From Pseudomonas silvicola (lineage in GTDB: Bacteria; Pseudomonadota; Gammaproteobacteria; Pseudomonadales; Pseudomonadaceae), in NCBI RefSeq assembly GCF_026651855.1, contig NZ_CP093280.1, positions 7,090,501-7,154,500 of the forward strand: a DNA stretch of 64,000 bases, written 5' to 3'. This document shows positions 1-64,000 of the stretch, in pieces (within the stretch, counting starts at the first letter, position 1; every line of letters starts with the position of its first letter). Position numbers and translations under genes: made by a program. The notes under the pieces were generated by a model that saw only the letters and a program-made list of their open reading frames with translations, was not told where the DNA came from and did not search any database.

Positions 1-594
1 GGTGCTGGCAAATCGACCTTGCTGATGACTCTGTGCGGCTCGCCCCGCGCCCACTCGGGCAGCATCCGGTACCTGGGTGAAGAGCTGGTGGGCCAGGATT
101 CTTCCGACATCATGCGCAAGAGCATTGCCGTGGTACCGGAAGGCCGCCGCGTGTTCGCCCGCCTGACCGTGGAAGAAAACCTGGCCATGGGTGGGTTCTT
201 CACAGACAAGGGCGACTACCAGGAGCAGATGGACAAGGTGCTGCAGCTGTTCCCGCGGCTCAAGGAACGCTTCAACCAGCGCGGCGGCACCATGTCGGGC
301 GGTGAACAGCAGATGCTCGCCATCGGCCGCGCGCTGATGAGCAAGCCCAAGCTGTTGCTGCTCGACGAGCCGTCGCTGGGGTTGGCCCCGATCATCATCC
401 AGCAGATCTTCGACATCATCGAACAGTTGCGCAGGGATGGCGTGACGGTGTTCCTGGTGGAGCAGAACGCCAACCAGGCTCTGAAAATCGCCGACCGTGC
501 CTACGTGCTGGAAAACGGCCGGGTGGTGATGCAGGGTACCGGTGAAGCCCTGCTGACCGACCCGAAGGTGCGCGAGGCCTACCTGGGGGGCTGA
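1..594 (+). CDS. livF: Branched-chain amino acid ABC transporter ATPase LivF (5' end missing)
   Basis: Cytoplasmic ATPase subunit of a high-affinity branched-chain amino acid importer (LivFGHMJ/K type). The reading frame is open at base 1 and begins inside the Walker A loop (GAGKST), so roughly the first 35-40 residues lie outside the window. The 197 visible residues carry the VPEGRR...TVEENL segment typical of LivF, the ABC signature MSGGEQQ near residue 98, Walker B LLLLDEPSLGLAP near 118, and the LVEQNANQAL segment in the position of the H-loop, as is usual for LivF. It ends with TGA at 592-594. Partner genes livG/M/H would be expected upstream. LivF is favoured over LivG by this motif set. 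Confidence 0.93.
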   Translation, partial: GAGKSTLLMTLCGSPRAHSGSIRYLGEELVGQDSSDIMRKSIAVVPEGRRVFARLTVEENLAMGGFFTDKGDYQEQMDKVLQLFPRLKERFNQRGGTMSGGEQQMLAIGRALMSKPKLLLLDEPSLGLAPIIIQQIFDIIEQLRRDGVTVFLVEQNANQALKIADRAYVLENGRVVMQGTGEALLTDPKVREAYLGG

Positions 595-667
595 CACCTG
601 GGCGCGTCGGCGGCACACGCGATGTGCCTGGTGCTGCGCGGCGCCTGTGACGCGGCCGGGTCCGCTG

Positions 668-1558
668 CTACGGGTCGCGGGTTGCCCAGGCCATCAGGTA
701 ATCAGCCACTACCTGCACCCGCCGGGGCATGCCGCCCCGGTACGGGTGCACCAGATACAGTGGTGTACTCGCCGTTTCATACTCGACCAGTAATGCCACC
801 AGGCTTCCCTCTCCCAGTTCCGTGTGCAGCAGGTACGACGGCAGCCGTGCTACGCCCGCCCCCGCCAGCGCTGCCTTTTTCAGCAAGCTGTAATGATTGC
901 TCGCAAACGGCCCCGCTACCGCCACCCGGATCAGCTCGTGGCGCTGGTGGTAGCGCCACTCCTCTCGCCCCTCGTAATGGGTATTGAGCAGGCAGGCATG
1001 TTCGACCAGGTCCTGAGGTACCCGCGGCGCCGCGTGCACGGCCAGGTACGTCGGGCTGGCGCAGGTAATCTCCTGCATGGTCAGCCATGGCCGCGCCACC
1101 AGCCGCTCGTCATTGGCCACGGTCTCGCGAATGGCCAGGTCGAAGCCTTCCCGGGCCAGGTCGCGGTAACTGTTGCTCAGGTCCAGTTCTACGGTCAGTT
1201 GCGGGTAGTCGCGCGCCAGCATCCGCAACAATCCTTCAAAGAACGCCTCTCCCAGGGATACTGGCACCGTAAGCCGCACGGGCCCGGCCAATTCATCCTT
1301 GAGCAACGCCAGCGCCTGGCGCGCCCGGGCCATCTGCGCGACCAGGGCTTGAGCTTCGGGGAGCAGGGCCGCGCCGGCGGTCGTCAGGCTCAGGCGCCGT
1401 GTGCTGCGGTGCAGCAGTTGCACACCGTGGCCGGCTTCCAGGGCGCTGATGCGCTTGGACAACTGCCCCTTGCTCCAACCCAGATGCTGCGCCGCACGGG
1501 TGAAACTGCCGGCCTTGATCAGCATGGCGAAGGCGGCGAGATCGTCGAGTTCACTCAT
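668..1558 (-). CDS. LysR-family transcriptional regulator
   Basis: A 296-residue LysR-type regulator. The N-terminal winged helix-turn-helix (about residues 1-60) has the FTRAAQHLGWSKGQLSKRISALE pattern of this family, followed by an effector-binding domain (VRLTVPVSLGEAFFEGLLRML and onward). The start at 1558 was chosen because the HTH begins directly after it; the longer open frame up to 2143 runs antisense to the next gene. It is divergent from the SDR gene at 1662 with a 103-bp gap containing a T-N11-A palindrome. This is the classic arrangement for a LysR protein controlling its neighbour and itself. The effector is unknown. Confidence 0.93.
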   Translation of the reverse strand: MSELDDLAAFAMLIKAGSFTRAAQHLGWSKGQLSKRISALEAGHGVQLLHRSTRRLSLTTAGAALLPEAQALVAQMARARQALALLKDELAGPVRLTVPVSLGEAFFEGLLRMLARDYPQLTVELDLSNSYRDLAREGFDLAIRETVANDERLVARPWLTMQEITCASPTYLAVHAAPRVPQDLVEHACLLNTHYEGREEWRYHQRHELIRVAVAGPFASNHYSLLKKAALAGAGVARLPSYLLHTELGEGSLVALLVEYETASTPLYLVHPYRGGMPRRVQVVADYLMAWATRDP

Positions 1559-1586
1559 TCGATTGTTTCCCCACGAAAACCCGAGG

Positions 1587-1599
1587 TTGCCTATTGGCA
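1587..1599. promoter_or_regulatory. Candidate LysR box between lysR-type gene and SDR gene
   Basis: The 13-mer TTGCCTATTGGCA fits T-N11-A and holds the inverted repeat TGCC-N4-GGCA. It lies in the 103-bp divergent intergenic region, 29 bp upstream of the regulator start and 63 bp from the SDR start. Assignment as an operator is inference from position and form. Confidence 0.45.
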
Positions 1600-1661
1600 G
1601 GATTATCGCAAAAAACAAAAGCCCTAGACTGTCTGAACATCCCCTCTGCGAGGAAACACCC

Positions 1662-2261
1662 ATGAAAATCCTGTTGATCGGTGCCAGCGGCACCGTCGGT
1701 TCCGCCGTTGCCACCGAACTTGCCCAGCGGCACGACGTGGTTCGCATTGGCCGCAACAGCGGCGATTTCCAGGTGGACATCGCCGACCCGGCCTCCATCC
1801 GCCAGCTGTTCGAACAGGTCGGCCGCTTCGACGCCCTGGTCAGTGCCGTGGGCAGCGTCACCTTCAAGGCCCTTGGTGAAATGGCTGACAACGATTTCAT
1901 CCTGGGCCTGCAGAACAAACTGATGGGCCAGGTGAACCTGCTGCTGATCGGCCGCGAGTTCGCCAACGATGGCGCTTCGTTCACCTTGACCTCCGGCGTC
2001 CTCAACCGCGACCCGATCCGCATGGGCGCCTCGGCGGCCATGGTCAACGGCGCACTGGACGCCTTCGTCCGCGCCGCCGCCATCGAGCTGCCGCGTGGCC
2101 TGCGCATCAACGCCGTGAGCCCCACGGTGCTGGAAGAGGCCATGGGCAGCTACGCGCCTTATTTCCGCGGGTACAAGCCGGTGCCAGCCGCCGATGTGGC
2201 GCTGGCCTATGCGAAAAGCGTGGAAGGCCTGCAGACCGGCCAAGTGTTCATCGTCGGCTAG
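1662..2261 (+). CDS. Short-chain dehydrogenase/reductase, atypical 199-aa type
   Basis: A 199-residue Rossmann-fold protein with an N-terminal nucleotide-binding loop GASGTVG (residues 7-13) and the SDR-like sequence LTSGVLNRDP followed by GASAAMVNGALDAF. The catalytic Tyr-x-x-x-Lys expected after the serine is absent: its place is taken by SAAMVNG. This is seen in a small bacterial SDR subgroup of about 200 residues, so it is probably not a mutation. The start ATG at 1662 follows GCGAGGAAACACCC. The substrate cannot be inferred. It is probably controlled by the divergent LysR regulator. Confidence 0.88.
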   Translation: MKILLIGASGTVGSAVATELAQRHDVVRIGRNSGDFQVDIADPASIRQLFEQVGRFDALVSAVGSVTFKALGEMADNDFILGLQNKLMGQVNLLLIGREFANDGASFTLTSGVLNRDPIRMGASAAMVNGALDAFVRAAAIELPRGLRINAVSPTVLEEAMGSYAPYFRGYKPVPAADVALAYAKSVEGLQTGQVFIVG

Positions 2262-2343
2262 CGCCACTGCCCAGCATCCGCTGGCGGGCACAATTTTCAC
2301 TTTTGCTGTGCTAGGGTTCCCGCCATTGACCTGGAGGCCCCCG

Positions 2344-3021
2344 ATGCGCGTTGCCCGTTCCCTGTTGTGCTGTGCCCTGCTGCCGCTGTTCGCCGGCTGC
2401 CAGATGTTCGCGTCCACACCCACCCAACCGTCCACTGCCGGCATGACCCGCATGCAGGGTGTGCTGATGGGCAACAACGGCCAGTTGCTGTTCCAGCCTT
2501 GCGGCGAGCAGCGTCATTACGCCGTGACCGACATCGGCCACACCGGCGTGCTGCAGGAGGCCGACGGCATCGTCGGCCAGTCCGGGCAGGTCTACGCCGA
2601 TGTGCGCGGCCGCTTCGAGGCCAGCAAGACCGGCGGCATGGATGGCACCATTGACCTGCATCAGTTCTACCGCCTGGAGCGCTCCACCGCCAGCTGCAAG
2701 GATCCGAACTTCAAGTTGCTGACCCTGCGCGCCGCCGGCCAGGACCCCAGCCAATGGGAGCTGCGGGCCAGCGGCAAGGGCCTGGAACTGAGCCGTGCCG
2801 ACCAACCCAAGCTGGCCGTGCCGTACGTTGAGGAACAACTGCCCGACGGCCGCCTGAGCCTGAGCACCGAGGCCAATGGCCTGCGCGTTGAGCTGTGGGT
2901 GGCGCCCCAGCGCTGTGTGGACCCGGCTACCGGCAGCGTGCAGCAGATGAGCGCCGAATTGCGTGTCAACGACCAGCCCTACCGGGGCTGCGCCTACTTC
3001 GGTGGCGCCCGGGACGACTGA
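2344..3021 (+). CDS. Envelope lipoprotein, COG3650-like
   Basis: A 225-residue predicted lipoprotein: signal peptide MRVARSLLCCALLPLFAGC with lipobox LFAG-C, then a globular periplasmic region holding two weakly similar halves (one starting GVLMGNNGQLLFQPCGEQ, one around LSLSTEANGLRVELWVAPQRC). Several paired cysteines and a C-terminal PYRGCAYFG motif resemble the COG3650/META-like family common in Pseudomonas. Start ATG at 2344 is preceded by GGAGG. No enzymatic function is recognised. It is followed by a hairpin at 3029-3059. Confidence 0.8.
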   Translation: MRVARSLLCCALLPLFAGCQMFASTPTQPSTAGMTRMQGVLMGNNGQLLFQPCGEQRHYAVTDIGHTGVLQEADGIVGQSGQVYADVRGRFEASKTGGMDGTIDLHQFYRLERSTASCKDPNFKLLTLRAAGQDPSQWELRASGKGLELSRADQPKLAVPYVEEQLPDGRLSLSTEANGLRVELWVAPQRCVDPATGSVQQMSAELRVNDQPYRGCAYFGGARDD

Positions 3022-3028
3022 GCAATAA

Positions 3029-3059
3029 TTGCCGTCGGGCAGTTAAAACCTGACGGCAA
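3029..3059. terminator. Hairpin after lipoprotein gene
   Basis: Inverted repeat with arms TTGCCGTCGGG (3029-3039) and CCTGACGGCAA (3049-3059), one mismatch, loop of 9 bases. It lies 8 bp past the stop of the lipoprotein gene and has no strong T-tract, so it is a moderate terminator candidate. Confidence 0.45.
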
Positions 3060-3080
3060 CCCACTGCGAACGCTTATAAT
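3050..3080 (+). promoter_or_regulatory. Candidate sigma-70 promoter of the FAD oxidoreductase gene
   Basis: A perfect -10 hexamer TATAAT at 3075-3080, 57 bp upstream of the ATG at 3138. The best -35 is CTGACG at 3050-3055 with a long 19-bp spacer, so the -10 is the only strong part. Confidence 0.4.
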
Positions 3081-3137
3081 GGCCGGTTAGTGCAAAGCTG
3101 CCGGGTCAACCCTGTGGCCCGGATATTGGACCCTGTC

Positions 3138-4748
3138 ATGTTACGAATCACCGAACTGAAACTGCCCCTGGACCACGCGGACGAGGCCCTGCGCCCGGCC
3201 ATCGTGCAGCGCCTGGGGATCGCCGACGCCGATCTGCTGGACTTCACCCTGTTCAAGCGCAGCTACGACGCGCGCAAGAAGAACAGCGAACTGCACTTCA
3301 TCTATACCATCGACCTGAACGTGCGCGACGAAGCTGCGTTGCTGGCGAAATTCGCTGACGACCGCAACGTCGGCCCGGCGCCGGACGTCAGCTACAAGGT
3401 AGTGGGCCACGCTCCCGAAGGCCTCACCGAACGCCCGGTAGTCGTGGGTTTCGGCCCTTGCGGTATCTTCGCTGGCCTGCTGCTGGCGCAGATGGGCTTT
3501 CGTCCGATCGTGCTGGAGCGCGGCAAGGAAGTTCGCCAGCGCACCAAGGACACCTGGGGCCTGTGGCGCAAGAGTGTGCTGAACCCTGAGTCCAACGTGC
3601 AGTTCGGCGAGGGCGGTGCCGGTACCTTCTCCGACGGCAAACTGTACAGCCAGATCAAGGACCCGCTGCATCACGGCCGCAAGGTGCTGCACGAGTTCGT
3701 CAAGGCCGGCGCGCCGGAAGAGATTCTCTACGTCAGCAAACCGCACATCGGCACCTTCCGCCTGACCGGCATGGTGGAAACCATGCGCCAGGAGATCGAG
3801 GCCCTGGGCGGCGAGATCCGCTTCGAGCACAAGGTCACCGACCTGCTGATCGACGGCGAACAGTTGCAAGGCGTGGTGCTGGAAAACGGCGAGCAGATCG
3901 CCTCGCGTCATGTGGTCATGGCGCTGGGCCACAGTGCCCGTGATACCTTCCGCATGCTCCACGCCCGCAACGTGTTCATGGAGGCCAAGCCGTTCTCCAT
4001 CGGTTTCCGTATCGAACACCCGCAAGGGCTGATCGACCAGGCGCGCCTGGGCAAGTACGCCGGCCACCCGAAACTCGGCGCTGCCGACTACAAGCTGGTG
4101 CACCACGCCAAGAACGGCCGTTCGGTGTACAGCTTCTGCATGTGCCCGGGCGGCACCGTGGTGGCGGCGACCTCGGAGCCGGGCCGCGTGGTCACCAATG
4201 GCATGAGCCAGTACTCGCGCAACGAACGTAATGCCAACTCCGGCATCGTGGTGGGCATCACCCCGGAAGTCGACTACCCGGGCGGCCCGCTGGCGGGTAT
4301 CGAACTGCAGGAACAGCTGGAATCCAAGGCCTACCTGCTGGGCGGCAGCAACTACCAGGCACCTGCGCAACTGGTGGGTGACTTCATCGCCAACACGCCG
4401 TCCACGGCGCTGGGTGAGGTTGAACCGTCATATAAGCCTGGGGTTTCCCTGGGCGATCTGGCCCTGTCGCTGCCAGACTTCGCCATCGAAGCGATCCGCG
4501 AGGCGCTGCCGGCGTTCGACAAGCAGATTCGCGGTTTCGCCCGTTCCGATGCGATCCTGACCGGCATCGAGACCCGCACCTCGTCGCCGCTGCGCATCAC
4601 CCGTGGTGCTGATTACCAGAGCCTGAACCTGAAGGGGCTGTTCCCGGCGGGTGAAGGCGCAGGCTATGCCGGCGGTATTCTGTCAGCAGGCGTGGACGGT
4701 ATTCGCATTGCCGAGGCAGTGGCCCGCAGCATGTTGGGGCTGGACTAG
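3138..4748 (+). CDS. NAD(P)/FAD-dependent oxidoreductase (COG2509 family)
   Basis: A 536-residue flavoprotein. The first ~100 residues form a small N-terminal domain (MLRITELKLPLDH...). It is followed by a dinucleotide-binding motif GFGPCGIFAGLLLAQ near residue 105, a conserved GEGGAGTFSDGKL block near 155, and a C-terminal FAD-contact block (FPAGEGAGYAGGILSAGVDG) typical of the COG2509 group. The family is widespread in Pseudomonas but its reaction is poorly defined; BaiN-like or CrtI-like reductases are the nearest fold relatives. The start at 3138 was preferred over upstream in-frame codons because family alignment from memory begins at MLRITEL. It is monocistronic, with a candidate TATAAT promoter upstream. 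Confidence 0.85.
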   Translation: MLRITELKLPLDHADEALRPAIVQRLGIADADLLDFTLFKRSYDARKKNSELHFIYTIDLNVRDEAALLAKFADDRNVGPAPDVSYKVVGHAPEGLTERPVVVGFGPCGIFAGLLLAQMGFRPIVLERGKEVRQRTKDTWGLWRKSVLNPESNVQFGEGGAGTFSDGKLYSQIKDPLHHGRKVLHEFVKAGAPEEILYVSKPHIGTFRLTGMVETMRQEIEALGGEIRFEHKVTDLLIDGEQLQGVVLENGEQIASRHVVMALGHSARDTFRMLHARNVFMEAKPFSIGFRIEHPQGLIDQARLGKYAGHPKLGAADYKLVHHAKNGRSVYSFCMCPGGTVVAATSEPGRVVTNGMSQYSRNERNANSGIVVGITPEVDYPGGPLAGIELQEQLESKAYLLGGSNYQAPAQLVGDFIANTPSTALGEVEPSYKPGVSLGDLALSLPDFAIEAIREALPAFDKQIRGFARSDAILTGIETRTSSPLRITRGADYQSLNLKGLFPAGEGAGYAGGILSAGVDGIRIAEAVARSMLGLD

Positions 4749-4754
4749 CCGTTC

Positions 4755-4769
4755 GGGGGCTCTGCCCCC
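4755..4769. terminator. GC hairpin after the FAD oxidoreductase gene
   Basis: GGGGGC (4755-4760) and GCCCCC (4764-4769) form a short stem with a three-base loop, 6 bp past the stop codon, without a T-run. A second small repeat rich in GGACCGGGC/GGTCCTG follows to about 4800 and resembles degenerate REP-type sequence. The rest of 4800-5008 is an AT-rich leader of nhaA. Confidence 0.35.
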
Positions 4770-5008
4770 TCCCTGTGGGACCGGGCGCAAGCTCGGTCCT
4801 GCAAGGGCCCGTAACACCGCAGTTTCTACACGGTTTCCTACAACCGAATCAGACGCGTCCTAATCCCTCTTTCCTCCCCTTCTGTTAGCTTCCTCCGCCC
4901 CGCCCACCCCACCAAGCCAGTTATAACAAAAAAGAATATAACTTTTGTTTTAACAACTGACGGTACGGGTTAGGGTGTGCCCCTTGGAACTCAGGATGGA
5001 GAGCGCCC

Positions 5009-6184
5009 GTGCCTCTGCGCAATACTTTGACACGTTTTTTTCAGCTGGAAGCCGCCAGCGGCCTGCTGCTGATCGCGGCCGCCGTGCTGGCGCTGTTCAT
5101 CAACAATTCACCGCTGTCAGGCCTGTACAACAGTTTCCTCGACACGCCGGTGGTGGCCCAGGTAGGCAGCGTGCAAATCGCCAAGCCACTGTTGCTGTGG
5201 ATCAACGACGGGCTGATGGCGCTGTTTTTCCTGATCATCGGCCTTGAGGTCAAGCGCGAGGTGCTCGAAGGCCAGCTGTCCAAGGTGTCCCAGGTGGTAC
5301 TGCCAGGCACGGCGGCCATTGGCGGCATGGTGGTGCCCGCCCTGATCTTCTGGGCCATGAACCGCGACGACCCCGCAGCCGTCGCCGGCTGGGCCATTCC
5401 CATGGCCACCGACATCGCTTTTGCCTTGGGCGTTCTCGCCTTGCTGGGCAAGCGTGTGCCGGTATCGCTCAAGCTGTTCCTGATGACCCTGGCGATCATC
5501 GATGACCTGGGCGCCATCATCGTCATCGCGCTGTTCTACTCGGGCACCCTCTCGAGCCTGGCGCTGATGCTGGCGGCGGCCTGCCTGGTGGCGTTGATCG
5601 CCATGAACCGGCTGGGCGTGATCAAGCTGGCTCCCTACCTCATCATCGGCGCGATCCTGTGGGTGTGCGTGCTCAAGAGCGGCGTGCACGCGACACTGGC
5701 CGGGGTAACGCTGGCGTTCTGCATCCCCTTGCGTACCCGCCACGCGGAAACCTCGCCGTCGCGCACGCTGGAACATGCCCTGCACCCTTGGGTGGCTTAT
5801 GGCATCCTGCCGCTGTTCGCCTTCGCCAATGCCGGCGTACCGCTGGCAGGTGTGACCCTGGAAAGCTTCACCCACCACGTGCCGCTGGGCATCGCTGCCG
5901 GGCTGCTGGTGGGCAAGACCCTTGGCGTGTTCGGGCTCACCTGGCTGGCCATCAAGGCCGGCCTGGCCAGCCTGCCGGGCGGCGCCAGCTGGAAGCAGTT
6001 GCTGGGGGTGTCGATCCTCTGCGGTATTGGCTTCACCATGAGCCTTTTCGTAGGCTCGCTGGCGTACGTGCCAGGCGCAAGCCCGTTCGCTGGCGAGGAC
6101 CGCATGGGCATTCTGGCGGGATCGATCCTGGCGGCGTTCATTGGCTATGCCGTGACCGCCCTCGCCAGCCCCAAGCAGCGATAA
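5009..6184 (+). CDS. nhaA: Na+/H+ antiporter NhaA
   Basis: Inner-membrane antiporter that extrudes Na+ (and Li+) in exchange for protons, for pH and sodium homeostasis. The 391-residue protein has the family's usual length and about twelve hydrophobic segments. The key residues are visible: the ATDIAFALG helix break containing the equivalent of E. coli D133, and [19 protein letters not shown] containing the paired aspartates D163/D164. The start codon is GTG at 5009, 7-8 bp after a GGAGAG ribosome site. The preceding ~70 bp (4920-4965) are unusually AT-rich for this genome and contain AACAAAA/TTTTGTT inverted arms, a plausible regulatory region. A strong hairpin follows at 6224-6246. Confidence 0.96.
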
Positions 6185-6223
6185 CCCCCGCGCTCATCGC
6201 CGGATAACCAGCCCGATAATGAA

Positions 6224-6246
6224 AAAACCCGGCCGAGGCCGGGTTC
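6224..6246. terminator. Bidirectional terminator between nhaA and slyB-like gene
   Basis: AAACCCGGCC (6226-6235) pairs with GGCCGGGTT around 6237-6245 in a tight stem-loop, with an A-run on its left and TTCTTTC on its right. It lies between two convergent genes and could serve both. Confidence 0.75.
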
Positions 6247-6263
6247 TTTCGATGCATCGACAA

Positions 6264-6728
6264 TCAGTGGGTGACGCGGCTGGTGCCATCCACGGTCATG
6301 ATGCGCACACGTTCGCCAACGCGGAAAATCTCGTTTTCCTGAACCTGTTGCACGTAGGCGCGCATGCTGCCGTCGTCTTCACGCACGGTGATCTCCACAC
6401 CTTGGGTACGGGTCAGACCGTTCTCGGCCGCGGAGCCTACCAGGCCGCCAGCCACCGCGCCGATGACAGCAGTGATGATACTGCCGCGGCCGCCACCGAT
6501 GGCGCTACCGGCGACGCCGCCGACCACCGCGCCGGCGCCAGCGCCGATCGGGGTCTTCGTGCCTTCGATTTTCACTGGGCGCAGCGATTCGATGGTACCC
6601 ATTCGCACGGTCTGCACGCGACGGGCTTCATCACGCGAATAGCTATCACCCGACAGGTCAGAGACGCAGCCGCCCAGGAACAGGGACGTAGTGGTGAAGC
6701 AGGCAAGGAGCAGTGCAGATTTACGCAT
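6264..6728 (-). CDS. SlyB/Pcp-type glycine-zipper outer-membrane lipoprotein
   Basis: A 154-residue lipoprotein with signal peptide MRKSALLLACFTTTSLFLGGC (lipobox LGG-C), a central glycine-zipper segment (GAGAGAVVGGVAGSAIGG...GAVAGGLVGSAAE), and a C-terminal small beta domain ending DGTSRVTH. This is the layout of SlyB/Pcp/OsmB-like proteins, which insert into the outer membrane and influence envelope integrity; E. coli SlyB responds to PhoPQ. The start at 6728 was chosen over the open extension to 6785 because the signal peptide begins there and GGAG lies 8 bp upstream. The 201 bp on its promoter side (6729-6929) contain no gene I can support. Confidence 0.85.
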   Translation of the reverse strand: MRKSALLLACFTTTSLFLGGCVSDLSGDSYSRDEARRVQTVRMGTIESLRPVKIEGTKTPIGAGAGAVVGGVAGSAIGGGRGSIITAVIGAVAGGLVGSAAENGLTRTQGVEITVREDDGSMRAYVQQVQENEIFRVGERVRIMTVDGTSRVTH

Positions 6729-6929
6729 GAATTTTCTCCGTGGGACTAATGTACCCATTAAACGCTGGGGTTCGCAGACTGTCACGACACCAGCTGTAAT
6801 AATTTGCGTCCATTCAGCCGACGTACAGCCGCTCGAGCAGCCAGGGAAGGTCGACGGTAGGCACGCTTGTCAGGCAATCATGCCATACCGTCTGGACAAC
6901 AGCGGAGAGGAAAAGGTCAGACGCGCCGA

Positions 6930-7577
6930 TCAGGGCGCCAGGCGTTCACGCTGCCAGGCCTGGTCGACCAGGCGGTAGTTCAGGCGGTCATGCAGGCGGC
7001 TGGAGCGCCCCTGCCAGAACTCGATGCGCTCCGGCACCAGGCGGTACCCACCCCAGTGCTCGGGGCAATGAGGCTGACTATCACTGAAACGCTGCTCGGT
7101 AGCCTTGAGCAGGCCCTCCAGCTCGGCACGATCGGCGATCACCCGGCTCTGCGGTGAAGCCCAGGCCCCCAGACGGCTGCCCAACGGGCGCACCTGAAAG
7201 TAGGCGTCGGACTCTTCATGACTGACCTTGCTGACCCGCCCTTCGATACGAACCTGGCGCTCCAGGGTCGGCCAGAAGAAGGTCATGGCCGCGAACGGGT
7301 TGGCCTGCAAGTGGCGGCCCTTGTCGCTTTCGTAGTTGGTGAAAAAGGTGAAGCCCTGGGCATCCAGGGCCTTGAGTAGCAGCACCCGGCAATGGGGCCG
7401 GCCTTCGCCGTCAACGGTAGCCAGGGTCATGGCATTGGCTTCGACCGGTGCCTGCTCGGTTTGCACCGCTTCTTCAAACCAGCGCGTGAACAACGCAAAC
7501 GGCTCGACCGGGGCGTTAGCCTCGGTCAAGCCGTCACGGGTGTAGTCACGGCGCATATCAGCCAGGGGCTGGGTCAT
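6930..7577 (-). CDS. pdxH: Pyridoxamine/pyridoxine 5'-phosphate oxidase PdxH
   Basis: FMN enzyme that oxidises pyridoxine 5'-phosphate or pyridoxamine 5'-phosphate to the cofactor PLP, the last step of vitamin B6 synthesis and salvage. The 215-residue product has the family length. Visible landmarks are the FMN-binding block [27 protein letters not shown], the segment [29 protein letters not shown], and the C-terminal substrate block [23 protein letters not shown]. It lies 24 bp downstream of the OmpA-family gene in the same direction and may share its transcript. Confidence 0.97.
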
Positions 7578-7601
7578 CGCGCGCTTCCTTAAACTGTCAG
7601 C

Positions 7602-8606
7602 TTAGTTCTTGGCCTGGTCAGCAGTGGCCTTCTTGGCGGGCGCCGCTGCCTTGGCAGGGGTGACCTTTTTCTTGGCGGTAGTGGCCTTGGCCGGTGCCTT
7701 GTGACTGGCCGGTGCTTTCTTGGCAGCGGCTTTCTTGCTGGCAGGGGCGGCGGCCGGAGTTGGCTTGACGTCTTGCACGGCGACCATTTCAGCCACGGGC
7801 GGGGTCGGCGAGTTGTACTTCGCGACCAGCGCAACCATGGTTTCCTGAGGGGTCAGCAGGATTTCGACACGGCGGTTCAGGGCACGACCCTGAGGGCTGT
7901 CGTTGGCCGCGCGTGGCATCACCGAACCCATGCCACGCATGGCCAGGCGCTTACGGTCCAGGCCGCTGAGGTGGAAGATGGCGGCGATGGACTGGGCGCG
8001 CTGCTGGCTGATCTGCTGCACATCGGCGGCACCCGTGGCGTCACCGTGGCCCAGCACCAGCACGGCGGTCTTGGGGTCGGTCTCGACGGCCTTGGCGACA
8101 TTGGTGATCGGGCTCAGGGTGACCGGCAGCAGCAGTTCAGGACGCTTGGGGTTGAAGCTGCCGTCCACCGGCGCGATGACCACCAGCACGTCTTCACGGC
8201 GCTCGACCTGGAAGTTGCTGCCCTTGACCGCTTCACGCACTTTCGGCTCGTAGCTGTCCAGCCAGGCCTGGGTCATCTTGGTGTCGATCTTGGGCACGAC
8301 GGCGACGGCAGGGGTGGCGGCGGCCGGGGTGGCAGCGGTGGAAGGGAACGGCCACCACCAGTGCTTGCCGGTATCAGCGGCAGCTACCGGAGCAGCCGCA
8401 GGGGCCGGCGCAGCGGCCTTGGCTTCATCCTTGGCGACCTTGTCGGTGATTGCGCCTGCCACATCCTTGTCTACCGCGTGATCGTTGGCGCCGAAAGGCC
8501 ACCAGTTGAAACCACCGCCGTTGGCAGCCGTGTTGTTCTGTGGAGTCTGGGCACAGCCGGTCACAGCCAGGCACAGGGCAAACGCGATGGATTTATTGGA
8601 GTACAT
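7602..8606 (-). CDS. OmpA-domain lipoprotein with Lys/Ala-rich C-terminal tail
   Basis: A 334-residue protein. The signal peptide MYSNKSIAFALCLAVTGC has a lipobox, followed by an Ala/Pro-rich linker with two WWPF motifs. An OmpA peptidoglycan-binding domain lies at about 140-255 (GHGDATGAADVQQISQQRAQSIAAIF, RGMGSVMPRAANDSPQGRALNRRVEI). The final ~60 residues are almost pure Ala, Lys, Pro and Thr (KKAAAKKAPA-type repeats), resembling histone-H1-like tails. The start at 8606 was chosen over 8648 because the n-region and lipobox spacing fit it. The role is probably to tether the outer membrane to peptidoglycan; the basic tail might add contact with acidic polymers, which is inference. Confidence 0.85.
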   Translation of the reverse strand: MYSNKSIAFALCLAVTGCAQTPQNNTAANGGGFNWWPFGANDHAVDKDVAGAITDKVAKDEAKAAAPAPAAAPVAAADTGKHWWWPFPSTAATPAAATPAVAVVPKIDTKMTQAWLDSYEPKVREAVKGSNFQVERREDVLVVIAPVDGSFNPKRPELLLPVTLSPITNVAKAVETDPKTAVLVLGHGDATGAADVQQISQQRAQSIAAIFHLSGLDRKRLAMRGMGSVMPRAANDSPQGRALNRRVEILLTPQETMVALVAKYNSPTPPVAEMVAVQDVKPTPAAAPASKKAAAKKAPASHKAPAKATTAKKKVTPAKAAAPAKKATADQAKN

Positions 8607-8720
8607 AAGCTTTCCACAAAATGAGGTTGATACAAACCGGGTTAACAAACCCGCTTAAACCATTGATTGATAGTAGTTGAATCGACCGTGACGGGACGCC
8701 CGTCGGTCGATTCGATCAAT

Positions 8721-9866
8721 TTATAGACAAGTGGCAAGTACCCGCACCAGTTTCTGCGCGCGGGGGTCCATGAGCACATAGGGGCCCAGGGTGTTGGTGA
8801 CGAAGCCAAAGGCCACGTCATGTTCAGGGTCGGCGAAACCGACGGAGCCACCGGCACCAGGATGGCCGAAGGCCTTGGCACCGAGGCCGAAGGTGGCATT
8901 GGCGAGGTCCGGCTGGTCAAGCATGCAGCCCAGGCCAAAACGGGTGGGCGTGAGCAAGGTCTTGTCTGGACCGATGCTGTGTTCGCGGGTCAATTCATTG
9001 AGCAGTTCGGCTTCCAGAAGGCTGCCATCCAGCAAGCCGGTGTAGAAGCCGGCCAGGCTGCGGGCGTTGCCGTGGCCATTGGCGGCCGGTTGCTGCATGC
9101 GCCGCCACTCCGGCTTGTTGGTGCTGGTCAGCACCGACGGCGGGTTGGTGAAGGCGCGGGTGCTCATGGCGGTGGGTTCACGCAGGGTTACCTGCAACAG
9201 GCGCTGGGCGGCTTCATCCCCCATGTTGCCCTTGCTGCGGGCGATGTGGGCGACGCGATGGAACTCTGCATCGGCCAGGCCGACATGAAAGTCCAGGCCC
9301 AGGGGGCGCGCCACCCGTGCGCCGATGGACTCGCCAGGGCCGCGGCCATCGGCACGGCGCAGCAACTCACCCACCAGCCAGCCATAGGTGATGGCAGCAT
9401 AGCCGTGGCCCGTGCCGGGCTCCCACCAGGGCGCCTCGGCGGCCAGGGCGTCGACCATCATCTGCCAGTCGTACAAGGCCTCGGCGGGCAGCAGTTCGCG
9501 CAACGCAGGCAGGCCTGCCTGATGGCAGAGCAACTGGCGCAACGTGACGCTTTCCTTGCCGGCCGCGGCGAACTGCGGCCAGTAGCGAGCCACGGGGGCG
9601 TCCAGGTCCAGCTTGCCCTCGCCCACTAGCTGCAGCGCCGTGACCGCCGTGAACGTCTTGGTGCATGAGAACAGGTTGGCGATGGTATCGCTGTGCCACG
9701 CCTCCTGGCCGTCCTTGTCGGCGGTGCCGGCCCACAGGTCGATGACCGTGCGCCCACCCACCTGGATGCAGAGCGCGGCACCGCGCTCCTGGGGATCGTC
9801 GAATAGGGCGGCAAAAGCTTCGCGCACTGCCTCGAACTGAAGCTCGTAATGACCTTGAATCTGCAC
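8721..9866 (-). CDS. Serine hydrolase, EstB/class C beta-lactamase-like (family VIII esterase)
   Basis: A 381-residue cytoplasmic protein of the beta-lactamase/DD-peptidase fold without a signal peptide, which fits EstB-type esterases more than a periplasmic beta-lactamase. The S-x-x-K nucleophile motif is SCTK at residues 67-70, a catalytic tyrosine is likely at about 156 in GTGHGYAAITYG, and FGHPGAGGS near residue 340 stands for the third motif. The start codon is GTG at 9866 with GGGAGCGG upstream. The longer open frame to 10034 has no ribosome site and no family similarity. The natural substrate is unknown. Confidence 0.88.
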   Translation of the reverse strand: MQIQGHYELQFEAVREAFAALFDDPQERGAALCIQVGGRTVIDLWAGTADKDGQEAWHSDTIANLFSCTKTFTAVTALQLVGEGKLDLDAPVARYWPQFAAAGKESVTLRQLLCHQAGLPALRELLPAEALYDWQMMVDALAAEAPWWEPGTGHGYAAITYGWLVGELLRRADGRGPGESIGARVARPLGLDFHVGLADAEFHRVAHIARSKGNMGDEAAQRLLQVTLREPTAMSTRAFTNPPSVLTSTNKPEWRRMQQPAANGHGNARSLAGFYTGLLDGSLLEAELLNELTREHSIGPDKTLLTPTRFGLGCMLDQPDLANATFGLGAKAFGHPGAGGSVGFADPEHDVAFGFVTNTLGPYVLMDPRAQKLVRVLATCL

Positions 9867-10007
9867 CCGACCGCTCCCTGAACAGCATTGAACAAAGTGG
9901 CAGGCATTGTTCCAGCCCTTGAGGCTTTTGTGAACAGGTGCTTGCCAGGTGGTAGGTAACTTTCTGCTTACCGGGAAGGATTTGCCTGGGCTCAGGCCAA
10001 TGTCTTT

Positions 10008-10035
10008 CGTGAGGGCTGGCTTGCCGGCCCTCACG
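10008..10035. terminator. Hairpin downstream of agarase-like gene
   Basis: Perfect 9-bp arms CGTGAGGGC (10008-10016) and GCCCTCACG (10027-10035) around a TGGCTTGCCG loop that can itself pair partly. It lies 25 bp past the agarase-like stop on the minus strand. No T-run follows, so it may equally be a REP-like element. The rest of 9867-10060 holds nothing I can identify. Confidence 0.4.
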
Positions 10036-10060
10036 CCAGGACAGTTGCAGCAGGGTTTCG

Positions 10061-12361
10061 CTAAGGGTGACCGCCGCCGCGGTGGCCCTCGGCGTGACCA
10101 TGCTCGGCGCCCTTGCCGCCGGCTTCAGGGGCCGGGGCGGTTTTCAACGCCTTGGCCAACTGGTCAAGGCTGTCGAGGTTGCTTTTGCGCACCGCGCCAA
10201 CGAAGCCCTGGTAGGGTACGTCCGTCACACCCACCAGGCCGAAGTGGCCGTTCTCGCCATCCAGCAAACGGCCGGTCACCGGTTGGTCCAGGTATTGGAA
10301 CCAGTGCACGCCAACGATCGTCGGCTCTTGCAGCGCCGCCTTCAGGAAGGTGGCGTAGGCGTTGCCGCGGTCCTCTTCCCTGGCCACTTCCATCGGCCCT
10401 GGCCAGAACGGCCCGCGGTCACGGGAGCCGAACGTGAATTCGGACACCAGCACCGGCTTGTCCAGCTCGCGCAAGCGCGCGAAGTCATAGCCATCCTGTG
10501 GCTTGGGCGTATAGAAGTTGAAGCTCAGCACGTCGCAGTACTGGGCGCAGGACGCCACGGCCTCGGGGCTGGACACGGCATAGCGGCCACCCAGCAGCAG
10601 ATGGTTGGGCGCATGCCACTTCAGGGCATCGGAAATGGTCTTGAAGTAGGTGTCGGCGAAAACGCGTTGGAACTGCTTGAGGTCAGCCTCGATTTCCGGG
10701 TGCTCGGGGTTGGGCTGCGGTGCTTCAAAGCCAGGGTCTTCCATCAGTTCCCAGGCGGGCAGGTTGATGCCCCAGGCCTTGGACAGGCCTTCCTGGTTGC
10801 GGTACTTGTCACGCAACTGCTTGAGGAAGGCGCGCTTGGCCGGTACGTCGGTGGTCTGGCGCAACGTGCCGTAGGCCAACGCGTAACGGGCCTTGGGGTC
10901 GTTGCCGGGGCCTGCCCAGGCCAGTTCATTGTCGGCGAAGTAGCCGATCAGCCACGGATCGTCACGGTGGTCGCGGGCGGCAATGGCCACGGCACGCTCG
11001 GTGGCCATGGCGAAACGCGGGTCGAACGGGTCGGGCATGCGGCCCCACCAGTCCATGCCGGTACTGATGCTGGCGTAGTCACCGACGATCGATAGCGGTA
11101 ATACATAAGGCACGCGCTGGTTGCCTTCCAGCGCCGGTGCACTCCAGTTGCCCACGGTATTGAAACCCCAGGCCTGGAGGCGGTCCAGGGTGTGTTTCTG
11201 CCAGCGAATGGCGTCAAACGGCCGGGGCTGGCATGGGGCCTGCGGTGTCGGCGTGCAAGGCTCGGCGTAAGTACGCTGCAGGTTGGCCCCATAGAAATCG
11301 AACCAGCGCCCGCTGCCGAAGCCACGGCCCACGGATGAACCATTGCCGTCCTGGTTGTTGCTCTGGCCGTAGTACTGGGCCTCGGCCTCACCAGCCTTGG
11401 GCAGGTGGGTGAACATCCATTCGCGCCCTTGCACGTAGGTGCGGTCGCCATCGGCGGTCACCGCGTTGACGCCCAGGGAGTAGAACGGGTGGCCTTCCGG
11501 GGTAACCAGGTACCAACGGCCGTCGCGCTTTTCAGTACGGAAGAAACCGCTGGCATTGAAAGCCGGGCCCTGGTTCAGGCCGCCGAACTTGTCCAGCGGC
11601 GCCTTCTCGCGCTCGGCCAGCCAGCCGTTGAGCTGCTGCTGTTCACGAGTGGCCGCGGTCTTGAGCTGGTCATCGCTGGTGACCTTCTCCGGCCAGCGGC
11701 CACGGCTGAACTGGCCGTATTCGTCGACGATAGCGGTATAAGCGGCTTTCTGCAGGGCATCGCCCTCCACCACGCCGAAGCGTTCCAGAAGGATGTTCTG
11801 CGCCACGGCTGGCTTGTCCATGGACAAGGTCACCGACACCACCTGGCTGGCGGTCAACTCGCCCTCACTGCTGGCCAGCAGGGTACGTTGGCCATCCTGC
11901 ACCCAGGGCATGGGCGGCGCGGCGCGCATACCCTGGCTCAAGGGCGAGCTGGCGTGCAACGGGATGACCAGCGTCTGCGCCGGGCCGGCTGGCAGGTCAA
12001 TGCGGCTGGTGAGGGTCTTGCCGTCGTTGCTCTGGATTTTCACGTACAGGGTCACGGCCCAGTCCATGGCACTTTGCGCGCGCAACGTCATGGCCCCATC
12101 GGCCGACCAGTCCCAGGCGCCCGTCTGCGGTTTGAGGGTCAGGCTGGGGGCGGCCACCGGGCTGAAGGTCACCCGGCGCAACACTTCGCCTTCGGCCGTC
12201 TGTTCGGCATTGTACTGCGGCAGGCTGGCATCCGCGGTCGTCACCTGCACCACGTCGGCAGGACGAACGAAGTTGAACAGCGTCTGCTGAGCACCCGGCG
12301 CTGCCATCAGCGGGGTGGTGAACAACACTGCGAATACAACGGGCAACAAACGGCGAATCAT
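10061..12361 (-). CDS. Exported agarase-like glycoside hydrolase
   Basis: A 766-residue secreted or periplasmic protein with signal peptide MIRRLLPVVFAVLFTTPLMA. Residues ~25-220 look like a beta-sandwich (carbohydrate-binding-like) region. Residues ~260-720 look like a TIM barrel of glycosidase clan A: YFADNELAW near residue 477 would supply the acid/base glutamate, and VLVSEFTFGSR near 640 the nucleophile. Homologues in pseudomonads are usually labelled putative beta-agarase. Agar is unlikely to be the true substrate for a soil bacterium, so an endogenous or plant beta-galactan is a reasonable guess only. The C-terminal tail is Gly/His rich (GGKGAEHGHAEGHRGGGH). Confidence 0.72.
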   Translation of the reverse strand: MIRRLLPVVFAVLFTTPLMAAPGAQQTLFNFVRPADVVQVTTADASLPQYNAEQTAEGEVLRRVTFSPVAAPSLTLKPQTGAWDWSADGAMTLRAQSAMDWAVTLYVKIQSNDGKTLTSRIDLPAGPAQTLVIPLHASSPLSQGMRAAPPMPWVQDGQRTLLASSEGELTASQVVSVTLSMDKPAVAQNILLERFGVVEGDALQKAAYTAIVDEYGQFSRGRWPEKVTSDDQLKTAATREQQQLNGWLAEREKAPLDKFGGLNQGPAFNASGFFRTEKRDGRWYLVTPEGHPFYSLGVNAVTADGDRTYVQGREWMFTHLPKAGEAEAQYYGQSNNQDGNGSSVGRGFGSGRWFDFYGANLQRTYAEPCTPTPQAPCQPRPFDAIRWQKHTLDRLQAWGFNTVGNWSAPALEGNQRVPYVLPLSIVGDYASISTGMDWWGRMPDPFDPRFAMATERAVAIAARDHRDDPWLIGYFADNELAWAGPGNDPKARYALAYGTLRQTTDVPAKRAFLKQLRDKYRNQEGLSKAWGINLPAWELMEDPGFEAPQPNPEHPEIEADLKQFQRVFADTYFKTISDALKWHAPNHLLLGGRYAVSSPEAVASCAQYCDVLSFNFYTPKPQDGYDFARLRELDKPVLVSEFTFGSRDRGPFWPGPMEVAREEDRGNAYATFLKAALQEPTIVGVHWFQYLDQPVTGRLLDGENGHFGLVGVTDVPYQGFVGAVRKSNLDSLDQLAKALKTAPAPEAGGKGAEHGHAEGHRGGGHP

Positions 12362-12445
12362 GGGGTTCCAGCTCTCCTTGATGGCCGGTGTCGGCCTCGA
12401 TCAGGTCTATAGACAGCGTAACAGGGCATTGTAGCCCTGCCCGCT

Positions 12446-14590
12446 TCAGGAAATTTCGCGGCGAAATGGCGGCAGGGCGTTGAGGATCGCCTTGCCGTAG
12501 CGCTGGGTCACCAGGCGGCGATCCAGCAGGGTGATGGTGCCGCGATCCTGCTCGGTCCGCAGCAGACGGCCGCAGGCCTGAATCAGCTTGAGTGAAGCAT
12601 CGGGCACGGCGATTTCCATGAACGGATTTCCGCCACGGGCCTCGATCCACTCCGCCAGCGCCGCTTCCACCGGGTCGTCCGGTACCGCGAAGGGAATCTT
12701 GGCGATGACCACGTGCTCGCAGTAAGCACCCGGCAAGTCGACGCCCTCGGCGAAGCTGGCCAAGCCAAACAGCACGCTGGACTCGCCACCATCGACGCGA
12801 GCCTTGTGCTTGTTCAGGGTTTCCTGCTTGGACAGGTTGCCCTGGATGAACACCTGGCGGCGCCAGTCGCGGTCCAGGCCGTCGAACACGTCCTGCATCT
12901 GCCGACGAGAGGAGAACAGCACCAGGGTGCCGCGCGAGCCCTCGACCAGGCCCGGCAGGTCACGGATGATCGCCGCGGTGTGGGCCGCCGCGTCACGGGG
13001 GTCGGCACGCAGGTCGGGCACCCTCAGCACGCCGGCGTCGGCGTGGTGGAAGGGGCTCGGTACCACGGCGGTGACCGCTGCCTTGGGCAGGCCGGCACGC
13101 ATGCGGAAGCGGTCGAACTTGCCCAGCGCGGTCAGTGTCGCCGAGGTCACCAGGGCACCGTGCGCCACATTCCACAGGGTGCGGCGCAGCATCTCGGCCG
13201 CCAGAATCGGGCTGGCGTTGACTTCAATGTCGAACATCGCGCCGCTGTCGGCCAGGGTCAGCCAGCGCGCCATGGGCGGGCTGTCTTCAGGGTCTTCGGC
13301 CGTGAAGGCCGTCCACAGCTCCCAGTTGCCCTGGGCACGGGACAGCAGGCTGCCGAACAGCGGGTACCACTCCTCGGCCTGGTGGCTGGCGATGCCGATG
13401 CTTTTCTCGCCGTCCATGCCTTCCTTGAGCAATTCGGTCAAGCGGGTGAACAGGTCATTGAGCCGGGCGAAGCCCTTCTTCAGCTCGATGCCGATTTCGC
13501 GGATGTGCTCAGGCACCACGCCGCCTTCGAAGCGATGGCGTGGCCGCTCGCGACCTTCCATGTCTTCCCCCGCACGGAAGTCGGCCAGCTGTTCGCAGGC
13601 GCTGAACATGAACTGCTGGTGGGTCTTGATCTCGCGGGCCAGCTCCGGCACCTGTTCGATCAGCTTCCCCAGGTCACCCGGCAGCGGGTGCTGGGCCAGC
13701 AGCTTGGTCAGGTTCTTGGCCGTGCTTTCCAGCCAGTCGGCGGTGGAACGCAGGCGCGTGTAGTGGGCGAAATGGCCGATGGCCTTGTCCGGCAGGTGGT
13801 GGCCTTCGTCGAAGACGTAGATGGTGTCGCGCGGGTCAGGCAGCACGGCGCCGCCGCCCAGGGCCAGGTCGGCCAGCACCATGTCGTGGTTGGTGACGAT
13901 CACATCCACCTTGCCCATGCCTTCGCGGGCCTTGTAGAAGGCGCACTGCTGGAAGTTGGGGCAATGGCGGTTGGTACACTGGCTGTGGTCGGTGGTCACC
14001 CGCGCCCAGTCCTTGTCTTCCAGCGCGGTGGCCCAACTGTCGCGGTCACCGTCCCATTTGTTGCCAGCCAGTTTCTCGATCATGCTGGTGAACAGCTTCT
14101 GGCTGGCCTCGTCCACCTCGATGCGAAAGCCTTCCTCCTCGAACAACTGAGCGGTGGCCGTCTGGGCGTGCCCTTCCTGCAGCAGTACGTCGAGCTTGGA
14201 CAGGCACAGGTAGCGCCCACGGCCCTTGGCCAGCGAGAACGTGAAGCTCAGCCCGCTGTTCTTCATCAGGTCGGGCAGGTCCTTGTAGACGATCTGCTCC
14301 TGCAGCGCGACCGTGGCCGTGGCGATGACCAGGCGTTTGCCCGCCGCCTTGGCAGCCGGTATCGAGGCCAGGCTGTACGCCACGGTCTTGCCGGTACCGG
14401 TGCCTGCCTCGACCGCGACCACGGCACAGTCGCCCGAGCGTCGCCCTTCGTCGTCGCAGTCGATGTCGCCCAGCACCTTGGCGACTTCGGCGATCATCAA
14501 GCGCTGGCCGTAGCGGGGCTTGAGGCTCTTGGCTTCGAGGAAACGCGAATAGGCGCCCTGGATCTGGGATTTGAGTTCGTTACTGATCAT
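12446..14590 (-). CDS. dinG: ATP-dependent DNA helicase DinG
   Basis: XPD-like superfamily 2 helicase with an iron-sulfur cluster that unwinds DNA 5'-to-3' and resolves R-loops and replication-transcription conflicts. The 714-residue length matches E. coli DinG. Motifs in order: Walker A EAGTGTGKTVAY near 62, four candidate Fe-S cysteines (YLCLSK near 130, then CTNRHCPNFQQC at ~203-214), DEGHH box near 263, and C-terminal helicase motifs including SFAEGVDLPG and QACGRLLRTEQDRG. The start ATG at 14590 begins MISNELKSQIQ; the open frame upstream to 15154 runs into the divergent copD-like gene and is not coding. Confidence 0.96.
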   Translation of the reverse strand: MISNELKSQIQGAYSRFLEAKSLKPRYGQRLMIAEVAKVLGDIDCDDEGRRSGDCAVVAVEAGTGTGKTVAYSLASIPAAKAAGKRLVIATATVALQEQIVYKDLPDLMKNSGLSFTFSLAKGRGRYLCLSKLDVLLQEGHAQTATAQLFEEEGFRIEVDEASQKLFTSMIEKLAGNKWDGDRDSWATALEDKDWARVTTDHSQCTNRHCPNFQQCAFYKAREGMGKVDVIVTNHDMVLADLALGGGAVLPDPRDTIYVFDEGHHLPDKAIGHFAHYTRLRSTADWLESTAKNLTKLLAQHPLPGDLGKLIEQVPELAREIKTHQQFMFSACEQLADFRAGEDMEGRERPRHRFEGGVVPEHIREIGIELKKGFARLNDLFTRLTELLKEGMDGEKSIGIASHQAEEWYPLFGSLLSRAQGNWELWTAFTAEDPEDSPPMARWLTLADSGAMFDIEVNASPILAAEMLRRTLWNVAHGALVTSATLTALGKFDRFRMRAGLPKAAVTAVVPSPFHHADAGVLRVPDLRADPRDAAAHTAAIIRDLPGLVEGSRGTLVLFSSRRQMQDVFDGLDRDWRRQVFIQGNLSKQETLNKHKARVDGGESSVLFGLASFAEGVDLPGAYCEHVVIAKIPFAVPDDPVEAALAEWIEARGGNPFMEIAVPDASLKLIQACGRLLRTEQDRGTITLLDRRLVTQRYGKAILNALPPFRREIS

Positions 14591-14686
14591 GGTTCTGGGG
14601 CATGAACGCCTGGATAAATTTTCAGTGTTTCGATTTGGGCCGCTATCATACCCCGCTAAACCCTCGCGCGCTGAACGGAGATCCAC

Positions 14687-15151
14687 ATGGCAGCCTTTGC
14701 TCCCCTCTACACCCTGCATGTCTGGGCAGCGCTGATCTGGGTCGGCGGCATGTTCTTCGCCTGGCTGGTGCTGCGCCCGGCGGTGGTTACAGCGCTGGAA
14801 GGGCCAGCACGGATGAAGCTGTGGGCGGAAGTTTTCCGACGCTTTTTTCTCTGGGTCTGGCTGGCGGTGCTGATTCTTCCGATAAGTGGCATCGGCATGA
14901 TCCAGATCAGCTTCAGCGGTTTCGAGACCGCGCCGCGTTATGTGCAGGTGATGATGGGCCTGTACCTGGTGATGGTGGCGCTGTTCGTGCGCATCACCAC
15001 CCTGCAATTGCCTACCTTTACCCAAGCGGTGAAAGCCGAAGACTGGCAGACAGGCGCCACCAGCCTGGCGCAGATTCGCCGGCTGGTGGGTATCAACCTG
15101 ATCATTGGCTTCGTGGTGGTGGCGGTGGCCGCGGCGCGACCACCGTTCTGA
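14687..15151 (+). CDS. CopD-family integral membrane protein
   Basis: A 154-residue protein with four predicted transmembrane helices (about 8-28, 52-74, 82-102, 130-148), starting FAPLYTLHVWAALIWVGGMFF. The pattern H-x-x-x-x-x-x-W-x-G-G-M is characteristic of the CopD/PcoD copper-resistance membrane family and of HemJ-like proteins. It stands alone here without copC or other copper genes, so a role in copper import or resistance is only a family-level suggestion. It is divergent from dinG with a 96-bp gap containing a TATCAT -10-like element at 14644-14649. Confidence 0.78.
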   Translation: MAAFAPLYTLHVWAALIWVGGMFFAWLVLRPAVVTALEGPARMKLWAEVFRRFFLWVWLAVLILPISGIGMIQISFSGFETAPRYVQVMMGLYLVMVALFVRITTLQLPTFTQAVKAEDWQTGATSLAQIRRLVGINLIIGFVVVAVAAARPPF

Positions 15152-15157
15152 CAACCG

Positions 15158-15916
15158 TCAGAGACGCTGGACCGTCAGCGCGCCCGCGCGGCCGGCCACG
15201 CCCGGTTCGCCCGGCTGGCCAGCACGGCCGGCCTTGCCGCCTGCGGTATCGTAGACAAAGCACCCTTTGGACTTCCCGCCCGGGCCAGGCTTGCCAGGCG
15301 CACCCGGCTGGCCACCGGCGCCACCGTCGACCTGCACCTTGATGGCCTCGGCCGGATAGTCACGCGGCAGTTGCAGGTGCACCTGCGCCCCCGCGGCGCC
15401 ATCGTGGCCATTGCCGCCATTGAGCCCATTGGCGCCGTGGCCGGCCTCACCCCACAGGCAACCCGGCTCGGTACCGCTGCCGCCATCGAGGCCGAAATAG
15501 CCCGGCGCGCCAGCGCCGCCACGGGCGTCCACCGACAGCTGCGCGCCTTGAAGCGACTGCAATTGCAACTGCAGGTCGCGGCCCGGCAGGGCGACCTTCT
15601 CATAGGTGCCCGGCGCACCGCGTGCAAGGATCTGGCTGCCCTCCCCCAGCGTCGCATGGCGGGCTTCGATACGCAATTGCTGGGCCCCGGGCACGATGGC
15701 GATACGCGCCTCATGGCCCAGTTGCAACTCGCCCACCTTCAGTTCCACCAGGTTGTCGGGCACCAACAGGGTGGCGTAATCCTCGATCACCAGGCGGTCA
15801 AGGGTCAGTACCCCGTCCTTGCCCGGCAGTCGCATCAGGGAATGGGGTTCGACACTCAGGCTATCGGCCATCGCCAAAGGCGTGAACAGCGCCGCTACCA
15901 GACACAGCCTACGCAT
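15158..15916 (-). CDS. Exported collagen-like Gly-rich protein
   Basis: A 252-residue protein with a signal peptide (MRRLCLVAALFTPLAMADS), a beta-rich middle region (about 25-135), and two Gly-X-Y tracts. One lies around 140-180 (DARGGAGAPGYFGLDGG) and one at 215-245 (GAPGKPGPGGKSKG, GKAGRAGQPGEPG). Such short triple-helix-like repeats are unusual for a Pseudomonas core protein. The start at 15916 gives an intact signal peptide; its ATG lies within the last codons of the DUF1145 gene (8-bp overlap), implying translational coupling. The two cysteines in the Gly-rich part could form a disulfide. Function unknown. Confidence 0.72.
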   Translation of the reverse strand: MRRLCLVAALFTPLAMADSLSVEPHSLMRLPGKDGVLTLDRLVIEDYATLLVPDNLVELKVGELQLGHEARIAIVPGAQQLRIEARHATLGEGSQILARGAPGTYEKVALPGRDLQLQLQSLQGAQLSVDARGGAGAPGYFGLDGGSGTEPGCLWGEAGHGANGLNGGNGHDGAAGAQVHLQLPRDYPAEAIKVQVDGGAGGQPGAPGKPGPGGKSKGCFVYDTAGGKAGRAGQPGEPGVAGRAGALTVQRL

Positions 15917-16187
15917 TGTTGCTCTCCTGCACCGACCGGGTCGGAATTGAACGGACATGAAAAATACCCACCAGCAGGATCTGCAGGCGGTCAAACCAGG
16001 GATGGCTGCGGCCACGCAGACTGGCCCGGAACAGCAACACTTCCAGCAGATGCAACAGCATCAACGCGGCACCGGCGATGTTGATCAGCAGGTTGAACGG
16101 ATAAGTAGCGGGCATGAACAGGTTCAACAGTACCACCCACCAGAACAGTACCGTCAGGCCCTTGCCCAGGCCCCAGAGCAATGCCAT
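15909..16187 (-). CDS. DUF1145 family small membrane protein
   Basis: A 92-residue protein with two hydrophobic helices (about 8-26 and 32-52) beginning MALLWGLGKGLTVLFWWVVLLNLFMP and a basic segment RASLRGRSHPWFDRLQ. It resembles the DUF1145/YhhL family of gammaproteobacterial membrane proteins of unknown function. Its stop codon TAG overlaps the ATG of the collagen-like gene downstream, so the two are probably one transcriptional and translational unit. Confidence 0.75.
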   Translation of the reverse strand: MALLWGLGKGLTVLFWWVVLLNLFMPATYPFNLLINIAGAALMLLHLLEVLLFRASLRGRSHPWFDRLQILLVGIFHVRSIPTRSVQESNNA

Positions 16188-16234
16188 GTCCTTTCCCCGG
16201 AATGATTGTTGTTTGCCAGCACAGTAACGGGGGG

Positions 16235-16286
16235 AGCTGCAAGCTGCAAGCTAAAGGCAACGCCCATCAGCTTGCAGCGTGCAGCT
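16235..16286. repeat. Long inverted repeat (AGCTGCAAGCTGCAAGCT type)
   Basis: Arms of 18 bp at 16235-16252 and 16269-16286 with one mismatch and a 16-bp loop. Each arm is itself a tandem of GCTGCAA units. It lies between the OmpA lipoprotein stop (16304, minus) and the DUF1145 start (16187), and could be a terminator or a copy of a dispersed Pseudomonas intergenic repeat. Confidence 0.6.
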
Positions 16287-16303
16287 AACCGCTGGCAGCT
16301 TCG

Positions 16304-17032
16304 TCAGCGGTTGATATGCAGCTCTACCCTGCGGTTCTGCGCCCGCCCCTCATCGGTGCTGTTGTCAGCCACTGGCTTGCGCTCGCCATCACCCTCGCTG
16401 GTCACCTTGCCGGCCGGTATGCCCTGGCTGATCAGGAACCGAGCCACGCTGTCGGCGCGCCGCTCCGAAAGTTTCTGGTTATAGGCGTCGCTGCCCTTGC
16501 TGTCGGTGTTGCCCACGACCTTGATGCTGACCACATCGGCGGCCTTGAGCTTGCCCAGCAGCGCCGAGAGCTGGCTGCGGGCTTCGGCCGTCAGCGCCGA
16601 CGAATCGAAGGCGAAGAGCACGTTGCCAGCATCGCTCAGGGTAATCACTTCTTCAGGTGGCGGTGGCGGCGGTTCGGGCGCCTTGGCAGTCGCCGGGTAC
16701 TGCGGCAACGGGCAGCCCATGTGGTCGACCGGGGTATTGGGTGGGGTGCCGGGGCAATGGTCGCGACGGTCGAACACGCCATCGCCGTCCTCGTCGCCAT
16801 CCTGGGCAAAACAGATCAGGCCGCCGGTGATCGCGCCCAGAACCCCCAGGCCACCGGCCCACGAAGAACTCTTGATGGCACCCAGGCCACCCCCTGCCAC
16901 ACCACCGATGACGCTGCAGATAGGCCAGTTCCTTTGATTGAGCGGGGCACTGCCATCACTGGTAGTGGCGCAACCGGAAAGAACACTGCTGACCAGAAGA
17001 ACGGGGAGTGCTGCCCGCCAGATTGATCTCAT
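16304..17032 (-). CDS. OmpA-family lipoprotein with DGDxDGDG calcium-type repeat (copy 2)
   Basis: A 242-residue lipoprotein: signal peptide with lipobox VLSG-C, a glycine-zipper segment (VIGGVAGGGLGAIKSS), an acidic thrombospondin-3-like motif DGDEDGDGVFDRRDHCPGTP likely to bind Ca2+, a Pro-rich linker, and an OmpA peptidoglycan-binding domain (about 130-240; VVGNTDSKGSDAYNQKLSERRAD, GRAQNRRVELHINR). It is paralogous along its whole length to the gene at 17123, with which it is tandem. Its ribosome site AGGAG sits inside a long hairpin (17041-17076), so translation is likely restrained by RNA structure. Confidence 0.88.
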   Translation of the reverse strand: MRSIWRAALPVLLVSSVLSGCATTSDGSAPLNQRNWPICSVIGGVAGGGLGAIKSSSWAGGLGVLGAITGGLICFAQDGDEDGDGVFDRRDHCPGTPPNTPVDHMGCPLPQYPATAKAPEPPPPPPEEVITLSDAGNVLFAFDSSALTAEARSQLSALLGKLKAADVVSIKVVGNTDSKGSDAYNQKLSERRADSVARFLISQGIPAGKVTSEGDGERKPVADNSTDEGRAQNRRVELHINR

Positions 17033-17040
17033 ATGAAATG

Positions 17041-17076
17041 CTCCTGTGTCACCGGCCCTTGCCGGTCACACAGGAG
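17041..17076 (-). promoter_or_regulatory. Hairpin sequestering the ribosome-binding site of the 17032 gene
   Basis: Sixteen-base arms at 17041-17056 and 17061-17076 pair at 15 of 16 positions around a 4-base loop. Read on the minus strand the 3' arm ends in ACAGGAG, which is the Shine-Dalgarno element 8 bases before the ATG at 17032. No T-run follows, so a simple terminator for the upstream gene is less likely than translational control or transcription attenuation. Confidence 0.55.
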
Positions 17077-17122
17077 TAAAGACCGGCCTGTGAGAGTTCA
17101 CAAGCCGCCAACCCTACCGTTT

Positions 17123-17824
17123 TCAGCGGTCCAGGCGGATCTCCACACGGCGGTTCTGGGCACGCCCTTCTGCTGTCTTGTTGTCAGCCACAGGCTGGGT
17201 TTCCCCGGCGCCACTGATGGAGACGAAACTGGCCCGTGGAATGCCGACGCTGACCAGGTAATCGACCACCGAGTGAGCCCGGCGCTGCGACAGTTTCTGG
17301 TTATACCCGGGCTTGCCGACGCTGTCGGTGTGGCCGGTAACGGTCAGTTGGGTGGAGGCAGCCTCGGTCTTGAGCTTGGTGGCCACCTTGTCCAGTTCCA
17401 CCTTGTCAGGCCCGGTCAAGCGCGCCGAGTCGAACTCGAAGTGCACATCACGGATGACGATGACTTCCTGCTTGGGCAACGGGGCAGGCTCGGCAACAGG
17501 TGGCGGCGCTGGCGCCGGGAAGGGGCAACCGGTGGCATCGACCGGCGTGCCATGAGGGGTGTGCGGGCACTTGTCACGGCTGTCCGGCACACCATCACCG
17601 TCCTCGTCGCCATCGCCATGCACCCAGCAATAGGCCGCGGCCACGCCGCCGCCCACCAGCACACCCCACCCGGCAAAGGTCGAATTCTGGATAGAGCCCA
17701 ACGCCGCACCGGTAACACCACCCACCGCCGCGCACTTGGGCCAGTCGGTTTTCTGCAACCCTGCGCAACCAGTCAACACACTGGCTAGCAGTACCAAAGG
17801 TAATGCCTTACTCACTATGCTCAT
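17123..17824 (-). CDS. OmpA-family lipoprotein with DGDxDGDG calcium-type repeat (copy 1)
   Basis: A 233-residue lipoprotein with the same plan as its neighbour: lipobox VLTG-C, glycine-rich stretch GGVTGAALGSIQ, acidic motif DGDEDGDGVPDSRDKCP, Pro/Ala linker, and OmpA domain (TGHTDSVGKPGYNQKLSQRRAHSVV, GRAQNRRVEIRLDR). It would anchor the outer membrane to peptidoglycan, with the acidic loop binding divalent cations. The start at 17824 follows AGGAGAG. The pair is separated by 90 bp containing the hairpin. The two OmpA domains are clearly diverged, so the duplication is old. Confidence 0.89.
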   Translation of the reverse strand: MSIVSKALPLVLLASVLTGCAGLQKTDWPKCAAVGGVTGAALGSIQNSTFAGWGVLVGGGVAAAYCWVHGDGDEDGDGVPDSRDKCPHTPHGTPVDATGCPFPAPAPPPVAEPAPLPKQEVIVIRDVHFEFDSARLTGPDKVELDKVATKLKTEAASTQLTVTGHTDSVGKPGYNQKLSQRRAHSVVDYLVSVGIPRASFVSISGAGETQPVADNKTAEGRAQNRRVEIRLDR

Positions 17825-17971
17825 CAGGTCTCTCTCCTAAGGGGAATCGGCGGATAACCGATGCAATGGGAGTAAAGACGGCAGTTTGCAGATGCGCCAG
17901 CAATAAGCCATACAGGCTAGGCCGCCAGCGCGAACAAGCCTATCCTTGGCAGTTCTGATCGAGGATGCTCA

Positions 17972-18469
17972 ATGACTGACAGCTTTTCTGCGCGCACGCC
18001 GCAACAGGCGCTCGCGGCCCTGCTGGACCGCTACGCACCGCCCCGCCTGTTGCTGGTGGGCGCGGCCGACTTCCCGGCGCTGGCGGCCTTCAGGCAAGCC
18101 CACCCGGACACGATCGTCGCCCAGGCGGCGCCTGGCGCCCTGCCCACCGAAGTCGCCGGGCAGCGCTTCGACCTCGCGGTGGTAGTGGATTGCCTGGAAC
18201 ACATGACCAAGCGCACGGGCCAAGAGCTGCTGGGGGGCATCCGCAACCTCAACGCCAGCCGCATCGCGGTGCTGGTGGACCTGGCCGCCAGCGGCTGGCA
18301 GGAGACCGATTTCTACGCCCTGGCGCTGCAGGCCAGCGAGCGCTTCCAGCGCGACGACCAGGTGCTGACGCTGTTCACCTACGATCTGCGCGAATACAAG
18401 CAAGTCCCCGACTGGCTGAACGCACGGTTCTGGGCCAACCCGGAAAATTTTGGGAAGTATTGGTGGTAA
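17972..18469 (+). CDS. Conserved hypothetical protein (DUF6231-like)
   Basis: A 165-residue cytoplasmic protein. The N-terminal part ([16 protein letters not shown] ... [13 protein letters not shown]) looks like a Rossmann-type sheet reminiscent of class I methyltransferases, but no SAM-binding glycine motif is intact. The C-terminus is aromatic ([27 protein letters not shown]). It resembles the Pseudomonas DUF6231 family; function unknown. It lies 4 bp before ychJ and is probably co-transcribed with it. Confidence 0.75.
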
Positions 18470-18473
18470 CCCG

Positions 18474-18950
18474 ATGAGCACGAGTATTTGCCCTTGCGGC
18501 AGCGGCAACCTGCTGAGCGCCTGCTGCGGCCATTATCACGCCGGCCTGCCGGCCCCCGACGCCCAGGCCTTGATGCGCTCGCGGTACAGCGCCTACGTAC
18601 TGGGCCTGATCGACTACCTGGTGGCCACCACCCTGCCGGTGCAACAGCCCGGCCTGGACCGCCAGGCCATCGCCGACTGGAGTGCCCAGAGCACCTGGCT
18701 GGGGCTGACGGTGGAAAGCGCCGAGGTTTTCGGCGGCCAGCCCGAGCACGCCTTTGTCACCTTTACCGCACGCTGGCACGACGCCACGGGCGAGCACAGC
18801 CACCGCGAGCGGTCCTCATTCGTGCAGAACGCCGGGCGCTGGTACTTCATCGACCCCACCGTGCCTTTCAAGGCCGGCCGCAACGATGCCTGCCCATGCG
18901 CCAGTGGGCAGAAATTCAAGAAGTGCTGCGCCAGCTACCTCACGGTATAA
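18474..18950 (+). CDS. ychJ: YchJ family protein with two SEC-C zinc motifs
   Basis: A 158-residue protein of the UPF0225/YchJ family. It has a SEC-C type zinc-binding motif at each end: [17 protein letters not shown] near the N-terminus and [13 protein letters not shown] near the C-terminus, with an NTF2-like middle region ([13 protein letters not shown] ... [16 protein letters not shown]). SEC-C motifs in SecA bind zinc and SecB or ribosomes; the role of YchJ is not known. Start ATG at 18474 is 4 bp after the preceding stop. Its 3' end overlaps the convergent gene by 11 bp. Confidence 0.9.
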
Positions 18951-19479
18951 GCTTCAAATGGCTGGTGTCCGGTGCCGGCGGCTTCGCCGGTCCGCGGGCC
19001 TGCCCCATGTCGCTGCCTGCCGGCGCGAGGCTGAACTGCGCCAGGTTCACCTGCGGCGCCTGCACGGCTGGCTTCTGCGTCTGCAGGTCGACGCCCACCT
19101 CGGCTACGTCGTAGGCTGGCGCCTGGACGTCTGCAAACGCGGCCATATAGCAGTCCCGCGGCACCCAAGGCTGCTCCAGCTTGTTCGAGGGCCGGCGCTG
19201 GAAGCCTGGCGCATCCGGTGGCGGCGCCATTTCTATTTCCTCGACCTGCACCGGCACGGGCTCGATCGCCACCACGATGCCAGCGCGCTCCAGGGTAGCG
19301 CGATATTTTTCCGCGGCTTGGGGGTCCAGGTCGCTTTTGAGCACCAGCCGCCGGCCGCTGAACAGCGCATCGATGCGCGTGCTATCGGCCTGGAACAGTT
19401 TTGCCAGGTTGGCCTTGACCAGGGCCAGGTGCGCCCCCGCGACCAATTCGCCCCGAAAGACGATTTCGAACAGCCCCAT
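18940..19479 (-). CDS. Conserved Pseudomonas hypothetical protein
   Basis: A 179-residue soluble protein. The first ~75 residues ([30 protein letters not shown] ... [28 protein letters not shown]) resemble a small ferredoxin-like fold seen in Pseudomonas proteins of unknown function. The rest is Pro/Gln/Ala-rich and probably disordered. The start follows AGGAGG. It converges on ychJ with an 11-bp overlap of the coding ends. Confidence 0.75.
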
Positions 19480-19605
19480 AGTGTGCCTCCTGCCCCTCTG
19501 GGCAATGGCGCTTCGACATTAATGACTGTCAGTATGGACTATCCGCGTTTTTGCCAACAAGTCGGCCGAGGGTTGTTAGACTCAAGGCATCACGAGGGAT
19601 TGGCC

Positions 19606-20091
19606 ATGGTCTTGAGGACATTGCGCTGGGTCATCGTCTGCCTGGGCCTGGGGGCGGGCCTGAGCGGCTGCGCCAGCTGGTTCGCCGACGACGGCAAAGA
19701 CCCCGAGGTGCACCTGGTGAGCGTGCAGGTGGTCAAGGCCAAGCTGATGCAACAGCGCTTCGTCCTGCATTTTCGTATCGACAACCCCAATGACGACAGC
19801 CTGACGGTCAGCGGCCTGCGCTACCGGGTGTATCTGGCCGGCCTCCTGCTGGCCGATGGCGAATACGACGAATGGCTGAGTGTGGACGGCCACTCCAGCG
19901 AACCCTTCGACGTGCCGGTGCGCACCAACCTGTGGGAACACCTGCGCGACGTGGTGAAGTTGCTGCGCCATCCGGACCGGCCCATACCCTACCGGCTGGA
20001 GGGCGAGTTGAAGACAGGGCTGGTGTTTGGTCGGGAGGTCGTACTGCGCCGCAGTGGCGAGGTGGTGGCAAAAGAGTTGATACGCCATTAA
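19606..20091 (+). CDS. LEA type 2 family lipoprotein
   Basis: A 161-residue lipoprotein with signal peptide MVLRTLRWVIVCLGLGAGLSGC (lipobox LSG-C). The single globular domain has the pattern DPEVHLVSVQVVKAKLMQQRFVLHFRIDNPNDDSL typical of the LEA-2/WHy (water stress and hypersensitive response) fold. Such proteins are periplasmic or outer-membrane associated in Gram-negatives and of uncertain function, perhaps lipid or ligand binding. The start ATG at 19606 lies 7 bp after CGAGGGA. Confidence 0.86.
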   Translation: MVLRTLRWVIVCLGLGAGLSGCASWFADDGKDPEVHLVSVQVVKAKLMQQRFVLHFRIDNPNDDSLTVSGLRYRVYLAGLLLADGEYDEWLSVDGHSSEPFDVPVRTNLWEHLRDVVKLLRHPDRPIPYRLEGELKTGLVFGREVVLRRSGEVVAKELIRH

Positions 20092-20137
20092 GGATCGCAG
20101 CGCTTCGCCCGGGCACACAGGGTGTGCCGCAGCAAAG

Positions 20138-21001
20138 TCATAACAGGCCCAACTGCTCCGCCACCGGCTCTCGCGGTATTTCCGGGAGCGCTGGCAACCC
20201 CGGCAACCGCGCCATCAGCTGCTCATGAAAGCGTCGCGCCAGCAGCGGCGCGCGGTGGTTGTCGGAGGTGTGCAGGAAAATATAAGGCGTGCGCCCCTCC
20301 TCGATCCACTCAGCGATCTTCGCCACCCACTGCAGCAGAAACCGGTCATTGGCCTCAAGGGTCGGGTGGCCGATAAAGCGCACCTGCGGGCTCTGGCTGA
20401 ATGCCGTCGGGCGCGGTGGCACCTTGGGTTTCTTGGCCTGGGCGTCGAGCACTGCGGCCGTCTGGTCAGTGCAACTGAACAGTGCCCGCGGGTCCAGGCA
20501 GATGCGCTCCACCTGGCGCGCCATCAGCAAACGGTTGAGCATTCGCTCTTCATCGCCACGGGCGAAAAATGCTCGGTTGCGAACCTCCACGGCGACCGGG
20601 TGTTGCAGGTCATCGAGGAACGCCACCAGTTCGGCCAGTCGCTCGGGGCCAAAGGCAGCCGGGAGCTGCAACCAGTAGGGCGCCACCCGGGCGCCCAGCG
20701 GTTCAAGCAGGCGCATAAAGGCATGGGCCGCGGGCAGGCGCTCACGCAGGTCGCCGCCGTGGCTGATCTCGCGGGGGAATTTGGCGGTGAAGCGCAGGTG
20801 CTCGGGCATGCTCTGCGCCCAACGCGCCACGGTGCTGGCAGCCGGCTGGGCGTAGAAGGTGGTGTTGCCTTCGACGGCGTTGAATACCTGCCCATACAGC
20901 TGCAGGAACTGCGTGGGCTTGGCATCGGCCGGGTACAGGTGGTCGCGCCAGGCCAGCTCGCTCCAGGAAGGACAACCGAGGTAGTACGGTAACGCCGACA
21001 C
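20138..21001 (-). CDS. DUF72 domain protein (YecE-like)
   Basis: A 287-residue TIM-barrel protein of the DUF72/YecE family. Landmarks are YYLGCPSWSELAWR at the N-terminus, the NAVEGNTTFYAQP block, FTAKFPREISH, and VAVEVRNRAFF. The family is widespread and uncharacterised. The start codon is a GTG at 21001, only 2 bp after the stop of the preceding gene, implying an operon. The GTG was chosen over an open extension to 21043 that overlaps the upstream gene and lacks similarity. Confidence 0.85.
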   Translation of the reverse strand: MSALPYYLGCPSWSELAWRDHLYPADAKPTQFLQLYGQVFNAVEGNTTFYAQPAASTVARWAQSMPEHLRFTAKFPREISHGGDLRERLPAAHAFMRLLEPLGARVAPYWLQLPAAFGPERLAELVAFLDDLQHPVAVEVRNRAFFARGDEERMLNRLLMARQVERICLDPRALFSCTDQTAAVLDAQAKKPKVPPRPTAFSQSPQVRFIGHPTLEANDRFLLQWVAKIAEWIEEGRTPYIFLHTSDNHRAPLLARRFHEQLMARLPGLPALPEIPREPVAEQLGLL

Positions 21002-21003
21002 TG

Positions 21004-21300
21004 TCAGATGTGCACGTCCAGGCCCAGCACTTCGCCATCCCATTCCACGAAGGTGGAGGTCGTCAGGTAGCTGGTCAGGGCGGTGGCCACGCGGCGGCTC
21101 ATTGAGCGCGGAAAGATCATGTCTTGCTGGCGGGCAGGTACGTTGCCGGTGGCGCCAGCGCTGCGCGAGGTACTGCGCTGGGCAGACGGCTGAACTTCGA
21201 ATTCGCCTTCCAGGTCATCGGCGTCGTCCACCCGCGCCTGCGCCTTGCGGGGCTTGCGTTTGATGGGGTAGGAACTCGACGAATAACCGTCTACACGCAT
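21004..21300 (-). CDS. Small conserved hypothetical protein
   Basis: A 98-residue soluble protein, basic at the N-terminus (SSSSYPIKRKPRKAQ) and with a more ordered C-terminal half (SRRVATALTSYLTTSTFVEWDGEVLGLDVHI). I recognise it as typical of Pseudomonas genomes but know no function. It precedes the DUF72 gene by 2 bp, so the two are almost certainly co-transcribed. Confidence 0.68.
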   Translation of the reverse strand: MRVDGYSSSSYPIKRKPRKAQARVDDADDLEGEFEVQPSAQRSTSRSAGATGNVPARQQDMIFPRSMSRRVATALTSYLTTSTFVEWDGEVLGLDVHI

Positions 21301-21463
21301 GACTGCTGACTCTTGTCCGATGATGGCAATTTAGCGGCACCCCGTAGGGTTGGCAAATGCCCTAGTGATAACTAGACCACAGTTCTCGGAAAAGGTTTAC
21401 CCCTGGTGACGTTCAAGCGATGAACTGCTCAAAAAACGAGCAGTTAGCGGCGCCACTCGTCGC

Positions 21464-22138
21464 TCAACGGGCTTTTGGCGTAGCCACTTTGTCGCGCAGG
21501 TACACTGGCTGCGCCAGGTCGGCGGCAACGGCTTCGCCACGGGCCCAGGCGCCCTTGGCCAGCGTAACGAGGTCCAGTGCATGGGGCAGCAAGGTCGCGT
21601 CGAAGCCTGCGGGCTGGACCGCCAGACGCTCACCGTAGCCCCAGCCGGTACCGGCACCGTACCAGTCGCCCTGGGCGCCAGCCGGCAGGCTGACGGCTTC
21701 CGGGGCCAGCACGGCCTCATCGCCCAGCAGCTTCATTTCATCGCCGTCGGCCTGGTAGCAGCCCCAGTACACCTCGTCCATGCGTGCATCGATGGCGGCG
21801 GCTACCTGGCGCACGCCCTGCTCGCGCAAGGCGCGTTGGGCCAGCAGCGCCAGGTTGGACACCGGCAGCACCGGGCGGTCCAGGCCGAAGGCCAGGCCCT
21901 GGACCACGCCGATGGCGATACGTACCCCGGTGAACGCACCCGGGCCACGGCCGAACGCGATGGCATCCACCGCCGACAGGGCAATACCCGCCTCGCCCAG
22001 TATCGTCTGGATCATGGGCAGCAACTTCTGCGCATGCAGGCGCGGAATCACTTCGTAGTGGCTCAGCACCTTGCCGTCATGCAGCAGAGCAACGGAGCAA
22101 GCTTCGGTAGCGGTATCCAGGGCCAGCAAGGTGGTCAT
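21464..22138 (-). CDS. tsaB: tRNA threonylcarbamoyladenosine biosynthesis protein TsaB
   Basis: A 224-residue ASKHA-fold protein that pairs with TsaD (and TsaE) to place threonylcarbamoyl on A37 of ANN-decoding tRNAs; it is the non-catalytic partner. The N-terminal LALDTATEACSVALLHDGKV, the HAQKLLPMI motif and GRGPGAFTGVRIAIG are diagnostic. The start at 22138 (MTTLLALDT) was preferred over 22150 by family. It follows adk with a terminator hairpin between, a common Pseudomonas order. Confidence 0.95.
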   Translation of the reverse strand: MTTLLALDTATEACSVALLHDGKVLSHYEVIPRLHAQKLLPMIQTILGEAGIALSAVDAIAFGRGPGAFTGVRIAIGVVQGLAFGLDRPVLPVSNLALLAQRALREQGVRQVAAAIDARMDEVYWGCYQADGDEMKLLGDEAVLAPEAVSLPAGAQGDWYGAGTGWGYGERLAVQPAGFDATLLPHALDLVTLAKGAWARGEAVAADLAQPVYLRDKVATPKAR

Positions 22139-22180
22139 CGGGCAATCCATCAGAAAAAAAGTGCAACATTATAAACGTCA

Positions 22181-22200
22181 ACGGCCCGCAAGCGGGCCGT
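22181..22200. terminator. Terminator after adk
   Basis: Perfect palindrome of ten-base arms ACGGCCCGCA/AGCGGGCCGT (effective stem 9 bp, loop AA), 19 bp beyond the adk stop on the minus strand. It is followed by an AT-rich tract and a T-run about 25 bases later, just before tsaB. Confidence 0.7.
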
Positions 22201-22219
22201 CAATTGATCGAGGTTTCGA

Positions 22220-22900
<681 letters not shown>

Positions 22901-23067
22901 TCAGACCCGCCTCAGCGCAGCTAACTGCTTGAAGCCAATCCCAAAATCGGTTGGTGGCCACAAAAACGGCCAAAAGGCTGATCAAGATACACAGCGTGCC
23001 ACAGCCACACAAGCCGTCCAAAGCAGGAACAACCTGCGTCCCATGCGCACGCCCCTTGCCGGTGGCG

Positions 23068-23096
23068 CCGGGTGCAACCGCTGGCGGTTGCGACCC
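23068..23096. terminator. Hairpin between ppc and adk
   Basis: GCAACCGC and GCGGTTGC (about 23074-23081 and 23084-23091) are extended by CCGGGT/ACCCGG to make a long stem with one bulge. It lies 64 bp past the ppc stop on the minus strand. The remaining 292-bp gap to adk shows no gene. Confidence 0.5.
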
Positions 23097-23159
23097 GGTG
23101 CTGTATGCCGGCACGGTCCCCTCACAGATAGTGGACGCGCCAGCGGCCCTTCGCCAGCC

Positions 23160-25808
23160 TCAGCCGGTATTGCGCAGACCAGCGGCGATACCGGCCACGG
23201 TCACCAGCAGCGCCTGTTCCAGAGGGCTGTCCTGAGCAGCTTCGCGCCCGCGGGAACGGGCCAGCAGCTCGGCCTGCAGCAGGTGCAGAGGGTCAAGGTA
23301 GGTATTGCGCAGGCTGATGAATTTCAACGTTTCCGGGCTATGGGCCAACAGTTGCGACTGGCCGGTAAGGCCCAGCACCACCGCGCACGCCTGCGACAAT
23401 AGGTCGCGCAAGTGCGCACCCAGCGGCTTGAGGGAATCCTGCACCAAGCGCTCGTCGTAGAAGCGGGCGATGTCGGCATCGGCCTTGGCCAACACCATCT
23501 CCAGCATGTCGATGCGGGTGCGGAAGAACGGCCAGTGCTCACGCATGCTGGCCAACAGTTCGCCCTCCCCACGCTCCAAGGCCTTGCTCAACGCCGCTTC
23601 CCACCCCAGCCACGCTGGCAGCATGAGACGGGTCTGGGTCCAGCCGAAGATCCACGGGATGGCCCGCAGGCTTTCGATGCCGCCCTGGCGGCGCTTGGCC
23701 GGGCGGCTACCCAGAGGCAGGCGGCCCAATTCCTGTTCCGGGGTGGACTGGCGGAAATATTCGACGAATTGCGGGTTTTCGCGCACCACGTCGCGATACG
23801 CCTTGACGCCATCGGCTGCCAGTTCGTCCATCAGCGCGCGCCAGGCCGGCTCCGGAGGGGGTGGCGGCAGCAGTGTGGCCTCCAGCACGGCAGCCAGGTA
23901 CAGGTTGAGGTTCTGCTCGGCGATGTCCGGCAGGCCGAATTTGAAACGGATCATTTCGCCCTGCTCGGTGGTGCGGAAACGCCCGGCCACCGAACCCGGC
24001 GGCTGCGACAGAATCGCCGCGTGCGCCGGGCCGCCGCCACGGCCGACCGTGCCGCCACGGCCATGGAACAGCAGCAGTTCGACGTTCTGCGCGTGACAGA
24101 TGCGCACCAGGTTTTCCTGGGCACGGTACTGCGCCCAGGCGGCAGCGGTGGTGCCGGCGTCCTTGGCCGAGTCGGAGTAACCGATCATCACCTCCTGGGG
24201 GCCATGCAGGCGGCTGCGGTACCCCGGCAACAGCAGCAACCGCTCGATCACCGGGCCGGCGTTGTCCAGGTCGGCCAGGGTCTCGAACAGCGGCACCACG
24301 CGCATGGGCCGTTGCACACCGGCTTCCTTGAGCAGCAATTGCACGGCCAGCACATCCGAGGCAGCGCCCGCCATGGAGATGACATAGGACCCCAGCGAGG
24401 CCGCAGGTGCCGCGGCGATCTCGCGACAGGTGGCCAGCACCTCGGCGGTCTCGGCCGCCGGCTTGAAGTAGCCGGGCAGCAAGGGGCGGCGGTTGTTGAG
24501 CTCCTGCAACACGAACGTGATGCGGGTTTCTTCGTCCCAGTCGGCGTAGCGCCCCAGGCCCAGGTAGTCGGTGATCTCGCTTAGCGCGGCGGTGTGGCGC
24601 GACGAGTCCTGGCGCACGTCCAGGCGTACCAGGAACAGGCCGAAGGTCACGGCCCGGCGCAGACAATCGAGCAGCGGGCCGTCGGCGATCACCCCCATGC
24701 CGCACTCGTGCAGGGACTGGAAACACAGCTCCAGCGGCGCCAGCAGGTCGCGGTTGTTGCTCAATACCTCGGCGGGCGCCGGTTGCGCCTGGGTCAATGA
24801 CGCCTGTGCCCAGTTACGGGTGGCTCGCAGACGTTCGCGCAGTTGCTTGAGCAATGCGCGGTACGGCTCGGCGCTGTCACCTACGGCCTCGCGCAAGGCC
24901 TGGCTAGCCTGCTGCATCGACAGTTCGGCGGCCAGGTGGTCGACGTCGCGCAGGAACAGGTCGGCGGCCATCCAGCGGGCCAGCAGCAATACTTCACGGG
25001 TGACCTGCGCGGTGACATTGGGGTTGCCGTCGCGGTCGCCGCCCATCCACGAAGCAAACCGCACGGGCGCGGCCTCCAGGGGCAGGTGCAGGCCGGTGGC
25101 GGCATGCAGCGCCTGGTCGACCTTGCGCAGGTGGTTGGGCACCGCGTGCCACAGGGAATGCTCGATCACCGCGAACCCCCACTTGGCCTCATCCACGGGG
25201 GTGGGCCGGGTGCGGCGAATTTCCTCGGTGTGCCAGGCCTCGGCGATCAGCCGTTGCAGGCGCTGGCGGATCTGCTCGCGCTCGGCGGGCACCAGGTCGC
25301 GGTGGTCCTGGGCGGCCAACTGCGCCGCAATGGCGTCGTATTTCTGGATCAGGGTGCGCCGCGCTACCTCAGTGGGGTGCGCGGTGAGCACCAGCTCGAT
25401 CTCCAGGCGGCCCACCTGCCGGGCCAGGGACTCGGCGCCGTGGCCGGCCTGCTTGAGCTTTTCCAGCAACTGGGCCAGCACCACGTTTTCGAAAGGCGGC
25501 GGTTGGTCTTCGTCGCGGCGGCGTATCAGTTGGTACTGTTCGGCGATGTTGGCCAGGTTGAGAAACTGGTTGAAGGCTCGCGCCACGGGAAGCAATTGCT
25601 GCTCGTCGAGATCGTTGAGGCGCGTGCTCAACTGTTCGGTGGCGGTCTTGCCGTTGTCCGGGCCACTGTTGCGGTCGGCCTTGGCATCGGCGCGGATACG
25701 CTCGATGGTGTCCAGGAACGCCTCGCCATACTGCTCGCGAATGGTATTGCCCAGCAACTCGCCCAACAGGTGCACATCTTCGCGCAGGCGCGCATCGATC
25801 TCGGTCAT
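23160..25808 (-). CDS. ppc: Phosphoenolpyruvate carboxylase
   Basis: Anaplerotic enzyme that carboxylates PEP to oxaloacetate. The 882-residue product carries the catalytic histidine block [13 protein letters not shown] (His near residue 145), [12 protein letters not shown], the [10 protein letters not shown] lysine block, [14 protein letters not shown], and the C-terminal RNTG tetrapeptide equivalent to the conserved QNTG of the family. Start ATG at 25808 begins [11 protein letters not shown] with GGAGAC upstream. It is monocistronic and followed by a hairpin. The enzyme is usually activated by acetyl-CoA and inhibited by aspartate. Confidence 0.98.
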
Positions 25809-26016
25809 CGGCACAGTCTCCTTGATTGTTGTTCGGGGTGCCGCCCATCGCAGGTTTGTCGACCTAGCCATTGAACAAGCACAGGAAAAACCGCTCTACC
25901 CCCAAGAGTGCCCAGCGCGCTCGATTCTGACAAGGGCAACGGCCACCTGTGTTCAAAAGGCCGATCGGGGCTACGCTCAAACCATGGCCCCGAACAGACT
26001 GATCAATGAGGTCGAC

Positions 26017-26361
26017 ATGAAAATCCGCGAGCTTGCGCAACACTGGGAACAGAACGCCAAGGGACGCCTGAGCCCCACCGGCTACAACATCCACCTGGAC
26101 ATGGAGTCGGCGGCCCGGCTGGCGGCGATCACCGAGATGTACCCCAAGCACCACCCCGAGGAGTTGCTGGGTGAACTGATTGGCGCGGCGCTGGAAGAAC
26201 TGGAGGGCAGCTTCCCCTACATCAAGGGGCGGAAGGTGATCGCCACCGACGAGGAAGGCGACCCGCTGTATGAAGACGTGGGCCCTACCCCGCGGTTCCT
26301 GGCGCTGTCACGGCGCTACCTGCATGACATGGCCGCCAAGGCTGACGAGCCTCAGCACTGA
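26017..26361 (+). CDS. Small protein annotated in pseudomonads as pilin assembly/type 1 pili tip component
   Basis: A 114-residue acidic soluble protein without signal peptide (MKIRELAQHWEQNAKGRLSPTGYNIHLDMESAARLAAIT ... ALSRRYLHDMAAKA). Homologues are often labelled pilin assembly protein or type 1 pili tip component, but nothing in the sequence or neighbours supports a pilus role. The lack of an export signal argues against a structural tip protein. It may be a cytoplasmic regulator with a ribbon-helix-helix-like middle segment (inference). It is divergent from ppc across a 208-bp gap. Confidence 0.7.
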   Translation: MKIRELAQHWEQNAKGRLSPTGYNIHLDMESAARLAAITEMYPKHHPEELLGELIGAALEELEGSFPYIKGRKVIATDEEGDPLYEDVGPTPRFLALSRRYLHDMAAKADEPQH

Positions 26362-26381
26362 GTGCATCGCCTGGTTTCCGA

Positions 26382-26437
26382 GCTTCGCCCGGTCCTGCCG
26401 GGATAGCAGGTCCCTCCTCTGGGGGGCCGGGCGAAGC
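26382..26437. repeat. Large imperfect cruciform in the gap before the DUF4398 gene
   Basis: GCTTCGCCCGG (26382-26392) and CCGGGCGAAGC (26427-26437) are perfect 11-bp arms enclosing a second small hairpin (CCTGC/GCAGG, 26394-26408). It may be the terminator of the preceding gene or a REP-type element. The remaining gap to 26655 has no ORF support. Confidence 0.55.
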
Positions 26438-26655
26438 GAGGGAAAAGAACACGCCAGATCCCCTGCCCCCGCAGTCAAGAATTTCCGACTCTTCGCAAAA
26501 TTCGAGTGAACCAATTAAAAATCGGTTTGGTCGGAGCCATTAAGCCATCACAGAAAAACCCTTCGAATCGTGGCTTCGGCCCCCCTGTCGTGGGCTCGCA
26601 AGGATGATCTGTCTTGGGCGACGTTTTTCAGGAGTTAGCCAATGGAGTTGCAATC

Positions 26656-27057
26656 ATGATGACCAGCACTGCCAAAACTTCCAAACACCTGCGTGGGCTG
26701 AAACTGGCTGCCCTGGCGCTGGGTACCAGCTTCATCCTCGCCGGCTGCGCCGGCAAGCCACCGACCGAGCAATATGCCGTCACCCAGTCGGCGGTCAACA
26801 GCGCCGTCAGCGCTGGCGGTACCGAATTCGCCGCCGTGGAGATGAAAGCGGCGCAGGACAAATTCAAAGAGGCCGAACTGGCCATGCATGACAAGCAATA
26901 CGACAAGGCCCGCATGCTCGCCGAACAGGCCGAGTGGGATGCCCGCGTCGCCGAGCGCAAAGCCCAGGCCGCCAAGGCCGAGAAGGCTGTGCAGGACGCT
27001 CGCGCCGGGGTCCAGGACCTGCGTGAAGAAGGCCAGCGCAGCGTGCAGCAGCAGTAA
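26656..27057 (+). CDS. DUF4398 domain lipoprotein
   Basis: A 133-residue lipoprotein with signal peptide ending in lipobox ILAG-C. The mature part is a helical coiled-coil-like repeat (AAVEMKAAQDKFKEAELAMHD, YDKARMLAEQAEWDARVAERKAQAAKAEKAV) characteristic of DUF4398. It is followed 47 bp later by a second protein with a DUF4398-like helical region fused to OmpA, so the two likely form a periplasmic complex. The start ATG (first of two) at 26656 has GGAG 8 bp upstream. Confidence 0.87.
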   Translation: MMTSTAKTSKHLRGLKLAALALGTSFILAGCAGKPPTEQYAVTQSAVNSAVSAGGTEFAAVEMKAAQDKFKEAELAMHDKQYDKARMLAEQAEWDARVAERKAQAAKAEKAVQDARAGVQDLREEGQRSVQQQ

Positions 27058-27104
27058 GCCGCGCTCAGCCATCGCCACTCGTATTCGATCAAAGGATGAA
27101 GACC

Positions 27105-27896
27105 ATGCGTAAACAATTGATGATCCCTGCCCTGTTGGCCGCCAGCGTGGCACTTGCTGCCTGCGCCACCAAGCCCAACCCTAACCTGGAGCAGGCCCGC
27201 ACCAACTTCCAGGCCCTGCAGGCCAACCCGAAAGCCAGCCAGGTGGCCGCTCTGGAAACCAAGGACGCGTCCGACTACATGGACAAGGCCGACAAGGCTT
27301 TCCTGAACCATGACGACAGCCGCGACGTGGACCAACTGGCCTACCTGACCAGCCAGCGCGTGGAAGTGGCCAAGCAGACCATCGCCCTGCGTACCGCCGA
27401 AGCCAACCTGAAGAACGCTGCTGCCCAGCGCGCCCAGGCCCGCCTGGATGCCCGTGACGCGCAGATCAAGCAACTGCAGGACAGCCTGAACGCCAAGCAG
27501 ACCGACCGCGGTACCGTGGTCACCTTTGGCGACGTACTGTTTGACGTGAACAAGGCCGAGCTGAAATCCAGCGGCATGATGAACGTCAACAAGCTGGCCC
27601 AGTTCCTTCAGCAGAACCCTGATCGCAAGGTGATCGTCGAGGGCTACACCGACAGCACCGGCACTGCCTCCTATAACCAGAGCCTGTCCGACCGCCGCGC
27701 CGGCTCGGTGGCCACTGCCCTGGTGAAAATGGGCGTGGACCCAAGCCGCGTGGTGTCCCAGGGTTACGGCAAGGACTACCCGGTTGCCGACAACACCAGC
27801 GTGTCTGGCCGGGCCATGAACCGTCGCGTGGAAGTGACCATTTCCAACGACAACCAGCCCGTGGCACCGCGCTCCTCTGTCAGCTCCGCTAACTGA
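27105..27896 (+). CDS. OmpA family lipoprotein with N-terminal DUF4398-like helices
   Basis: A 263-residue lipoprotein: lipobox LAAC, helical repeats at 25-145 (TLRTAEANLKNAAAQRAQARLDARDAQIKQLQDSL is of coiled-coil type), and a peptidoglycan-binding OmpA domain at ~150-255 (GYTDSTGTASYNQSLSDRRAGSVATAL, GRAMNRRVEVTI). The ATG at 27105 was preferred over 27096 because AAAGGA is 9 bp away from it. It probably forms an envelope-anchoring operon with the preceding DUF4398 gene. Confidence 0.9.
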   Translation: MRKQLMIPALLAASVALAACATKPNPNLEQARTNFQALQANPKASQVAALETKDASDYMDKADKAFLNHDDSRDVDQLAYLTSQRVEVAKQTIALRTAEANLKNAAAQRAQARLDARDAQIKQLQDSLNAKQTDRGTVVTFGDVLFDVNKAELKSSGMMNVNKLAQFLQQNPDRKVIVEGYTDSTGTASYNQSLSDRRAGSVATALVKMGVDPSRVVSQGYGKDYPVADNTSVSGRAMNRRVEVTISNDNQPVAPRSSVSSAN

Positions 27897-27911
27897 TCGC
27901 GTTGCGCCCAA

Positions 27912-27935
27912 CGTGCCGGCCCCAGGGCCGGCACG
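27912..27935. terminator. Bidirectional hairpin between convergent genes
   Basis: Perfect 11-bp arms CGTGCCGGCCC (27912-27922) and GGGCCGGCACG (27925-27935) with a two-base gap, midway between the OmpA gene and the convergent J-protein gene. Confidence 0.7.
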
Positions 27936-27941
27936 CTTGTA

Positions 27942-29537
27942 TCAGGGGCGCAGGCCTGTGGTCAGCGGGTAGACAGGGTGCAGCAACTGCGCCGCGACGA
28001 TCACCGCGATCATGGCCCACGCAATGACCGTCTGCACCCGATCCCAGCCAAATACTGCCGACAACACGCGCCACGGCTTGAGCCAGTCCACGGTCTGGTC
28101 CGGCGTCGGGGCCTTCAACCGCTCACGGATACCGATGGCAAGCATCGTCGCCAGTCCCAGAACCCCCAGGTTCAACCACACATAGCCTGCCAGCGCCAAC
28201 CACGGCAGACCGTGGCGCATCAGCAAGGCCTGGCCATCCCGATTGAAGGCCGCCGGCACCAGCCGCTCGGTGAGCCAGACGTCCGCCCCCAACCAGCGAT
28301 CCGCCATCCACGCCCAGAAGTTCATGCCCCAGCGCGCCACGGCAATCAGCAGCAGGCTGATGAAGAGGCTGGCGAACACCTGCGTGCCCCAGTCACCGAC
28401 ACTGCTGCGCCCTGCCAGCAGATGCAGCATGGACACCACGAAGGCCCCGCTCCAGAGTTTTGCCAGATCTTTTTCATCGAACGGCCGGGGCATCAGCGGT
28501 TGCCAGAAAAATGCATCCTCGTGGGGCAGTTGGCCCAGCAAGTGCGGGTATTGGTGGACGAACTGGCTGGCCAGGTCGTGACAAGCCTGCCAGTCCGCCA
28601 AGATGAACGTGCGAGTCATCGCGATCTGCTGGCGCCGCGACAACGGCGTCAACAACAGCCGCGCCGCCAGGCGGTCGCTGCGATGCTCAGGGTTCTCGGC
28701 CTCGGCCAGCGCACGCAGGCGTTGCAACCAGGCCTGTTCCTCGCTTCGCGCGATCAAGGCGTGGAATACCCCGGCGGGCTGGGGGATCACCCCCTGGCGC
28801 ACGTCCCAGCCAAACAGCTGGCACACCCGGTCGAACAAGGCCGCGCTCCACTGGCTGTGCTGGTGGAACAACTCCAGCACCATGGCCTGCAGGTCCAGGC
28901 GCCGGTCGAAAGCACTCAACCAGGGCTGCGCGACCCACCGTTGCAGCTCGGCCAGAAACGGGCGCTCATCCCCCGCCTGCAAATGCCCCTGCAGGATACC
29001 CCGGCACTGGGCGAACGCGGCCTGCACCAGGGCGCGCTGCTGGCCATCGTTGAGCTGGATACGCTGAAATGGCGTGAGCCACTGACGCTCCCCCAGCCCC
29101 CAGGCGAGCCACGTGGCAGAGGCCGGGCTCGCCATCAGGCAACGCAGTGCCAGCCCCTGCTCGAAAGCCTGGTCGCAGTGCTGCTCCAGCGCCTGGCGCC
29201 AACAGGCCGCGAGGTTATCGGTGCCCAACTGGTCCAGCAGCGTCGATGCACAGGCTTCGCTGGACGCCGCTGGCTCGACAGGCAGGGTGCTGGGTTCAGA
29301 GAGTGAAGCCAGGGCTGGCGCAACCACCGGCACCCGTTCATCCTCATCGGCCTCGGACCGCCAGCGGGCAATCCCCATCGCTTGTTCATAGGCTTCGCGC
29401 AGCCGCTGGAAGGCCTCGGCGTCTTCATCTGGCCGGTGGACCTTGAGCAGCCGCGCATACTGGCGCTTGATGCTGCGCTCATCGGCCTGTTCATCCAGTT
29501 GCAGCACGCCCCAGCAATCCAGATAGACGTCACTCAT
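27942..29537 (-). CDS. Membrane-anchored J-domain co-chaperone (DjlB/DjlC-like)
   Basis: A 531-residue protein. The first ~65 residues form a J domain (CWGVLQLDEQADERSIKRQYARLLKVHRPDEDAEAFQRLREAYEQA); the usual HPD tripeptide appears as H-R-P-D, as in the DjlB/DjlC subgroup. A long helical soluble region follows, then about four transmembrane segments in the last 170 residues. Its ATG overlaps the hscC stop (ATGA), so it is translationally coupled to its Hsp70 partner. In E. coli HscC works with DjlB and DjlC, which supports the pairing. An alternative GTG start at 29543 is possible. Confidence 0.88.
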   Translation of the reverse strand: MSDVYLDCWGVLQLDEQADERSIKRQYARLLKVHRPDEDAEAFQRLREAYEQAMGIARWRSEADEDERVPVVAPALASLSEPSTLPVEPAASSEACASTLLDQLGTDNLAACWRQALEQHCDQAFEQGLALRCLMASPASATWLAWGLGERQWLTPFQRIQLNDGQQRALVQAAFAQCRGILQGHLQAGDERPFLAELQRWVAQPWLSAFDRRLDLQAMVLELFHQHSQWSAALFDRVCQLFGWDVRQGVIPQPAGVFHALIARSEEQAWLQRLRALAEAENPEHRSDRLAARLLLTPLSRRQQIAMTRTFILADWQACHDLASQFVHQYPHLLGQLPHEDAFFWQPLMPRPFDEKDLAKLWSGAFVVSMLHLLAGRSSVGDWGTQVFASLFISLLLIAVARWGMNFWAWMADRWLGADVWLTERLVPAAFNRDGQALLMRHGLPWLALAGYVWLNLGVLGLATMLAIGIRERLKAPTPDQTVDWLKPWRVLSAVFGWDRVQTVIAWAMIAVIVAAQLLHPVYPLTTGLRP

Positions 29538-31222
29538 TGCCACAGGCCCTGGTCCACTTCCTTCAGGCGCTCATTCAACTGCTGGCGCATTTCTCGGATC
29601 TGCCGCTCGTCCTGGCTGTCCAGTGCCTGCTGGAACTGGCTGGCCCAGTAATTGATCTGCTGGCGCGCGTCGCCCAGGCTTTCCTGGTAAAGGCGCTCGA
29701 GGCGGGCCACCAGCACCGTGTTCACCTGCTGGTCGCGGGGGTGAACCTTGAGCTGCGACAGCGCTTGCAGGCGTTGCTGGATCTCGGCCGGGCTGAGGAC
29801 GCCAGGGTTGTTTTCAATCACCAGGGCGTGTTGCTCGCCCGTCAGCGGGATGCTCACCTGGGCTTCGAGGATACCGTTGTTGTCGTAGGTGAACCGCACG
29901 TCCAGGGCCACTTCACCGGCCGCGCGCTGGGGCACCGGGATGTCCAGCTGGCCCAGGGCAACGTTGTCTTTCACCAGGCGGCTCTCGCCCTGGTAGATTT
30001 TCACCAGTACATGCTCCTGATTGTCGCTCAGGGTATGCACCGTCTTCACCCGGCTGACCGGCACGACGCTGTTGCGCTCGATGATCGGCAGGTAATGACC
30101 ACCCTCCTGGCGCTGGCCGATGGTCTGCGACACCTCGATGCCCAGGGTGTAGGAACAGACATCGGTCAACACCACCTCTTCCAGGGCCGCCGAGCGTGCC
30201 TTGAGCGCCGCTTGCACCGCAGCACCATGGGCCACCACTTCATCGGGGTTCAGGGTGATGGACGGGAACCGCCCGAACAGCCCGGCTGCCAGCTTGCGCA
30301 CCAGCGGCATGCGGGTGGTACCGCCCACCAGCAACACTTCGTCCAGGTCGCTGACGCGGATGCGGGCATCGCGCAGGGCCCGTTCAATGGGCGCGCGCAG
30401 GCGTTCGAGCAAGGGCGCGTACAGGTCGGCCAACTGGTCCTGAGTAACAGCGTGTACCCACTCGCGCCCCCCCAGGCGCAGCACGAAGTCACTGCTGGTC
30501 TGCTGGCCCAGACTCTTGCGCACCCGCTCGGCTTCACGGCGCAGCGCCTGGCGCACGTTTTCCAGGGGGGGCAGGTCAGCGTGCTGGCGCACGAAGTGCT
30601 CCACCAGCACGCTGTCGAAATCCTCACCGCCGAGGAAATTGTCGCCGGCGCTGGCACGCACTTCCATCACGCCGTCGAACAGCTCCAGAATCGACACGTC
30701 GAAGGTACCGCCGCCCAGGTCGAACACCAGGAACGATGTTTCCTTGTCCTTCTGGTGCAGGCCGTAGGCCAGGGCCGCTGCCGTGGGCTCGTTGATCAGT
30801 TTCTCGACCTTCAGCCCGGCCAGTTCGCCGGCAATGCGCGTGGCCTTGCGCTGGGCGTCGCTGAAATAGGCGGGCACACTGATCACCGCTTCGGTCACCG
30901 GCTCGCCAAAGGCGCGCTCGGCATCTTCCTTGAGGCTCTTGAGCACCAGCGCCGAGAGCTCTTCGGGGCGGAACAGGCGCTCGCCCAGGCGTACTTCCTG
31001 AGCGCTGCCCATGTAGCGCTTGAACAGCGCGGTAGTGCGTGCCGCGTGGGTGTGCAGGCGTTCCTTGGCGGCTTGGCCGACCAGAATCCGGCCTTCATCG
31101 TCCAGGCCCACGACGCTTGGGGTCAGCACGCTGCCCAGAGCGTTGGGCACCAGCTCGGTGGTGTCGTTGCGCCAGACGGCGATCAGGCTGTGGGTGGTGC
31201 CGAGGTCGATGCCGACGATCAT
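29534..31222 (-). CDS. hscC: Hsp70-family molecular chaperone HscC
   Basis: A 562-residue Hsp70 shorter than DnaK. The nucleotide-binding domain shows [54 protein letters not shown] and VGGTTRMP. The substrate domain is present ([28 protein letters not shown]) but the C-terminal lid is reduced, as in E. coli HscC. The start ATG at 31222 follows AAAGGAG. It is co-expressed with the overlapping J-protein gene. HscC in E. coli acts on sigma-70 regulation and copes with metal stress; its clients here are unknown. Confidence 0.95.
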
Positions 31223-31406
31223 GGGCAGAACTCCTTTTCCAGGGGCAGCCATGGTGAGGCCACCATGCATGCCATCATCTTGAGACAGGGGCGCGATGGT
31301 AGCGCAATGGGCCGCGGGCGTTAATGATCTTTACCCTGTGGCAGCAGACCTGCGGCGTAGGGTGCAGGTGCCGCGCGGCGTCCGGGACGCGGCCTGGCGA
31401 CCGCCG

Positions 31407-31712
31407 CTACGGCGTGGTGCAGTGCACCGCCTGTTTCCGGCTGTCCACCAGCACGCCACTCAGGCCCTTCTGCCGGGTATCGAACAGCACCAGGATGCCG
31501 TCGATGCACTGGGCTACTTCGTTGGCCGGGGTGGCGGATACCTTGTAGTCCTCGCCCGGTATCGTCTTGAGCAGGGTGAAATCACTCAGCAGCAAGGCAT
31601 CTTCGGGCTTGGCGAAGTGCAGGTAGCCGTAATACCACAGGCAGGCCACGGTGGCGAAGATGCTGCCGATCCCGGTGAGGATCAACGGGATGGCATTGCG
31701 TTCATCATTCAT
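31407..31712 (-). CDS. Small hypothetical membrane protein
   Basis: A 101-residue protein with one N-terminal transmembrane helix (about 8-28, IPLILTGIGSIFATVACLWYYGYL) and a soluble domain outside the cytoplasm (VSATPANEVAQCIDGILVLFDTRQKGLSGVLVDSRKQAVHCTTP) with two cysteines that could pair. I do not recognise the family. Its ATG lies 8 bp inside the 3' end of the lipoprotein hydrolase gene, so it is the last gene of that operon. The 184 bp beyond it to hscC (31223-31406) hold only GC-rich sequence. Confidence 0.7.
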   Translation of the reverse strand: MNDERNAIPLILTGIGSIFATVACLWYYGYLHFAKPEDALLLSDFTLLKTIPGEDYKVSATPANEVAQCIDGILVLFDTRQKGLSGVLVDSRKQAVHCTTP

Positions 31713-32634
31713 GGGGCGGCTCGGGCTCGGGGTAGTTGGGCACTTCGCCCAGGCGGCGCAGGCCGTTGAAGTGTGAGGGGTCTTGCAGGAAACGCAGCAT
31801 CACCGTGCGCCAGGTGGGGTCGGCGAAGGTCTGCACGTGGCCACCACGGGTCAGTTGCAGCACACGCGGGGGCGGCGCCTTTTTGTACAGCTCGATGCCG
31901 TTGGCCAGCGGTACGATGGGGTCATCCATGCTCTGGAAGAACAGCATGGGCGTGCCTTTCAGCGCTTCGATGGCGTAGATCGCGCTGTCACCGTCGGGCA
32001 CCAGCCACGACAACGGCACCTGCAGGGGCCAGGTCAGCCAGGACGTACTCAGGGCGAACCGGCCCACGCCGCGGTAACTGGCCGGCACACCATCGAACAC
32101 CAGTGCCTGCAGGCGCTCGCGCTGGCGCGGGTGATCGGCCAGGTAATGAATGCCCATGGCGCCACCCAGGCTCTGCCCCAACAGCACCAGGGGTTTGCCC
32201 TGCACCTCGGGCTGCTGGCCCAGCCAGGCGAAGGCCGCGTCGATGTCCTGGTAAATGGCCGGCAGGCTCGGTTCACCCTCGCTCAGCCCGTAGCCGCGAT
32301 AGTCCAGCAGCAGCACCTGATAGCCCTGCTCCGGCAGCCACCAACTGCCGCCCAGGTGCCAGGCCATGTTGCCACCGTTGCCGTGCAGGTGCAGTACCGT
32401 GCCCTTGACCGGCACGCCGGCCTTGGCCGGCAGCCACCAGCCATGCAGGCGGGTACCGTCGGCGGTGGTGAGGGTCACGTCGCGGAACACCAGGCCGGCC
32501 TTGGCCGGTGTGAACGGCTGGTCCTTGGCCGGGTAGAACAGCAGCGAACTGCAACCGCCCAGGCTGGCCAGCAACGCCAGCACGGCCAGGGCGCGCAGCA
32601 GCGCCTCAGAGGATGTTCGAATAATCCGCTTCAA
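31705..32634 (-). CDS. Alpha/beta hydrolase lipoprotein
   Basis: A 309-residue alpha/beta hydrolase anchored as a lipoprotein (signal ALAVLALLASLGGC). The oxyanion loop LHLHGNGGN, nucleophile elbow LGQSLGGAMG (Ser), acid in FQSMDDPIVP and histidine in TRGGHVQTF are all in order. The start is TTG at 32634, inside the 3' end of the preceding gene; it was chosen because the basic n-region MKRIIRTSSEALLR is needed for the signal peptide. The substrate is unknown, with lipid or peptide ester plausible. Confidence 0.85.
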   Translation of the reverse strand: MKRIIRTSSEALLRALAVLALLASLGGCSSLLFYPAKDQPFTPAKAGLVFRDVTLTTADGTRLHGWWLPAKAGVPVKGTVLHLHGNGGNMAWHLGGSWWLPEQGYQVLLLDYRGYGLSEGEPSLPAIYQDIDAAFAWLGQQPEVQGKPLVLLGQSLGGAMGIHYLADHPRQRERLQALVFDGVPASYRGVGRFALSTSWLTWPLQVPLSWLVPDGDSAIYAIEALKGTPMLFFQSMDDPIVPLANGIELYKKAPPPRVLQLTRGGHVQTFADPTWRTVMLRFLQDPSHFNGLRRLGEVPNYPEPEPPHE

Positions 32635-33883
32635 TGCGATCCAGGCTCAGGTGGTTGAGGAAGTTTGAGAAGCACATCCACGCCGACAGCGCGTTGAGGT
32701 CCCGGAACTGCTCAGGCAGGTATTTGGGCGGCGCCACCAGGCCTTCATCCACCAGTTGGCGCAGGGTGCGCATGTCCTCCAGGGTGGTCTTGCCGCAGAA
32801 CAACAGCGGGATCTGCTCCAGCTTGCCCTTGCGCACCGCCAGCTGGATGTAGTTGTACACCATGATGAAGCCCTTGAGGTAGGACAGGTCCTTGGTGAAC
32901 GGCAGGCCGGTGGGCACCGAGCCGCGGAACACGCGGCTGGCGTTGCCGTAGCTCTCCGGCATGCCAAAGCCTTGCTCGCGGAAGAATTCGAAAACCTGCA
33001 GGAAGTCGGCGCCCTCCTCCACCATGTGAATGGCCCGGGTACGGTTGGTCAGCTTGCGCAGCCGGCTGGGGTAGGAAGCGAAGGCGATCACTTCCATCAG
33101 AATGGCCAGGCCTTCCTGGGTCACGGTCGACGAGGGTGGGCCCTTGGACAGGAAGGTGCAGATCGGCTGGTTCTGGCCGTTGAGGGTGGTGCCCACGTGC
33201 ACCAGGCCTTCATGTACTTCCAGGGCGCGTACATCACGCTCGTTGAACAGGGCGTCGCTGCGGATCTTGATGTAGTCGGCACCCGCTGCGGCGTCGGCGA
33301 CGATACCGTCGGACTCGAACACCCGGATGGTCCCTTCGGCCTCGCCGAAGGTACGGTTCAGGCGGCTTTGCAGCATGGCCACGGCGTCCTTGGCGGTGAG
33401 GGTCTTGGGTTCGTCCTTGAGGTCACCCCGGCCGTCGATGTTGTTCAGGTAGTCGGAGAGCATCAGGCCCAGGTCGGCAAGCGTCGGGTCACCGGCATGG
33501 AACGCGTCGGACGCCGCGCCATAGAGCTCCTGCGAGATCAGGCCAAAGTCCTCGGTGCCGCGCGCTTCGAGCATGCGCACCACCATGCGGTACTCCTTGC
33601 ACATGCGCCGCATGATCTGCCCCACGGGGTTGAACTGGCCGAGCTGGCGGGTGATGTCGCGCTCGATGTTCTGGAACTCCAGCTTCACGGCGCTGGAGTC
33701 GAACGACAGCGGCCGGTTCTGGTAATAGGCGCGGTCCACGGCCGGCATGGCCTTGCCCTTGGCCTTGAGAAACTCCTGGCGGATGCTGTCATCCCACTTC
33801 ACTGCGTCCAGCACCCGGATAGGTGCCTGGGCCAACACGATGCGATCGGACAGGCCCCGTATCGTCTGCTGGTACTCGTCCAC
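32606..33883 (-). CDS. QEGLA-motif putative metallopeptidase (DUF1704, flavohemoglobin expression-modulating)
   Basis: A 425-residue cytoplasmic protein of the DUF1704 family, named for its TQEGLA motif (near residue 254). Together with HEGLVH (near 222) this forms a gluzincin-like H-E-x-x-x-H...E site suggestive of a metallopeptidase. In other bacteria it is linked to tubulin-tyrosine carboxypeptidase-like fold and to hmp expression, but the physiological role is unclear. I place the start at GTG 33883, 6 bp after AAGGAG. The TTG at 33889 sits directly on the ribosome site and is unlikely. Confidence 0.85.
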   Translation of the reverse strand: MDEYQQTIRGLSDRIVLAQAPIRVLDAVKWDDSIRQEFLKAKGKAMPAVDRAYYQNRPLSFDSSAVKLEFQNIERDITRQLGQFNPVGQIMRRMCKEYRMVVRMLEARGTEDFGLISQELYGAASDAFHAGDPTLADLGLMLSDYLNNIDGRGDLKDEPKTLTAKDAVAMLQSRLNRTFGEAEGTIRVFESDGIVADAAAGADYIKIRSDALFNERDVRALEVHEGLVHVGTTLNGQNQPICTFLSKGPPSSTVTQEGLAILMEVIAFASYPSRLRKLTNRTRAIHMVEEGADFLQVFEFFREQGFGMPESYGNASRVFRGSVPTGLPFTKDLSYLKGFIMVYNYIQLAVRKGKLEQIPLLFCGKTTLEDMRTLRQLVDEGLVAPPKYLPEQFRDLNALSAWMCFSNFLNHLSLDRIEADYSNIL

Positions 33884-33901
33884 CGGCAACTCCTTGTCTG
33901 A

Positions 33902-34450
33902 CTAGCGTTTTGACGGGGCCCGGGTATAGCGGGCCATTTCCACGAAGACGTCCGAATTGGCCGGATCGTCCAGGTAGGCGAATACCTGGGACAGGTCACT
34001 GGCGACCCGCACACCTTCACCGTCCTTCGTTTCCACGGTAGCGCCGTTCAGGGCGTGCTGCTGCAACGCCTGCTGAATGCGCTCGACATCGAGGTTATAC
34101 ACCACCAGCGCGCCATCATCGGTCAACTCGAACCCCACCAGGGCGTATTGCCCCCCGTATTGCGCCGGCATTCGCGCCGACGCATACCACCGGCTGCCAT
34201 GGCCGGCCACGGTGAAATCGACGACGTCGCGGGCCTGGCCCGCCGGGGTGCTGATGGCGGTGTAATGGTCCGTGCCCTGGCGCTTGATGCGCAGGCTCAG
34301 GTGCTGGCCCCAGGCGTCCTTGCTCACCCAGTGGCCCACCAGTGCCGCGGGGGCCGTCTGCCCGGCAGGCAGCGGTTCGTCGAAGCTGACCAGGCAACCG
34401 CCCAGCAGCAACGACGACACGGCGATCAGCAACAGGCGCCAGGCTTTCAT
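33902..34450 (-). CDS. Hypothetical lipoprotein
   Basis: A 182-residue lipoprotein with signal MKAWRLLLIAVSSLLLGGC. The mature domain (LVGHWVSKDAWGQHLSLRIKR ... YGGQYALVGFELTDDGALVVYNLDVERIQQAL) looks like a single lipocalin/META-like beta barrel. Start ATG 34450 has AAGGAG six bases away; the TTG codon immediately before is less likely. It is first in the four-gene operon with the QEGLA protein, the hydrolase lipoprotein and the small membrane protein. Function unknown. Confidence 0.78.
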   Translation of the reverse strand: MKAWRLLLIAVSSLLLGGCLVSFDEPLPAGQTAPAALVGHWVSKDAWGQHLSLRIKRQGTDHYTAISTPAGQARDVVDFTVAGHGSRWYASARMPAQYGGQYALVGFELTDDGALVVYNLDVERIQQALQQHALNGATVETKDGEGVRVASDLSQVFAYLDDPANSDVFVEMARYTRAPSKR

Positions 34451-34480
34451 CAAGCACTCCTTGGGGTGATGGGGCCCAGG

Positions 34481-35197
34481 TCAGGCCGAGGCCAATACCA
34501 GGTGCATGTAGCGGTTGAGGATGGCCAGCATGTCGTCGTCGGCCATCGGGGCATCGCTGTCGAGCAGGCCCTGATATTCCATGCGCCCGATGATGGCCGT
34601 CAACACCTTGGCGTCCTGGTGGGGTTCGCGCGAGCCCAGCACTTCCAGCAACTGGCAGGTGCCCTGCAACAATATCTGCTGGTGCGAACGCACCAGTTCG
34701 GCCAGGCGCGGGCTCAGCAGGGCTTCCTGGCGGAATGCCTGCTCGGCCATCAGGTACTCGCGGCGGGTGACCAATTGGCGGTGCACGTAGTCGGCGGTCA
34801 TGCGGGCGATATCATCGGCCAGCGCAGCGCGGGCCGCCGGGCTGCCATCGTTGCGCGCCATGGTCTTGCGCAGCAGGTCTTCGGTGGTGGCCCACAGCTT
34901 GGCCATGTACGCGGCGCTGCGCTCCACGTACTGGGCGAAGGTGTCAGTGAGCAGGTCTTCGATATCCTTGAAATAGTAGGTGGTGGCCGACAGCGGCACG
35001 CCGGCTTCCGCCGCCACGGCACGGTGCCGAACCCCACGTACGCCATCGCGTACGACAATGCGCATGGCCGCGTCGAGAATCTCCTGACGACGCTGTTCAC
35101 TTCCCTGGCGGCTGGCCTTGCGGCCCTGATACTGGACACTTTCCGCCACTGCTGTCGCTACACCGGCAGCACCTTGTTGAGCCATTGCAGGAGTCAC
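34481..35197 (-). CDS. TetR-family transcriptional regulator
   Basis: A 238-residue TetR regulator. The HTH lies at ~35-80 (RRQEILDAAMRIVVRDGVRGVRHRAVAAEAGVPLSATTYYFKDIEDLLTDTFAQYVER) and the rest is the ligand and dimer domain. I favour the GTG start at 35197, nine bases after AGAGG; an ATG at 35185 (MAQQGAAGV) has no ribosome site but is an alternative. It lies upstream of the envelope operon (33902 onwards) in the same direction with a 30-bp gap, so it may be its first gene or its regulator. Confidence 0.88.
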   Translation of the reverse strand: MTPAMAQQGAAGVATAVAESVQYQGRKASRQGSEQRRQEILDAAMRIVVRDGVRGVRHRAVAAEAGVPLSATTYYFKDIEDLLTDTFAQYVERSAAYMAKLWATTEDLLRKTMARNDGSPAARAALADDIARMTADYVHRQLVTRREYLMAEQAFRQEALLSPRLAELVRSHQQILLQGTCQLLEVLGSREPHQDAKVLTAIIGRMEYQGLLDSDAPMADDDMLAILNRYMHLVLASA

Positions 35198-35327
35198 TAC
35201 CCTATTCCTCTTGTTGAAACCGATCCGTCGGTGCCGATGCAGCAACTGGCCTCGCCCCGCGCCCGCGGAGGACGTCTGCAGGCAGGCAGTTGTCTGCTCG
35301 GCCATCTGTGAATTGTACCCATAAAAA

Positions 35328-35349
35328 AGCCGCCCCGAGGGGCGGCTTG
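35328..35349 (-). terminator. Rho-independent terminator of lysS
   Basis: Stem AAGCCGCCCC/GGGGCGGCTT (35328-35349, loop GA) followed on the minus strand by a run of T. It lies 11 bp past the lysS stop. Confidence 0.88.
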
Positions 35350-35360
35350 TTCGACTGCGG

Positions 35361-36863
35361 TCAGGCCTGCGGGCGCATGTGCGGGAACAGGATGACGTCG
35401 CGGATCGACGGCGAGTTGGTCAGCAGCATCACCAGGCGGTCGATGCCGATGCCTTCACCGGCCGTTGGCGGCATGCCATATTCCAGCGCGCGGACGAAGT
35501 CGGCATCGAAGTGCATGGCTTCGTCGTCACCGGCGTCCTTGTCGGCCACCTGGGCCATGAAGCGCTCGGCCTGGTCTTCCGCGTCATTCAACTCGGAGTA
35601 GGCGTTGGCAATTTCACGGCCGCCGATGAACAGCTCGAAACGGTCGGTGACGTTCGGGTTGTCGTCGTTGCGACGGGCCAGCGGCGACACTTCGAACGGG
35701 TACTGGGTAATGAAGTGCGGCTGCTCCAGCTTGTGCTCGACCAGCTCTTCGAAAATCATCACCTGCAGTTTGCCCAGGCCTTCGAAGCCCAGCACCTTGG
35801 CGCCGGCTTTCTTGGCGATTTCACGGGCCTTGTCGATGTCGGTCAGGTCAGCGGCGGTCAGTTCCGGGTTGTACTTGAGGATCGAGTCGAATACCGACAG
35901 GCGCACGAACGGCTCGCCGAAATGGAACACCTTGTCGCCGTAAGGCACGTCGGTGGTCCCCAGGACCAGTTGGGCCAGCTCGCGGAAGAGCTCCTCGGTC
36001 AGGTCCATGTTGTCTTCGTAGTCGGCGTGGGCCTGGTAGAACTCGAGCATGGTGAACTCGGGGTTGTGCCGGGTCGAAACGCCTTCGTTACGGAAGTTGC
36101 GGTTGATCTCGAAGACTTTCTCGAAACCACCGACCACCAGGCGCTTGAGGTACAGCTCCGGGGCGATACGCAGGAACATCGGCATGTCCAGCGCATTATG
36201 GTGGGTTTCGAACGGCTTGGCCGCCGCGCCACCCGGAATGGTCTGCAGCATCGGCGTTTCCACTTCCAGGAAGTCACGCTTCATCAGGAAGCTGCGGATG
36301 TGGGCGATGACCTGCGAACGCACGCGGAAGGTCTGGCGCACGTCTTCGTTGACGATCAGGTCGACGTAACGCTGGCGGTAGCGCTGTTCGGTGTCGGACA
36401 GGCCGTGGTGCTTGTCCGGCAGCGGGCGCAGCGACTTGGTCAGCAGGCGCACGTTGGTCATTTCCACGTACAGGTCACCCTTGCCCGAACGGGCCAGGGT
36501 GCCTTCGGCGGCGATGATGTCGCCCATGTCCCAGGTTTTCACCGCGGCCAGGGTTTCTTCCGGCAAGGTCTTGCGGTTGACGTAGACCTGGATGCGACCG
36601 GTCATGTCCTGGATCACCATGAACGAGCCACGGTTGAGCATGATGCGACCGGCAACCTTGACCGGAATGGCCAGGCCTTCCAGCTCTTCCTTGGTCTTGT
36701 CGACGTACTGCTTTTGCAGGTCGGCTGCATAGCTGTCACGGCGGAAGTCATTGGGGAAGGCCTGGCCCTTGGCGCGCTCGGCAGCAAGCTTTTCCTTGCG
36801 CAGGGCGATCAGGGAGTTTTCTTCCTGTTGCAGGGCTTGCGGGTCGAGTTGTTGGTCGCTCAT
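35361..36863 (-). CDS. lysS: Lysyl-tRNA synthetase (class II)
   Basis: A 500-residue class II synthetase charging tRNA-Lys. The N-terminal OB-fold anticodon-binding domain spans ~60-165 ([25 protein letters not shown]). The catalytic core carries motif 1 ([17 protein letters not shown]), motif 2 ([22 protein letters not shown]) and motif 3 ([13 protein letters not shown]). It lies downstream of prfB by 83 bp on the same strand, the arrangement seen in E. coli and in pseudomonads, so it is likely co-transcribed and exposed to effects of the prfB duplication. Confidence 0.98.
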
Positions 36864-36946
36864 GTCTTGAAAAATTCCATCACGGGTTTGTTGCCCCCGC
36901 CTTGCGGCGGGGATCGCGGGCGAATGCGCCCCGCAGGGCGCTCGCC

Positions 36947-38026
36947 TTACAGGCCTTGCTTGAGGCTGGCTACCAGGTATTCGTCGATGTCGCCGTCCAG
37001 CACCTTGTCGCAGTCACTGCGTTCGATGTTGGTGCGCAGGTCCTTGATGCGCGAGGCATCCAGTACGTACGAACGAATCTGGTGGCCCCAGCCGATGTCC
37101 GACTTGCTGTCTTCCATGGCCTGGGAGGCGGCGTTGCGTTTCTGCACTTCCTGCTCGTAAAGGCGCGCCCGCAGCATTTTCATGGCGGTGTCCTTGTTCG
37201 CATGCTGGGAACGTTCGTTCTGGCAGCTGACCACGGTGTTGGTCGGCACGTGGGTGATACGAACCGCCGAGTCGGTGGTGTTCACGTGCTGGCCACCGGC
37301 ACCGGAGGAGCGGTAGGTGTCGATGCGCAGGTCCGCGGGGTTGATGTCGATTTCGATGTTGTCATCGATTTCCGGCGACACGAACACGGCCGAGAACGAG
37401 GTGTGGCGGCGGTTGCCCGAGTCGAACGGGCTCTTGCGCACCAGGCGGTGCACGCCGATCTCGGTGCGCAGCCAGCCAAAGGCATACTCGCCCTTGATGT
37501 GCAGCGTGGCGCCCTTGATACCCGCCACTTCACCGGCCGACAGCTCCATGATGGTGGTGTCGAAGCCGCGCTTGTCGGCCCAGCGCAGGTACATGCGCAG
37601 CAGGATGTTGGCCCAGTCCTGGGCTTCGGTACCGCCGGAGCCGGCCTGGATGTCCAGGTAGGCGTTGTTGGCGTCCATATCGCCGCTGAACATGCGACGA
37701 AATTCCAGCTTTTCCAGCGACTCGCGCAGGCGGTCGACTTCTTCGCTGACGTCGGCGACGGCGCCTTCGTCTTCTTCCTCGGCAGCCATCAGCAGCAGGT
37801 CCTTGGCATCGGCCAGGCCCGCGGACATTTCGTCCAGGGTGTCGACGATCTGGGCCAGCAGCGAACGCTCGCGACCCAGGTTCTGCGCATACTCGGGGTT
37901 GTTCCAGACTGCCGGATCTTCAAGCTCGCGGTTGACCTCGGTCAGACGCTCATGCTTTTGATCGTAGTCAAAGATACCCCCGAATGGTTTCGGAGCGCTC
38001 GGACAGGTCCTTGATGCGCGAGGCAT
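36947..38026 (-). CDS. prfB: Peptide chain release factor 2, downstream copy of the duplicated region
   Basis: RF2 terminates translation at UGA and UAA. This open frame from 38026 contains residues [16 protein letters not shown] through the true C-terminus ([17 protein letters not shown]). It includes the SPF anticodon-like tripeptide ([11 protein letters not shown]) and the GGQ catalytic loop ([15 protein letters not shown]). It lacks the authentic N-terminal residues ([13 protein letters not shown]). It can be reached from the genuine start at 39009 only through two programmed frameshifts, or by a weak internal start. The sequence between 37037 and 38003 looks identical, base for base, to 38004-38970. 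Confidence 0.9.
37037..38003. repeat. 967-bp tandem direct repeat, unit 1 (prfB)
   Basis: Unit of 967 bp, apparently identical to 38004-38970, read by eye. Both ends begin with the 13-bp sequence CAGGTCCTTGATG (37037-37049, 38004-38016, 38971-38983), which occurs naturally twice in a single prfB gene and is the junction microhomology. Confidence 0.95.
37967..37982 (-). other. Second programmed +1 frameshift site of prfB
   Basis: On the minus strand CGGGGGTATCTTTGAC: an SD-like GGGGG, then CTT followed by in-frame TGA and C. This is the canonical RF2 autoregulatory frameshift site, here a duplicate copy located inside the coding sequence. Confidence 0.9.
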
Positions 38027-39009
38027 CCAGTACGTACGAACGAATCTGGTGGCCCCAGCCGATGTCCGACTTGCTGTCTTCCATGGCCTGGGAGGCGGCG
38101 TTGCGTTTCTGCACTTCCTGCTCGTAAAGGCGCGCCCGCAGCATTTTCATGGCGGTGTCCTTGTTCGCATGCTGGGAACGTTCGTTCTGGCAGCTGACCA
38201 CGGTGTTGGTCGGCACGTGGGTGATACGAACCGCCGAGTCGGTGGTGTTCACGTGCTGGCCACCGGCACCGGAGGAGCGGTAGGTGTCGATGCGCAGGTC
38301 CGCGGGGTTGATGTCGATTTCGATGTTGTCATCGATTTCCGGCGACACGAACACGGCCGAGAACGAGGTGTGGCGGCGGTTGCCCGAGTCGAACGGGCTC
38401 TTGCGCACCAGGCGGTGCACGCCGATCTCGGTGCGCAGCCAGCCAAAGGCATACTCGCCCTTGATGTGCAGCGTGGCGCCCTTGATACCCGCCACTTCAC
38501 CGGCCGACAGCTCCATGATGGTGGTGTCGAAGCCGCGCTTGTCGGCCCAGCGCAGGTACATGCGCAGCAGGATGTTGGCCCAGTCCTGGGCTTCGGTACC
38601 GCCGGAGCCGGCCTGGATGTCCAGGTAGGCGTTGTTGGCGTCCATATCGCCGCTGAACATGCGACGAAATTCCAGCTTTTCCAGCGACTCGCGCAGGCGG
38701 TCGACTTCTTCGCTGACGTCGGCGACGGCGCCTTCGTCTTCTTCCTCGGCAGCCATCAGCAGCAGGTCCTTGGCATCGGCCAGGCCCGCGGACATTTCGT
38801 CCAGGGTGTCGACGATCTGGGCCAGCAGCGAACGCTCGCGACCCAGGTTCTGCGCATACTCGGGGTTGTTCCAGACTGCCGGATCTTCAAGCTCGCGGTT
38901 GACCTCGGTCAGACGCTCATGCTTTTGATCGTAGTCAAAGATACCCCCGAATGGTTTCGGAGCGCTCGGACAGGTCCTTGATGGTGTTCAGGATCGGGTT
39001 GATTTCCAT
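37968..39009 (-). CDS. prfB: Peptide chain release factor 2, upstream copy with authentic start
   Basis: Starts at ATG 39009 ([24 protein letters not shown]), meets the first in-frame TGA at 38937-38935, and after a +1 shift reads the RF2 body, including the SPF and GGQ motifs. After ...DASRIKDL it runs into a second copy of [11 protein letters not shown] and the second TGA at 37970-37968. Without a second shift the product is 346 residues, with the normal last 29 residues replaced by 11 ([11 protein letters not shown]). With a second shift it is a 686-residue fusion ending at 36947. A single unduplicated gene would give 364 residues, the usual length. Confidence 0.9.
38004..38970. repeat. 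967-bp tandem direct repeat, unit 2 (prfB)
   Basis: Second unit of the head-to-tail duplication, apparently identical to 37037-38003, read by eye. The start-proximal flank (38984 onward, prfB N-terminus) and the distal flank (before 37037, prfB C-terminus) are single copy. Confidence 0.95.
38934..38949 (-). other. First programmed +1 frameshift site of prfB
   Basis: Minus strand CGGGGGTATCTTTGAC after 24 sense codons, the normal position of the RF2 autoregulatory site. When RF2 is scarce the ribosome pauses at UGA, slips on CUU and continues with GAC. Confidence 0.95.
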
Positions 39010-39191
39010 GGCGGGCAGCACTCGTACGTAACGTGTCAAAAGCCGGAGAGTATAACGCACTCGCGCCGCCTGGGCAGCCTGGATTGGGGCCATCGATCGG
39101 GGTGCGGTGCATGCCACTGTCAAATCTTACAGTTGCGAAGCGCAGTAACGCGGTCATAAATTGGATCCACTTACAATATGGAGTTCCCGCC

Positions 39192-40664
39192 ATGCTCTCC
39201 CTTAGCTATCACCGCCTGTTGCTGTCATTGACTCTGCTGCTGAGCCTGATCGTCGCCGGCGCCGCGGCCAGTGCAGCGGAGCTCAGTGCCAGCGATGTCA
39301 CCAATGGTACGCTCAACGCCAAGGCGCTCACTGGCCCGGTCACTGTCACGGTGCAGGTACCCGGGATGAAAAAGGGCGACAAGCTCTATACCGTGCTCAC
39401 AGGGATCGCCACCCATTCGACCGTAGAAAAAACCCTGAAAAACAGCGACCCGGTCACGTTCAATTTCCCCAAGGCCAACTGGGTGGAAAACATCAACCGC
39501 ACCGTATCGGTCAATTATTACTACAGCACCGGCACCGTGGTACGCCGTCCCGGGGCGACACCGCTGAGTATCCAGGTGCGAGGCGAGCAGGTATCGCCCG
39601 TGTTCCGGGTGGTAGAGGCCCCGAACGACCAACTGGACCCCACCACGCTCGATGGACCGATCACAGTCGAGGTCTATTACCCCGCCATGCGCGCCGGCGA
39701 CACCGTGCAATTGGTGTGGCGCGGGGCAGCCGTTTTCAGCCCTGTGCTCAAAACGGTCAACCAGCCCACGCTGCTGACATTCAAGATACCCAAGGCACAA
39801 GTGACCCGCAGTGCTGATCAATATGCCCAACTGACCTACATTTACCAACCGGCGGGTAGCACTACCTCTGTCACCTCTTCCATCCTGAAACTGGCGGTTG
39901 GCAACCCGCCCCCCATCGACACCGATTACGCGGCCGTGCTCAACGCTCGCTACCGCGACACGGCGCCCAGTTGCGCTGGCAACAAACCCGCCTATTACTG
40001 CAACGGTATCGTCATCCGCTCCACCGAAAACGGCCCCTATGACCCCTGGGACCCCAGCCCTGCGGCAACCAGACTGGGCGGTGTGTCATTTTCCTACATG
40101 CGCCTGGACGCGCATGTCTCCAGCCTTTACCACAACAGCGGCTTCATCCTGAAGCCCCAGGCCGATGTCAAAGCACCCCAGGTAGCACCGCAATACCTGT
40201 GCATCTACGCCTACGACTCTGGCACCCTGGTGGGTACACGCGGTGACCGGGGGTGTGCGCTCAAAGCACGCACCCTGGGGTCATGCACCGCTTTAGGGGT
40301 CAGCACGCCCGCACAGTGGTACGCCTACACCAAGACGCTCCCCAACCGCGACTACCAATGCTCGCTGAGCACCGATGACCCGGCGCAGTTCCAGACCAGC
40401 ATCACCGTGCGCGAACAACGCCCGGCGAACATGGAGGCGCTGTGGAACGAGGTCATGGTTGCCGACTGGGGCCAAGGCAAGGGCGCCACACTGCCGATGG
40501 AGGCGATCTTCTACAAAACGGGTTATGTGGCGGAGGCGAAAGTCTTTCAGCAGAAGCTCAAGGACCGCAATAACGTATGGCTTCCCATCGTCAAACTGAA
40601 TCTGGCCCAGCTCGCCGGCTCGCCTTTCAGTTACAGCGCGGCCGACCAGGCGGTACAGCCGTGA
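39192..40664 (+). CDS. Secreted halovibrin (HvnA)-like protein with N-terminal Ig-like repeats
   Basis: A 490-residue exported protein with signal peptide MLSLSYHRLLLSLTLLLSLIVAGAAASA. Two Ig-like modules of about 100 residues follow, each opening with LN/LDP-x-x-LDGPITVxVxxPxMxxGDxV. Residues ~260-490 resemble halovibrin: NGIVIRSTENGPYDPWDPSP, GGVSFSYMRLDAHVSSLYH, a cysteine-containing core, and LPMEAIFYKTGYV near the end. Halovibrins of Vibrio fischeri are secreted NAD+-glycohydrolases, so NAD+ cleavage is a family-level guess. The gene sits alone between prfB and wspR, on the opposite strand to both, in a core region. Start ATG 39192 was preferred over 39033 by the signal peptide. Confidence 0.75.
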   Translation: MLSLSYHRLLLSLTLLLSLIVAGAAASAAELSASDVTNGTLNAKALTGPVTVTVQVPGMKKGDKLYTVLTGIATHSTVEKTLKNSDPVTFNFPKANWVENINRTVSVNYYYSTGTVVRRPGATPLSIQVRGEQVSPVFRVVEAPNDQLDPTTLDGPITVEVYYPAMRAGDTVQLVWRGAAVFSPVLKTVNQPTLLTFKIPKAQVTRSADQYAQLTYIYQPAGSTTSVTSSILKLAVGNPPPIDTDYAAVLNARYRDTAPSCAGNKPAYYCNGIVIRSTENGPYDPWDPSPAATRLGGVSFSYMRLDAHVSSLYHNSGFILKPQADVKAPQVAPQYLCIYAYDSGTLVGTRGDRGCALKARTLGSCTALGVSTPAQWYAYTKTLPNRDYQCSLSTDDPAQFQTSITVREQRPANMEALWNEVMVADWGQGKGATLPMEAIFYKTGYVAEAKVFQQKLKDRNNVWLPIVKLNLAQLAGSPFSYSAADQAVQP

Positions 40665-40721
40665 AATACCAGCGCCCGACCGCGAGGGGACCAGGCGATG
40701 GCCCCCTGCCGACTCGCCGGT

Positions 40722-41729
40722 TCAGTCGCTGATACCCACCTGATTGCGGCCATTGTGCTTGGCCTGGTACAAGCCCTTGTCAGCCGCGGAGATCAACTGC
40801 CGGCAATGGCTGCCAGCCTGCGGCACTTGGGTGGACAGGCCGATGCTGACGGTCAGGTGCGAGCCTTCGCTGGGTGAGATATGCGGGATCTTCAGGGCGA
40901 TGATGGTCTGGCGCAGCTTTTCCGCCACCAGCCGCGCACCGCCCGGCGAGGTGTTGGGCAGCACCAGCGCGAACTCTTCGCCGCCGTACCGCGCCGGCAG
41001 GTCAGTGGAGCGGCTGCAACTGTCGCGGATGGCATCGGCGACACGGCGCAGCGCCTCGTCGCCGTCCAGGTGGCCAAAACTGTCATTGAATGACTTGAAG
41101 TAGTCGACATCGATCATCAGCAGCGACAGCTGCGTCTGATCCCGCAGGCCGCGGCGCCACTCCAGCTCCAGGTATTCGTCGAAGTGGCGACGGTTGGACA
41201 GGCCGGTCAGGCCGTCGGAGTTCATCAAACGCTGCAGCACCAGATTGGTGTCCAGCAACTGCTGCTGGCTGACGCGCAAGGCTCGGTAGGCTTCGTCGCG
41301 CTGCAGCAGGGTCTGGTAGGAGCGCGAGTGGTAACGAATGCGCGCCACCAGCTCAATGGTGTCCGGCAGCTTGACCAGGTAGTCGTTGGCCCCGGCGGAG
41401 AACGCCGCGCTCTTGACCAGCGGGTCTTCCTTGGTGGATAGCACGATGATGGGGATATCTTTGGTGGCCGGATGGTTGCGGTAGTCGCGCACCAGGGTCA
41501 GGCCATCCAGGCCGGGCATCACCAGGTCTTGCAGGATCACCGTGGGCTTGAGGCGCACGGCCTGCTCGATGGCCTGGTGCGGGTCGGCGCAAAAATGGAA
41601 GTCGATGTTGGTTTCACTGGCCAGGCCACGCCGCACCGCCTCACCGATCATGGCCTGGTCGTCGACGAGCAGCACCATGGCCTTGTTCTCGTCGGTGGCC
41701 TTGAACTCTTCGATCTGCAGGTCAATCAT
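40722..41729 (-). CDS. wspR: WspR response regulator/diguanylate cyclase
   Basis: A 335-residue output protein of the Wsp pathway. The receiver domain (1-135) has acidic pair VDD and phosphoacceptor Asp68 in [13 protein letters not shown], with the conserved Lys in [10 protein letters not shown] helical linker leads to the GGDEF domain (~175-330) with an intact GGEEF active site near residue 250 and an RxxD product-inhibition site (RSTD) five residues before it. Phosphorylation by WspE would drive oligomerisation and c-di-GMP synthesis. It is separated by 52 bp from wspF while the other wsp genes overlap. Confidence 0.96.
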
Positions 41730-41781
41730 GCGTTGTCCACCTGGTCACTGCCTTTACGTCGGCATGGCGTGCTACTTGGAG

Positions 41782-42792
41782 TCATGGCTGAAAAATTTCC
41801 GTCAGTCTGGGAGCAATACGCTCCAGTGGGCGGATTTCCACCGCCGCATCAATGGCCGCTGCCGCCTTGGGCATGCCATACACCGCACTGCTTTGCTGGT
41901 CCTGGGCGATGGTCAGGAAGTTCTGCTGGCGCAGCAACTTGAGGCCCTGGGCACCATCACGCCCCATGCCCGTGAGCAGCACGCCCACCGCGTCACCGCG
42001 CCAGAAACGCGCGACGCTCTCGAAGAACACGTCGATGGAAGGGCGGTAGATTTCGTTCACCGGCTCCTCCGTGTAGGCCAGCGTGCCGTCGTTGAGCAGA
42101 CGGATATGGTGGTTGGTACCCGCTAGCAATACTACGCCAGGTTGCGGCGGTTCGCCCGCCCTGGCAAGCCGCACGTTCAGGCCCGAGGCTCCGGCCAGCC
42201 AGTCGGCCATGCCCGCGGCGAACACCTGGTCCACATGCTGCACCAGCACAATGGCGGCAGGAAAGTTTTTCGGCAAGCCCTTGAGCAACACTTCCAGCGC
42301 CGCCGGCCCCCCGGCCGACGAGCCAATGGCCACCAGCCCGCTGCGTTGGGTACCGCTGCGCAGTGGCGTGGGCACCGCCTTCACGGGCGTGCCGCGCTGG
42401 CCTATCAGCCAGCCGATGTTGAGGATCTTGCGCAGCAGCGGCGCGGCCGCGTCGCGAGGGTTGCCGGCGCCCAGCGCCGGGGTGTCGACAACGTCCAGGG
42501 CGCCATGGCCCATGGCCTCGAAGACGCGGTGCACGTTCTGCTGGCGGTCGACGGTAACGATGACAATCGCGCAGGGGGTGGCGGCCATGATCTGCCGCGT
42601 AGCCTCAACACCGTCCATGACCGGCATGATCAGGTCCATCAGGATCAGGTCGGGCAGTTGCTCGGCACAGCGCGCCACGGCTTCTGCGCCGTTGGCGGCG
42701 ACCCAGATCACCTGGTGCGCCGGCTCGAACGCCACGGCCCGGCGCAAGGCCTCGACGGCCATGGGCATGTCGTTGACGATGGCGATCTTCAT
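41782..42792 (-). CDS. wspF: WspF, CheB-type methylesterase
   Basis: A 336-residue protein with an N-terminal receiver domain (phosphoacceptor Asp53 in LILMDLIMPVMDG) and a C-terminal CheB methylesterase (~150-335). The catalytic triad is visible as Ser in AIGSSAGGPAAL, His in LVQHVDQVFAAGM and Asp in GMGRDGAQGLKLL. It demethylates WspA and resets signalling. Loss of WspF in related species locks WspR on and gives wrinkly, hyper-biofilm colonies. The gene looks intact here. ATG overlaps the wspE stop by 4 bp. Confidence 0.96.
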   Translation of the reverse strand: MKIAIVNDMPMAVEALRRAVAFEPAHQVIWVAANGAEAVARCAEQLPDLILMDLIMPVMDGVEATRQIMAATPCAIVIVTVDRQQNVHRVFEAMGHGALDVVDTPALGAGNPRDAAAPLLRKILNIGWLIGQRGTPVKAVPTPLRSGTQRSGLVAIGSSAGGPAALEVLLKGLPKNFPAAIVLVQHVDQVFAAGMADWLAGASGLNVRLARAGEPPQPGVVLLAGTNHHIRLLNDGTLAYTEEPVNEIYRPSIDVFFESVARFWRGDAVGVLLTGMGRDGAQGLKLLRQQNFLTIAQDQQSSAVYGMPKAAAAIDAAVEIRPLERIAPRLTEIFQP

Positions 42793-45080
42793 CCCTGGGC
42801 ACTCCCGATCAACTCCACCACGGCGTCGAGCAGAGCGTCGTCGTGGAAACTGGCCTTGGCCAGATAGTAGTCGGCTCCAGCGTCCAGACCACGCCGTCTG
42901 TCTTCTTCACGGTCCTTGTAGGACACCACCATCACCGGCAGCGACTGCAGGCGGCTATCGCGGCGCACCAGGGTCACCAGTTCGATACCATCCATGCGCG
43001 GCATGTCGATATCGGTGATCAGCAGGTCGAAATCTTCGCCGCGCAGGGCGTTCCAGCCGTCCATGCCATCCACCGCCACGGCTACGTCGTAGCCACGATG
43101 GCTGAGCAGCTTGCGCTGCAGTTCACGCACGGTCAGCGAGTCATCCACCACGAGCACGCGTTTGCGCGCCTGCTCGACGCCGCGCTGGTTGCGCCGGTCA
43201 ATGCGCTCCAGGCGCCCGGTGTTGAGCAGTTTCTCGACCGAGCGCAGCATGTCCTCGACGTCGATGATCAACACCACCGAACCATCATCCAGCAGGGCGC
43301 CGGCGGAAATATCCTGGACTTTGCCCAGGCGTGCATCCAGGGGCAGCACCACCAGGGTGCGCTCGCCGATGAAGCGCTCCACCGCCACGCCATAAATGGC
43401 GTCGCGCTCACGGATAACCACTACCCTCAGGGAATCCCCCCCGCCCTGCCCAGCCGGGCGCTGCAGCAATTGGCTGGCGGCTACCAGGCCCACGTGCCGG
43501 CCTTCGTACCAGAAATGCTGGCGCCCTTCGAGCTGGACGATGTCATCGGCCGGCAGGTCCAGCGTGTGTTCGATATGGGCCAGCGGGAAGGCATAGGCTT
43601 CCTCGCCCACCTCCACCACGAGACTGCGGACGACCGATAGGGTCAGCGGTACTTCGATGTGAAAGCAACTGCCCTGGCCCTGGACCTGGGTCAACACCAC
43701 CGAGCCGCGCAACTGGCGCATCATGTGCTGCACGGCGTCCAGGCCCACGCCGCGGCCGGACACCTCGGTGACCTTGTCGCGCAGACTGAAGCCCGGCAGG
43801 AACAGGAACGTCAGCAATTCCTCTTCGCTGAGCTGGGCGGCGGTCTCGGCGGGCGACAGGTTGCGTTCGACAATGCTGCGCCGCAGGCGCTCAAGGTCGA
43901 CCCCACCGCCATCGTCGCTCAACTCCAGCACCAGCAGGCCGGCCTGGTGCGCGGCGCGCAGCAGCACCCGGCCTTCGGCGGGCTTGCCGGCGAGCAGCCG
44001 CTGTTCAGGGCTTTCGATGCCGTGGTCGACCGCATTGCGCAGCAAGTGGGTCAACGGCGCTTCGAGCTTTTCCAGCACGTCGCGGTCGACCTGGGTCTTC
44101 TCGCCTTCGATATCCAGGCGCACCTGCTTGCCCAGCGAGCGGCCCAGGTCGCGCACCATGCGCCCCTGCCCACCGAGCACGTCGGCGAAAGGTCGCATGC
44201 GGCAGGCCAGGGCGGTGTCATAGAGCAGCTGGGCACGCTGGCTGGCCTGCCAGCCGAACTCGTCCAATTCACTGGTCTGGTACACCAGCATGTGCTGGGT
44301 CTCGGCGAGCAGCCCCTGCACCAGGGTCAGCGCTTCGTAGACTTCGTCGGTCTGCTCGGTGGCCTGCAGATGCTCGCGCAGGCCGTCCAGGGCCCGCTGG
44401 CTTTGCCCCTGCATGCGCTTGAGGCGCTGCATGGTGGCGAGGTAAGGCTTGAGGCGCTGGGTTTCCACCAGCGATTTGCTGGACAGGTCCAGCAGGCTGT
44501 TGAGGCGCTCGGCGGTGACACGCAGCACCCGCTCGCCACCCTCGATCGCGCCCTTGGCCTTGCGCGGCTCCGGGGTTGGCGCCGCCTCGGGCAGCGCTTC
44601 CGGTTCGGGCTCTGGCACGGCTTGAGGCGCCACAGGCGGCGCCTCGAGGGCCGGCTGGGGTGGCGCGACCGGGCGCGCAGGTGTCGCGGCCGAGGGGTCG
44701 AGCAAGCCGGTCATGCGCACCGAATAGGCGGCGATGTCTTCGGCGGTGGGCGCAGCCTCTGGGCTGGCGATGCGCATCAGCAGGTCGGTGCCATGCAACA
44801 GCGCGTCGATATGCTCCGGCGTCAGCAGCAGCCGGCCTTCCTGGGCGCTGACCAGGCAATCCTCCATCACGTGGGCAACACTGACGCCAGCGTCGACGCC
44901 GACAATGCGCGCCGCGCCCTTGAGCGAGTGCGCCGCCCGCATGCAGGCTTCCAACTGTTCGGCCTGGGTGGGGTTGCGTTCCAGTTCCAGCAACCCGGCG
45001 CTGAGCACTTGAGTCTGGGCCTCGGCTTCCAGGGCAAACAGCTCCAACAGCGAAGCATCGCGCATTTGCTCTGGGGTCAT
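42789..45080 (-). CDS. wspE: WspE, CheA-type hybrid histidine kinase/response regulator
   Basis: A 763-residue kinase. Domain order: Hpt domain with His51 in RAAHSLKGAARIVG, Pro/Ala-rich linker (~130-180), dimerisation helices, HATPase (HLLRNAVDHGIESPEQR, DDGGGVDLERL, GRGVGLDAVQ), CheW-like domain (~500-620), and a C-terminal receiver with Asp near 690 in LLITDIDMPRMDG. It receives signals from WspA through WspB/WspD and phosphorylates WspR and WspF. Start and stop codons overlap wspD and wspF (ATGA). Confidence 0.96.
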   Translation of the reverse strand: MTPEQMRDASLLELFALEAEAQTQVLSAGLLELERNPTQAEQLEACMRAAHSLKGAARIVGVDAGVSVAHVMEDCLVSAQEGRLLLTPEHIDALLHGTDLLMRIASPEAAPTAEDIAAYSVRMTGLLDPSAATPARPVAPPQPALEAPPVAPQAVPEPEPEALPEAAPTPEPRKAKGAIEGGERVLRVTAERLNSLLDLSSKSLVETQRLKPYLATMQRLKRMQGQSQRALDGLREHLQATEQTDEVYEALTLVQGLLAETQHMLVYQTSELDEFGWQASQRAQLLYDTALACRMRPFADVLGGQGRMVRDLGRSLGKQVRLDIEGEKTQVDRDVLEKLEAPLTHLLRNAVDHGIESPEQRLLAGKPAEGRVLLRAAHQAGLLVLELSDDGGGVDLERLRRSIVERNLSPAETAAQLSEEELLTFLFLPGFSLRDKVTEVSGRGVGLDAVQHMMRQLRGSVVLTQVQGQGSCFHIEVPLTLSVVRSLVVEVGEEAYAFPLAHIEHTLDLPADDIVQLEGRQHFWYEGRHVGLVAASQLLQRPAGQGGGDSLRVVVIRERDAIYGVAVERFIGERTLVVLPLDARLGKVQDISAGALLDDGSVVLIIDVEDMLRSVEKLLNTGRLERIDRRNQRGVEQARKRVLVVDDSLTVRELQRKLLSHRGYDVAVAVDGMDGWNALRGEDFDLLITDIDMPRMDGIELVTLVRRDSRLQSLPVMVVSYKDREEDRRRGLDAGADYYLAKASFHDDALLDAVVELIGSAQG

Positions 45081-45760
45081 GTCAGGCTCCGGGAAACAGC
45101 TTCAAGCAGCTGGGTCTCATCCAGCACCCGTACACTGCGCCCCTTGAAGGGCAGCACCGAACGGGTAAAGCGCGTGCCGGCCTGCCCCGCCGACTGCGAA
45201 GCCTTGTCCAGTTCACCGAGTTCGATACGGTGAATGCCGTCCACTTCGTCCACCGGTACCACCACCGAACCGCCGGCCGCGGCGAGGATCAACAGGCGCG
45301 GCACGGTGCGCGCGGACGTCGCCGGGCTGACGCTGACGTCCACGCCCAGCAACTCGGCCAGCGACAGGCTGGGCACCAGCGCACCGCGCACGTTGGCAAC
45401 GCCCTGCAAAGCCCGCGAGCGCTGGTGCGGCAGCGAATGCACCGGCTGTACCGGGGCAATCTCGACCAGGCAGCGGGTGGCCAGGGCCAGCCATTCTTCG
45501 GCCAGGCGGAACACCACCAGCGAGCGCGATGCCACCTGCCCCGGTGCCTGGGCGACCTCGCCGTGGAGGGTTTCGCGACTCAGGGAATAGCGGTCCAGCA
45601 GGCGCACGGCCGCGGCCGCGTATACCTGGCAGTTACGGCAATGGATATGGTCGGCCAGCAAGGGGCACGACTTGTCACCGTGGATACCGATGCGGTTCCA
45701 GCAATCGTCAATCGCTTCGCCATCCCCTTGGATGACATCCAGCGAAGCCAGGCCAATCAT
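45077..45760 (-). CDS. wspD: WspD, CheW-type coupling protein
   Basis: A 227-residue coupling protein. Residues ~85-220 form the CheW fold (FRLAEEWLALATRCLVEIAPVQPVHSLPHQRSRALQGVANVRGALVPSLSLAELLGV). An N-terminal extension has a CxxCxxxxH-like cluster (DKSCPLLADHIHCRNC) that might bind metal. The presence of two CheW proteins (WspB and WspD) of different length is normal for Wsp systems. It overlaps both neighbours by 4 bp. Confidence 0.93.
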   Translation of the reverse strand: MIGLASLDVIQGDGEAIDDCWNRIGIHGDKSCPLLADHIHCRNCQVYAAAAVRLLDRYSLSRETLHGEVAQAPGQVASRSLVVFRLAEEWLALATRCLVEIAPVQPVHSLPHQRSRALQGVANVRGALVPSLSLAELLGVDVSVSPATSARTVPRLLILAAAGGSVVVPVDEVDGIHRIELGELDKASQSAGQAGTRFTRSVLPFKGRSVRVLDETQLLEAVSRSLT

Positions 45761-47016
45761 CGTTTACGCTCACTGTCGGCGGTACGTTCACTGCGCGCGG
45801 CGCGTTCCTGCAGGCGGCGGGCGCCCACGCTGTCGCCCTGGGCGGCCAGCAGCATGGCCAAGTGCGCCAGTGCTTCAGGGTGCTGCGGTTGCAGGTACAG
45901 CGCCTTGCGATAAAAATCCTGGGCCTTGCGCGCATCGCCACCGACATCGTTGAGCAAACCGAGCCAATAGAATGCCTGCGCATCAGGCCCATGGTGCTTG
46001 AGGTAGGCGTCGCAGGCCTGCATGGCCTCCAGGCGCTTGCCCTCGTTGGCCAGGCTGGCGATCTGTTCGAGCGTCACCTGTACTGCTTTTTCGGCCGCGG
46101 GCGGCTTCACTTGAGGCACCGGTGGCAGGGGTGGCGACGGGCGCGAACGCACCGGCGGTGCCAGCGGCCGGGGCGGCGGCGCCGCACGCGTCGGCGTGGG
46201 CACGGGCTCCACGGGCAGTACCTCGGCGCGCACGAAGGCGAACGATTGGGCCACGCCCAGCGGACGCATGCCCAGGCGAGCCAGCAGGCTACCCTCGGCA
46301 GGGCCGATGAACAGCGCGCCGTCCGGGTCATTGAAGCCCTTGAGCACCTCGAATACGCGCTGCTGGGTGTCCACGTCGAAATAGATCAGCAGGTTGCGGC
46401 AGAACACGAAATCATAAGGTGCCTCGCCCTTGAGCAGGGCCGGGTCAAGCACATTGCCCACCTGCAGGCGAACCTGTTGGCGCACCCGTTCAAGCAGACG
46501 ATAGCCATCGTCCACGGCGTCGAAATAGCGATCACGGAACGTCAGGTCGGTGCCGCGAAACGAGTTGCGACCGTATACGCCGCGCTGGGCCTTGGCCACC
46601 GAGATCGGGCTGATATCCACCCCATCGATGGTGAACAACGCCGCACTGATGCCAGCATCTAACAGCGCCATGGCAATGGAATAGGGCTCCTCGCCGGTGG
46701 AACAGGGCAGGCTGAGAATACGCAGCGGCCTGGCCGCCTTGAGCTCCACCAGGCGCGCCTGGGCCACCCGCACCAGGGCGTTGAAGGTTTCCGGGTAGCG
46801 CATGAACCAGGTTTCAGGAACGATCACCGCCTCGATCAGGGCTTGTTGTTCCGCACCGCTGAGCTGCAGCAACCCCCAGTAGGCGTTCAGGTCGGCGGCC
46901 CCACTGGCCGCGCAACGCTGGCGTACCGCGCGCTCGATCATGGGCGCACCCACCGAAGCCACATCGAGCCCGATGCGGTCACGCAGGTACTTGAAAAAAC
47001 GTGGGTCGTGCTCCAT
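45757..47016 (-). CDS. wspC: WspC, CheR-type methyltransferase with TPR
   Basis: A 419-residue SAM-dependent methyltransferase that methylates glutamates on WspA. CheR N-domain and catalytic domain occupy ~1-270 (PETWFMRYPETF, LRILSLPCSTGEEPYSIAMALLDAG, DFVFCRNLLIYFD). A Pro-rich linker (~280-310) leads to tetratricopeptide repeats at ~320-410 (ALYLQPQHPEALAHLAMLLAAQGD). The start shares one base with the wspB stop (TAATG). Methylation by WspC and demethylation by WspF set the adaptation state. Confidence 0.95.
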   Translation of the reverse strand: MEHDPRFFKYLRDRIGLDVASVGAPMIERAVRQRCAASGAADLNAYWGLLQLSGAEQQALIEAVIVPETWFMRYPETFNALVRVAQARLVELKAARPLRILSLPCSTGEEPYSIAMALLDAGISAALFTIDGVDISPISVAKAQRGVYGRNSFRGTDLTFRDRYFDAVDDGYRLLERVRQQVRLQVGNVLDPALLKGEAPYDFVFCRNLLIYFDVDTQQRVFEVLKGFNDPDGALFIGPAEGSLLARLGMRPLGVAQSFAFVRAEVLPVEPVPTPTRAAPPPRPLAPPVRSRPSPPLPPVPQVKPPAAEKAVQVTLEQIASLANEGKRLEAMQACDAYLKHHGPDAQAFYWLGLLNDVGGDARKAQDFYRKALYLQPQHPEALAHLAMLLAAQGDSVGARRLQERAARSERTADSERKR

Positions 47017-47549
47017 TAGCCTTCCCCGTCCATGAACTGCGCGGCCAACTGCGGAGCGAACAGCCGTTCGCGCACGCGCTCATCGAGCAGATCCTGAACG
47101 CCTACCCATTGCAGCAGGCCCTGCTCATCCTCGCGCACCGGCCCCAGATAAGGGGCTTCCCGGTTGGACACGCCATAGGGGCGAAAGTCTTGCGCGGGGC
47201 AGCGCAAGGTCTGCGTGGCGTGCTCGAGAATCAGCCCCAGGCGCTGGTCGCCTTGCATCGCACTGGCGGCATAATGCACCAGCACCAGGCGGGTGCTGGT
47301 GCGCTGCGATGCCGGGACACCGAACATCAACTGCCCTACGTCGATGACCGGCACCACGCGGCCGCGGTGAGAAAAGATGCCAGCCACCCACGCCGGCGCC
47401 TGGGGCACCGGCTTGAGGGGCACGCAGGGCAGCACCTCACCAATATCGGTAGCCGCCAGGGCAAAGCGCTGGTCTCCCACCCGGAACACCAGGAACAGCT
47501 TGCCCTGCGCGGCAGGCGCAGCCACGTTGGGCCGCAAGGGGGCGCTCAT
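47016..47549 (-). CDS. wspB: WspB, CheW-type coupling protein
   Basis: A 177-residue CheW protein (QGKLFLVFRVGDQRFALAATDIGEVLPCVPLKPVPQAPAWVAGIFSHRGRVVPVIDVGQL), linking the receptor WspA to the kinase WspE. Start ATG shares a base with the wspA stop (TGATG), so translation is coupled to the receptor. Confidence 0.93.
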   Translation of the reverse strand: MSAPLRPNVAAPAAQGKLFLVFRVGDQRFALAATDIGEVLPCVPLKPVPQAPAWVAGIFSHRGRVVPVIDVGQLMFGVPASQRTSTRLVLVHYAASAMQGDQRLGLILEHATQTLRCPAQDFRPYGVSNREAPYLGPVREDEQGLLQWVGVQDLLDERVRERLFAPQLAAQFMDGEG

Positions 47550-49177
47550 CAGACCTTGAAACGCGAGACGCCACCGCGCAGCCCTGCGGCCACCTGGCTC
47601 AGTTCGTCGATGGCGAAGCTGGCCTGGCGCAAGGACTCGACGGTCTGGCTGCTGGCGTCGCCCAGTTGCGACAACGCGTGGTTGATCTGTTCGGCCCCGG
47701 TGGCCTGGGCCTGCATGCCTTCATTGACCATCAGCACCCGCGGCGCCAGCGCCTGAACCTGCTGAATGATCTGCGACAGCTGGTCACCGACCTGCTGCAC
47801 CTCGAACATGCCACGGCGCACTTCCTCGGAGAATTTGTCCATGCCCATCACACCGGCTGACACCGCCGACTGGATTTCGCGCACCATCTGTTCGATGTCG
47901 TAGGTGGCCACGGCGGTCTGGTCGGCCAGGCGCCGTACTTCGGTGGCGACCACCGCGAAGCCGCGGCCGTACTCCCCCGCCTTCTCGGCCTCGATGGCAG
48001 CGTTGAGGGATAGCAGGTTGGTCTGGTCGGCGACCTTGACGATGGTGACCACCACCTGGTTGATGTTGCTGGCCTTCTCGTTGAGGATCGCCAGCTTGGC
48101 ATTGACCAGGTCGGCGGCGCCCATCACCTGGTGCATGGTGTCTTCCATGCGCGACAGCCCCTGCTGGCCGGAACCGGCGAGCATCGAGGCAGCGTCGGCG
48201 GCGGAGGTCACCTCGGTCATGGTACGCACCAGGTCCCGGGAGGTGGCGGCGATTTCCCGCGAGGTAGCCCCGATCTCGGTGGTGGTGGCGGCGGTTTCCG
48301 TGGCGGTGGCCTGCTGCTGCTTGGAAGTAGCGGCGATCTCGGTCACCGAGGTCGTGACCTGCACGGAGGAGCGCTGGGCCTGGGAGACCAGGGCGGTGAG
48401 CTCGGTCATCATGTCGTTGAAGCCGGTTTCGACCATGCCGAACTCGTCCCGGCGCGACAGGTCCAGGCGGGTACTGAGGTCACCATTGCGCATGGTGTCC
48501 AGGATCTTCACGATCTTCTGCATTGGCTGCATGATCGCGCGCATCAGCAACAGGCCGCAGATACCTGCGGCGATGATCGCCAGCAACAGCGCGATGCCCA
48601 TGGTCAGCTTGGCGTCGCTGACCGCCTGCGAGCTGGCCTGGGACGCGTGCTCGGCCGCGTCGCGGTTGCGCTCGATGAGGGTGTTGAGCTGCTTGCGCCC
48701 AGCGATCCAGGCCGGGGTGAGTTGATCATTGAGCAGGTCTTGCGCCTGGGTGAAGTGCTTCTGGTGGTAGGCATCCAGCACTTTGGCGAGCACCTGCGCA
48801 TATTCGCCGTTCAGGCGCGCGAACTCGTCAAAGTTGGCCTTGTCTTCCGGGTCGAACACGGTTTTCTGATAGTTGGCCATCTGCTCGGCAAGGCGGCTGG
48901 CGAAACCCTTGTACTGTTCTTCGTCAGCGGTAACGTACTCGCGCTGGTAGCTCAGGCCAACCAGTTGCTGGGTGTAGACATAGCTGTCCACCCAGGCACT
49001 GCGAATCATCGAACTGTAATAGACGCCCGGGACGCTGTCGTTACGCACCGTCTGCTGGGCATCATCGATAGCCTTCAGGCGCGTGTAGGAAGCGACCACC
49101 ATCAACAGCATGATGGCGATGATCACGGCGAAACTCGCCAGAATCCGTTGGCGCAATGTCCAGTTCTTCACAGTCAT
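47549..49177 (-). CDS. wspA: WspA, membrane-bound methyl-accepting surface sensor
   Basis: A 542-residue MCP-type receptor. It has TM1 at ~12-30, a periplasmic four-helix ligand region (~31-188), TM2 (~190-212, GIALLLAIIAAGICGLLLM), a HAMP domain (RAIMQPMQKIVKILDTMRNGDLSTRLD), and a long cytoplasmic signalling hairpin with the conserved tip around EAEKAGEYGRGFAVVATEVRRLADQT. There is no C-terminal CheR-binding pentapeptide. It senses surface contact in related species and heads the operon wspA-B-C-D-E-F then wspR. The promoter should lie in 49178-49281. Confidence 0.96.
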   Translation of the reverse strand: MTVKNWTLRQRILASFAVIIAIMLLMVVASYTRLKAIDDAQQTVRNDSVPGVYYSSMIRSAWVDSYVYTQQLVGLSYQREYVTADEEQYKGFASRLAEQMANYQKTVFDPEDKANFDEFARLNGEYAQVLAKVLDAYHQKHFTQAQDLLNDQLTPAWIAGRKQLNTLIERNRDAAEHASQASSQAVSDAKLTMGIALLLAIIAAGICGLLLMRAIMQPMQKIVKILDTMRNGDLSTRLDLSRRDEFGMVETGFNDMMTELTALVSQAQRSSVQVTTSVTEIAATSKQQQATATETAATTTEIGATSREIAATSRDLVRTMTEVTSAADAASMLAGSGQQGLSRMEDTMHQVMGAADLVNAKLAILNEKASNINQVVVTIVKVADQTNLLSLNAAIEAEKAGEYGRGFAVVATEVRRLADQTAVATYDIEQMVREIQSAVSAGVMGMDKFSEEVRRGMFEVQQVGDQLSQIIQQVQALAPRVLMVNEGMQAQATGAEQINHALSQLGDASSQTVESLRQASFAIDELSQVAAGLRGGVSRFKV

Positions 49178-49281
49178 CCCTCGAGAGTGCTACGTCTACC
49201 GGCGAAATGGGGCGAGTATAGCCCAGCGATAACCCTGCTGACTGTGTCGTTTTTACCTGTTTTTCTACATAATTCCGCGGC

Positions 49282-50415
49282 TCAGGCCCGTTGCCGCCCA
49301 GCCACGGACCATAGCGGAGCAGCCTCGCTGGCCGGCGCACCGCCATGGCGCAGAATGTCGAGAATACGGCGGTGCGCATGGCCATCGCCGAACGGGTTGC
49401 TCCATGCTACCTGGGCATTGCCCACGGCGTGCGCGGCCTCGATCAGGCTTTGCGCGGTCACCGACGCCACCAGCAGCGCGCCGCCCGATGCCAGGCTTTC
49501 CGGGCGTTCGGTGTTGGCGCGCAGCACCAGGCAGCGGCGGCGCAGCACGCATGCCTCTTCCTGAAGGCCACCGCTGTCGGTGAGCACCAGCGCGGCCCCC
49601 TGCAGCAGCGCCAGCATGTCCAGGTAACCCACCGGGTCGATGGCCTTGATCAACGGTTGCGCGGCCAGTATCTGGCGGTGCTGTGCGCCCAGGCGCGGGT
49701 GCACCGGCAATATCACCGGCCGGTCCTGGGCCTGCGCCAGGGCCTGCACGGCCGCCATCAAGCCGGCGAAATGGTCCAGGTCATCGGTATTGGAGGGCCG
49801 GTGGCAGGTAAGCAGCATGTAGTCGTCCGGGTCCAGGCCCAGGGCCGGGTGAATACGCGAATGCTCGACGGCCGCGCACGCGTGGCGCAAGGTCGCGTCG
49901 TTGCCCGTGTTGCCGGTCACGTGCACATTGGCGCCAATGATGCCTTCACGGGCGAGCAACTCGACCTGCAAGGGCGAGGGGCAGAACCAGTAACTGGACA
50001 AGTGGTCCAGCAGCACACGGTTGGTTTCCTCTGGCATGCCCCGGTCGAAACTGCGCAAGCCCGCCTCCACGTGGGCCACCGCGATACCGGCCTTGCTCGC
50101 GGCCAGGCCACCGGCCAAGGCACTGTTGGTATCACCCTGGACCACCACGCAGTCGGGCTGCACCTGCTGCAGAATGGGCTCGATGCCCGCGATCATCCGT
50201 GCCAGTTGGGTCGCCGCCGGCCCAGACCCTACCCCCAGGTTGAAGTGCGCCGAGGGCAGGCCCAGCTCCTCGAAAAACAGCCGATCCATGACGCCTGCAT
50301 AGTGCTGGTTGGTATGAATCAGCGTATAGCGCACACCCTCTTCGATACAGGCTGAGATCAACGAGGAGAGCTTGATGATTTCCGGGCGGGTCCCCAGAAC
50401 GAATGCTATGTGCAT
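49282..50415 (-). CDS. wecB: UDP-N-acetylglucosamine 2-epimerase (non-hydrolysing, WecB-like)
   Basis: A 377-residue GT-B fold enzyme that converts UDP-GlcNAc to UDP-ManNAc. Motifs: LGTRPEIIKLS, QGDTNSALAGGLAA, HVEAGLRSFDRGMPEETNR, LTCHRPSN, and the active-site DSGGLQEEA. It supplies ManNAc-type sugar for the surrounding glycan cluster. It is the last gene of a four-gene minus-strand operon with overlapping ends, sharing 10 bp with the ABC transporter gene. The final ~30 residues are Ala/Arg-rich and not conserved. Confidence 0.93.
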   Translation of the reverse strand: MHIAFVLGTRPEIIKLSSLISACIEEGVRYTLIHTNQHYAGVMDRLFFEELGLPSAHFNLGVGSGPAATQLARMIAGIEPILQQVQPDCVVVQGDTNSALAGGLAASKAGIAVAHVEAGLRSFDRGMPEETNRVLLDHLSSYWFCPSPLQVELLAREGIIGANVHVTGNTGNDATLRHACAAVEHSRIHPALGLDPDDYMLLTCHRPSNTDDLDHFAGLMAAVQALAQAQDRPVILPVHPRLGAQHRQILAAQPLIKAIDPVGYLDMLALLQGAALVLTDSGGLQEEACVLRRRCLVLRANTERPESLASGGALLVASVTAQSLIEAAHAVGNAQVAWSNPFGDGHAHRRILDILRHGGAPASEAAPLWSVAGRQRA

Positions 50416-52163
50416 GTAGCCGTTTCCGTGTGCTCGATGCCAAGTGGACCCTGGTGGATCGGGTGGTCCTGGGTAAAGGGTTGCATTATGCCATCAACCA
50501 GCACCAGGCTGCGGTCGGTAAACTGCAAGGCGCTCAGCCGGTGGGTCACCAGCAGCACAGCCAAGCCGGGGCGGGCCGTGCGCAGGTGCTGCAGGAAGCG
50601 TTGTTCGCTCAATTGGTCCAGCGCCGCCGTGGCCTCGTCGAGGATCAGCAAATGGCCGGCATGGGCCAGCGCCCTGGCCAGGCCGATGCGCTGCCGCTCG
50701 CCACCCGACAGCTGCTGTTCGAACACCTCTACCGGCGTGTCCAGACCGCTGCCAAGGCGCGCCAGCACCTTGCCGAAACCGGCGAGGGTCAAGGCTTCGA
50801 GCAGTGCCGAATCGGCCTGCTCCCCCAGCAGGCTGACGTTGTCACGCAGTGTGCCGGGGATCAGTGTGGTGCTGGCACCCGCGTAGCCGATGGCCGGGCG
50901 GCCACTGTCAGCCAGGCCCCATCGCACGGTGCCGGCCTGGGGCACCAACTCGCCCATCAGCAGGTCGACCAGGGTCGACTTGCCCGCGCCGGATTCACCC
51001 ACTACCCCCAGCCACTCACCGGCGCCGGCGGTCAGCGTCAGGTCGCGTATCACGGGCTGGTCAGCGCCAGGGTAGGCGAACGTCAACGCCGTGCACTGCA
51101 ACAGGGTTGCCCCCTGCGCCGCCGGTGCTGGCGCGCCGGGGGGCGGTTGCCGATCGGCGCCCAGGCGTTCGAAGTAGCTACGGGTAAAACCCAGGGTCTG
51201 CAGGCAAAAGGCAATCCGGCGCAGGCTGGGAAGCAGGCGCAGGCCCATGGCGGCGAACAGCGTCAGCGACTGCAGGTTGGCCTGGCCGGGGGTGTCGCCG
51301 GCCACCAGCACGGCGGCGCCCAACGCCAGCAGCAACAACAGCTCCAGCACCGGCGCCTGAACCTCGGTGACGGTACGCTCGCGGGCTATCGCCCGCGCAT
51401 AACCGGCCGCCACGGGCCGGTAGCGCGCCAGCACCGCCGAGGTCCGCTGGTACAGGTGCAGTTCACGCAGGCACGCCACGCTGTCTGCAACCCAGCGCTG
51501 CATCAGCAACTGGCTGCGTACCCGCCCAGCCCCAGGTGTGCGGCCCAGGCGCCGCGACAGCGCCAGGCTGGCCGGCAGCACCGCCGCCAGTGCCGCGATC
51601 AGCAACAGGCTGGGCAAGGGTTCGCGCTCCAGCAGCACGCACAGAATCAGCCCGGTGACGATGACTTCACTCAACAGGTCAAGGCTGACCAGCACCGTGC
51701 TGCCCATGACCCTGGGTACCCACTGGTTGACCGCCAGGTTGCTGCCATGGCCCTGGCTGTCAGGCCGCGCGCCACTGCCCACGGATAACTCCCGGGCAAA
51801 CACCGCCATGCTCACCTGCAATGTCCAGCGGTCCGTCAGCCTGCCGCGCCATGCGCTCAACAGGGGCGTCACCACCACCTTGCAGACCGCCAGGGACAGC
51901 ACCAGCGCCAGCACCGGGGACAGCCAACCGCCGCTGTGATGGTCGAGCCAGCTCAGCCATGGGTTGCCACGCGACACCGGCGCCACACCCGGTATCAACG
52001 CGGCCAGCACGCCTGCCAGCAGCAGCGCGGCCAAGGTATCGACCACCGCCCTGGCCAGCAACAGCACCAGCATCCCGACGATGCTGATGGCGGGCACGCC
52101 GCACCGGGCAACAAACGCCAGGGCCTGCTGAGGCAGGCGCCACAGGGGCGTGGGCGTACTCAT
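50406..52163 (-). CDS. ABC transporter, fused membrane and ATPase domains (PglK/lipid flippase-like)
   Basis: A 585-residue half-transporter: six transmembrane helices in ~1-310, then an ATPase domain with Walker A GESGAGKST, signature LSGGERQRIG, Walker B LLILDEAT and H-loop LLVTHRLS. Homodimers of this type flip lipid-linked oligosaccharides or export glycolipids (PglK, MsbA). Genomic context among sugar transferases favours a glycan role. The TM region is weakly conserved, so peptide export cannot be excluded. Start and stop overlap its neighbours. Confidence 0.87.
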   Translation of the reverse strand: MSTPTPLWRLPQQALAFVARCGVPAISIVGMLVLLLARAVVDTLAALLLAGVLAALIPGVAPVSRGNPWLSWLDHHSGGWLSPVLALVLSLAVCKVVVTPLLSAWRGRLTDRWTLQVSMAVFARELSVGSGARPDSQGHGSNLAVNQWVPRVMGSTVLVSLDLLSEVIVTGLILCVLLEREPLPSLLLIAALAAVLPASLALSRRLGRTPGAGRVRSQLLMQRWVADSVACLRELHLYQRTSAVLARYRPVAAGYARAIARERTVTEVQAPVLELLLLLALGAAVLVAGDTPGQANLQSLTLFAAMGLRLLPSLRRIAFCLQTLGFTRSYFERLGADRQPPPGAPAPAAQGATLLQCTALTFAYPGADQPVIRDLTLTAGAGEWLGVVGESGAGKSTLVDLLMGELVPQAGTVRWGLADSGRPAIGYAGASTTLIPGTLRDNVSLLGEQADSALLEALTLAGFGKVLARLGSGLDTPVEVFEQQLSGGERQRIGLARALAHAGHLLILDEATAALDQLSEQRFLQHLRTARPGLAVLLVTHRLSALQFTDRSLVLVDGIMQPFTQDHPIHQGPLGIEHTETATCT

Positions 52164-53911
52164 GGTTTCACGGCAATCAGGGATTTGGGCATGCCCAGCA
52201 CCCGTTCACGGATAATCCGCGCGCGCGGCAGCAGCGCCTGGAACCGACGCTTGCTGAGCAGTTGCGCGCTGTCCACCCACGTCTCGGCTTCATCCCGGCT
52301 GGCTGCGCGCGGCCAGTGGCCCAATGGCACGCGGCTGACCAGCCAGACCCGCAGGCGGCGCGGCAGCCAGTGGAATATCGGCGTCATGCAATGGGGCTCC
52401 AGCGGGCACCAGAAGTCCGGTGTCTGGATGAAATAGGCTTCGGCCACCCGCTCAAGCTCTCGGGCAAAGCGGGCCATGCGCGGGCTGCCCACGTGTTCGA
52501 TCACCGAATTGGAGTGGGCCAGGTGGAACGCCTGGTCAGCGAAGCCTGCCAGGTCGCAACCGTCCCCCACCACCTGACGAAAGCGCGGATGAGCAGGCGG
52601 GCCACCCGGATGCTCGAGGTTGACCAGGGTGATGGTGACAGCGTGGGCGTCCAGGAACTCGGCGGGCACGATGTTCCAGTAACGCACCGTGCCGCCCACA
52701 TCAATGATGTTCACACTGCCATGACGGGCATGGGCCTGGCGGATCAGCGCCAGCAAAGGCCCGATGCGCCGGGCGCGCAACCGGGCCCCCAGGGACCGCG
52801 GGTTGTCGTAATCACTCACCAGCATGGCCAGGCGCTTGCCCAGGCCGGGTCGCTGCCGAGGTTCGAGCAAGGCGCCGTAAACCTGGGCCAGGGCGGCCGC
52901 CCGGCGTGACCAGGTGAAGCCGTCCCTGACCGCGTCGCGCACAGCCTCGGGCACCGGGCGCCCGGCGTAGGCGGCCGCGCATCTCGCCAGGGCCTCTGGC
53001 TCGGCCAGCGGGAACAGCGCCGGCCAGCCCACTGCATCCGTGATGGCGCGACAGCCTTCGATGTCCGAGCACAGGATCGGCACCCCGGCCAGCAACGCTT
53101 CAAGCACCACCGTGGGCATGCCCTCGCGCTCCGAAGCCAGCACCATCGCATCACAGCCGGCCATCATGCGAGCCGTGGCCAGGTCGTCCTGCCAGCCGTG
53201 GAAATGAACCCGCGCGGCCAGCCCACGGGCTTCGGCCAGGGCCTCCAGGCGTAGGCGATCGTCGCCTCGACCGACCACATGCAGCTGCGCCCCGGCCAAC
53301 ACGTCAGTGCCCAGCGCGAGGATCACATCATCCAGACGCTTGACCGGGTCCAGGCGCCCCACCGACAGCAATGCCGGGCTGCCAGCCAGCCGTTCGACCG
53401 GCGCCGAAAACGCCTCACGATGCTCATCGATGCAATTGGGCACGATCAATACCCGGCCCGGGTGCAGCCCGCGCCGGGCCAGGTCGACAACCCAGCCCTG
53501 ATGCAGCAGCACCACCGCGCCGGCGGCCCGAACCAGCCAGCGCTCGACGGTCAGGTCCCAGAGACGTTTGAGCCCCCTGCGCCACCAGGTCCCCGTGTCG
53601 TAATAGCAATGCGGGGTGTAGACCACCGCCACGCCACGGAGTCTGGCGAGCATGGCCGCCACCGCGGTAAAGGGTGTACGCGCGCCGTGCACATGGACCA
53701 CATCGCTGTCCCCCACGGCACGCCACAGGCTGGCGTACCCGCCTTGGGTCAGTGGGCAGGGCGGGTCGCGTCGATCGACCGTCGGCGCCAGCACCGCCAG
53801 GCGCACCTCCCCCTGCCCGCGCAGCGCCAGGGCCAGCCCCTGGATGTGGCGGGCGACGCCGCTGGACAACGGCTCGAACTCCTTGCTCACCTGCAGCACC
53901 TTTACGCTCAC
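52160..53911 (-). CDS. Fusion of GT4-type glycosyltransferase and SAM-dependent methyltransferase
   Basis: A 583-residue fusion. Residues ~1-380 form a GT4 glycosyltransferase (VLQVSKEFEPLSSGVARHIQGLA at the N-terminus, LLSVGRLDPVKRLDDVI, and the EREGMPTVVLEALLAGVPI nucleotide-sugar motif). Residues ~400-580 form a class I methyltransferase (SVNIIDVGGTVRYW as motif I, VNLEHPGGPP, HLAHSNSVIEHVGSP). The two domains are in one frame without a stop. I chose a GTG start at 53911, overlapping the preceding gene's TGA by four bases. It may add and methylate a sugar at the chain end, which would be a chain-length-limiting cap (inference). Confidence 0.85.
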   Translation of the reverse strand: MSVKVLQVSKEFEPLSSGVARHIQGLALALRGQGEVRLAVLAPTVDRRDPPCPLTQGGYASLWRAVGDSDVVHVHGARTPFTAVAAMLARLRGVAVVYTPHCYYDTGTWWRRGLKRLWDLTVERWLVRAAGAVVLLHQGWVVDLARRGLHPGRVLIVPNCIDEHREAFSAPVERLAGSPALLSVGRLDPVKRLDDVILALGTDVLAGAQLHVVGRGDDRLRLEALAEARGLAARVHFHGWQDDLATARMMAGCDAMVLASEREGMPTVVLEALLAGVPILCSDIEGCRAITDAVGWPALFPLAEPEALARCAAAYAGRPVPEAVRDAVRDGFTWSRRAAALAQVYGALLEPRQRPGLGKRLAMLVSDYDNPRSLGARLRARRIGPLLALIRQAHARHGSVNIIDVGGTVRYWNIVPAEFLDAHAVTITLVNLEHPGGPPAHPRFRQVVGDGCDLAGFADQAFHLAHSNSVIEHVGSPRMARFARELERVAEAYFIQTPDFWCPLEPHCMTPIFHWLPRRLRVWLVSRVPLGHWPRAASRDEAETWVDSAQLLSKRRFQALLPRARIIRERVLGMPKSLIAVKP

Positions 53912-55203
53912 GGCGTGACCTCCGCCGATGAACCCTGGGCAATGCGTTCGAGCCACCCGGCAAAACCGCCGGGCACTTCGCTGAAACTGGCTTGCAACCA
54001 GCGCGCCTGGGCATCGGCGGCCTGCTCGCGGAAGGCTGCGTCATGGCGCAGGCGGCCATAGAGCTGTACCACCTGCTGCGCCGAGTCGGCATGCAATGGC
54101 GCAGCCAACACCGCGCGGGCCGCCTGGTTGCCCGGCAACGGCCATTGCAACGCCACCACCCAATGCCCCGCCAGTGCGGCTTCGAGCATGGCGGTGGAGC
54201 AATAGCCCACCACCAATTGCGTTCCACTGCCACCCGCGCGCAGTACCGGGTGCGGTGGACGGGAGCAGGCCGCGGCGGCAACACCGTGGTAGGGCTCGGT
54301 TTCCAGGGGGTGCAGAAGAATCCGGGTGTGTGGCGCCAGGCGTAACAGCTCGGCCGCCAAAGCCCACAGGCGTTGCTTGATATCGCTGCCCAGCACCGGC
54401 GCGTGGGTTTGCGACAGCAGCGCCAGGCCCTGGGGTGCTTGCGGCGGCGGCACCGGCAAGCCGGCACGGCCCAGGCTATCGTCGATCAGGGCGCTGTCCG
54501 GGCAGCCGGCCGCGACGAAAGCGCGACGGCTGCTGGCTCCCCATACCAGGTACCAGTCGGCACGCACGGGGAAAAATTCGTCCGTGGGCACGCCATGCTG
54601 CAGGCAGATGGCCGGCAGGCCCTGGCCCAGGGACGCCCGGCTCATCAGGTCGAAGTCGTTGTGCAACACCAGCACGCCCTGGCAGGCACCCAGGGTTCGC
54701 TGCAGGCTACCCTGCCACAGGCAGCGGCGTGCCAGGCAGCTTGCCAGCAATAAAGGCTGCCCCTGGGCCAGGCCACGCAGCAACGTGCGCAGGCTGTTCC
54801 ACAGTACGCCCGGTGAGGGCCGCGACGGGCGCAGAACCGGCAGGTCGGCGGGAAAGCCACTGCGTGGCAGGCGCGGGTGCGCCAGAACCAGCACCGGCCG
54901 CGGCTGGGCAGCCAGCGCCGGCAAGGCCCGCAGCAGGGTGCCCCAGCCACTGACGCCGGCCAGCGTGGCCAGCAGGATCATGGGGCGCTCGCCGCCCTGG
55001 AGGCGGTGCCCAGGCTGGCGCAGCAGTTGCCAGGTGTCACGCAGCCACGCCACCAGGGCCCGAAGCCCGGCACGCCACGGTTGCCTTCCAGCCCCCAGGT
55101 AGAACAGCTCATGACGTACATCGGCGGCGGCCTCACCGAAGCGCCGACGCAGGTCCGCAAAGCGCTGCTGATAAGATCCCTCTAGCCAAACCGAGGACTT
55201 CAT
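53908..55203 (-). CDS. Surface-carbohydrate biosynthesis protein, GT-B-like
   Basis: A 431-residue cytoplasmic protein. The central region (CLQHGVPTDEFFPVRADWYLVWGASSRRAF ... TRILLHPLETEPYHGVAAA ... VVGYCSTAMLEAALAGHWVVAL) has the QHG and STAM motifs of the polysaccharide-biosynthesis group related to CDP-glycerol glycerophosphotransferases and capsule sialyl/Kdo transferases. The N-terminal ~90 residues are helical and not recognised. Start ATG 55203 (MKSSVWLEG) was preferred over the extension to 55260. It is first in the minus-strand operon. The donor sugar or phosphate group is unknown. Confidence 0.72.
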   Translation of the reverse strand: MKSSVWLEGSYQQRFADLRRRFGEAAADVRHELFYLGAGRQPWRAGLRALVAWLRDTWQLLRQPGHRLQGGERPMILLATLAGVSGWGTLLRALPALAAQPRPVLVLAHPRLPRSGFPADLPVLRPSRPSPGVLWNSLRTLLRGLAQGQPLLLASCLARRCLWQGSLQRTLGACQGVLVLHNDFDLMSRASLGQGLPAICLQHGVPTDEFFPVRADWYLVWGASSRRAFVAAGCPDSALIDDSLGRAGLPVPPPQAPQGLALLSQTHAPVLGSDIKQRLWALAAELLRLAPHTRILLHPLETEPYHGVAAAACSRPPHPVLRAGGSGTQLVVGYCSTAMLEAALAGHWVVALQWPLPGNQAARAVLAAPLHADSAQQVVQLYGRLRHDAAFREQAADAQARWLQASFSEVPGGFAGWLERIAQGSSAEVTP

Positions 55204-55285
55204 GGGCAATATCCCTATCGTTGATGGCCTAACGCTACAGGTGCGAGAGTGACTTGCCAATCAGGCTTTGGAAAGGGCCGCGTTC

Positions 55286-56464
55286 ATGCGTCCAGGATGG
55301 ACTGCGTCGCAAGCCGCACCCAGCGAACCGGTCTGGCGAGCGGGCCATCACGTGCGCAGTGTTGAGAACGGCGTGATTCGATCAGAAAACGTGCTGCTGC
55401 GCCAGACCCTGTGGCTCATGGGATTCGGCTGCCTGGCCCACACCTCGCCTGACTCGGGCCTGGCGGCCTTCGTTCGCCACCATGGCATCGCCGGCCTGAT
55501 CGACACCCCCCGCCTGCGCGCCATGGCCGCGCACACCGCAACCGCCCTGGCCCAGGAACAACGCCGCATCACCCTGCGCGCCTTGCAATTGGGGGCGGCG
55601 CTCACACGACTGAGCCGTGCCCTGGACGAACAGCAGCTGCGCCCGGTCGCTCTCAAAGGCCCCGCTCTGGCACTGCAAGCCCATGGCCGGCTCAGTGCCC
55701 GCGGTGGTGTCGACCTGGACATTCTGCTGCCCGAACAGCACTGGCCAAAAGCGCTGGAGGTACTGGCGCGGCAAGGCTATCACCCAGCGCCAGGCCAGAC
55801 GTTACCGCTGCCTGCGGGCACCCATGAGCTGGTACTGCTGCATGCCCAGGGGCAACCCCGGGTCGAGCTGCACCGACGCCTGCTGCGGCGCAAGCACCTG
55901 CTGGCAGATGCCGCCACGCCGGCCAGCACCCTCGACCTGCAGGGTACGCCGGTGAACTGCCTGGCCCCCGACCAGGCCTTGCCCTACCTGATCGCCCATG
56001 CCAACCAGCACTGTTTTCGGCGGCTGATCTGGCTGGTCGATATTCATGCCTTGCTTACCCACCCTGGCCTGGACATGGAGCAAGCCGCCCGGCAATTTCG
56101 CCGCAATGGGACCTGCGCCATGCTCGACGCCTGCCTGAGCGTGCTGGCCACGCTGTTTGCCACGCCCGTCCCGGCGGCCTTGGAACAGGTGCGCCGCCCC
56201 TGCCGCTCCAGCCGAGCCATGGCGGCGCTGGCGCTGCAAGCCATCGAACAGTGCTGGTCGGACGAGCAGATCGCCGCTCACCTCGGGCCCATGCGCCGCG
56301 TGGCACTGGACGTGACCCTGCAGGACGGCCTGCGCCAGCGTTTGGGCGCCTTGTGCGACTGGCTGAGCCCTACGGGCAAGGACAACCACAGCGCCACACT
56401 CCCCGCGCCGCTGGCGTTTCTGTACCCCGTGGTGCGCCTTTACCGGGTGCTGGTACGGCCATGA
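55286..56464 (+). CDS. Nucleotidyltransferase-fold protein (PF14907-like)
   Basis: A 392-residue protein with a nucleotidyltransferase fold: VALKGPALALQAHGRLSARGGVDLDILLPEQ supplies the G..R..DxD pattern. A helical C-terminal half follows (ALPYLIAHANQHCFRRLIWLVDIHALL). Proteins of this type (uncharacterised nucleotidyltransferase family) recur in exopolysaccharide and RiPP clusters with glycosyltransferases. The gene starts 82 bp from the divergent operon. Its real substrate is unknown. ATG 55286 has AAGGG upstream; a TTG at 55268 is possible. Confidence 0.78.
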   Translation: MRPGWTASQAAPSEPVWRAGHHVRSVENGVIRSENVLLRQTLWLMGFGCLAHTSPDSGLAAFVRHHGIAGLIDTPRLRAMAAHTATALAQEQRRITLRALQLGAALTRLSRALDEQQLRPVALKGPALALQAHGRLSARGGVDLDILLPEQHWPKALEVLARQGYHPAPGQTLPLPAGTHELVLLHAQGQPRVELHRRLLRRKHLLADAATPASTLDLQGTPVNCLAPDQALPYLIAHANQHCFRRLIWLVDIHALLTHPGLDMEQAARQFRRNGTCAMLDACLSVLATLFATPVPAALEQVRRPCRSSRAMAALALQAIEQCWSDEQIAAHLGPMRRVALDVTLQDGLRQRLGALCDWLSPTGKDNHSATLPAPLAFLYPVVRLYRVLVRP

Positions 56465-56472
56465 GGCCGGTT

Positions 56473-57432
56473 TCAGCGCCCCTTCAACGCCATGCGCCCC
56501 AGGCGCAGCGCCGTGCGTGGGTAGCCATTGCGCAGGCTCAGAGGCCGAATGTGCGCATGCACATGGCTGGCCAATGCGTGCAGCTCGCCAGCGGCCGGGG
56601 CCTGGTACCCCAGCGGCGAATTGCCCGGCCGGGCGAATACCCGCAGGTTGCCGTTGTAGATACCGTGGGCTTCGCGCGCCTGGTGCAGCACGGTGAACCC
56701 GTTATTGCCCAGCAAGGCCTCAAGCGTGCGCGGGCAGAAATAGCTGCGGTGGGACACATGAATCTGGTGCAGCCCCAGCTCATGCCAGTCGGCCCGAATG
56801 TCCGGCACCTCGATCACCAGCCAGCCTTGAGGGTCCATCAGCCTTGCCACCTGGCGCAGTGCCCGGCCGGGATCTTCAAGGTGCTCGAGCACGTGAAACA
56901 GCGTCACCAGGCGCGGCGCGAACGGCAGCCGGGTGTCATCGCCCAGGCCCTCGGCTCGCACGCGGTCGTCGGAACCGAGCAGCCGCACCGCGTGCTCGCG
57001 TTGCGGGGCGCCCGGCTCCAGGCCCATGTACTGGCTGACGCCCTGCGCACGGCAGGCTTCGAGGAAGAAGCCCAGGCCTGCCCCCACGTCCAGTACCGAC
57101 TCGAACGCCCCGGTCACCGCGCTGATTTCGCTGTAGCGATAGCCGGCCAGCAAGCGGTAGTGCCAGCGCTCGGGGGGTGCTGGGGGTTGGCACATCAACC
57201 GCGGGTACAACTCGCGGTAGAAGGTGTGCTGGGCCTGCCCGCTCAGGCCCCGCGCCAGGTAAACCAGGCCACAGCCACGGCAGGCCGACAATTTCACCTT
57301 GAGGAAATAGCGATCATGATCCCGAATCGGGAAAGGGGCATCGACCCCGCAACCGGGACAGGCAAGCGCCACCAGTTGGCGATCAAGGCGGCGCAGGTCG
57401 GCCAGCAGCGAAAAGGAACGGCGAGCGGGCAT
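56473..57432 (-). CDS. Class I SAM-dependent methyltransferase with N-terminal zinc ribbon
   Basis: A 319-residue protein. The N-terminal part contains CPGC...CRGC (about 25-55), a zinc-ribbon typical of sugar C-methyltransferase-like proteins. The methyltransferase domain has motif I SVLDVGAGLGFFLEA, LFHVLEHLEDP, and HRSYFCPRTLEALLGNNGF. It faces the NTase gene with an 8-bp gap and is divergent from the GT gene at 57537. Start ATG 57432 (MPARRSFSLL) was chosen by the zinc-ribbon position; a long N-terminal extension is unlikely. It probably methylates a sugar nucleotide or glycan. Confidence 0.82.
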   Translation of the reverse strand: MPARRSFSLLADLRRLDRQLVALACPGCGVDAPFPIRDHDRYFLKVKLSACRGCGLVYLARGLSGQAQHTFYRELYPRLMCQPPAPPERWHYRLLAGYRYSEISAVTGAFESVLDVGAGLGFFLEACRAQGVSQYMGLEPGAPQREHAVRLLGSDDRVRAEGLGDDTRLPFAPRLVTLFHVLEHLEDPGRALRQVARLMDPQGWLVIEVPDIRADWHELGLHQIHVSHRSYFCPRTLEALLGNNGFTVLHQAREAHGIYNGNLRVFARPGNSPLGYQAPAAGELHALASHVHAHIRPLSLRNGYPRTALRLGRMALKGR

Positions 57433-57536
57433 GGCGATCACTTCATCATCCGGGCCCTGCAATCTGCCTGCGTCCGGGCCGACGCGCAAGCCCTGCCCAA
57501 GTCGCCGGGCACGCTGCCCAAAATAAGCCGCGCACG

Positions 57537-58712
57537 ATGAACGCCTTGAGCCCATTGCCCGAATCGGCACCGCTGAAACTGGCCATGTCCGTCGACACCT
57601 TGCGGTTCCCACTGACCGGCATCGGCCGCTACACCCTGGAACTGGCAGCCCAACTGGCCCGGCGCGACGACCTCGACTTGCTGTGCATGCGCGCCGGCAC
57701 CCTGCTGCCCGGCCTGCCCCAGGTGTTGCCAGGCACGGATGACCGGCGCCGGGTGCGCGATCTGCTCTCGCGCTTCGGCCTGCCGGTGGAGGTGTACCGG
57801 CGCTGGTCCGAATTCACGCGCGCCAGGGCACTGCGAGGGCATGCCGACCGCTTGTTCCACGGCACCAATTTCTATGCGCCAACCTTCAAGGGGCGTTGTG
57901 TATTGACCCTGCACGACGCGTCGGTACGCCGTTTTGCCCACACCCACCGCCAGGACCGGGTGCGTTTCATGCTCAAGGAAGTGGAGCGGTCGTTACGCCA
58001 GACTTCGATGGTGATCACCGTGTCCGAATTTGCCCGGCGGGAAATCGCCGAGCTGTGGGACTGGCCCCATGAAGCCATTCGCGTCACACCACTGGCGGCC
58101 AGCGAGGTGTTCCGCCCCCACAGTGACGGCCTGTTGGCCTGCACCATGCAACGGCTGAACCTGCGAGCGCGGGGCTACTGCCTGTACGTGGGCACGGTGG
58201 AGCCGCGCAAGAACCTGGGTACCTTGCTGGACGCCTACGTCAGGTTGCCCCTGGCCCTGCGCCAATACTACCCGCTGGTGGTCGCCGGCTACCGGGGCTG
58301 GGAAAGCGACACCTTGCACCACCGCCTGCAGCAGGCCGCCGCTCAGGGCTGGCTACGCTACCTGGGTTTTGTCGAGGACAGCCTGTTACCGGCGCTGGTG
58401 GCCGGGGCACGACTGTTCGTGTTCCCTTCGCGTTACGAGGGTTTCGGCTTGCCGGTGCTTGAGGCCATGGCCAGCGGCGTGGCGGTGGTCTGTTCCGACG
58501 CGGCCTCCTTGCCGGAGGTGGGCGGCGCCGCGGCGCGCTATGTCCCCCCGGATGATGTGGATGGCTGGCAACAGCACATTCAACGCGCCCTGGAGGATGA
58601 CCACTGGCGCCAGGCGCTGGTGACCCAGGGGCTCGCCCAGGCCGCGCAGTTCAGTTGGCGCCGCTGCGCCGACCTGACCGTGGCGGCCTACCGCGAAGTG
58701 CAGGCCCACTGA
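57537..58712 (+). CDS. GT4-type glycosyltransferase
   Basis: A 391-residue GT-B transferase of the GT4 family: SVDTLRFPLTGIGRYTLELA (N-terminal glycine loop), YVGTVEPRKNLGTLLDAY, and PSRYEGFGLPVLEAMASGVAVV (EX7E-like donor site). It starts the plus-strand part of the cluster; its stop is immediately followed by the GTG start of the Wzx-like gene. Probably a mannosyl-, rhamnosyl- or glucosyltransferase, with the specificity not readable. Confidence 0.92.
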   Translation: MNALSPLPESAPLKLAMSVDTLRFPLTGIGRYTLELAAQLARRDDLDLLCMRAGTLLPGLPQVLPGTDDRRRVRDLLSRFGLPVEVYRRWSEFTRARALRGHADRLFHGTNFYAPTFKGRCVLTLHDASVRRFAHTHRQDRVRFMLKEVERSLRQTSMVITVSEFARREIAELWDWPHEAIRVTPLAASEVFRPHSDGLLACTMQRLNLRARGYCLYVGTVEPRKNLGTLLDAYVRLPLALRQYYPLVVAGYRGWESDTLHHRLQQAAAQGWLRYLGFVEDSLLPALVAGARLFVFPSRYEGFGLPVLEAMASGVAVVCSDAASLPEVGGAAARYVPPDDVDGWQQHIQRALEDDHWRQALVTQGLAQAAQFSWRRCADLTVAAYREVQAH

Positions 58713-59939
58713 GTGCCGGCCTTCGCCACCGGCCTGCGCGGCCGCCTGGGTGAGATAGGGCGCCAGGGCGTCAGCGCGCAATGGGCCGCTTCGCTGGTCT
58801 GCGCGCTGGTGTCCATGGCCCTGTCGGTCGTGCTTGCACGCTTGATGACTCCGTCGGCCTTTGGCGGTTATGCATTCTATCTGGGTGTGGGGGCCAGCCT
58901 GGGCATCATCCTGGACGGCGGTTTTCGTACCCTGCTGCTGCGTGAGCGCGCCGCCCCTACCCCCGGGCTGGGCCTGAACGGGCCCGCGCTGGCCGGCGCC
59001 ATGCTTGGCCATCTGCTCCTGGCCGCACCGCTGCTGGCCGTGGCGGCGCTGGCCTGGGCCGGTGACTGGGCCGCACCCGCCACGGCCCTGTGCTTTGCCG
59101 TCATTACCCTGACCCTGTGGTATTCAGCGTGGCTCAAAGGTGCCGGAGAACTGCGCCGCGAGGCAGCCTGGCAGGTGCGGTGCCGGTTGCTCAGCGCCGC
59201 CACCATCATGACCGGCCTGTGGTGGTTCGGCCCCACCGCCACGGTGGTATTGCTGGGCTGGGCCCTTGGCCTGTTGCTGGCGGGGTGGCTGACCTGGCCG
59301 GGGCAGCGGCCGCGTCTGCGCTGGCCCCGCGCGCCCTTGTATCGCGCTGCCCTTGGCTTCGCCGGCATCGACCTGGCCACCTTGATCTACCATCGTGTCG
59401 ACATCGTCCTGCTGTATACCCTGAACCACGACCCCGCCGAGGCAGGCCGCTATGCCGCGGCGTACCGGCTATACGACGGCGTAATGCTGCTGAGCGCCCC
59501 CCTGGCCCTGCTGGTTTTTCGGCGCATGCGCCAGCCCGGCAGCGGGCGCTCACTGGAACTGGCGGCCATGGGCCTGGCCATGGCCGCGGGCATCGTTCTC
59601 GCCCTGCTCGGCAATGGCTTTGGCACCTTTGTGGCCGCTGGCCTGTTCGGCGCCGATTTCGCTCAGGCAGACCTGGTGGGGTGGTTGTTCGGTGCGCTGA
59701 TCGCCGCACTGCCCAATGCCGTGCTCACTTACTGGGCCATCGCCCATCATCAGGAGCGTTTCTACGCCCTGGCGGCCGGGCTGGCGGCCCTGTTCAACCT
59801 GGCCGCAAACACCTGGCTGATACCTCGGCATGGCGCCCTGGGGGCTGCGTGGAGCACGCTGGGCACCGAGTCGCTGCTGTTCGCGCTGCTGCTGGGCCGC
59901 TGGGGCATGGCACACAGCCATACCCCCCGTGCCCGCTAG
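58713..59939 (+). CDS. Wzx-like polysaccharide flippase/oligosaccharide transporter
   Basis: A 408-residue membrane protein with about twelve hydrophobic helices (MATE/MVF polysaccharide-transport type): ASLVCALVSMALSVVLARLMTPSAFGGYAFYL is the family signature and LDGGFRTLLLRE follows. It would flip undecaprenyl-linked repeat units to the periplasm. The start is GTG 58713, directly abutting the previous gene's TGA, implying coupling. Cluster redundancy with a second such gene (62955) and an ABC exporter is unusual. Confidence 0.85.
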   Translation: MPAFATGLRGRLGEIGRQGVSAQWAASLVCALVSMALSVVLARLMTPSAFGGYAFYLGVGASLGIILDGGFRTLLLRERAAPTPGLGLNGPALAGAMLGHLLLAAPLLAVAALAWAGDWAAPATALCFAVITLTLWYSAWLKGAGELRREAAWQVRCRLLSAATIMTGLWWFGPTATVVLLGWALGLLLAGWLTWPGQRPRLRWPRAPLYRAALGFAGIDLATLIYHRVDIVLLYTLNHDPAEAGRYAAAYRLYDGVMLLSAPLALLVFRRMRQPGSGRSLELAAMGLAMAAGIVLALLGNGFGTFVAAGLFGADFAQADLVGWLFGALIAALPNAVLTYWAIAHHQERFYALAAGLAALFNLAANTWLIPRHGALGAAWSTLGTESLLFALLLGRWGMAHSHTPRAR

Positions 59940-60052
59940 TACGGGGCACGATTGCAACGCTTGATCGGGTATGGCATTTTGCGCATCTCAACGGATGAGC
60001 GTTCGACCTTGTGGGTGGACGACAGCCTTCACGCTTCTCTACAGGTTGGTCC

Positions 60053-62032
60053 ATGCACACGACGGCACCCCGCAACGCCTCCGGCTCTGCGCCGGACGAA
60101 ATGTCCCTGGGCGAACTGCTCCTTCGCGTACTGCGTTTCTACCAGCGGTTCGGCCGATTCATCGGCCTGCTGGCGCTGGCCGCAGCGCTGGCCCTGGGCG
60201 CCCTGATCGCCAGTCGCCCGCTCTACAGCGTCACGGCATTGGTGGAAGTCCCCGACATCACCCTTGAAGAATGGCGCCAGGCACAGTCTTTCCTGTGGGA
60301 CCAGCGCTGGGTCGCCCATTCCTTCACCGCCAGCCCGTTGCTGGCTCGCCTGGCCCTGACGCCCGTGTTCTGGAACACCACCGTGCAATATCGCTCGGCC
60401 CTGCGCCGCGACGACGCCCGCGACCTGCCGGCCACCGAATTCCAGAAAACCCGTGGCCTGGGCCTGGAGATGGCCCTGCGGGTCAGGAGCGAGGCCCAGG
60501 CTGGCCAGGACCTGGCCATTCTCACTGATCATATCCGCCAGGCGCTACTGGCCAACAGCGTGATCAGCCTGGTGCGTGACGATGAAAGCGCGCTGGCCCG
60601 ACGCCCGCAATTGCACCTGAGCCTGCTGCAGATCGAGTTCGATATCCAGCAGACGCAGGCGCGCGTGGCCGACATGCGCCAGTTGCTGGACCACTACCCT
60701 GAACTGCGCACCATGGACGCCCATACCGTGGTGTCGGTCACCGACGGCGGCGGCAAATACCTGGGGCCGCTGCCGCAGATCGTCGCGCTGCAAGCCACCA
60801 TTTCCGAATTGCAGGCCAATGCGCGCAAGGTGCGCCATGACCTGGAGCGCCTGGAGTGGACGCAGCGGCTGATCACGGACATCGACCCGACTATCCGGGC
60901 CGCTTCGTCAGGCAGTGAGATTGTCGCCAAACTGCGCGATAACCGTGACGCCCTGCTGGCGCAAAACCCCGATCTACCCGGCCCTGGCCAGGAAGCCAGC
61001 CAGGAAATGGACCTCAAGCTGGCCCAGGCCGAGGCCCGCCAGCAGGCTATCGGCATCAAGACACGCTCAGCCATTTCCAGCACACCGATCACCGCTCGCA
61101 ACCCCACGTGGGTAGGCCTTGGGGTGTTCGTGCTGGTGGCGGGCGTACTGTCATTATCGCTGGGCGCCCACTCGGCCCTGCGCCGCGACGACGCCCGCGA
61201 CCTGCCAGCCACCGAATTCCAGAAAACCCGTGGCCTGGGCCTGGAGATGGCCCTGCGGGTCAGGAGCGAGGCCCAGGCTGGCCAGGACCTGGCCATTCTC
61301 ACTGATCATATCCGCCAGGCGCTGCTGGCCAACAGCGTGATCAGCCTGGTGCGTGACGATGAAAGCGCGCTGGCCCGACGCCCGCAATTGCACCTGAGCC
61401 TGCTGCAGATCGAGTTCGATATCCAGCAGACGCAGGCGCGCGTGGCCGACATGCGCCAGTTGCTGGACCACTACCCTGAACTGCGCACCATGGACGCCCA
61501 TACCGTGGTGTCAGTCACCGACGGCGGCGGCAAATACCTGGGGCCGCTGCCGCAGATCGTCGCGCTGCAAGCCACCATTTCCGAATTGCAGGCCAATGCG
61601 CGCAAGGTGCGCCATGACCTGGAGCGCCTGGAGTGGACGCAACGGCTGATCACGGACATCGACCCGACTATCCGGGCCGCTTCGTCAGGCAGTGAGATTG
61701 TCGCCAAACTGCGCGATAACCGTGACGCCCTGCTGGCGCAAAACCCCGATCTACCCGGCCCTGGCCAGGAAGCCAGCCAGGAAATGGACCTCAAGCTGGC
61801 CCAGGCCGAGGCCCGCCAGCAGGCTATCGGCATCAAGACACGCTCAGCCATTTCCAGCACACCGATCACCGCTCGCAACCCCACGTGGGTAGGCCTTGGG
61901 GTGTTCGTGCTGGTGGCGGGCGTACTGTCATTATCGCTGGGCGCCCACTCGGCCCTGCGCCGCGGCCGCCCCGTGCTGCCCTGGCTGCGCGGCCCCCTGC
62001 GGCGCTGGCTGATCGTCGAGGTGCAGCCATGA
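60053..62032 (+). CDS. Wzz/chain-length-determinant-like protein, internally duplicated
   Basis: A 659-residue membrane protein. TM1 lies near residues 30-50 (RFIGLLALAAALALGALIASRP), followed by a coiled-coil periplasmic region (LQIEFDIQQTQARVADMRQLLDHYP, ISELQANARKVRHDLERLEW). The first C-terminal TM segment (WVGLGVFVLVAGVLSLSLG) is followed by a second complete copy of the 259-residue unit, and then a second TM and a short basic tail. Without the duplication the protein would be 400 residues, normal for Wzz/BcsE-type co-polymerases. With it, the product would have three TM segments. ATG 60053 was chosen by the hydrophobic N-terminus that follows. It may control chain length of the surrounding polysaccharide. 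Confidence 0.82.
   Translation: MHTTAPRNASGSAPDEMSLGELLLRVLRFYQRFGRFIGLLALAAALALGALIASRPLYSVTALVEVPDITLEEWRQAQSFLWDQRWVAHSFTASPLLARLALTPVFWNTTVQYRSALRRDDARDLPATEFQKTRGLGLEMALRVRSEAQAGQDLAILTDHIRQALLANSVISLVRDDESALARRPQLHLSLLQIEFDIQQTQARVADMRQLLDHYPELRTMDAHTVVSVTDGGGKYLGPLPQIVALQATISELQANARKVRHDLERLEWTQRLITDIDPTIRAASSGSEIVAKLRDNRDALLAQNPDLPGPGQEASQEMDLKLAQAEARQQAIGIKTRSAISSTPITARNPTWVGLGVFVLVAGVLSLSLGAHSALRRDDARDLPATEFQKTRGLGLEMALRVRSEAQAGQDLAILTDHIRQALLANSVISLVRDDESALARRPQLHLSLLQIEFDIQQTQARVADMRQLLDHYPELRTMDAHTVVSVTDGGGKYLGPLPQIVALQATISELQANARKVRHDLERLEWTQRLITDIDPTIRAASSGSEIVAKLRDNRDALLAQNPDLPGPGQEASQEMDLKLAQAEARQQAIGIKTRSAISSTPITARNPTWVGLGVFVLVAGVLSLSLGAHSALRRGRPVLPWLRGPLRRWLIVEVQP
60394..61170. 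repeat. 777-bp tandem direct repeat, unit 1 (wzz-like gene)
   Basis: Unit of 777 bp (259 codons) repeated at 61171-61947. Both junctions lie at the 17-bp sequence CTCGGCCCTGCGCCGCG (60394-60410, 61171-61187, 61948-61964). The two units differ at four positions: 60430/61207, 60547/61324, 60736/61513, 60865/61642, all third-codon A/G changes that are silent. Confidence 0.95.
61171..61947. repeat. 777-bp tandem direct repeat, unit 2 (wzz-like gene)
   Basis: Second unit, 99.5% identical by my count to 60394-61170, with no amino acid difference. All four differences fall in the first half of the unit (61207-61642). Confidence 0.95.
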
Positions 62033-62958
62033 TGCGTTTGCTGGTGACCGGCGGTGCCGGCATGATCGGCCGCCGAGTGACCCGCCAGTGGCGCGCCGCC
62101 GGTGGCGAGGTGGCGGTGCTCGACGATCTGTCCAGCGGCTTGCCGATGCCTGAACAGGCCAGCCTGGCGGTACGGGGCGACCTGCGTGACGGCCAGACCC
62201 TGAACGCGCTGCTGCGCGACTTTCGTCCCGACGCCGTCCTGCACCTGGCCGCGGTACACCACATTCCCACCTGCGAGGCCCAGCGAGCCCATTGCCTGGA
62301 CGTCAACATCGTCGGCACCGAACGGCTGCTGGCCGCTGCCGAACAAGCCGGTATACAGCGGGTAACCATCGCCTCCAGCGGGGCGGTATACGCCTGGCAG
62401 GAAGCGCCCTTGCAGGAGCTCGACAGCCCGTTGGCACCTTGCGACAACTACGCCCTGACCAAGCACTGCAACGAACAGCAGCTGCGTTTCTGGGCACAAC
62501 GCGGCGCCGGCATCGGCCGGGTGGCACGTATCTTCAATGTCATCGGCCACGACGACCCCAACGGCCACCTGATCCCTGAAGTGCTGAAGCAACTGCGCGA
62601 GGGTGGCGAAGGCCTGGTCAGGCTTGGCAACCTCAGCCCCCGGCGCGACTACCTGCACGCCGACGATGCAGCCCGCGGGCTGATCGCCCTGCTGCAGGAC
62701 ACGCGCACCGACGTGGCGTTCGATGCCCTGAACCTGTGTTCGGGCCGGGAGCACTCGGTGGAACAACTGGTGGAACAGATCGCCGGCATTCTGGGACAAC
62801 CGGTGCGCATCGAAGTGGACCCGGCCCGCAAGCGCCGGGTGGACCGCCCCAGCCAGCTCGGTGACCCGGCACGCACCCTGGCGTTGCTGGGCTGGCAACC
62901 GCAGTGGCCGTTCGAGGAGGCGTTGCGGCGGGTACTGTTCCCGGACGCCACGGCGTGA
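62029..62958 (+). CDS. NAD-dependent sugar nucleotide epimerase/dehydratase
   Basis: A 309-residue extended SDR enzyme: GGAGMIGRRVTRQW (Rossmann, NAD binding), LHLAAVHHIP, catalytic YALTKH (Y-x-x-x-K) and RRDYLHADDAARG typical of GalE/RmlD-like enzymes. The ATG overlaps the Wzz stop (ATGA), implying an operon. It likely supplies a modified UDP- or dTDP-sugar to the cluster; GalE-like 4-epimerase is the most general guess. Confidence 0.9.
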   Translation: MMRLLVTGGAGMIGRRVTRQWRAAGGEVAVLDDLSSGLPMPEQASLAVRGDLRDGQTLNALLRDFRPDAVLHLAAVHHIPTCEAQRAHCLDVNIVGTERLLAAAEQAGIQRVTIASSGAVYAWQEAPLQELDSPLAPCDNYALTKHCNEQQLRFWAQRGAGIGRVARIFNVIGHDDPNGHLIPEVLKQLREGGEGLVRLGNLSPRRDYLHADDAARGLIALLQDTRTDVAFDALNLCSGREHSVEQLVEQIAGILGQPVRIEVDPARKRRVDRPSQLGDPARTLALLGWQPQWPFEEALRRVLFPDATA

Positions 62959-64000
62959 CCACCGCACACCCCGCCGCCGCCCCGCGACGCTTGTGGCTGG
63001 CCGCTGCCTCCAGCTACGGCGTGGGCCAGCTCGCGAACTTCCTGTTCCAACTGCAACTGCTGCACCTGCTGGGCGCGGCGGACTACAGCGCGGTCGGGCT
63101 GGCGCACCTGTTGCTGGTGACCCTGATCTTCCTCGCGGACCTGGGGTACTCGTCGATATTCCTGCGTGAACCCCCACACAGGGACGGTTGGCAAACCCAG
63201 TGGCGTCAGGCCTTGGGCCACAAACTGGTCGCCACCGCGGTGCTCATGGCCGTGGCGGCGCTCGCCGGGCCGTGGCTGTGGGCGGACAACGCCGCCAGCC
63301 GCGGGTACCTGCTGGCCGCGGCGCCTGCCTGCCTGCTCGCCGTGGGCAACTTCTCCTCGCCACTGATTGCCGCAGGCCGGCGCGTGTCAGGGCTGCTGGT
63401 AGCCCAGGTGGCGTGGCCCACGGCCCTGCTGCTGTGGTGCCTGCTGCAGGGGCGCCTGGCACTGAGCACCGCGGCCTGCGCCGGCCTGGCGGTGAGCCTG
63501 GGCTACGGGGTGCAAGCCTGCGTGAGCGTGGTGTGCAGTGGCCGCTTGCGGCTGTGGCTGCCCGCTTGGGGCAGAGGGCAACTGGCGTCGGCTTTGCAGC
63601 TTTCCCTGCTGGGGGTATGCGGCATCCTGCACGATCGCCTCACACCGTTTTTACTGGCACCGTTGGCGCCGGGGTTCCTGCCGTTCTTCCTGATTCTCGG
63701 CCACGTGCTCAATGGCCTGTCGGGCGTGCTGGTGCAAGTGGCCCGCCTGTTGCTGCCAGTGGCCCGTACCGAGCGCGGCCACCAGCACTCCCTGGCCGGC
63801 GCCTCGCTGGTGCTGTGGGCGACTGCCGTTGTGCTCGCCGCAGGTTTGCTGGGCCAAGGCCTGACCGCACCCGGGCAACAGCGCCAATGGCTGGCCCTGG
63901 GCATGATTGTCGTGCTGGCGTGGGGGGTTTCCGCGTCATCGAGTTTTCTCACCACCTTGCTGATCAGCCAGCGCCGAGAGCGCAGCCTGATGCGCCTGCT
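62955..64000 (+). CDS. Second Wzx-like polysaccharide flippase (3' end beyond window)
   Basis: A reading frame opening with GTG at 62955 (overlapping the epimerase TGA by four bases) runs open to the last base, 348 residues so far. Translated by eye it is strongly hydrophobic with about nine or ten helices: AASSYGVGQLANFLFQLQLLHLLG, an LFQLQ/LLG loop, ADLGYSSIFLRE, and a long C-terminal series. The LGAADYSAVGLAHLL pattern is like polysaccharide biosynthesis flippases. It is the third export-type membrane protein in this cluster, after the ABC transporter and the gene at 58713. The end is cut by the window. Confidence 0.78.
   Translation, partial: MTTAHPAAAPRRLWLAAASSYGVGQLANFLFQLQLLHLLGAADYSAVGLAHLLLVTLIFLADLGYSSIFLREPPHRDGWQTQWRQALGHKLVATAVLMAVAALAGPWLWADNAASRGYLLAAAPACLLAVGNFSSPLIAAGRRVSGLLVAQVAWPTALLLWCLLQGRLALSTAACAGLAVSLGYGVQACVSVVCSGRLRLWLPAWGRGQLASALQLSLLGVCGILHDRLTPFLLAPLAPGFLPFFLILGHVLNGLSGVLVQVARLLLPVARTERGHQHSLAGASLVLWATAVVLAAGLLGQGLTAPGQQRQWLALGMIVVLAWGVSASSSFLTTLLISQRRERSLMRL

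Follow-up and report, generated by a model that had tools for sequence, protein, structure and literature searches.

The doubled prfB gene

The window analyzed here, a 64,000-nucleotide stretch of the Pseudomonas silvicola genome, contains on its minus strand a prfB reading unit (36947..39009), coding for RF2, which starts with an ATG at 39009, ends with a TAA at 36949-36947 and would span 686 codons if both of its +1 frameshifts were made. Within this unit, the segments 37037-38003 and 38004-38970 are identical at 967 of 967 positions, with no mismatches. The perfect 967-bp tandem duplication at 37037-38970 reported in a preliminary description of this DNA is exactly as first noted, coordinates included. 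At prfB, identity at a period of 967 bp extends over 980 bp, that is, 13 bp are common to the copies beyond the unit. The 13-mer CATCAAGGACCTG, which codes for IKDL near each end of RF2, is found in three identical instances on the minus strand: at the start of the unit, in the N-terminal IKDL (38971..38983), at the novel junction, where the C-terminal IKDL is joined to the N-terminal SERSET (38004..38016), and after the unit, in the C-terminal IKDL (37037..37049). The locus thus has the hallmarks of a head-to-tail duplication, with identical copies and a short direct repeat at the start, the junction and the end.

On the minus strand, the ATG is followed by 24 codons, the sequence CGGGGG TAT CTT TGA C and the RF2 body up to DASRIKDL; then come 11 residues, a second CGGGGG TAT CTT TGA C and another RF2 body, this one with the normal end. 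Accordingly, the upstream (5') copy of the unit (38004..38970) is without the last 29 RF2 codons, and the downstream (3') copy (37037..38003) continues into the normal RF2 C-terminus. Both copies score above the curated cut-off of the TIGR00020 model (370 bits), the 3' copy with 495.2 bits and the 5' copy with 459.7 bits. The PCRF and RF-1 domains are found in a 359-aa frame of the 3' copy and in a 275-aa frame of the 5' copy, the latter starting inside PCRF. When the best 80 of 589 loci are considered, the top-scoring named hits for this RF2 belong to Pseudomonas, with up to 94% identity. The gene downstream of prfB (35361-36863) resembles lysS when read by eye, and lysS likewise comes after prfB in E. 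coli.

Frameshift sites and predicted products

The two +1 frameshift sites, at 38935..38949 (minus strand; stop codon 38937-38935) and 37968..37982 (minus strand; stop codon 37970-37968), are identical in sequence, and both TGA codons lie in the same context. Compared with the characterized P. fluorescens site and with 71 scored relatives, each has the full set of elements, namely, a Shine-Dalgarno-like run of G, one spacer codon, CUU UGA with a C in the fourth position, and a downstream frame starting with GAC. Both of the sites originally described, with their upstream GGGGG, are therefore intact. The accompanying phase argument, that a unit of length 1 mod 3 carrying a +1 site leaves the reading phase unchanged from one copy to the next, is also correct: the shift falls after the first IKDL and ahead of the second, so that phase is kept, and the 686-codon frame reads through with both shifts.

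The predicted products are 24 aa without a shift, 346 aa with the first shift only and 686 aa with both shifts; translation bore out the previously proposed lengths of the two larger products as well as the 11-residue tail of the 346-mer. The 5' copy is 29 residues short at the C-terminus of RF2, and of the two RF2 bodies in the 686-mer, the C-terminal one is complete. Across 79 sequences, the lost residues include RT, VLDG and the A, S, L, K, G and L of ASLKQGL, all conserved at 0.95-1.00. Judging by this conservation, the 346-mer, which has none of these residues, is probably, but not certainly, weak, given that the lost 29 residues are, on average, less conserved than the RF2 body (0.72 vs 0.80, the same 79 sequences).

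An ATG at 38026, overlooked in the preliminary description, opens a frame of 359 codons (36947..38026, minus strand) that is already in the +1 phase, spans the whole RF2 body and contains both RF2 domains. Internal initiation at this codon would yield a 359-residue RF2 (19 foreign residues followed by residues 25-364) that requires no frameshift and so escapes autoregulation. In P. fluorescens SBW25, bypassing the internal stop is known as a means of compensation; passages of one study describe 1-nt deletions in prfB with this effect (PMC13245932). Like the duplication described here, these deletions are structural changes that alter the number of shifts needed, but they abolish the shift whereas the duplication adds a second one (same passages of PMC13245932). 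We consider this escape improbable for the double gene: by eye, no Shine-Dalgarno sequence is evident in the 20 nt upstream of the 38026 ATG.

Distribution of the double gene

The double prfB occupies one place in its own 8.65-Mb genome, where the sole other match is the RF1 gene (187 bp, 76%); a search of the whole 8.65 Mb revealed no dispersed second copy of prfB. Among 341 other genomes, 339 have one RF2-level match and two have none. Two matches above 470 bits were found only in the window's own genome in a scan of 115 genomes, and in none of the 114 others; in a same-genus scan of 298 genomes (E<=1e-140; 70 genomes common to both sets), the window's own genome again gives two matches, compared with one in 295 others and none in two. 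At the thresholds of these scans, a second copy lacking much of its length would be missed. In E. coli, a match was detected in 5,375 of the 5,426 complete genomes, at one place each, and the rest have none. No long direct repeat is present in the prfB locus in any of 109 loci from other genomes, and the nearest relative found (G330, 6.4 Mb) has a single RF2 match, with an RF2 body that is 100% identical. Thus, no double prfB was found outside its own genome in these scans. The literature on prfB includes no report of a tandem prfB among the matches listed, and the authors of a 2021 paper state in one passage that they know of no bacteria in which prfA or prfB is duplicated in the manner of tRNA genes (PMC8789281). 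As to an origin from a plasmid or a phage, no close match was detected: RF2-like matches on plasmids have at most 60-80% identity, and one phage match has 87.9%.

Other tandem duplications and the question of an assembly artefact

The prfB duplication belongs to a larger set. In 2.064 Mb of the same genome (100 stretches of 20 kb plus the window), we identified 11 head-to-tail duplications, all of them in the first 1.664 Mb sampled and none in the last 0.4 Mb, counting those with a period of at least 700 bp and an identity of at least 98.7%, thresholds that were set after seeing the data. This definition dropped 14 of 25 tandem pairs, with periods below 700 bp (several in multi-copy arrays), and three pairs with about 90% identity; four long repeats that are at the edge of a stretch or non-adjacent (in L182, L188, L191 and L193) were not counted. 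There were no such duplications in 1.468 Mb of control sequence, which consisted of 0.8 Mb from 11 relatives (ten assembled in one contig, one in four) and 0.668 Mb of prfB loci. Under equal rates, the chance of 11 vs 0 is 0.0027, or about 0.007 without the window and its two duplications, and extrapolation gives about 46 such duplications genome-wide.

The second duplication in the window, missed in the preliminary description, is located on the plus strand at 60394..61980, has a period of 777 bp and is in frame within a 673-codon ORF (60011-62032). Its copies differ by four substitutions, all synonymous, and share 17 bp of homology at the junction. Its protein has no match over the Pfam cut-off, and, of 66 other genomes, a single one matches this region over more than a short stretch, at 68%, so that sharing of this duplication with relatives is uninformative. 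The nine further kilobase duplications, which are also head-to-tail with short junction homologies, are at L119 5215-6651, L119 14862-16685, L120 15137-19361, L149 4595-7001, L183 17197-18709, L201 16343-18235, L211 11371-14288, L212 5323-7461 and L212 11654-13131 (positions within the sampled stretches). G330 has a single copy of L212 11654, which is among the two most diverged: two stretches of the query match the same 746 bp there. Its neighbor likewise lacks a second copy in that genome. Four of the 11 duplications are each within a single gene; by our reading, five of the other seven create a fused ORF at the joint. Matches of the proteins encoded there include a TonB-dependent receptor, a GntR-aminotransferase regulator, DotU, an ABC transporter and a TRCF domain, among others, with no functional theme seen among the 11; prfB is the one inside a gene known to be essential elsewhere.

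These duplications bear on the possibility that the cell has a single prfB and that the assembly or gap-closing software, misled by a 13-bp match, entered 967 bp twice at this locus and made similar errors elsewhere in the genome. The doubt is serious. RF2 is essential where it has been studied, and a perfect 967-bp tandem repeat should collapse readily in a recA-positive cell such as this one, in which recA is present with an open frame; the genome is, moreover, flagged as 8.04% contaminated. Such an error would also fit the occurrence of duplications in this assembly and not in the control sequence, as well as the absence of differences between the copies in 7 of the 11 duplications, prfB included. 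Exact homology at the junction amounts to 9-17 bp in 8 of the 11 and is 13 or 14 bp in six, which could reflect a seed length. However, other homologies are 9 and 17 bp long, and the remaining three junctions have 0-1 bp of exact homology beside a match of 6-9 bp that, by eye, ends at a mismatch or a 1-nt gap, so that no single word length fits the junctions; the periods, too, are spread from 713 to 2106 bp.

Furthermore, four of the duplications have diverged copies, with 1, 2, 4 and 4 substitutions and no indels inside the unit. Nine of these 11 substitutions are synonymous, all nine at third codon positions (p=0.0014 vs one third), a pattern that is a mark of evolution in cells and so disfavors a pure assembly error. 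A mixed-strain assembly could give diverged copies but would not explain the short homologies at the joints. For prfB itself, the copies of which do not differ, the divergence argument rests on the other duplications only. With the 13-bp junction homology and ten similar duplications, four of them with diverged copies, an artefact becomes less likely, and we regard it as an unlikely explanation, albeit one with appreciable weight; on the strength of these comparisons, the prfB duplication is quite likely to be real.

A variant compatible with a real duplication is that the culture was mixed, part of the cells carrying the double gene and part a single prfB restored by RecA recombination, which would supply normal RF2. 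An open recA and the ease with which perfect 967-bp direct repeats recombine agree with this tentative scenario, for which we see some chance, but the assembly contains one arrangement only.

Proposed origin of the prfB duplication

Taking the duplication as real, a single-copy prfB would have been duplicated in tandem by recombination or replication slippage between its two CATCAAGGACCTG 13-mers, very recently; the double state would be tolerated and should revert by RecA recombination. A very recent, strain-specific duplication of this kind, with RF2 made mainly as the 686-mer and the double gene tolerated, is the explanation that we favor, as a reasonably probable one. Of 71 scored relatives with a single-copy, 364-codon prfB (72 were tried), 8 carry identical N-terminal and C-terminal 13-mers, and in the others the two differ by one to five bases; some relatives that lack the duplication thus have the substrate on which a short-repeat duplication could act. 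Defects in recA or mutS are not supported as a cause since both genes are present with open frames, and a missing prfA (RF1), which could have been a reason for more RF2, is rejected, given that prfA is present with an open frame as well.

Microhomology-mediated tandem duplication is a general class of rearrangement in bacteria. Like members of this class, the prfB duplication has its copies arranged head-to-tail, with a short direct repeat at their boundaries, and is lineage-specific; unlike them, it lies wholly inside an essential gene and holds a frameshift site, such that the phase at the junction and the +1 shift must both agree. All four single-gene duplications keep the frame (942, 732, 777 and, with the +1 shift, 967 bp for prfB). 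Nevertheless, the kept frame is not evidence of selection: in the sampled DNA (which included 76 of the 101 stretches of the window's own genome), 493 of the 579 (85%) same-gene direct repeats of at least 11 bp and 600-2200 bp apart are separated by a multiple of 3, by coding phase alone.

This result bears on the part of the preliminary description according to which the RF2 level would control the length of RF2 at a second point. Such control is a formal consequence of the sequence, but a selected device is unsupported, the frame being expected for such repeats and the arrangement absent from every other genome examined. Two serial sites might steepen RF2 autoregulation, or the tandem protein might have a new role. 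In favor of this, neither site is damaged and phase is preserved, and, if only the double-shift product works, which is an assumption of the model, output would depend on the square of the shift probability. Yet 85% of comparable repeat pairs keep the frame anyway, the copies show no differences, the arrangement is absent from the other genomes examined, and passages on P. fluorescens SBW25 report that complete loss of prfB autoregulation had no detectable cost under the conditions tested (PMC13245932). A selected device is thus very improbable, and neither conservation nor divergence lends support to the second control point, which is a formal possibility. The double prfB appears to be one among several small, recent duplications that this strain carries, not a dedicated means of control.

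Predicted production and regulation of RF2

The prfB gene of P. fluorescens SBW25, as given in passages of PMC13245932, has an internal stop after 24 codons, with CGG GGG, a UAU spacer and CUU UGA C, as is the case here, but one site and one gene body, both of which occur here twice in series. In the same passages, removal of the stop results in a more than twofold gain, which suggests a single-site frameshift frequency somewhat under one half. In the double gene, the main source of RF2 activity would be the 686-residue tandem protein, made by way of two successful +1 shifts, and negative feedback would raise frameshifting, keeping RF2 activity near two thirds of normal. A toy feedback model, in which the shift probability is 1/(1+RF2/K) and only the 686-mer is active, gives 56-70% of the wild-type RF2 activity for single-site frequencies of 0.25-0.5. 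Under this model, the double gene is plausibly tolerated through the autoregulation already in place.

A stronger loss of frameshifting slows growth of SBW25 and is compensated in rsmA, rsmH, rplI or prfB, according to passages of PMC13245932. In the genome studied here, rsmA, rsmH and rplI are present with open frames, so at the level of open frames there is no sign of adaptation to low RF2. A lineage with an unusually high rate of kilobase tandem duplication at 9-17 bp repeats in which RF2 functions as a covalent tandem dimer, its synthesis taking two RF2-sensitive frameshifts in series and giving a steeper feedback loop, is a more far-reaching proposal to which we give little credence. Should the duplication be real, this strain would reveal whether cells survive on a tandem RF2 that depends on two serial frameshifts, and to what extent autoregulation compensates for damage to an essential gene. 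Taken together, the short-repeat tandem duplications in the assembly are a more general, and perhaps more interesting, finding than prfB alone; if real, they would lend themselves to the study of how frequently bacteria generate and retain such copies.

Additional features of the assembly

Several other features of this genome were observed in the course of the analysis. Long near-identical direct repeats at the edge of a stretch (L188 1-6451, L193 1-3838 and L182 10761-20000) may be larger tandem duplications. A 25-bp word at L212 6264-6288 and 7325-7349 has many near-identical matches in G330 and in another relative, G129, and is perhaps REP-like. The genome, flagged for contamination as mentioned above, is larger than that of G330 (8.65 vs 6.4 Mb). 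Contigs C2 (952,764 bp) and C3 (84,880 bp) have a sampled GC content of 0.51-0.56, compared with mostly 0.57-0.66 on the chromosome, and C2 gives, at its start, matches of 77-81% to Pantoea plasmids.
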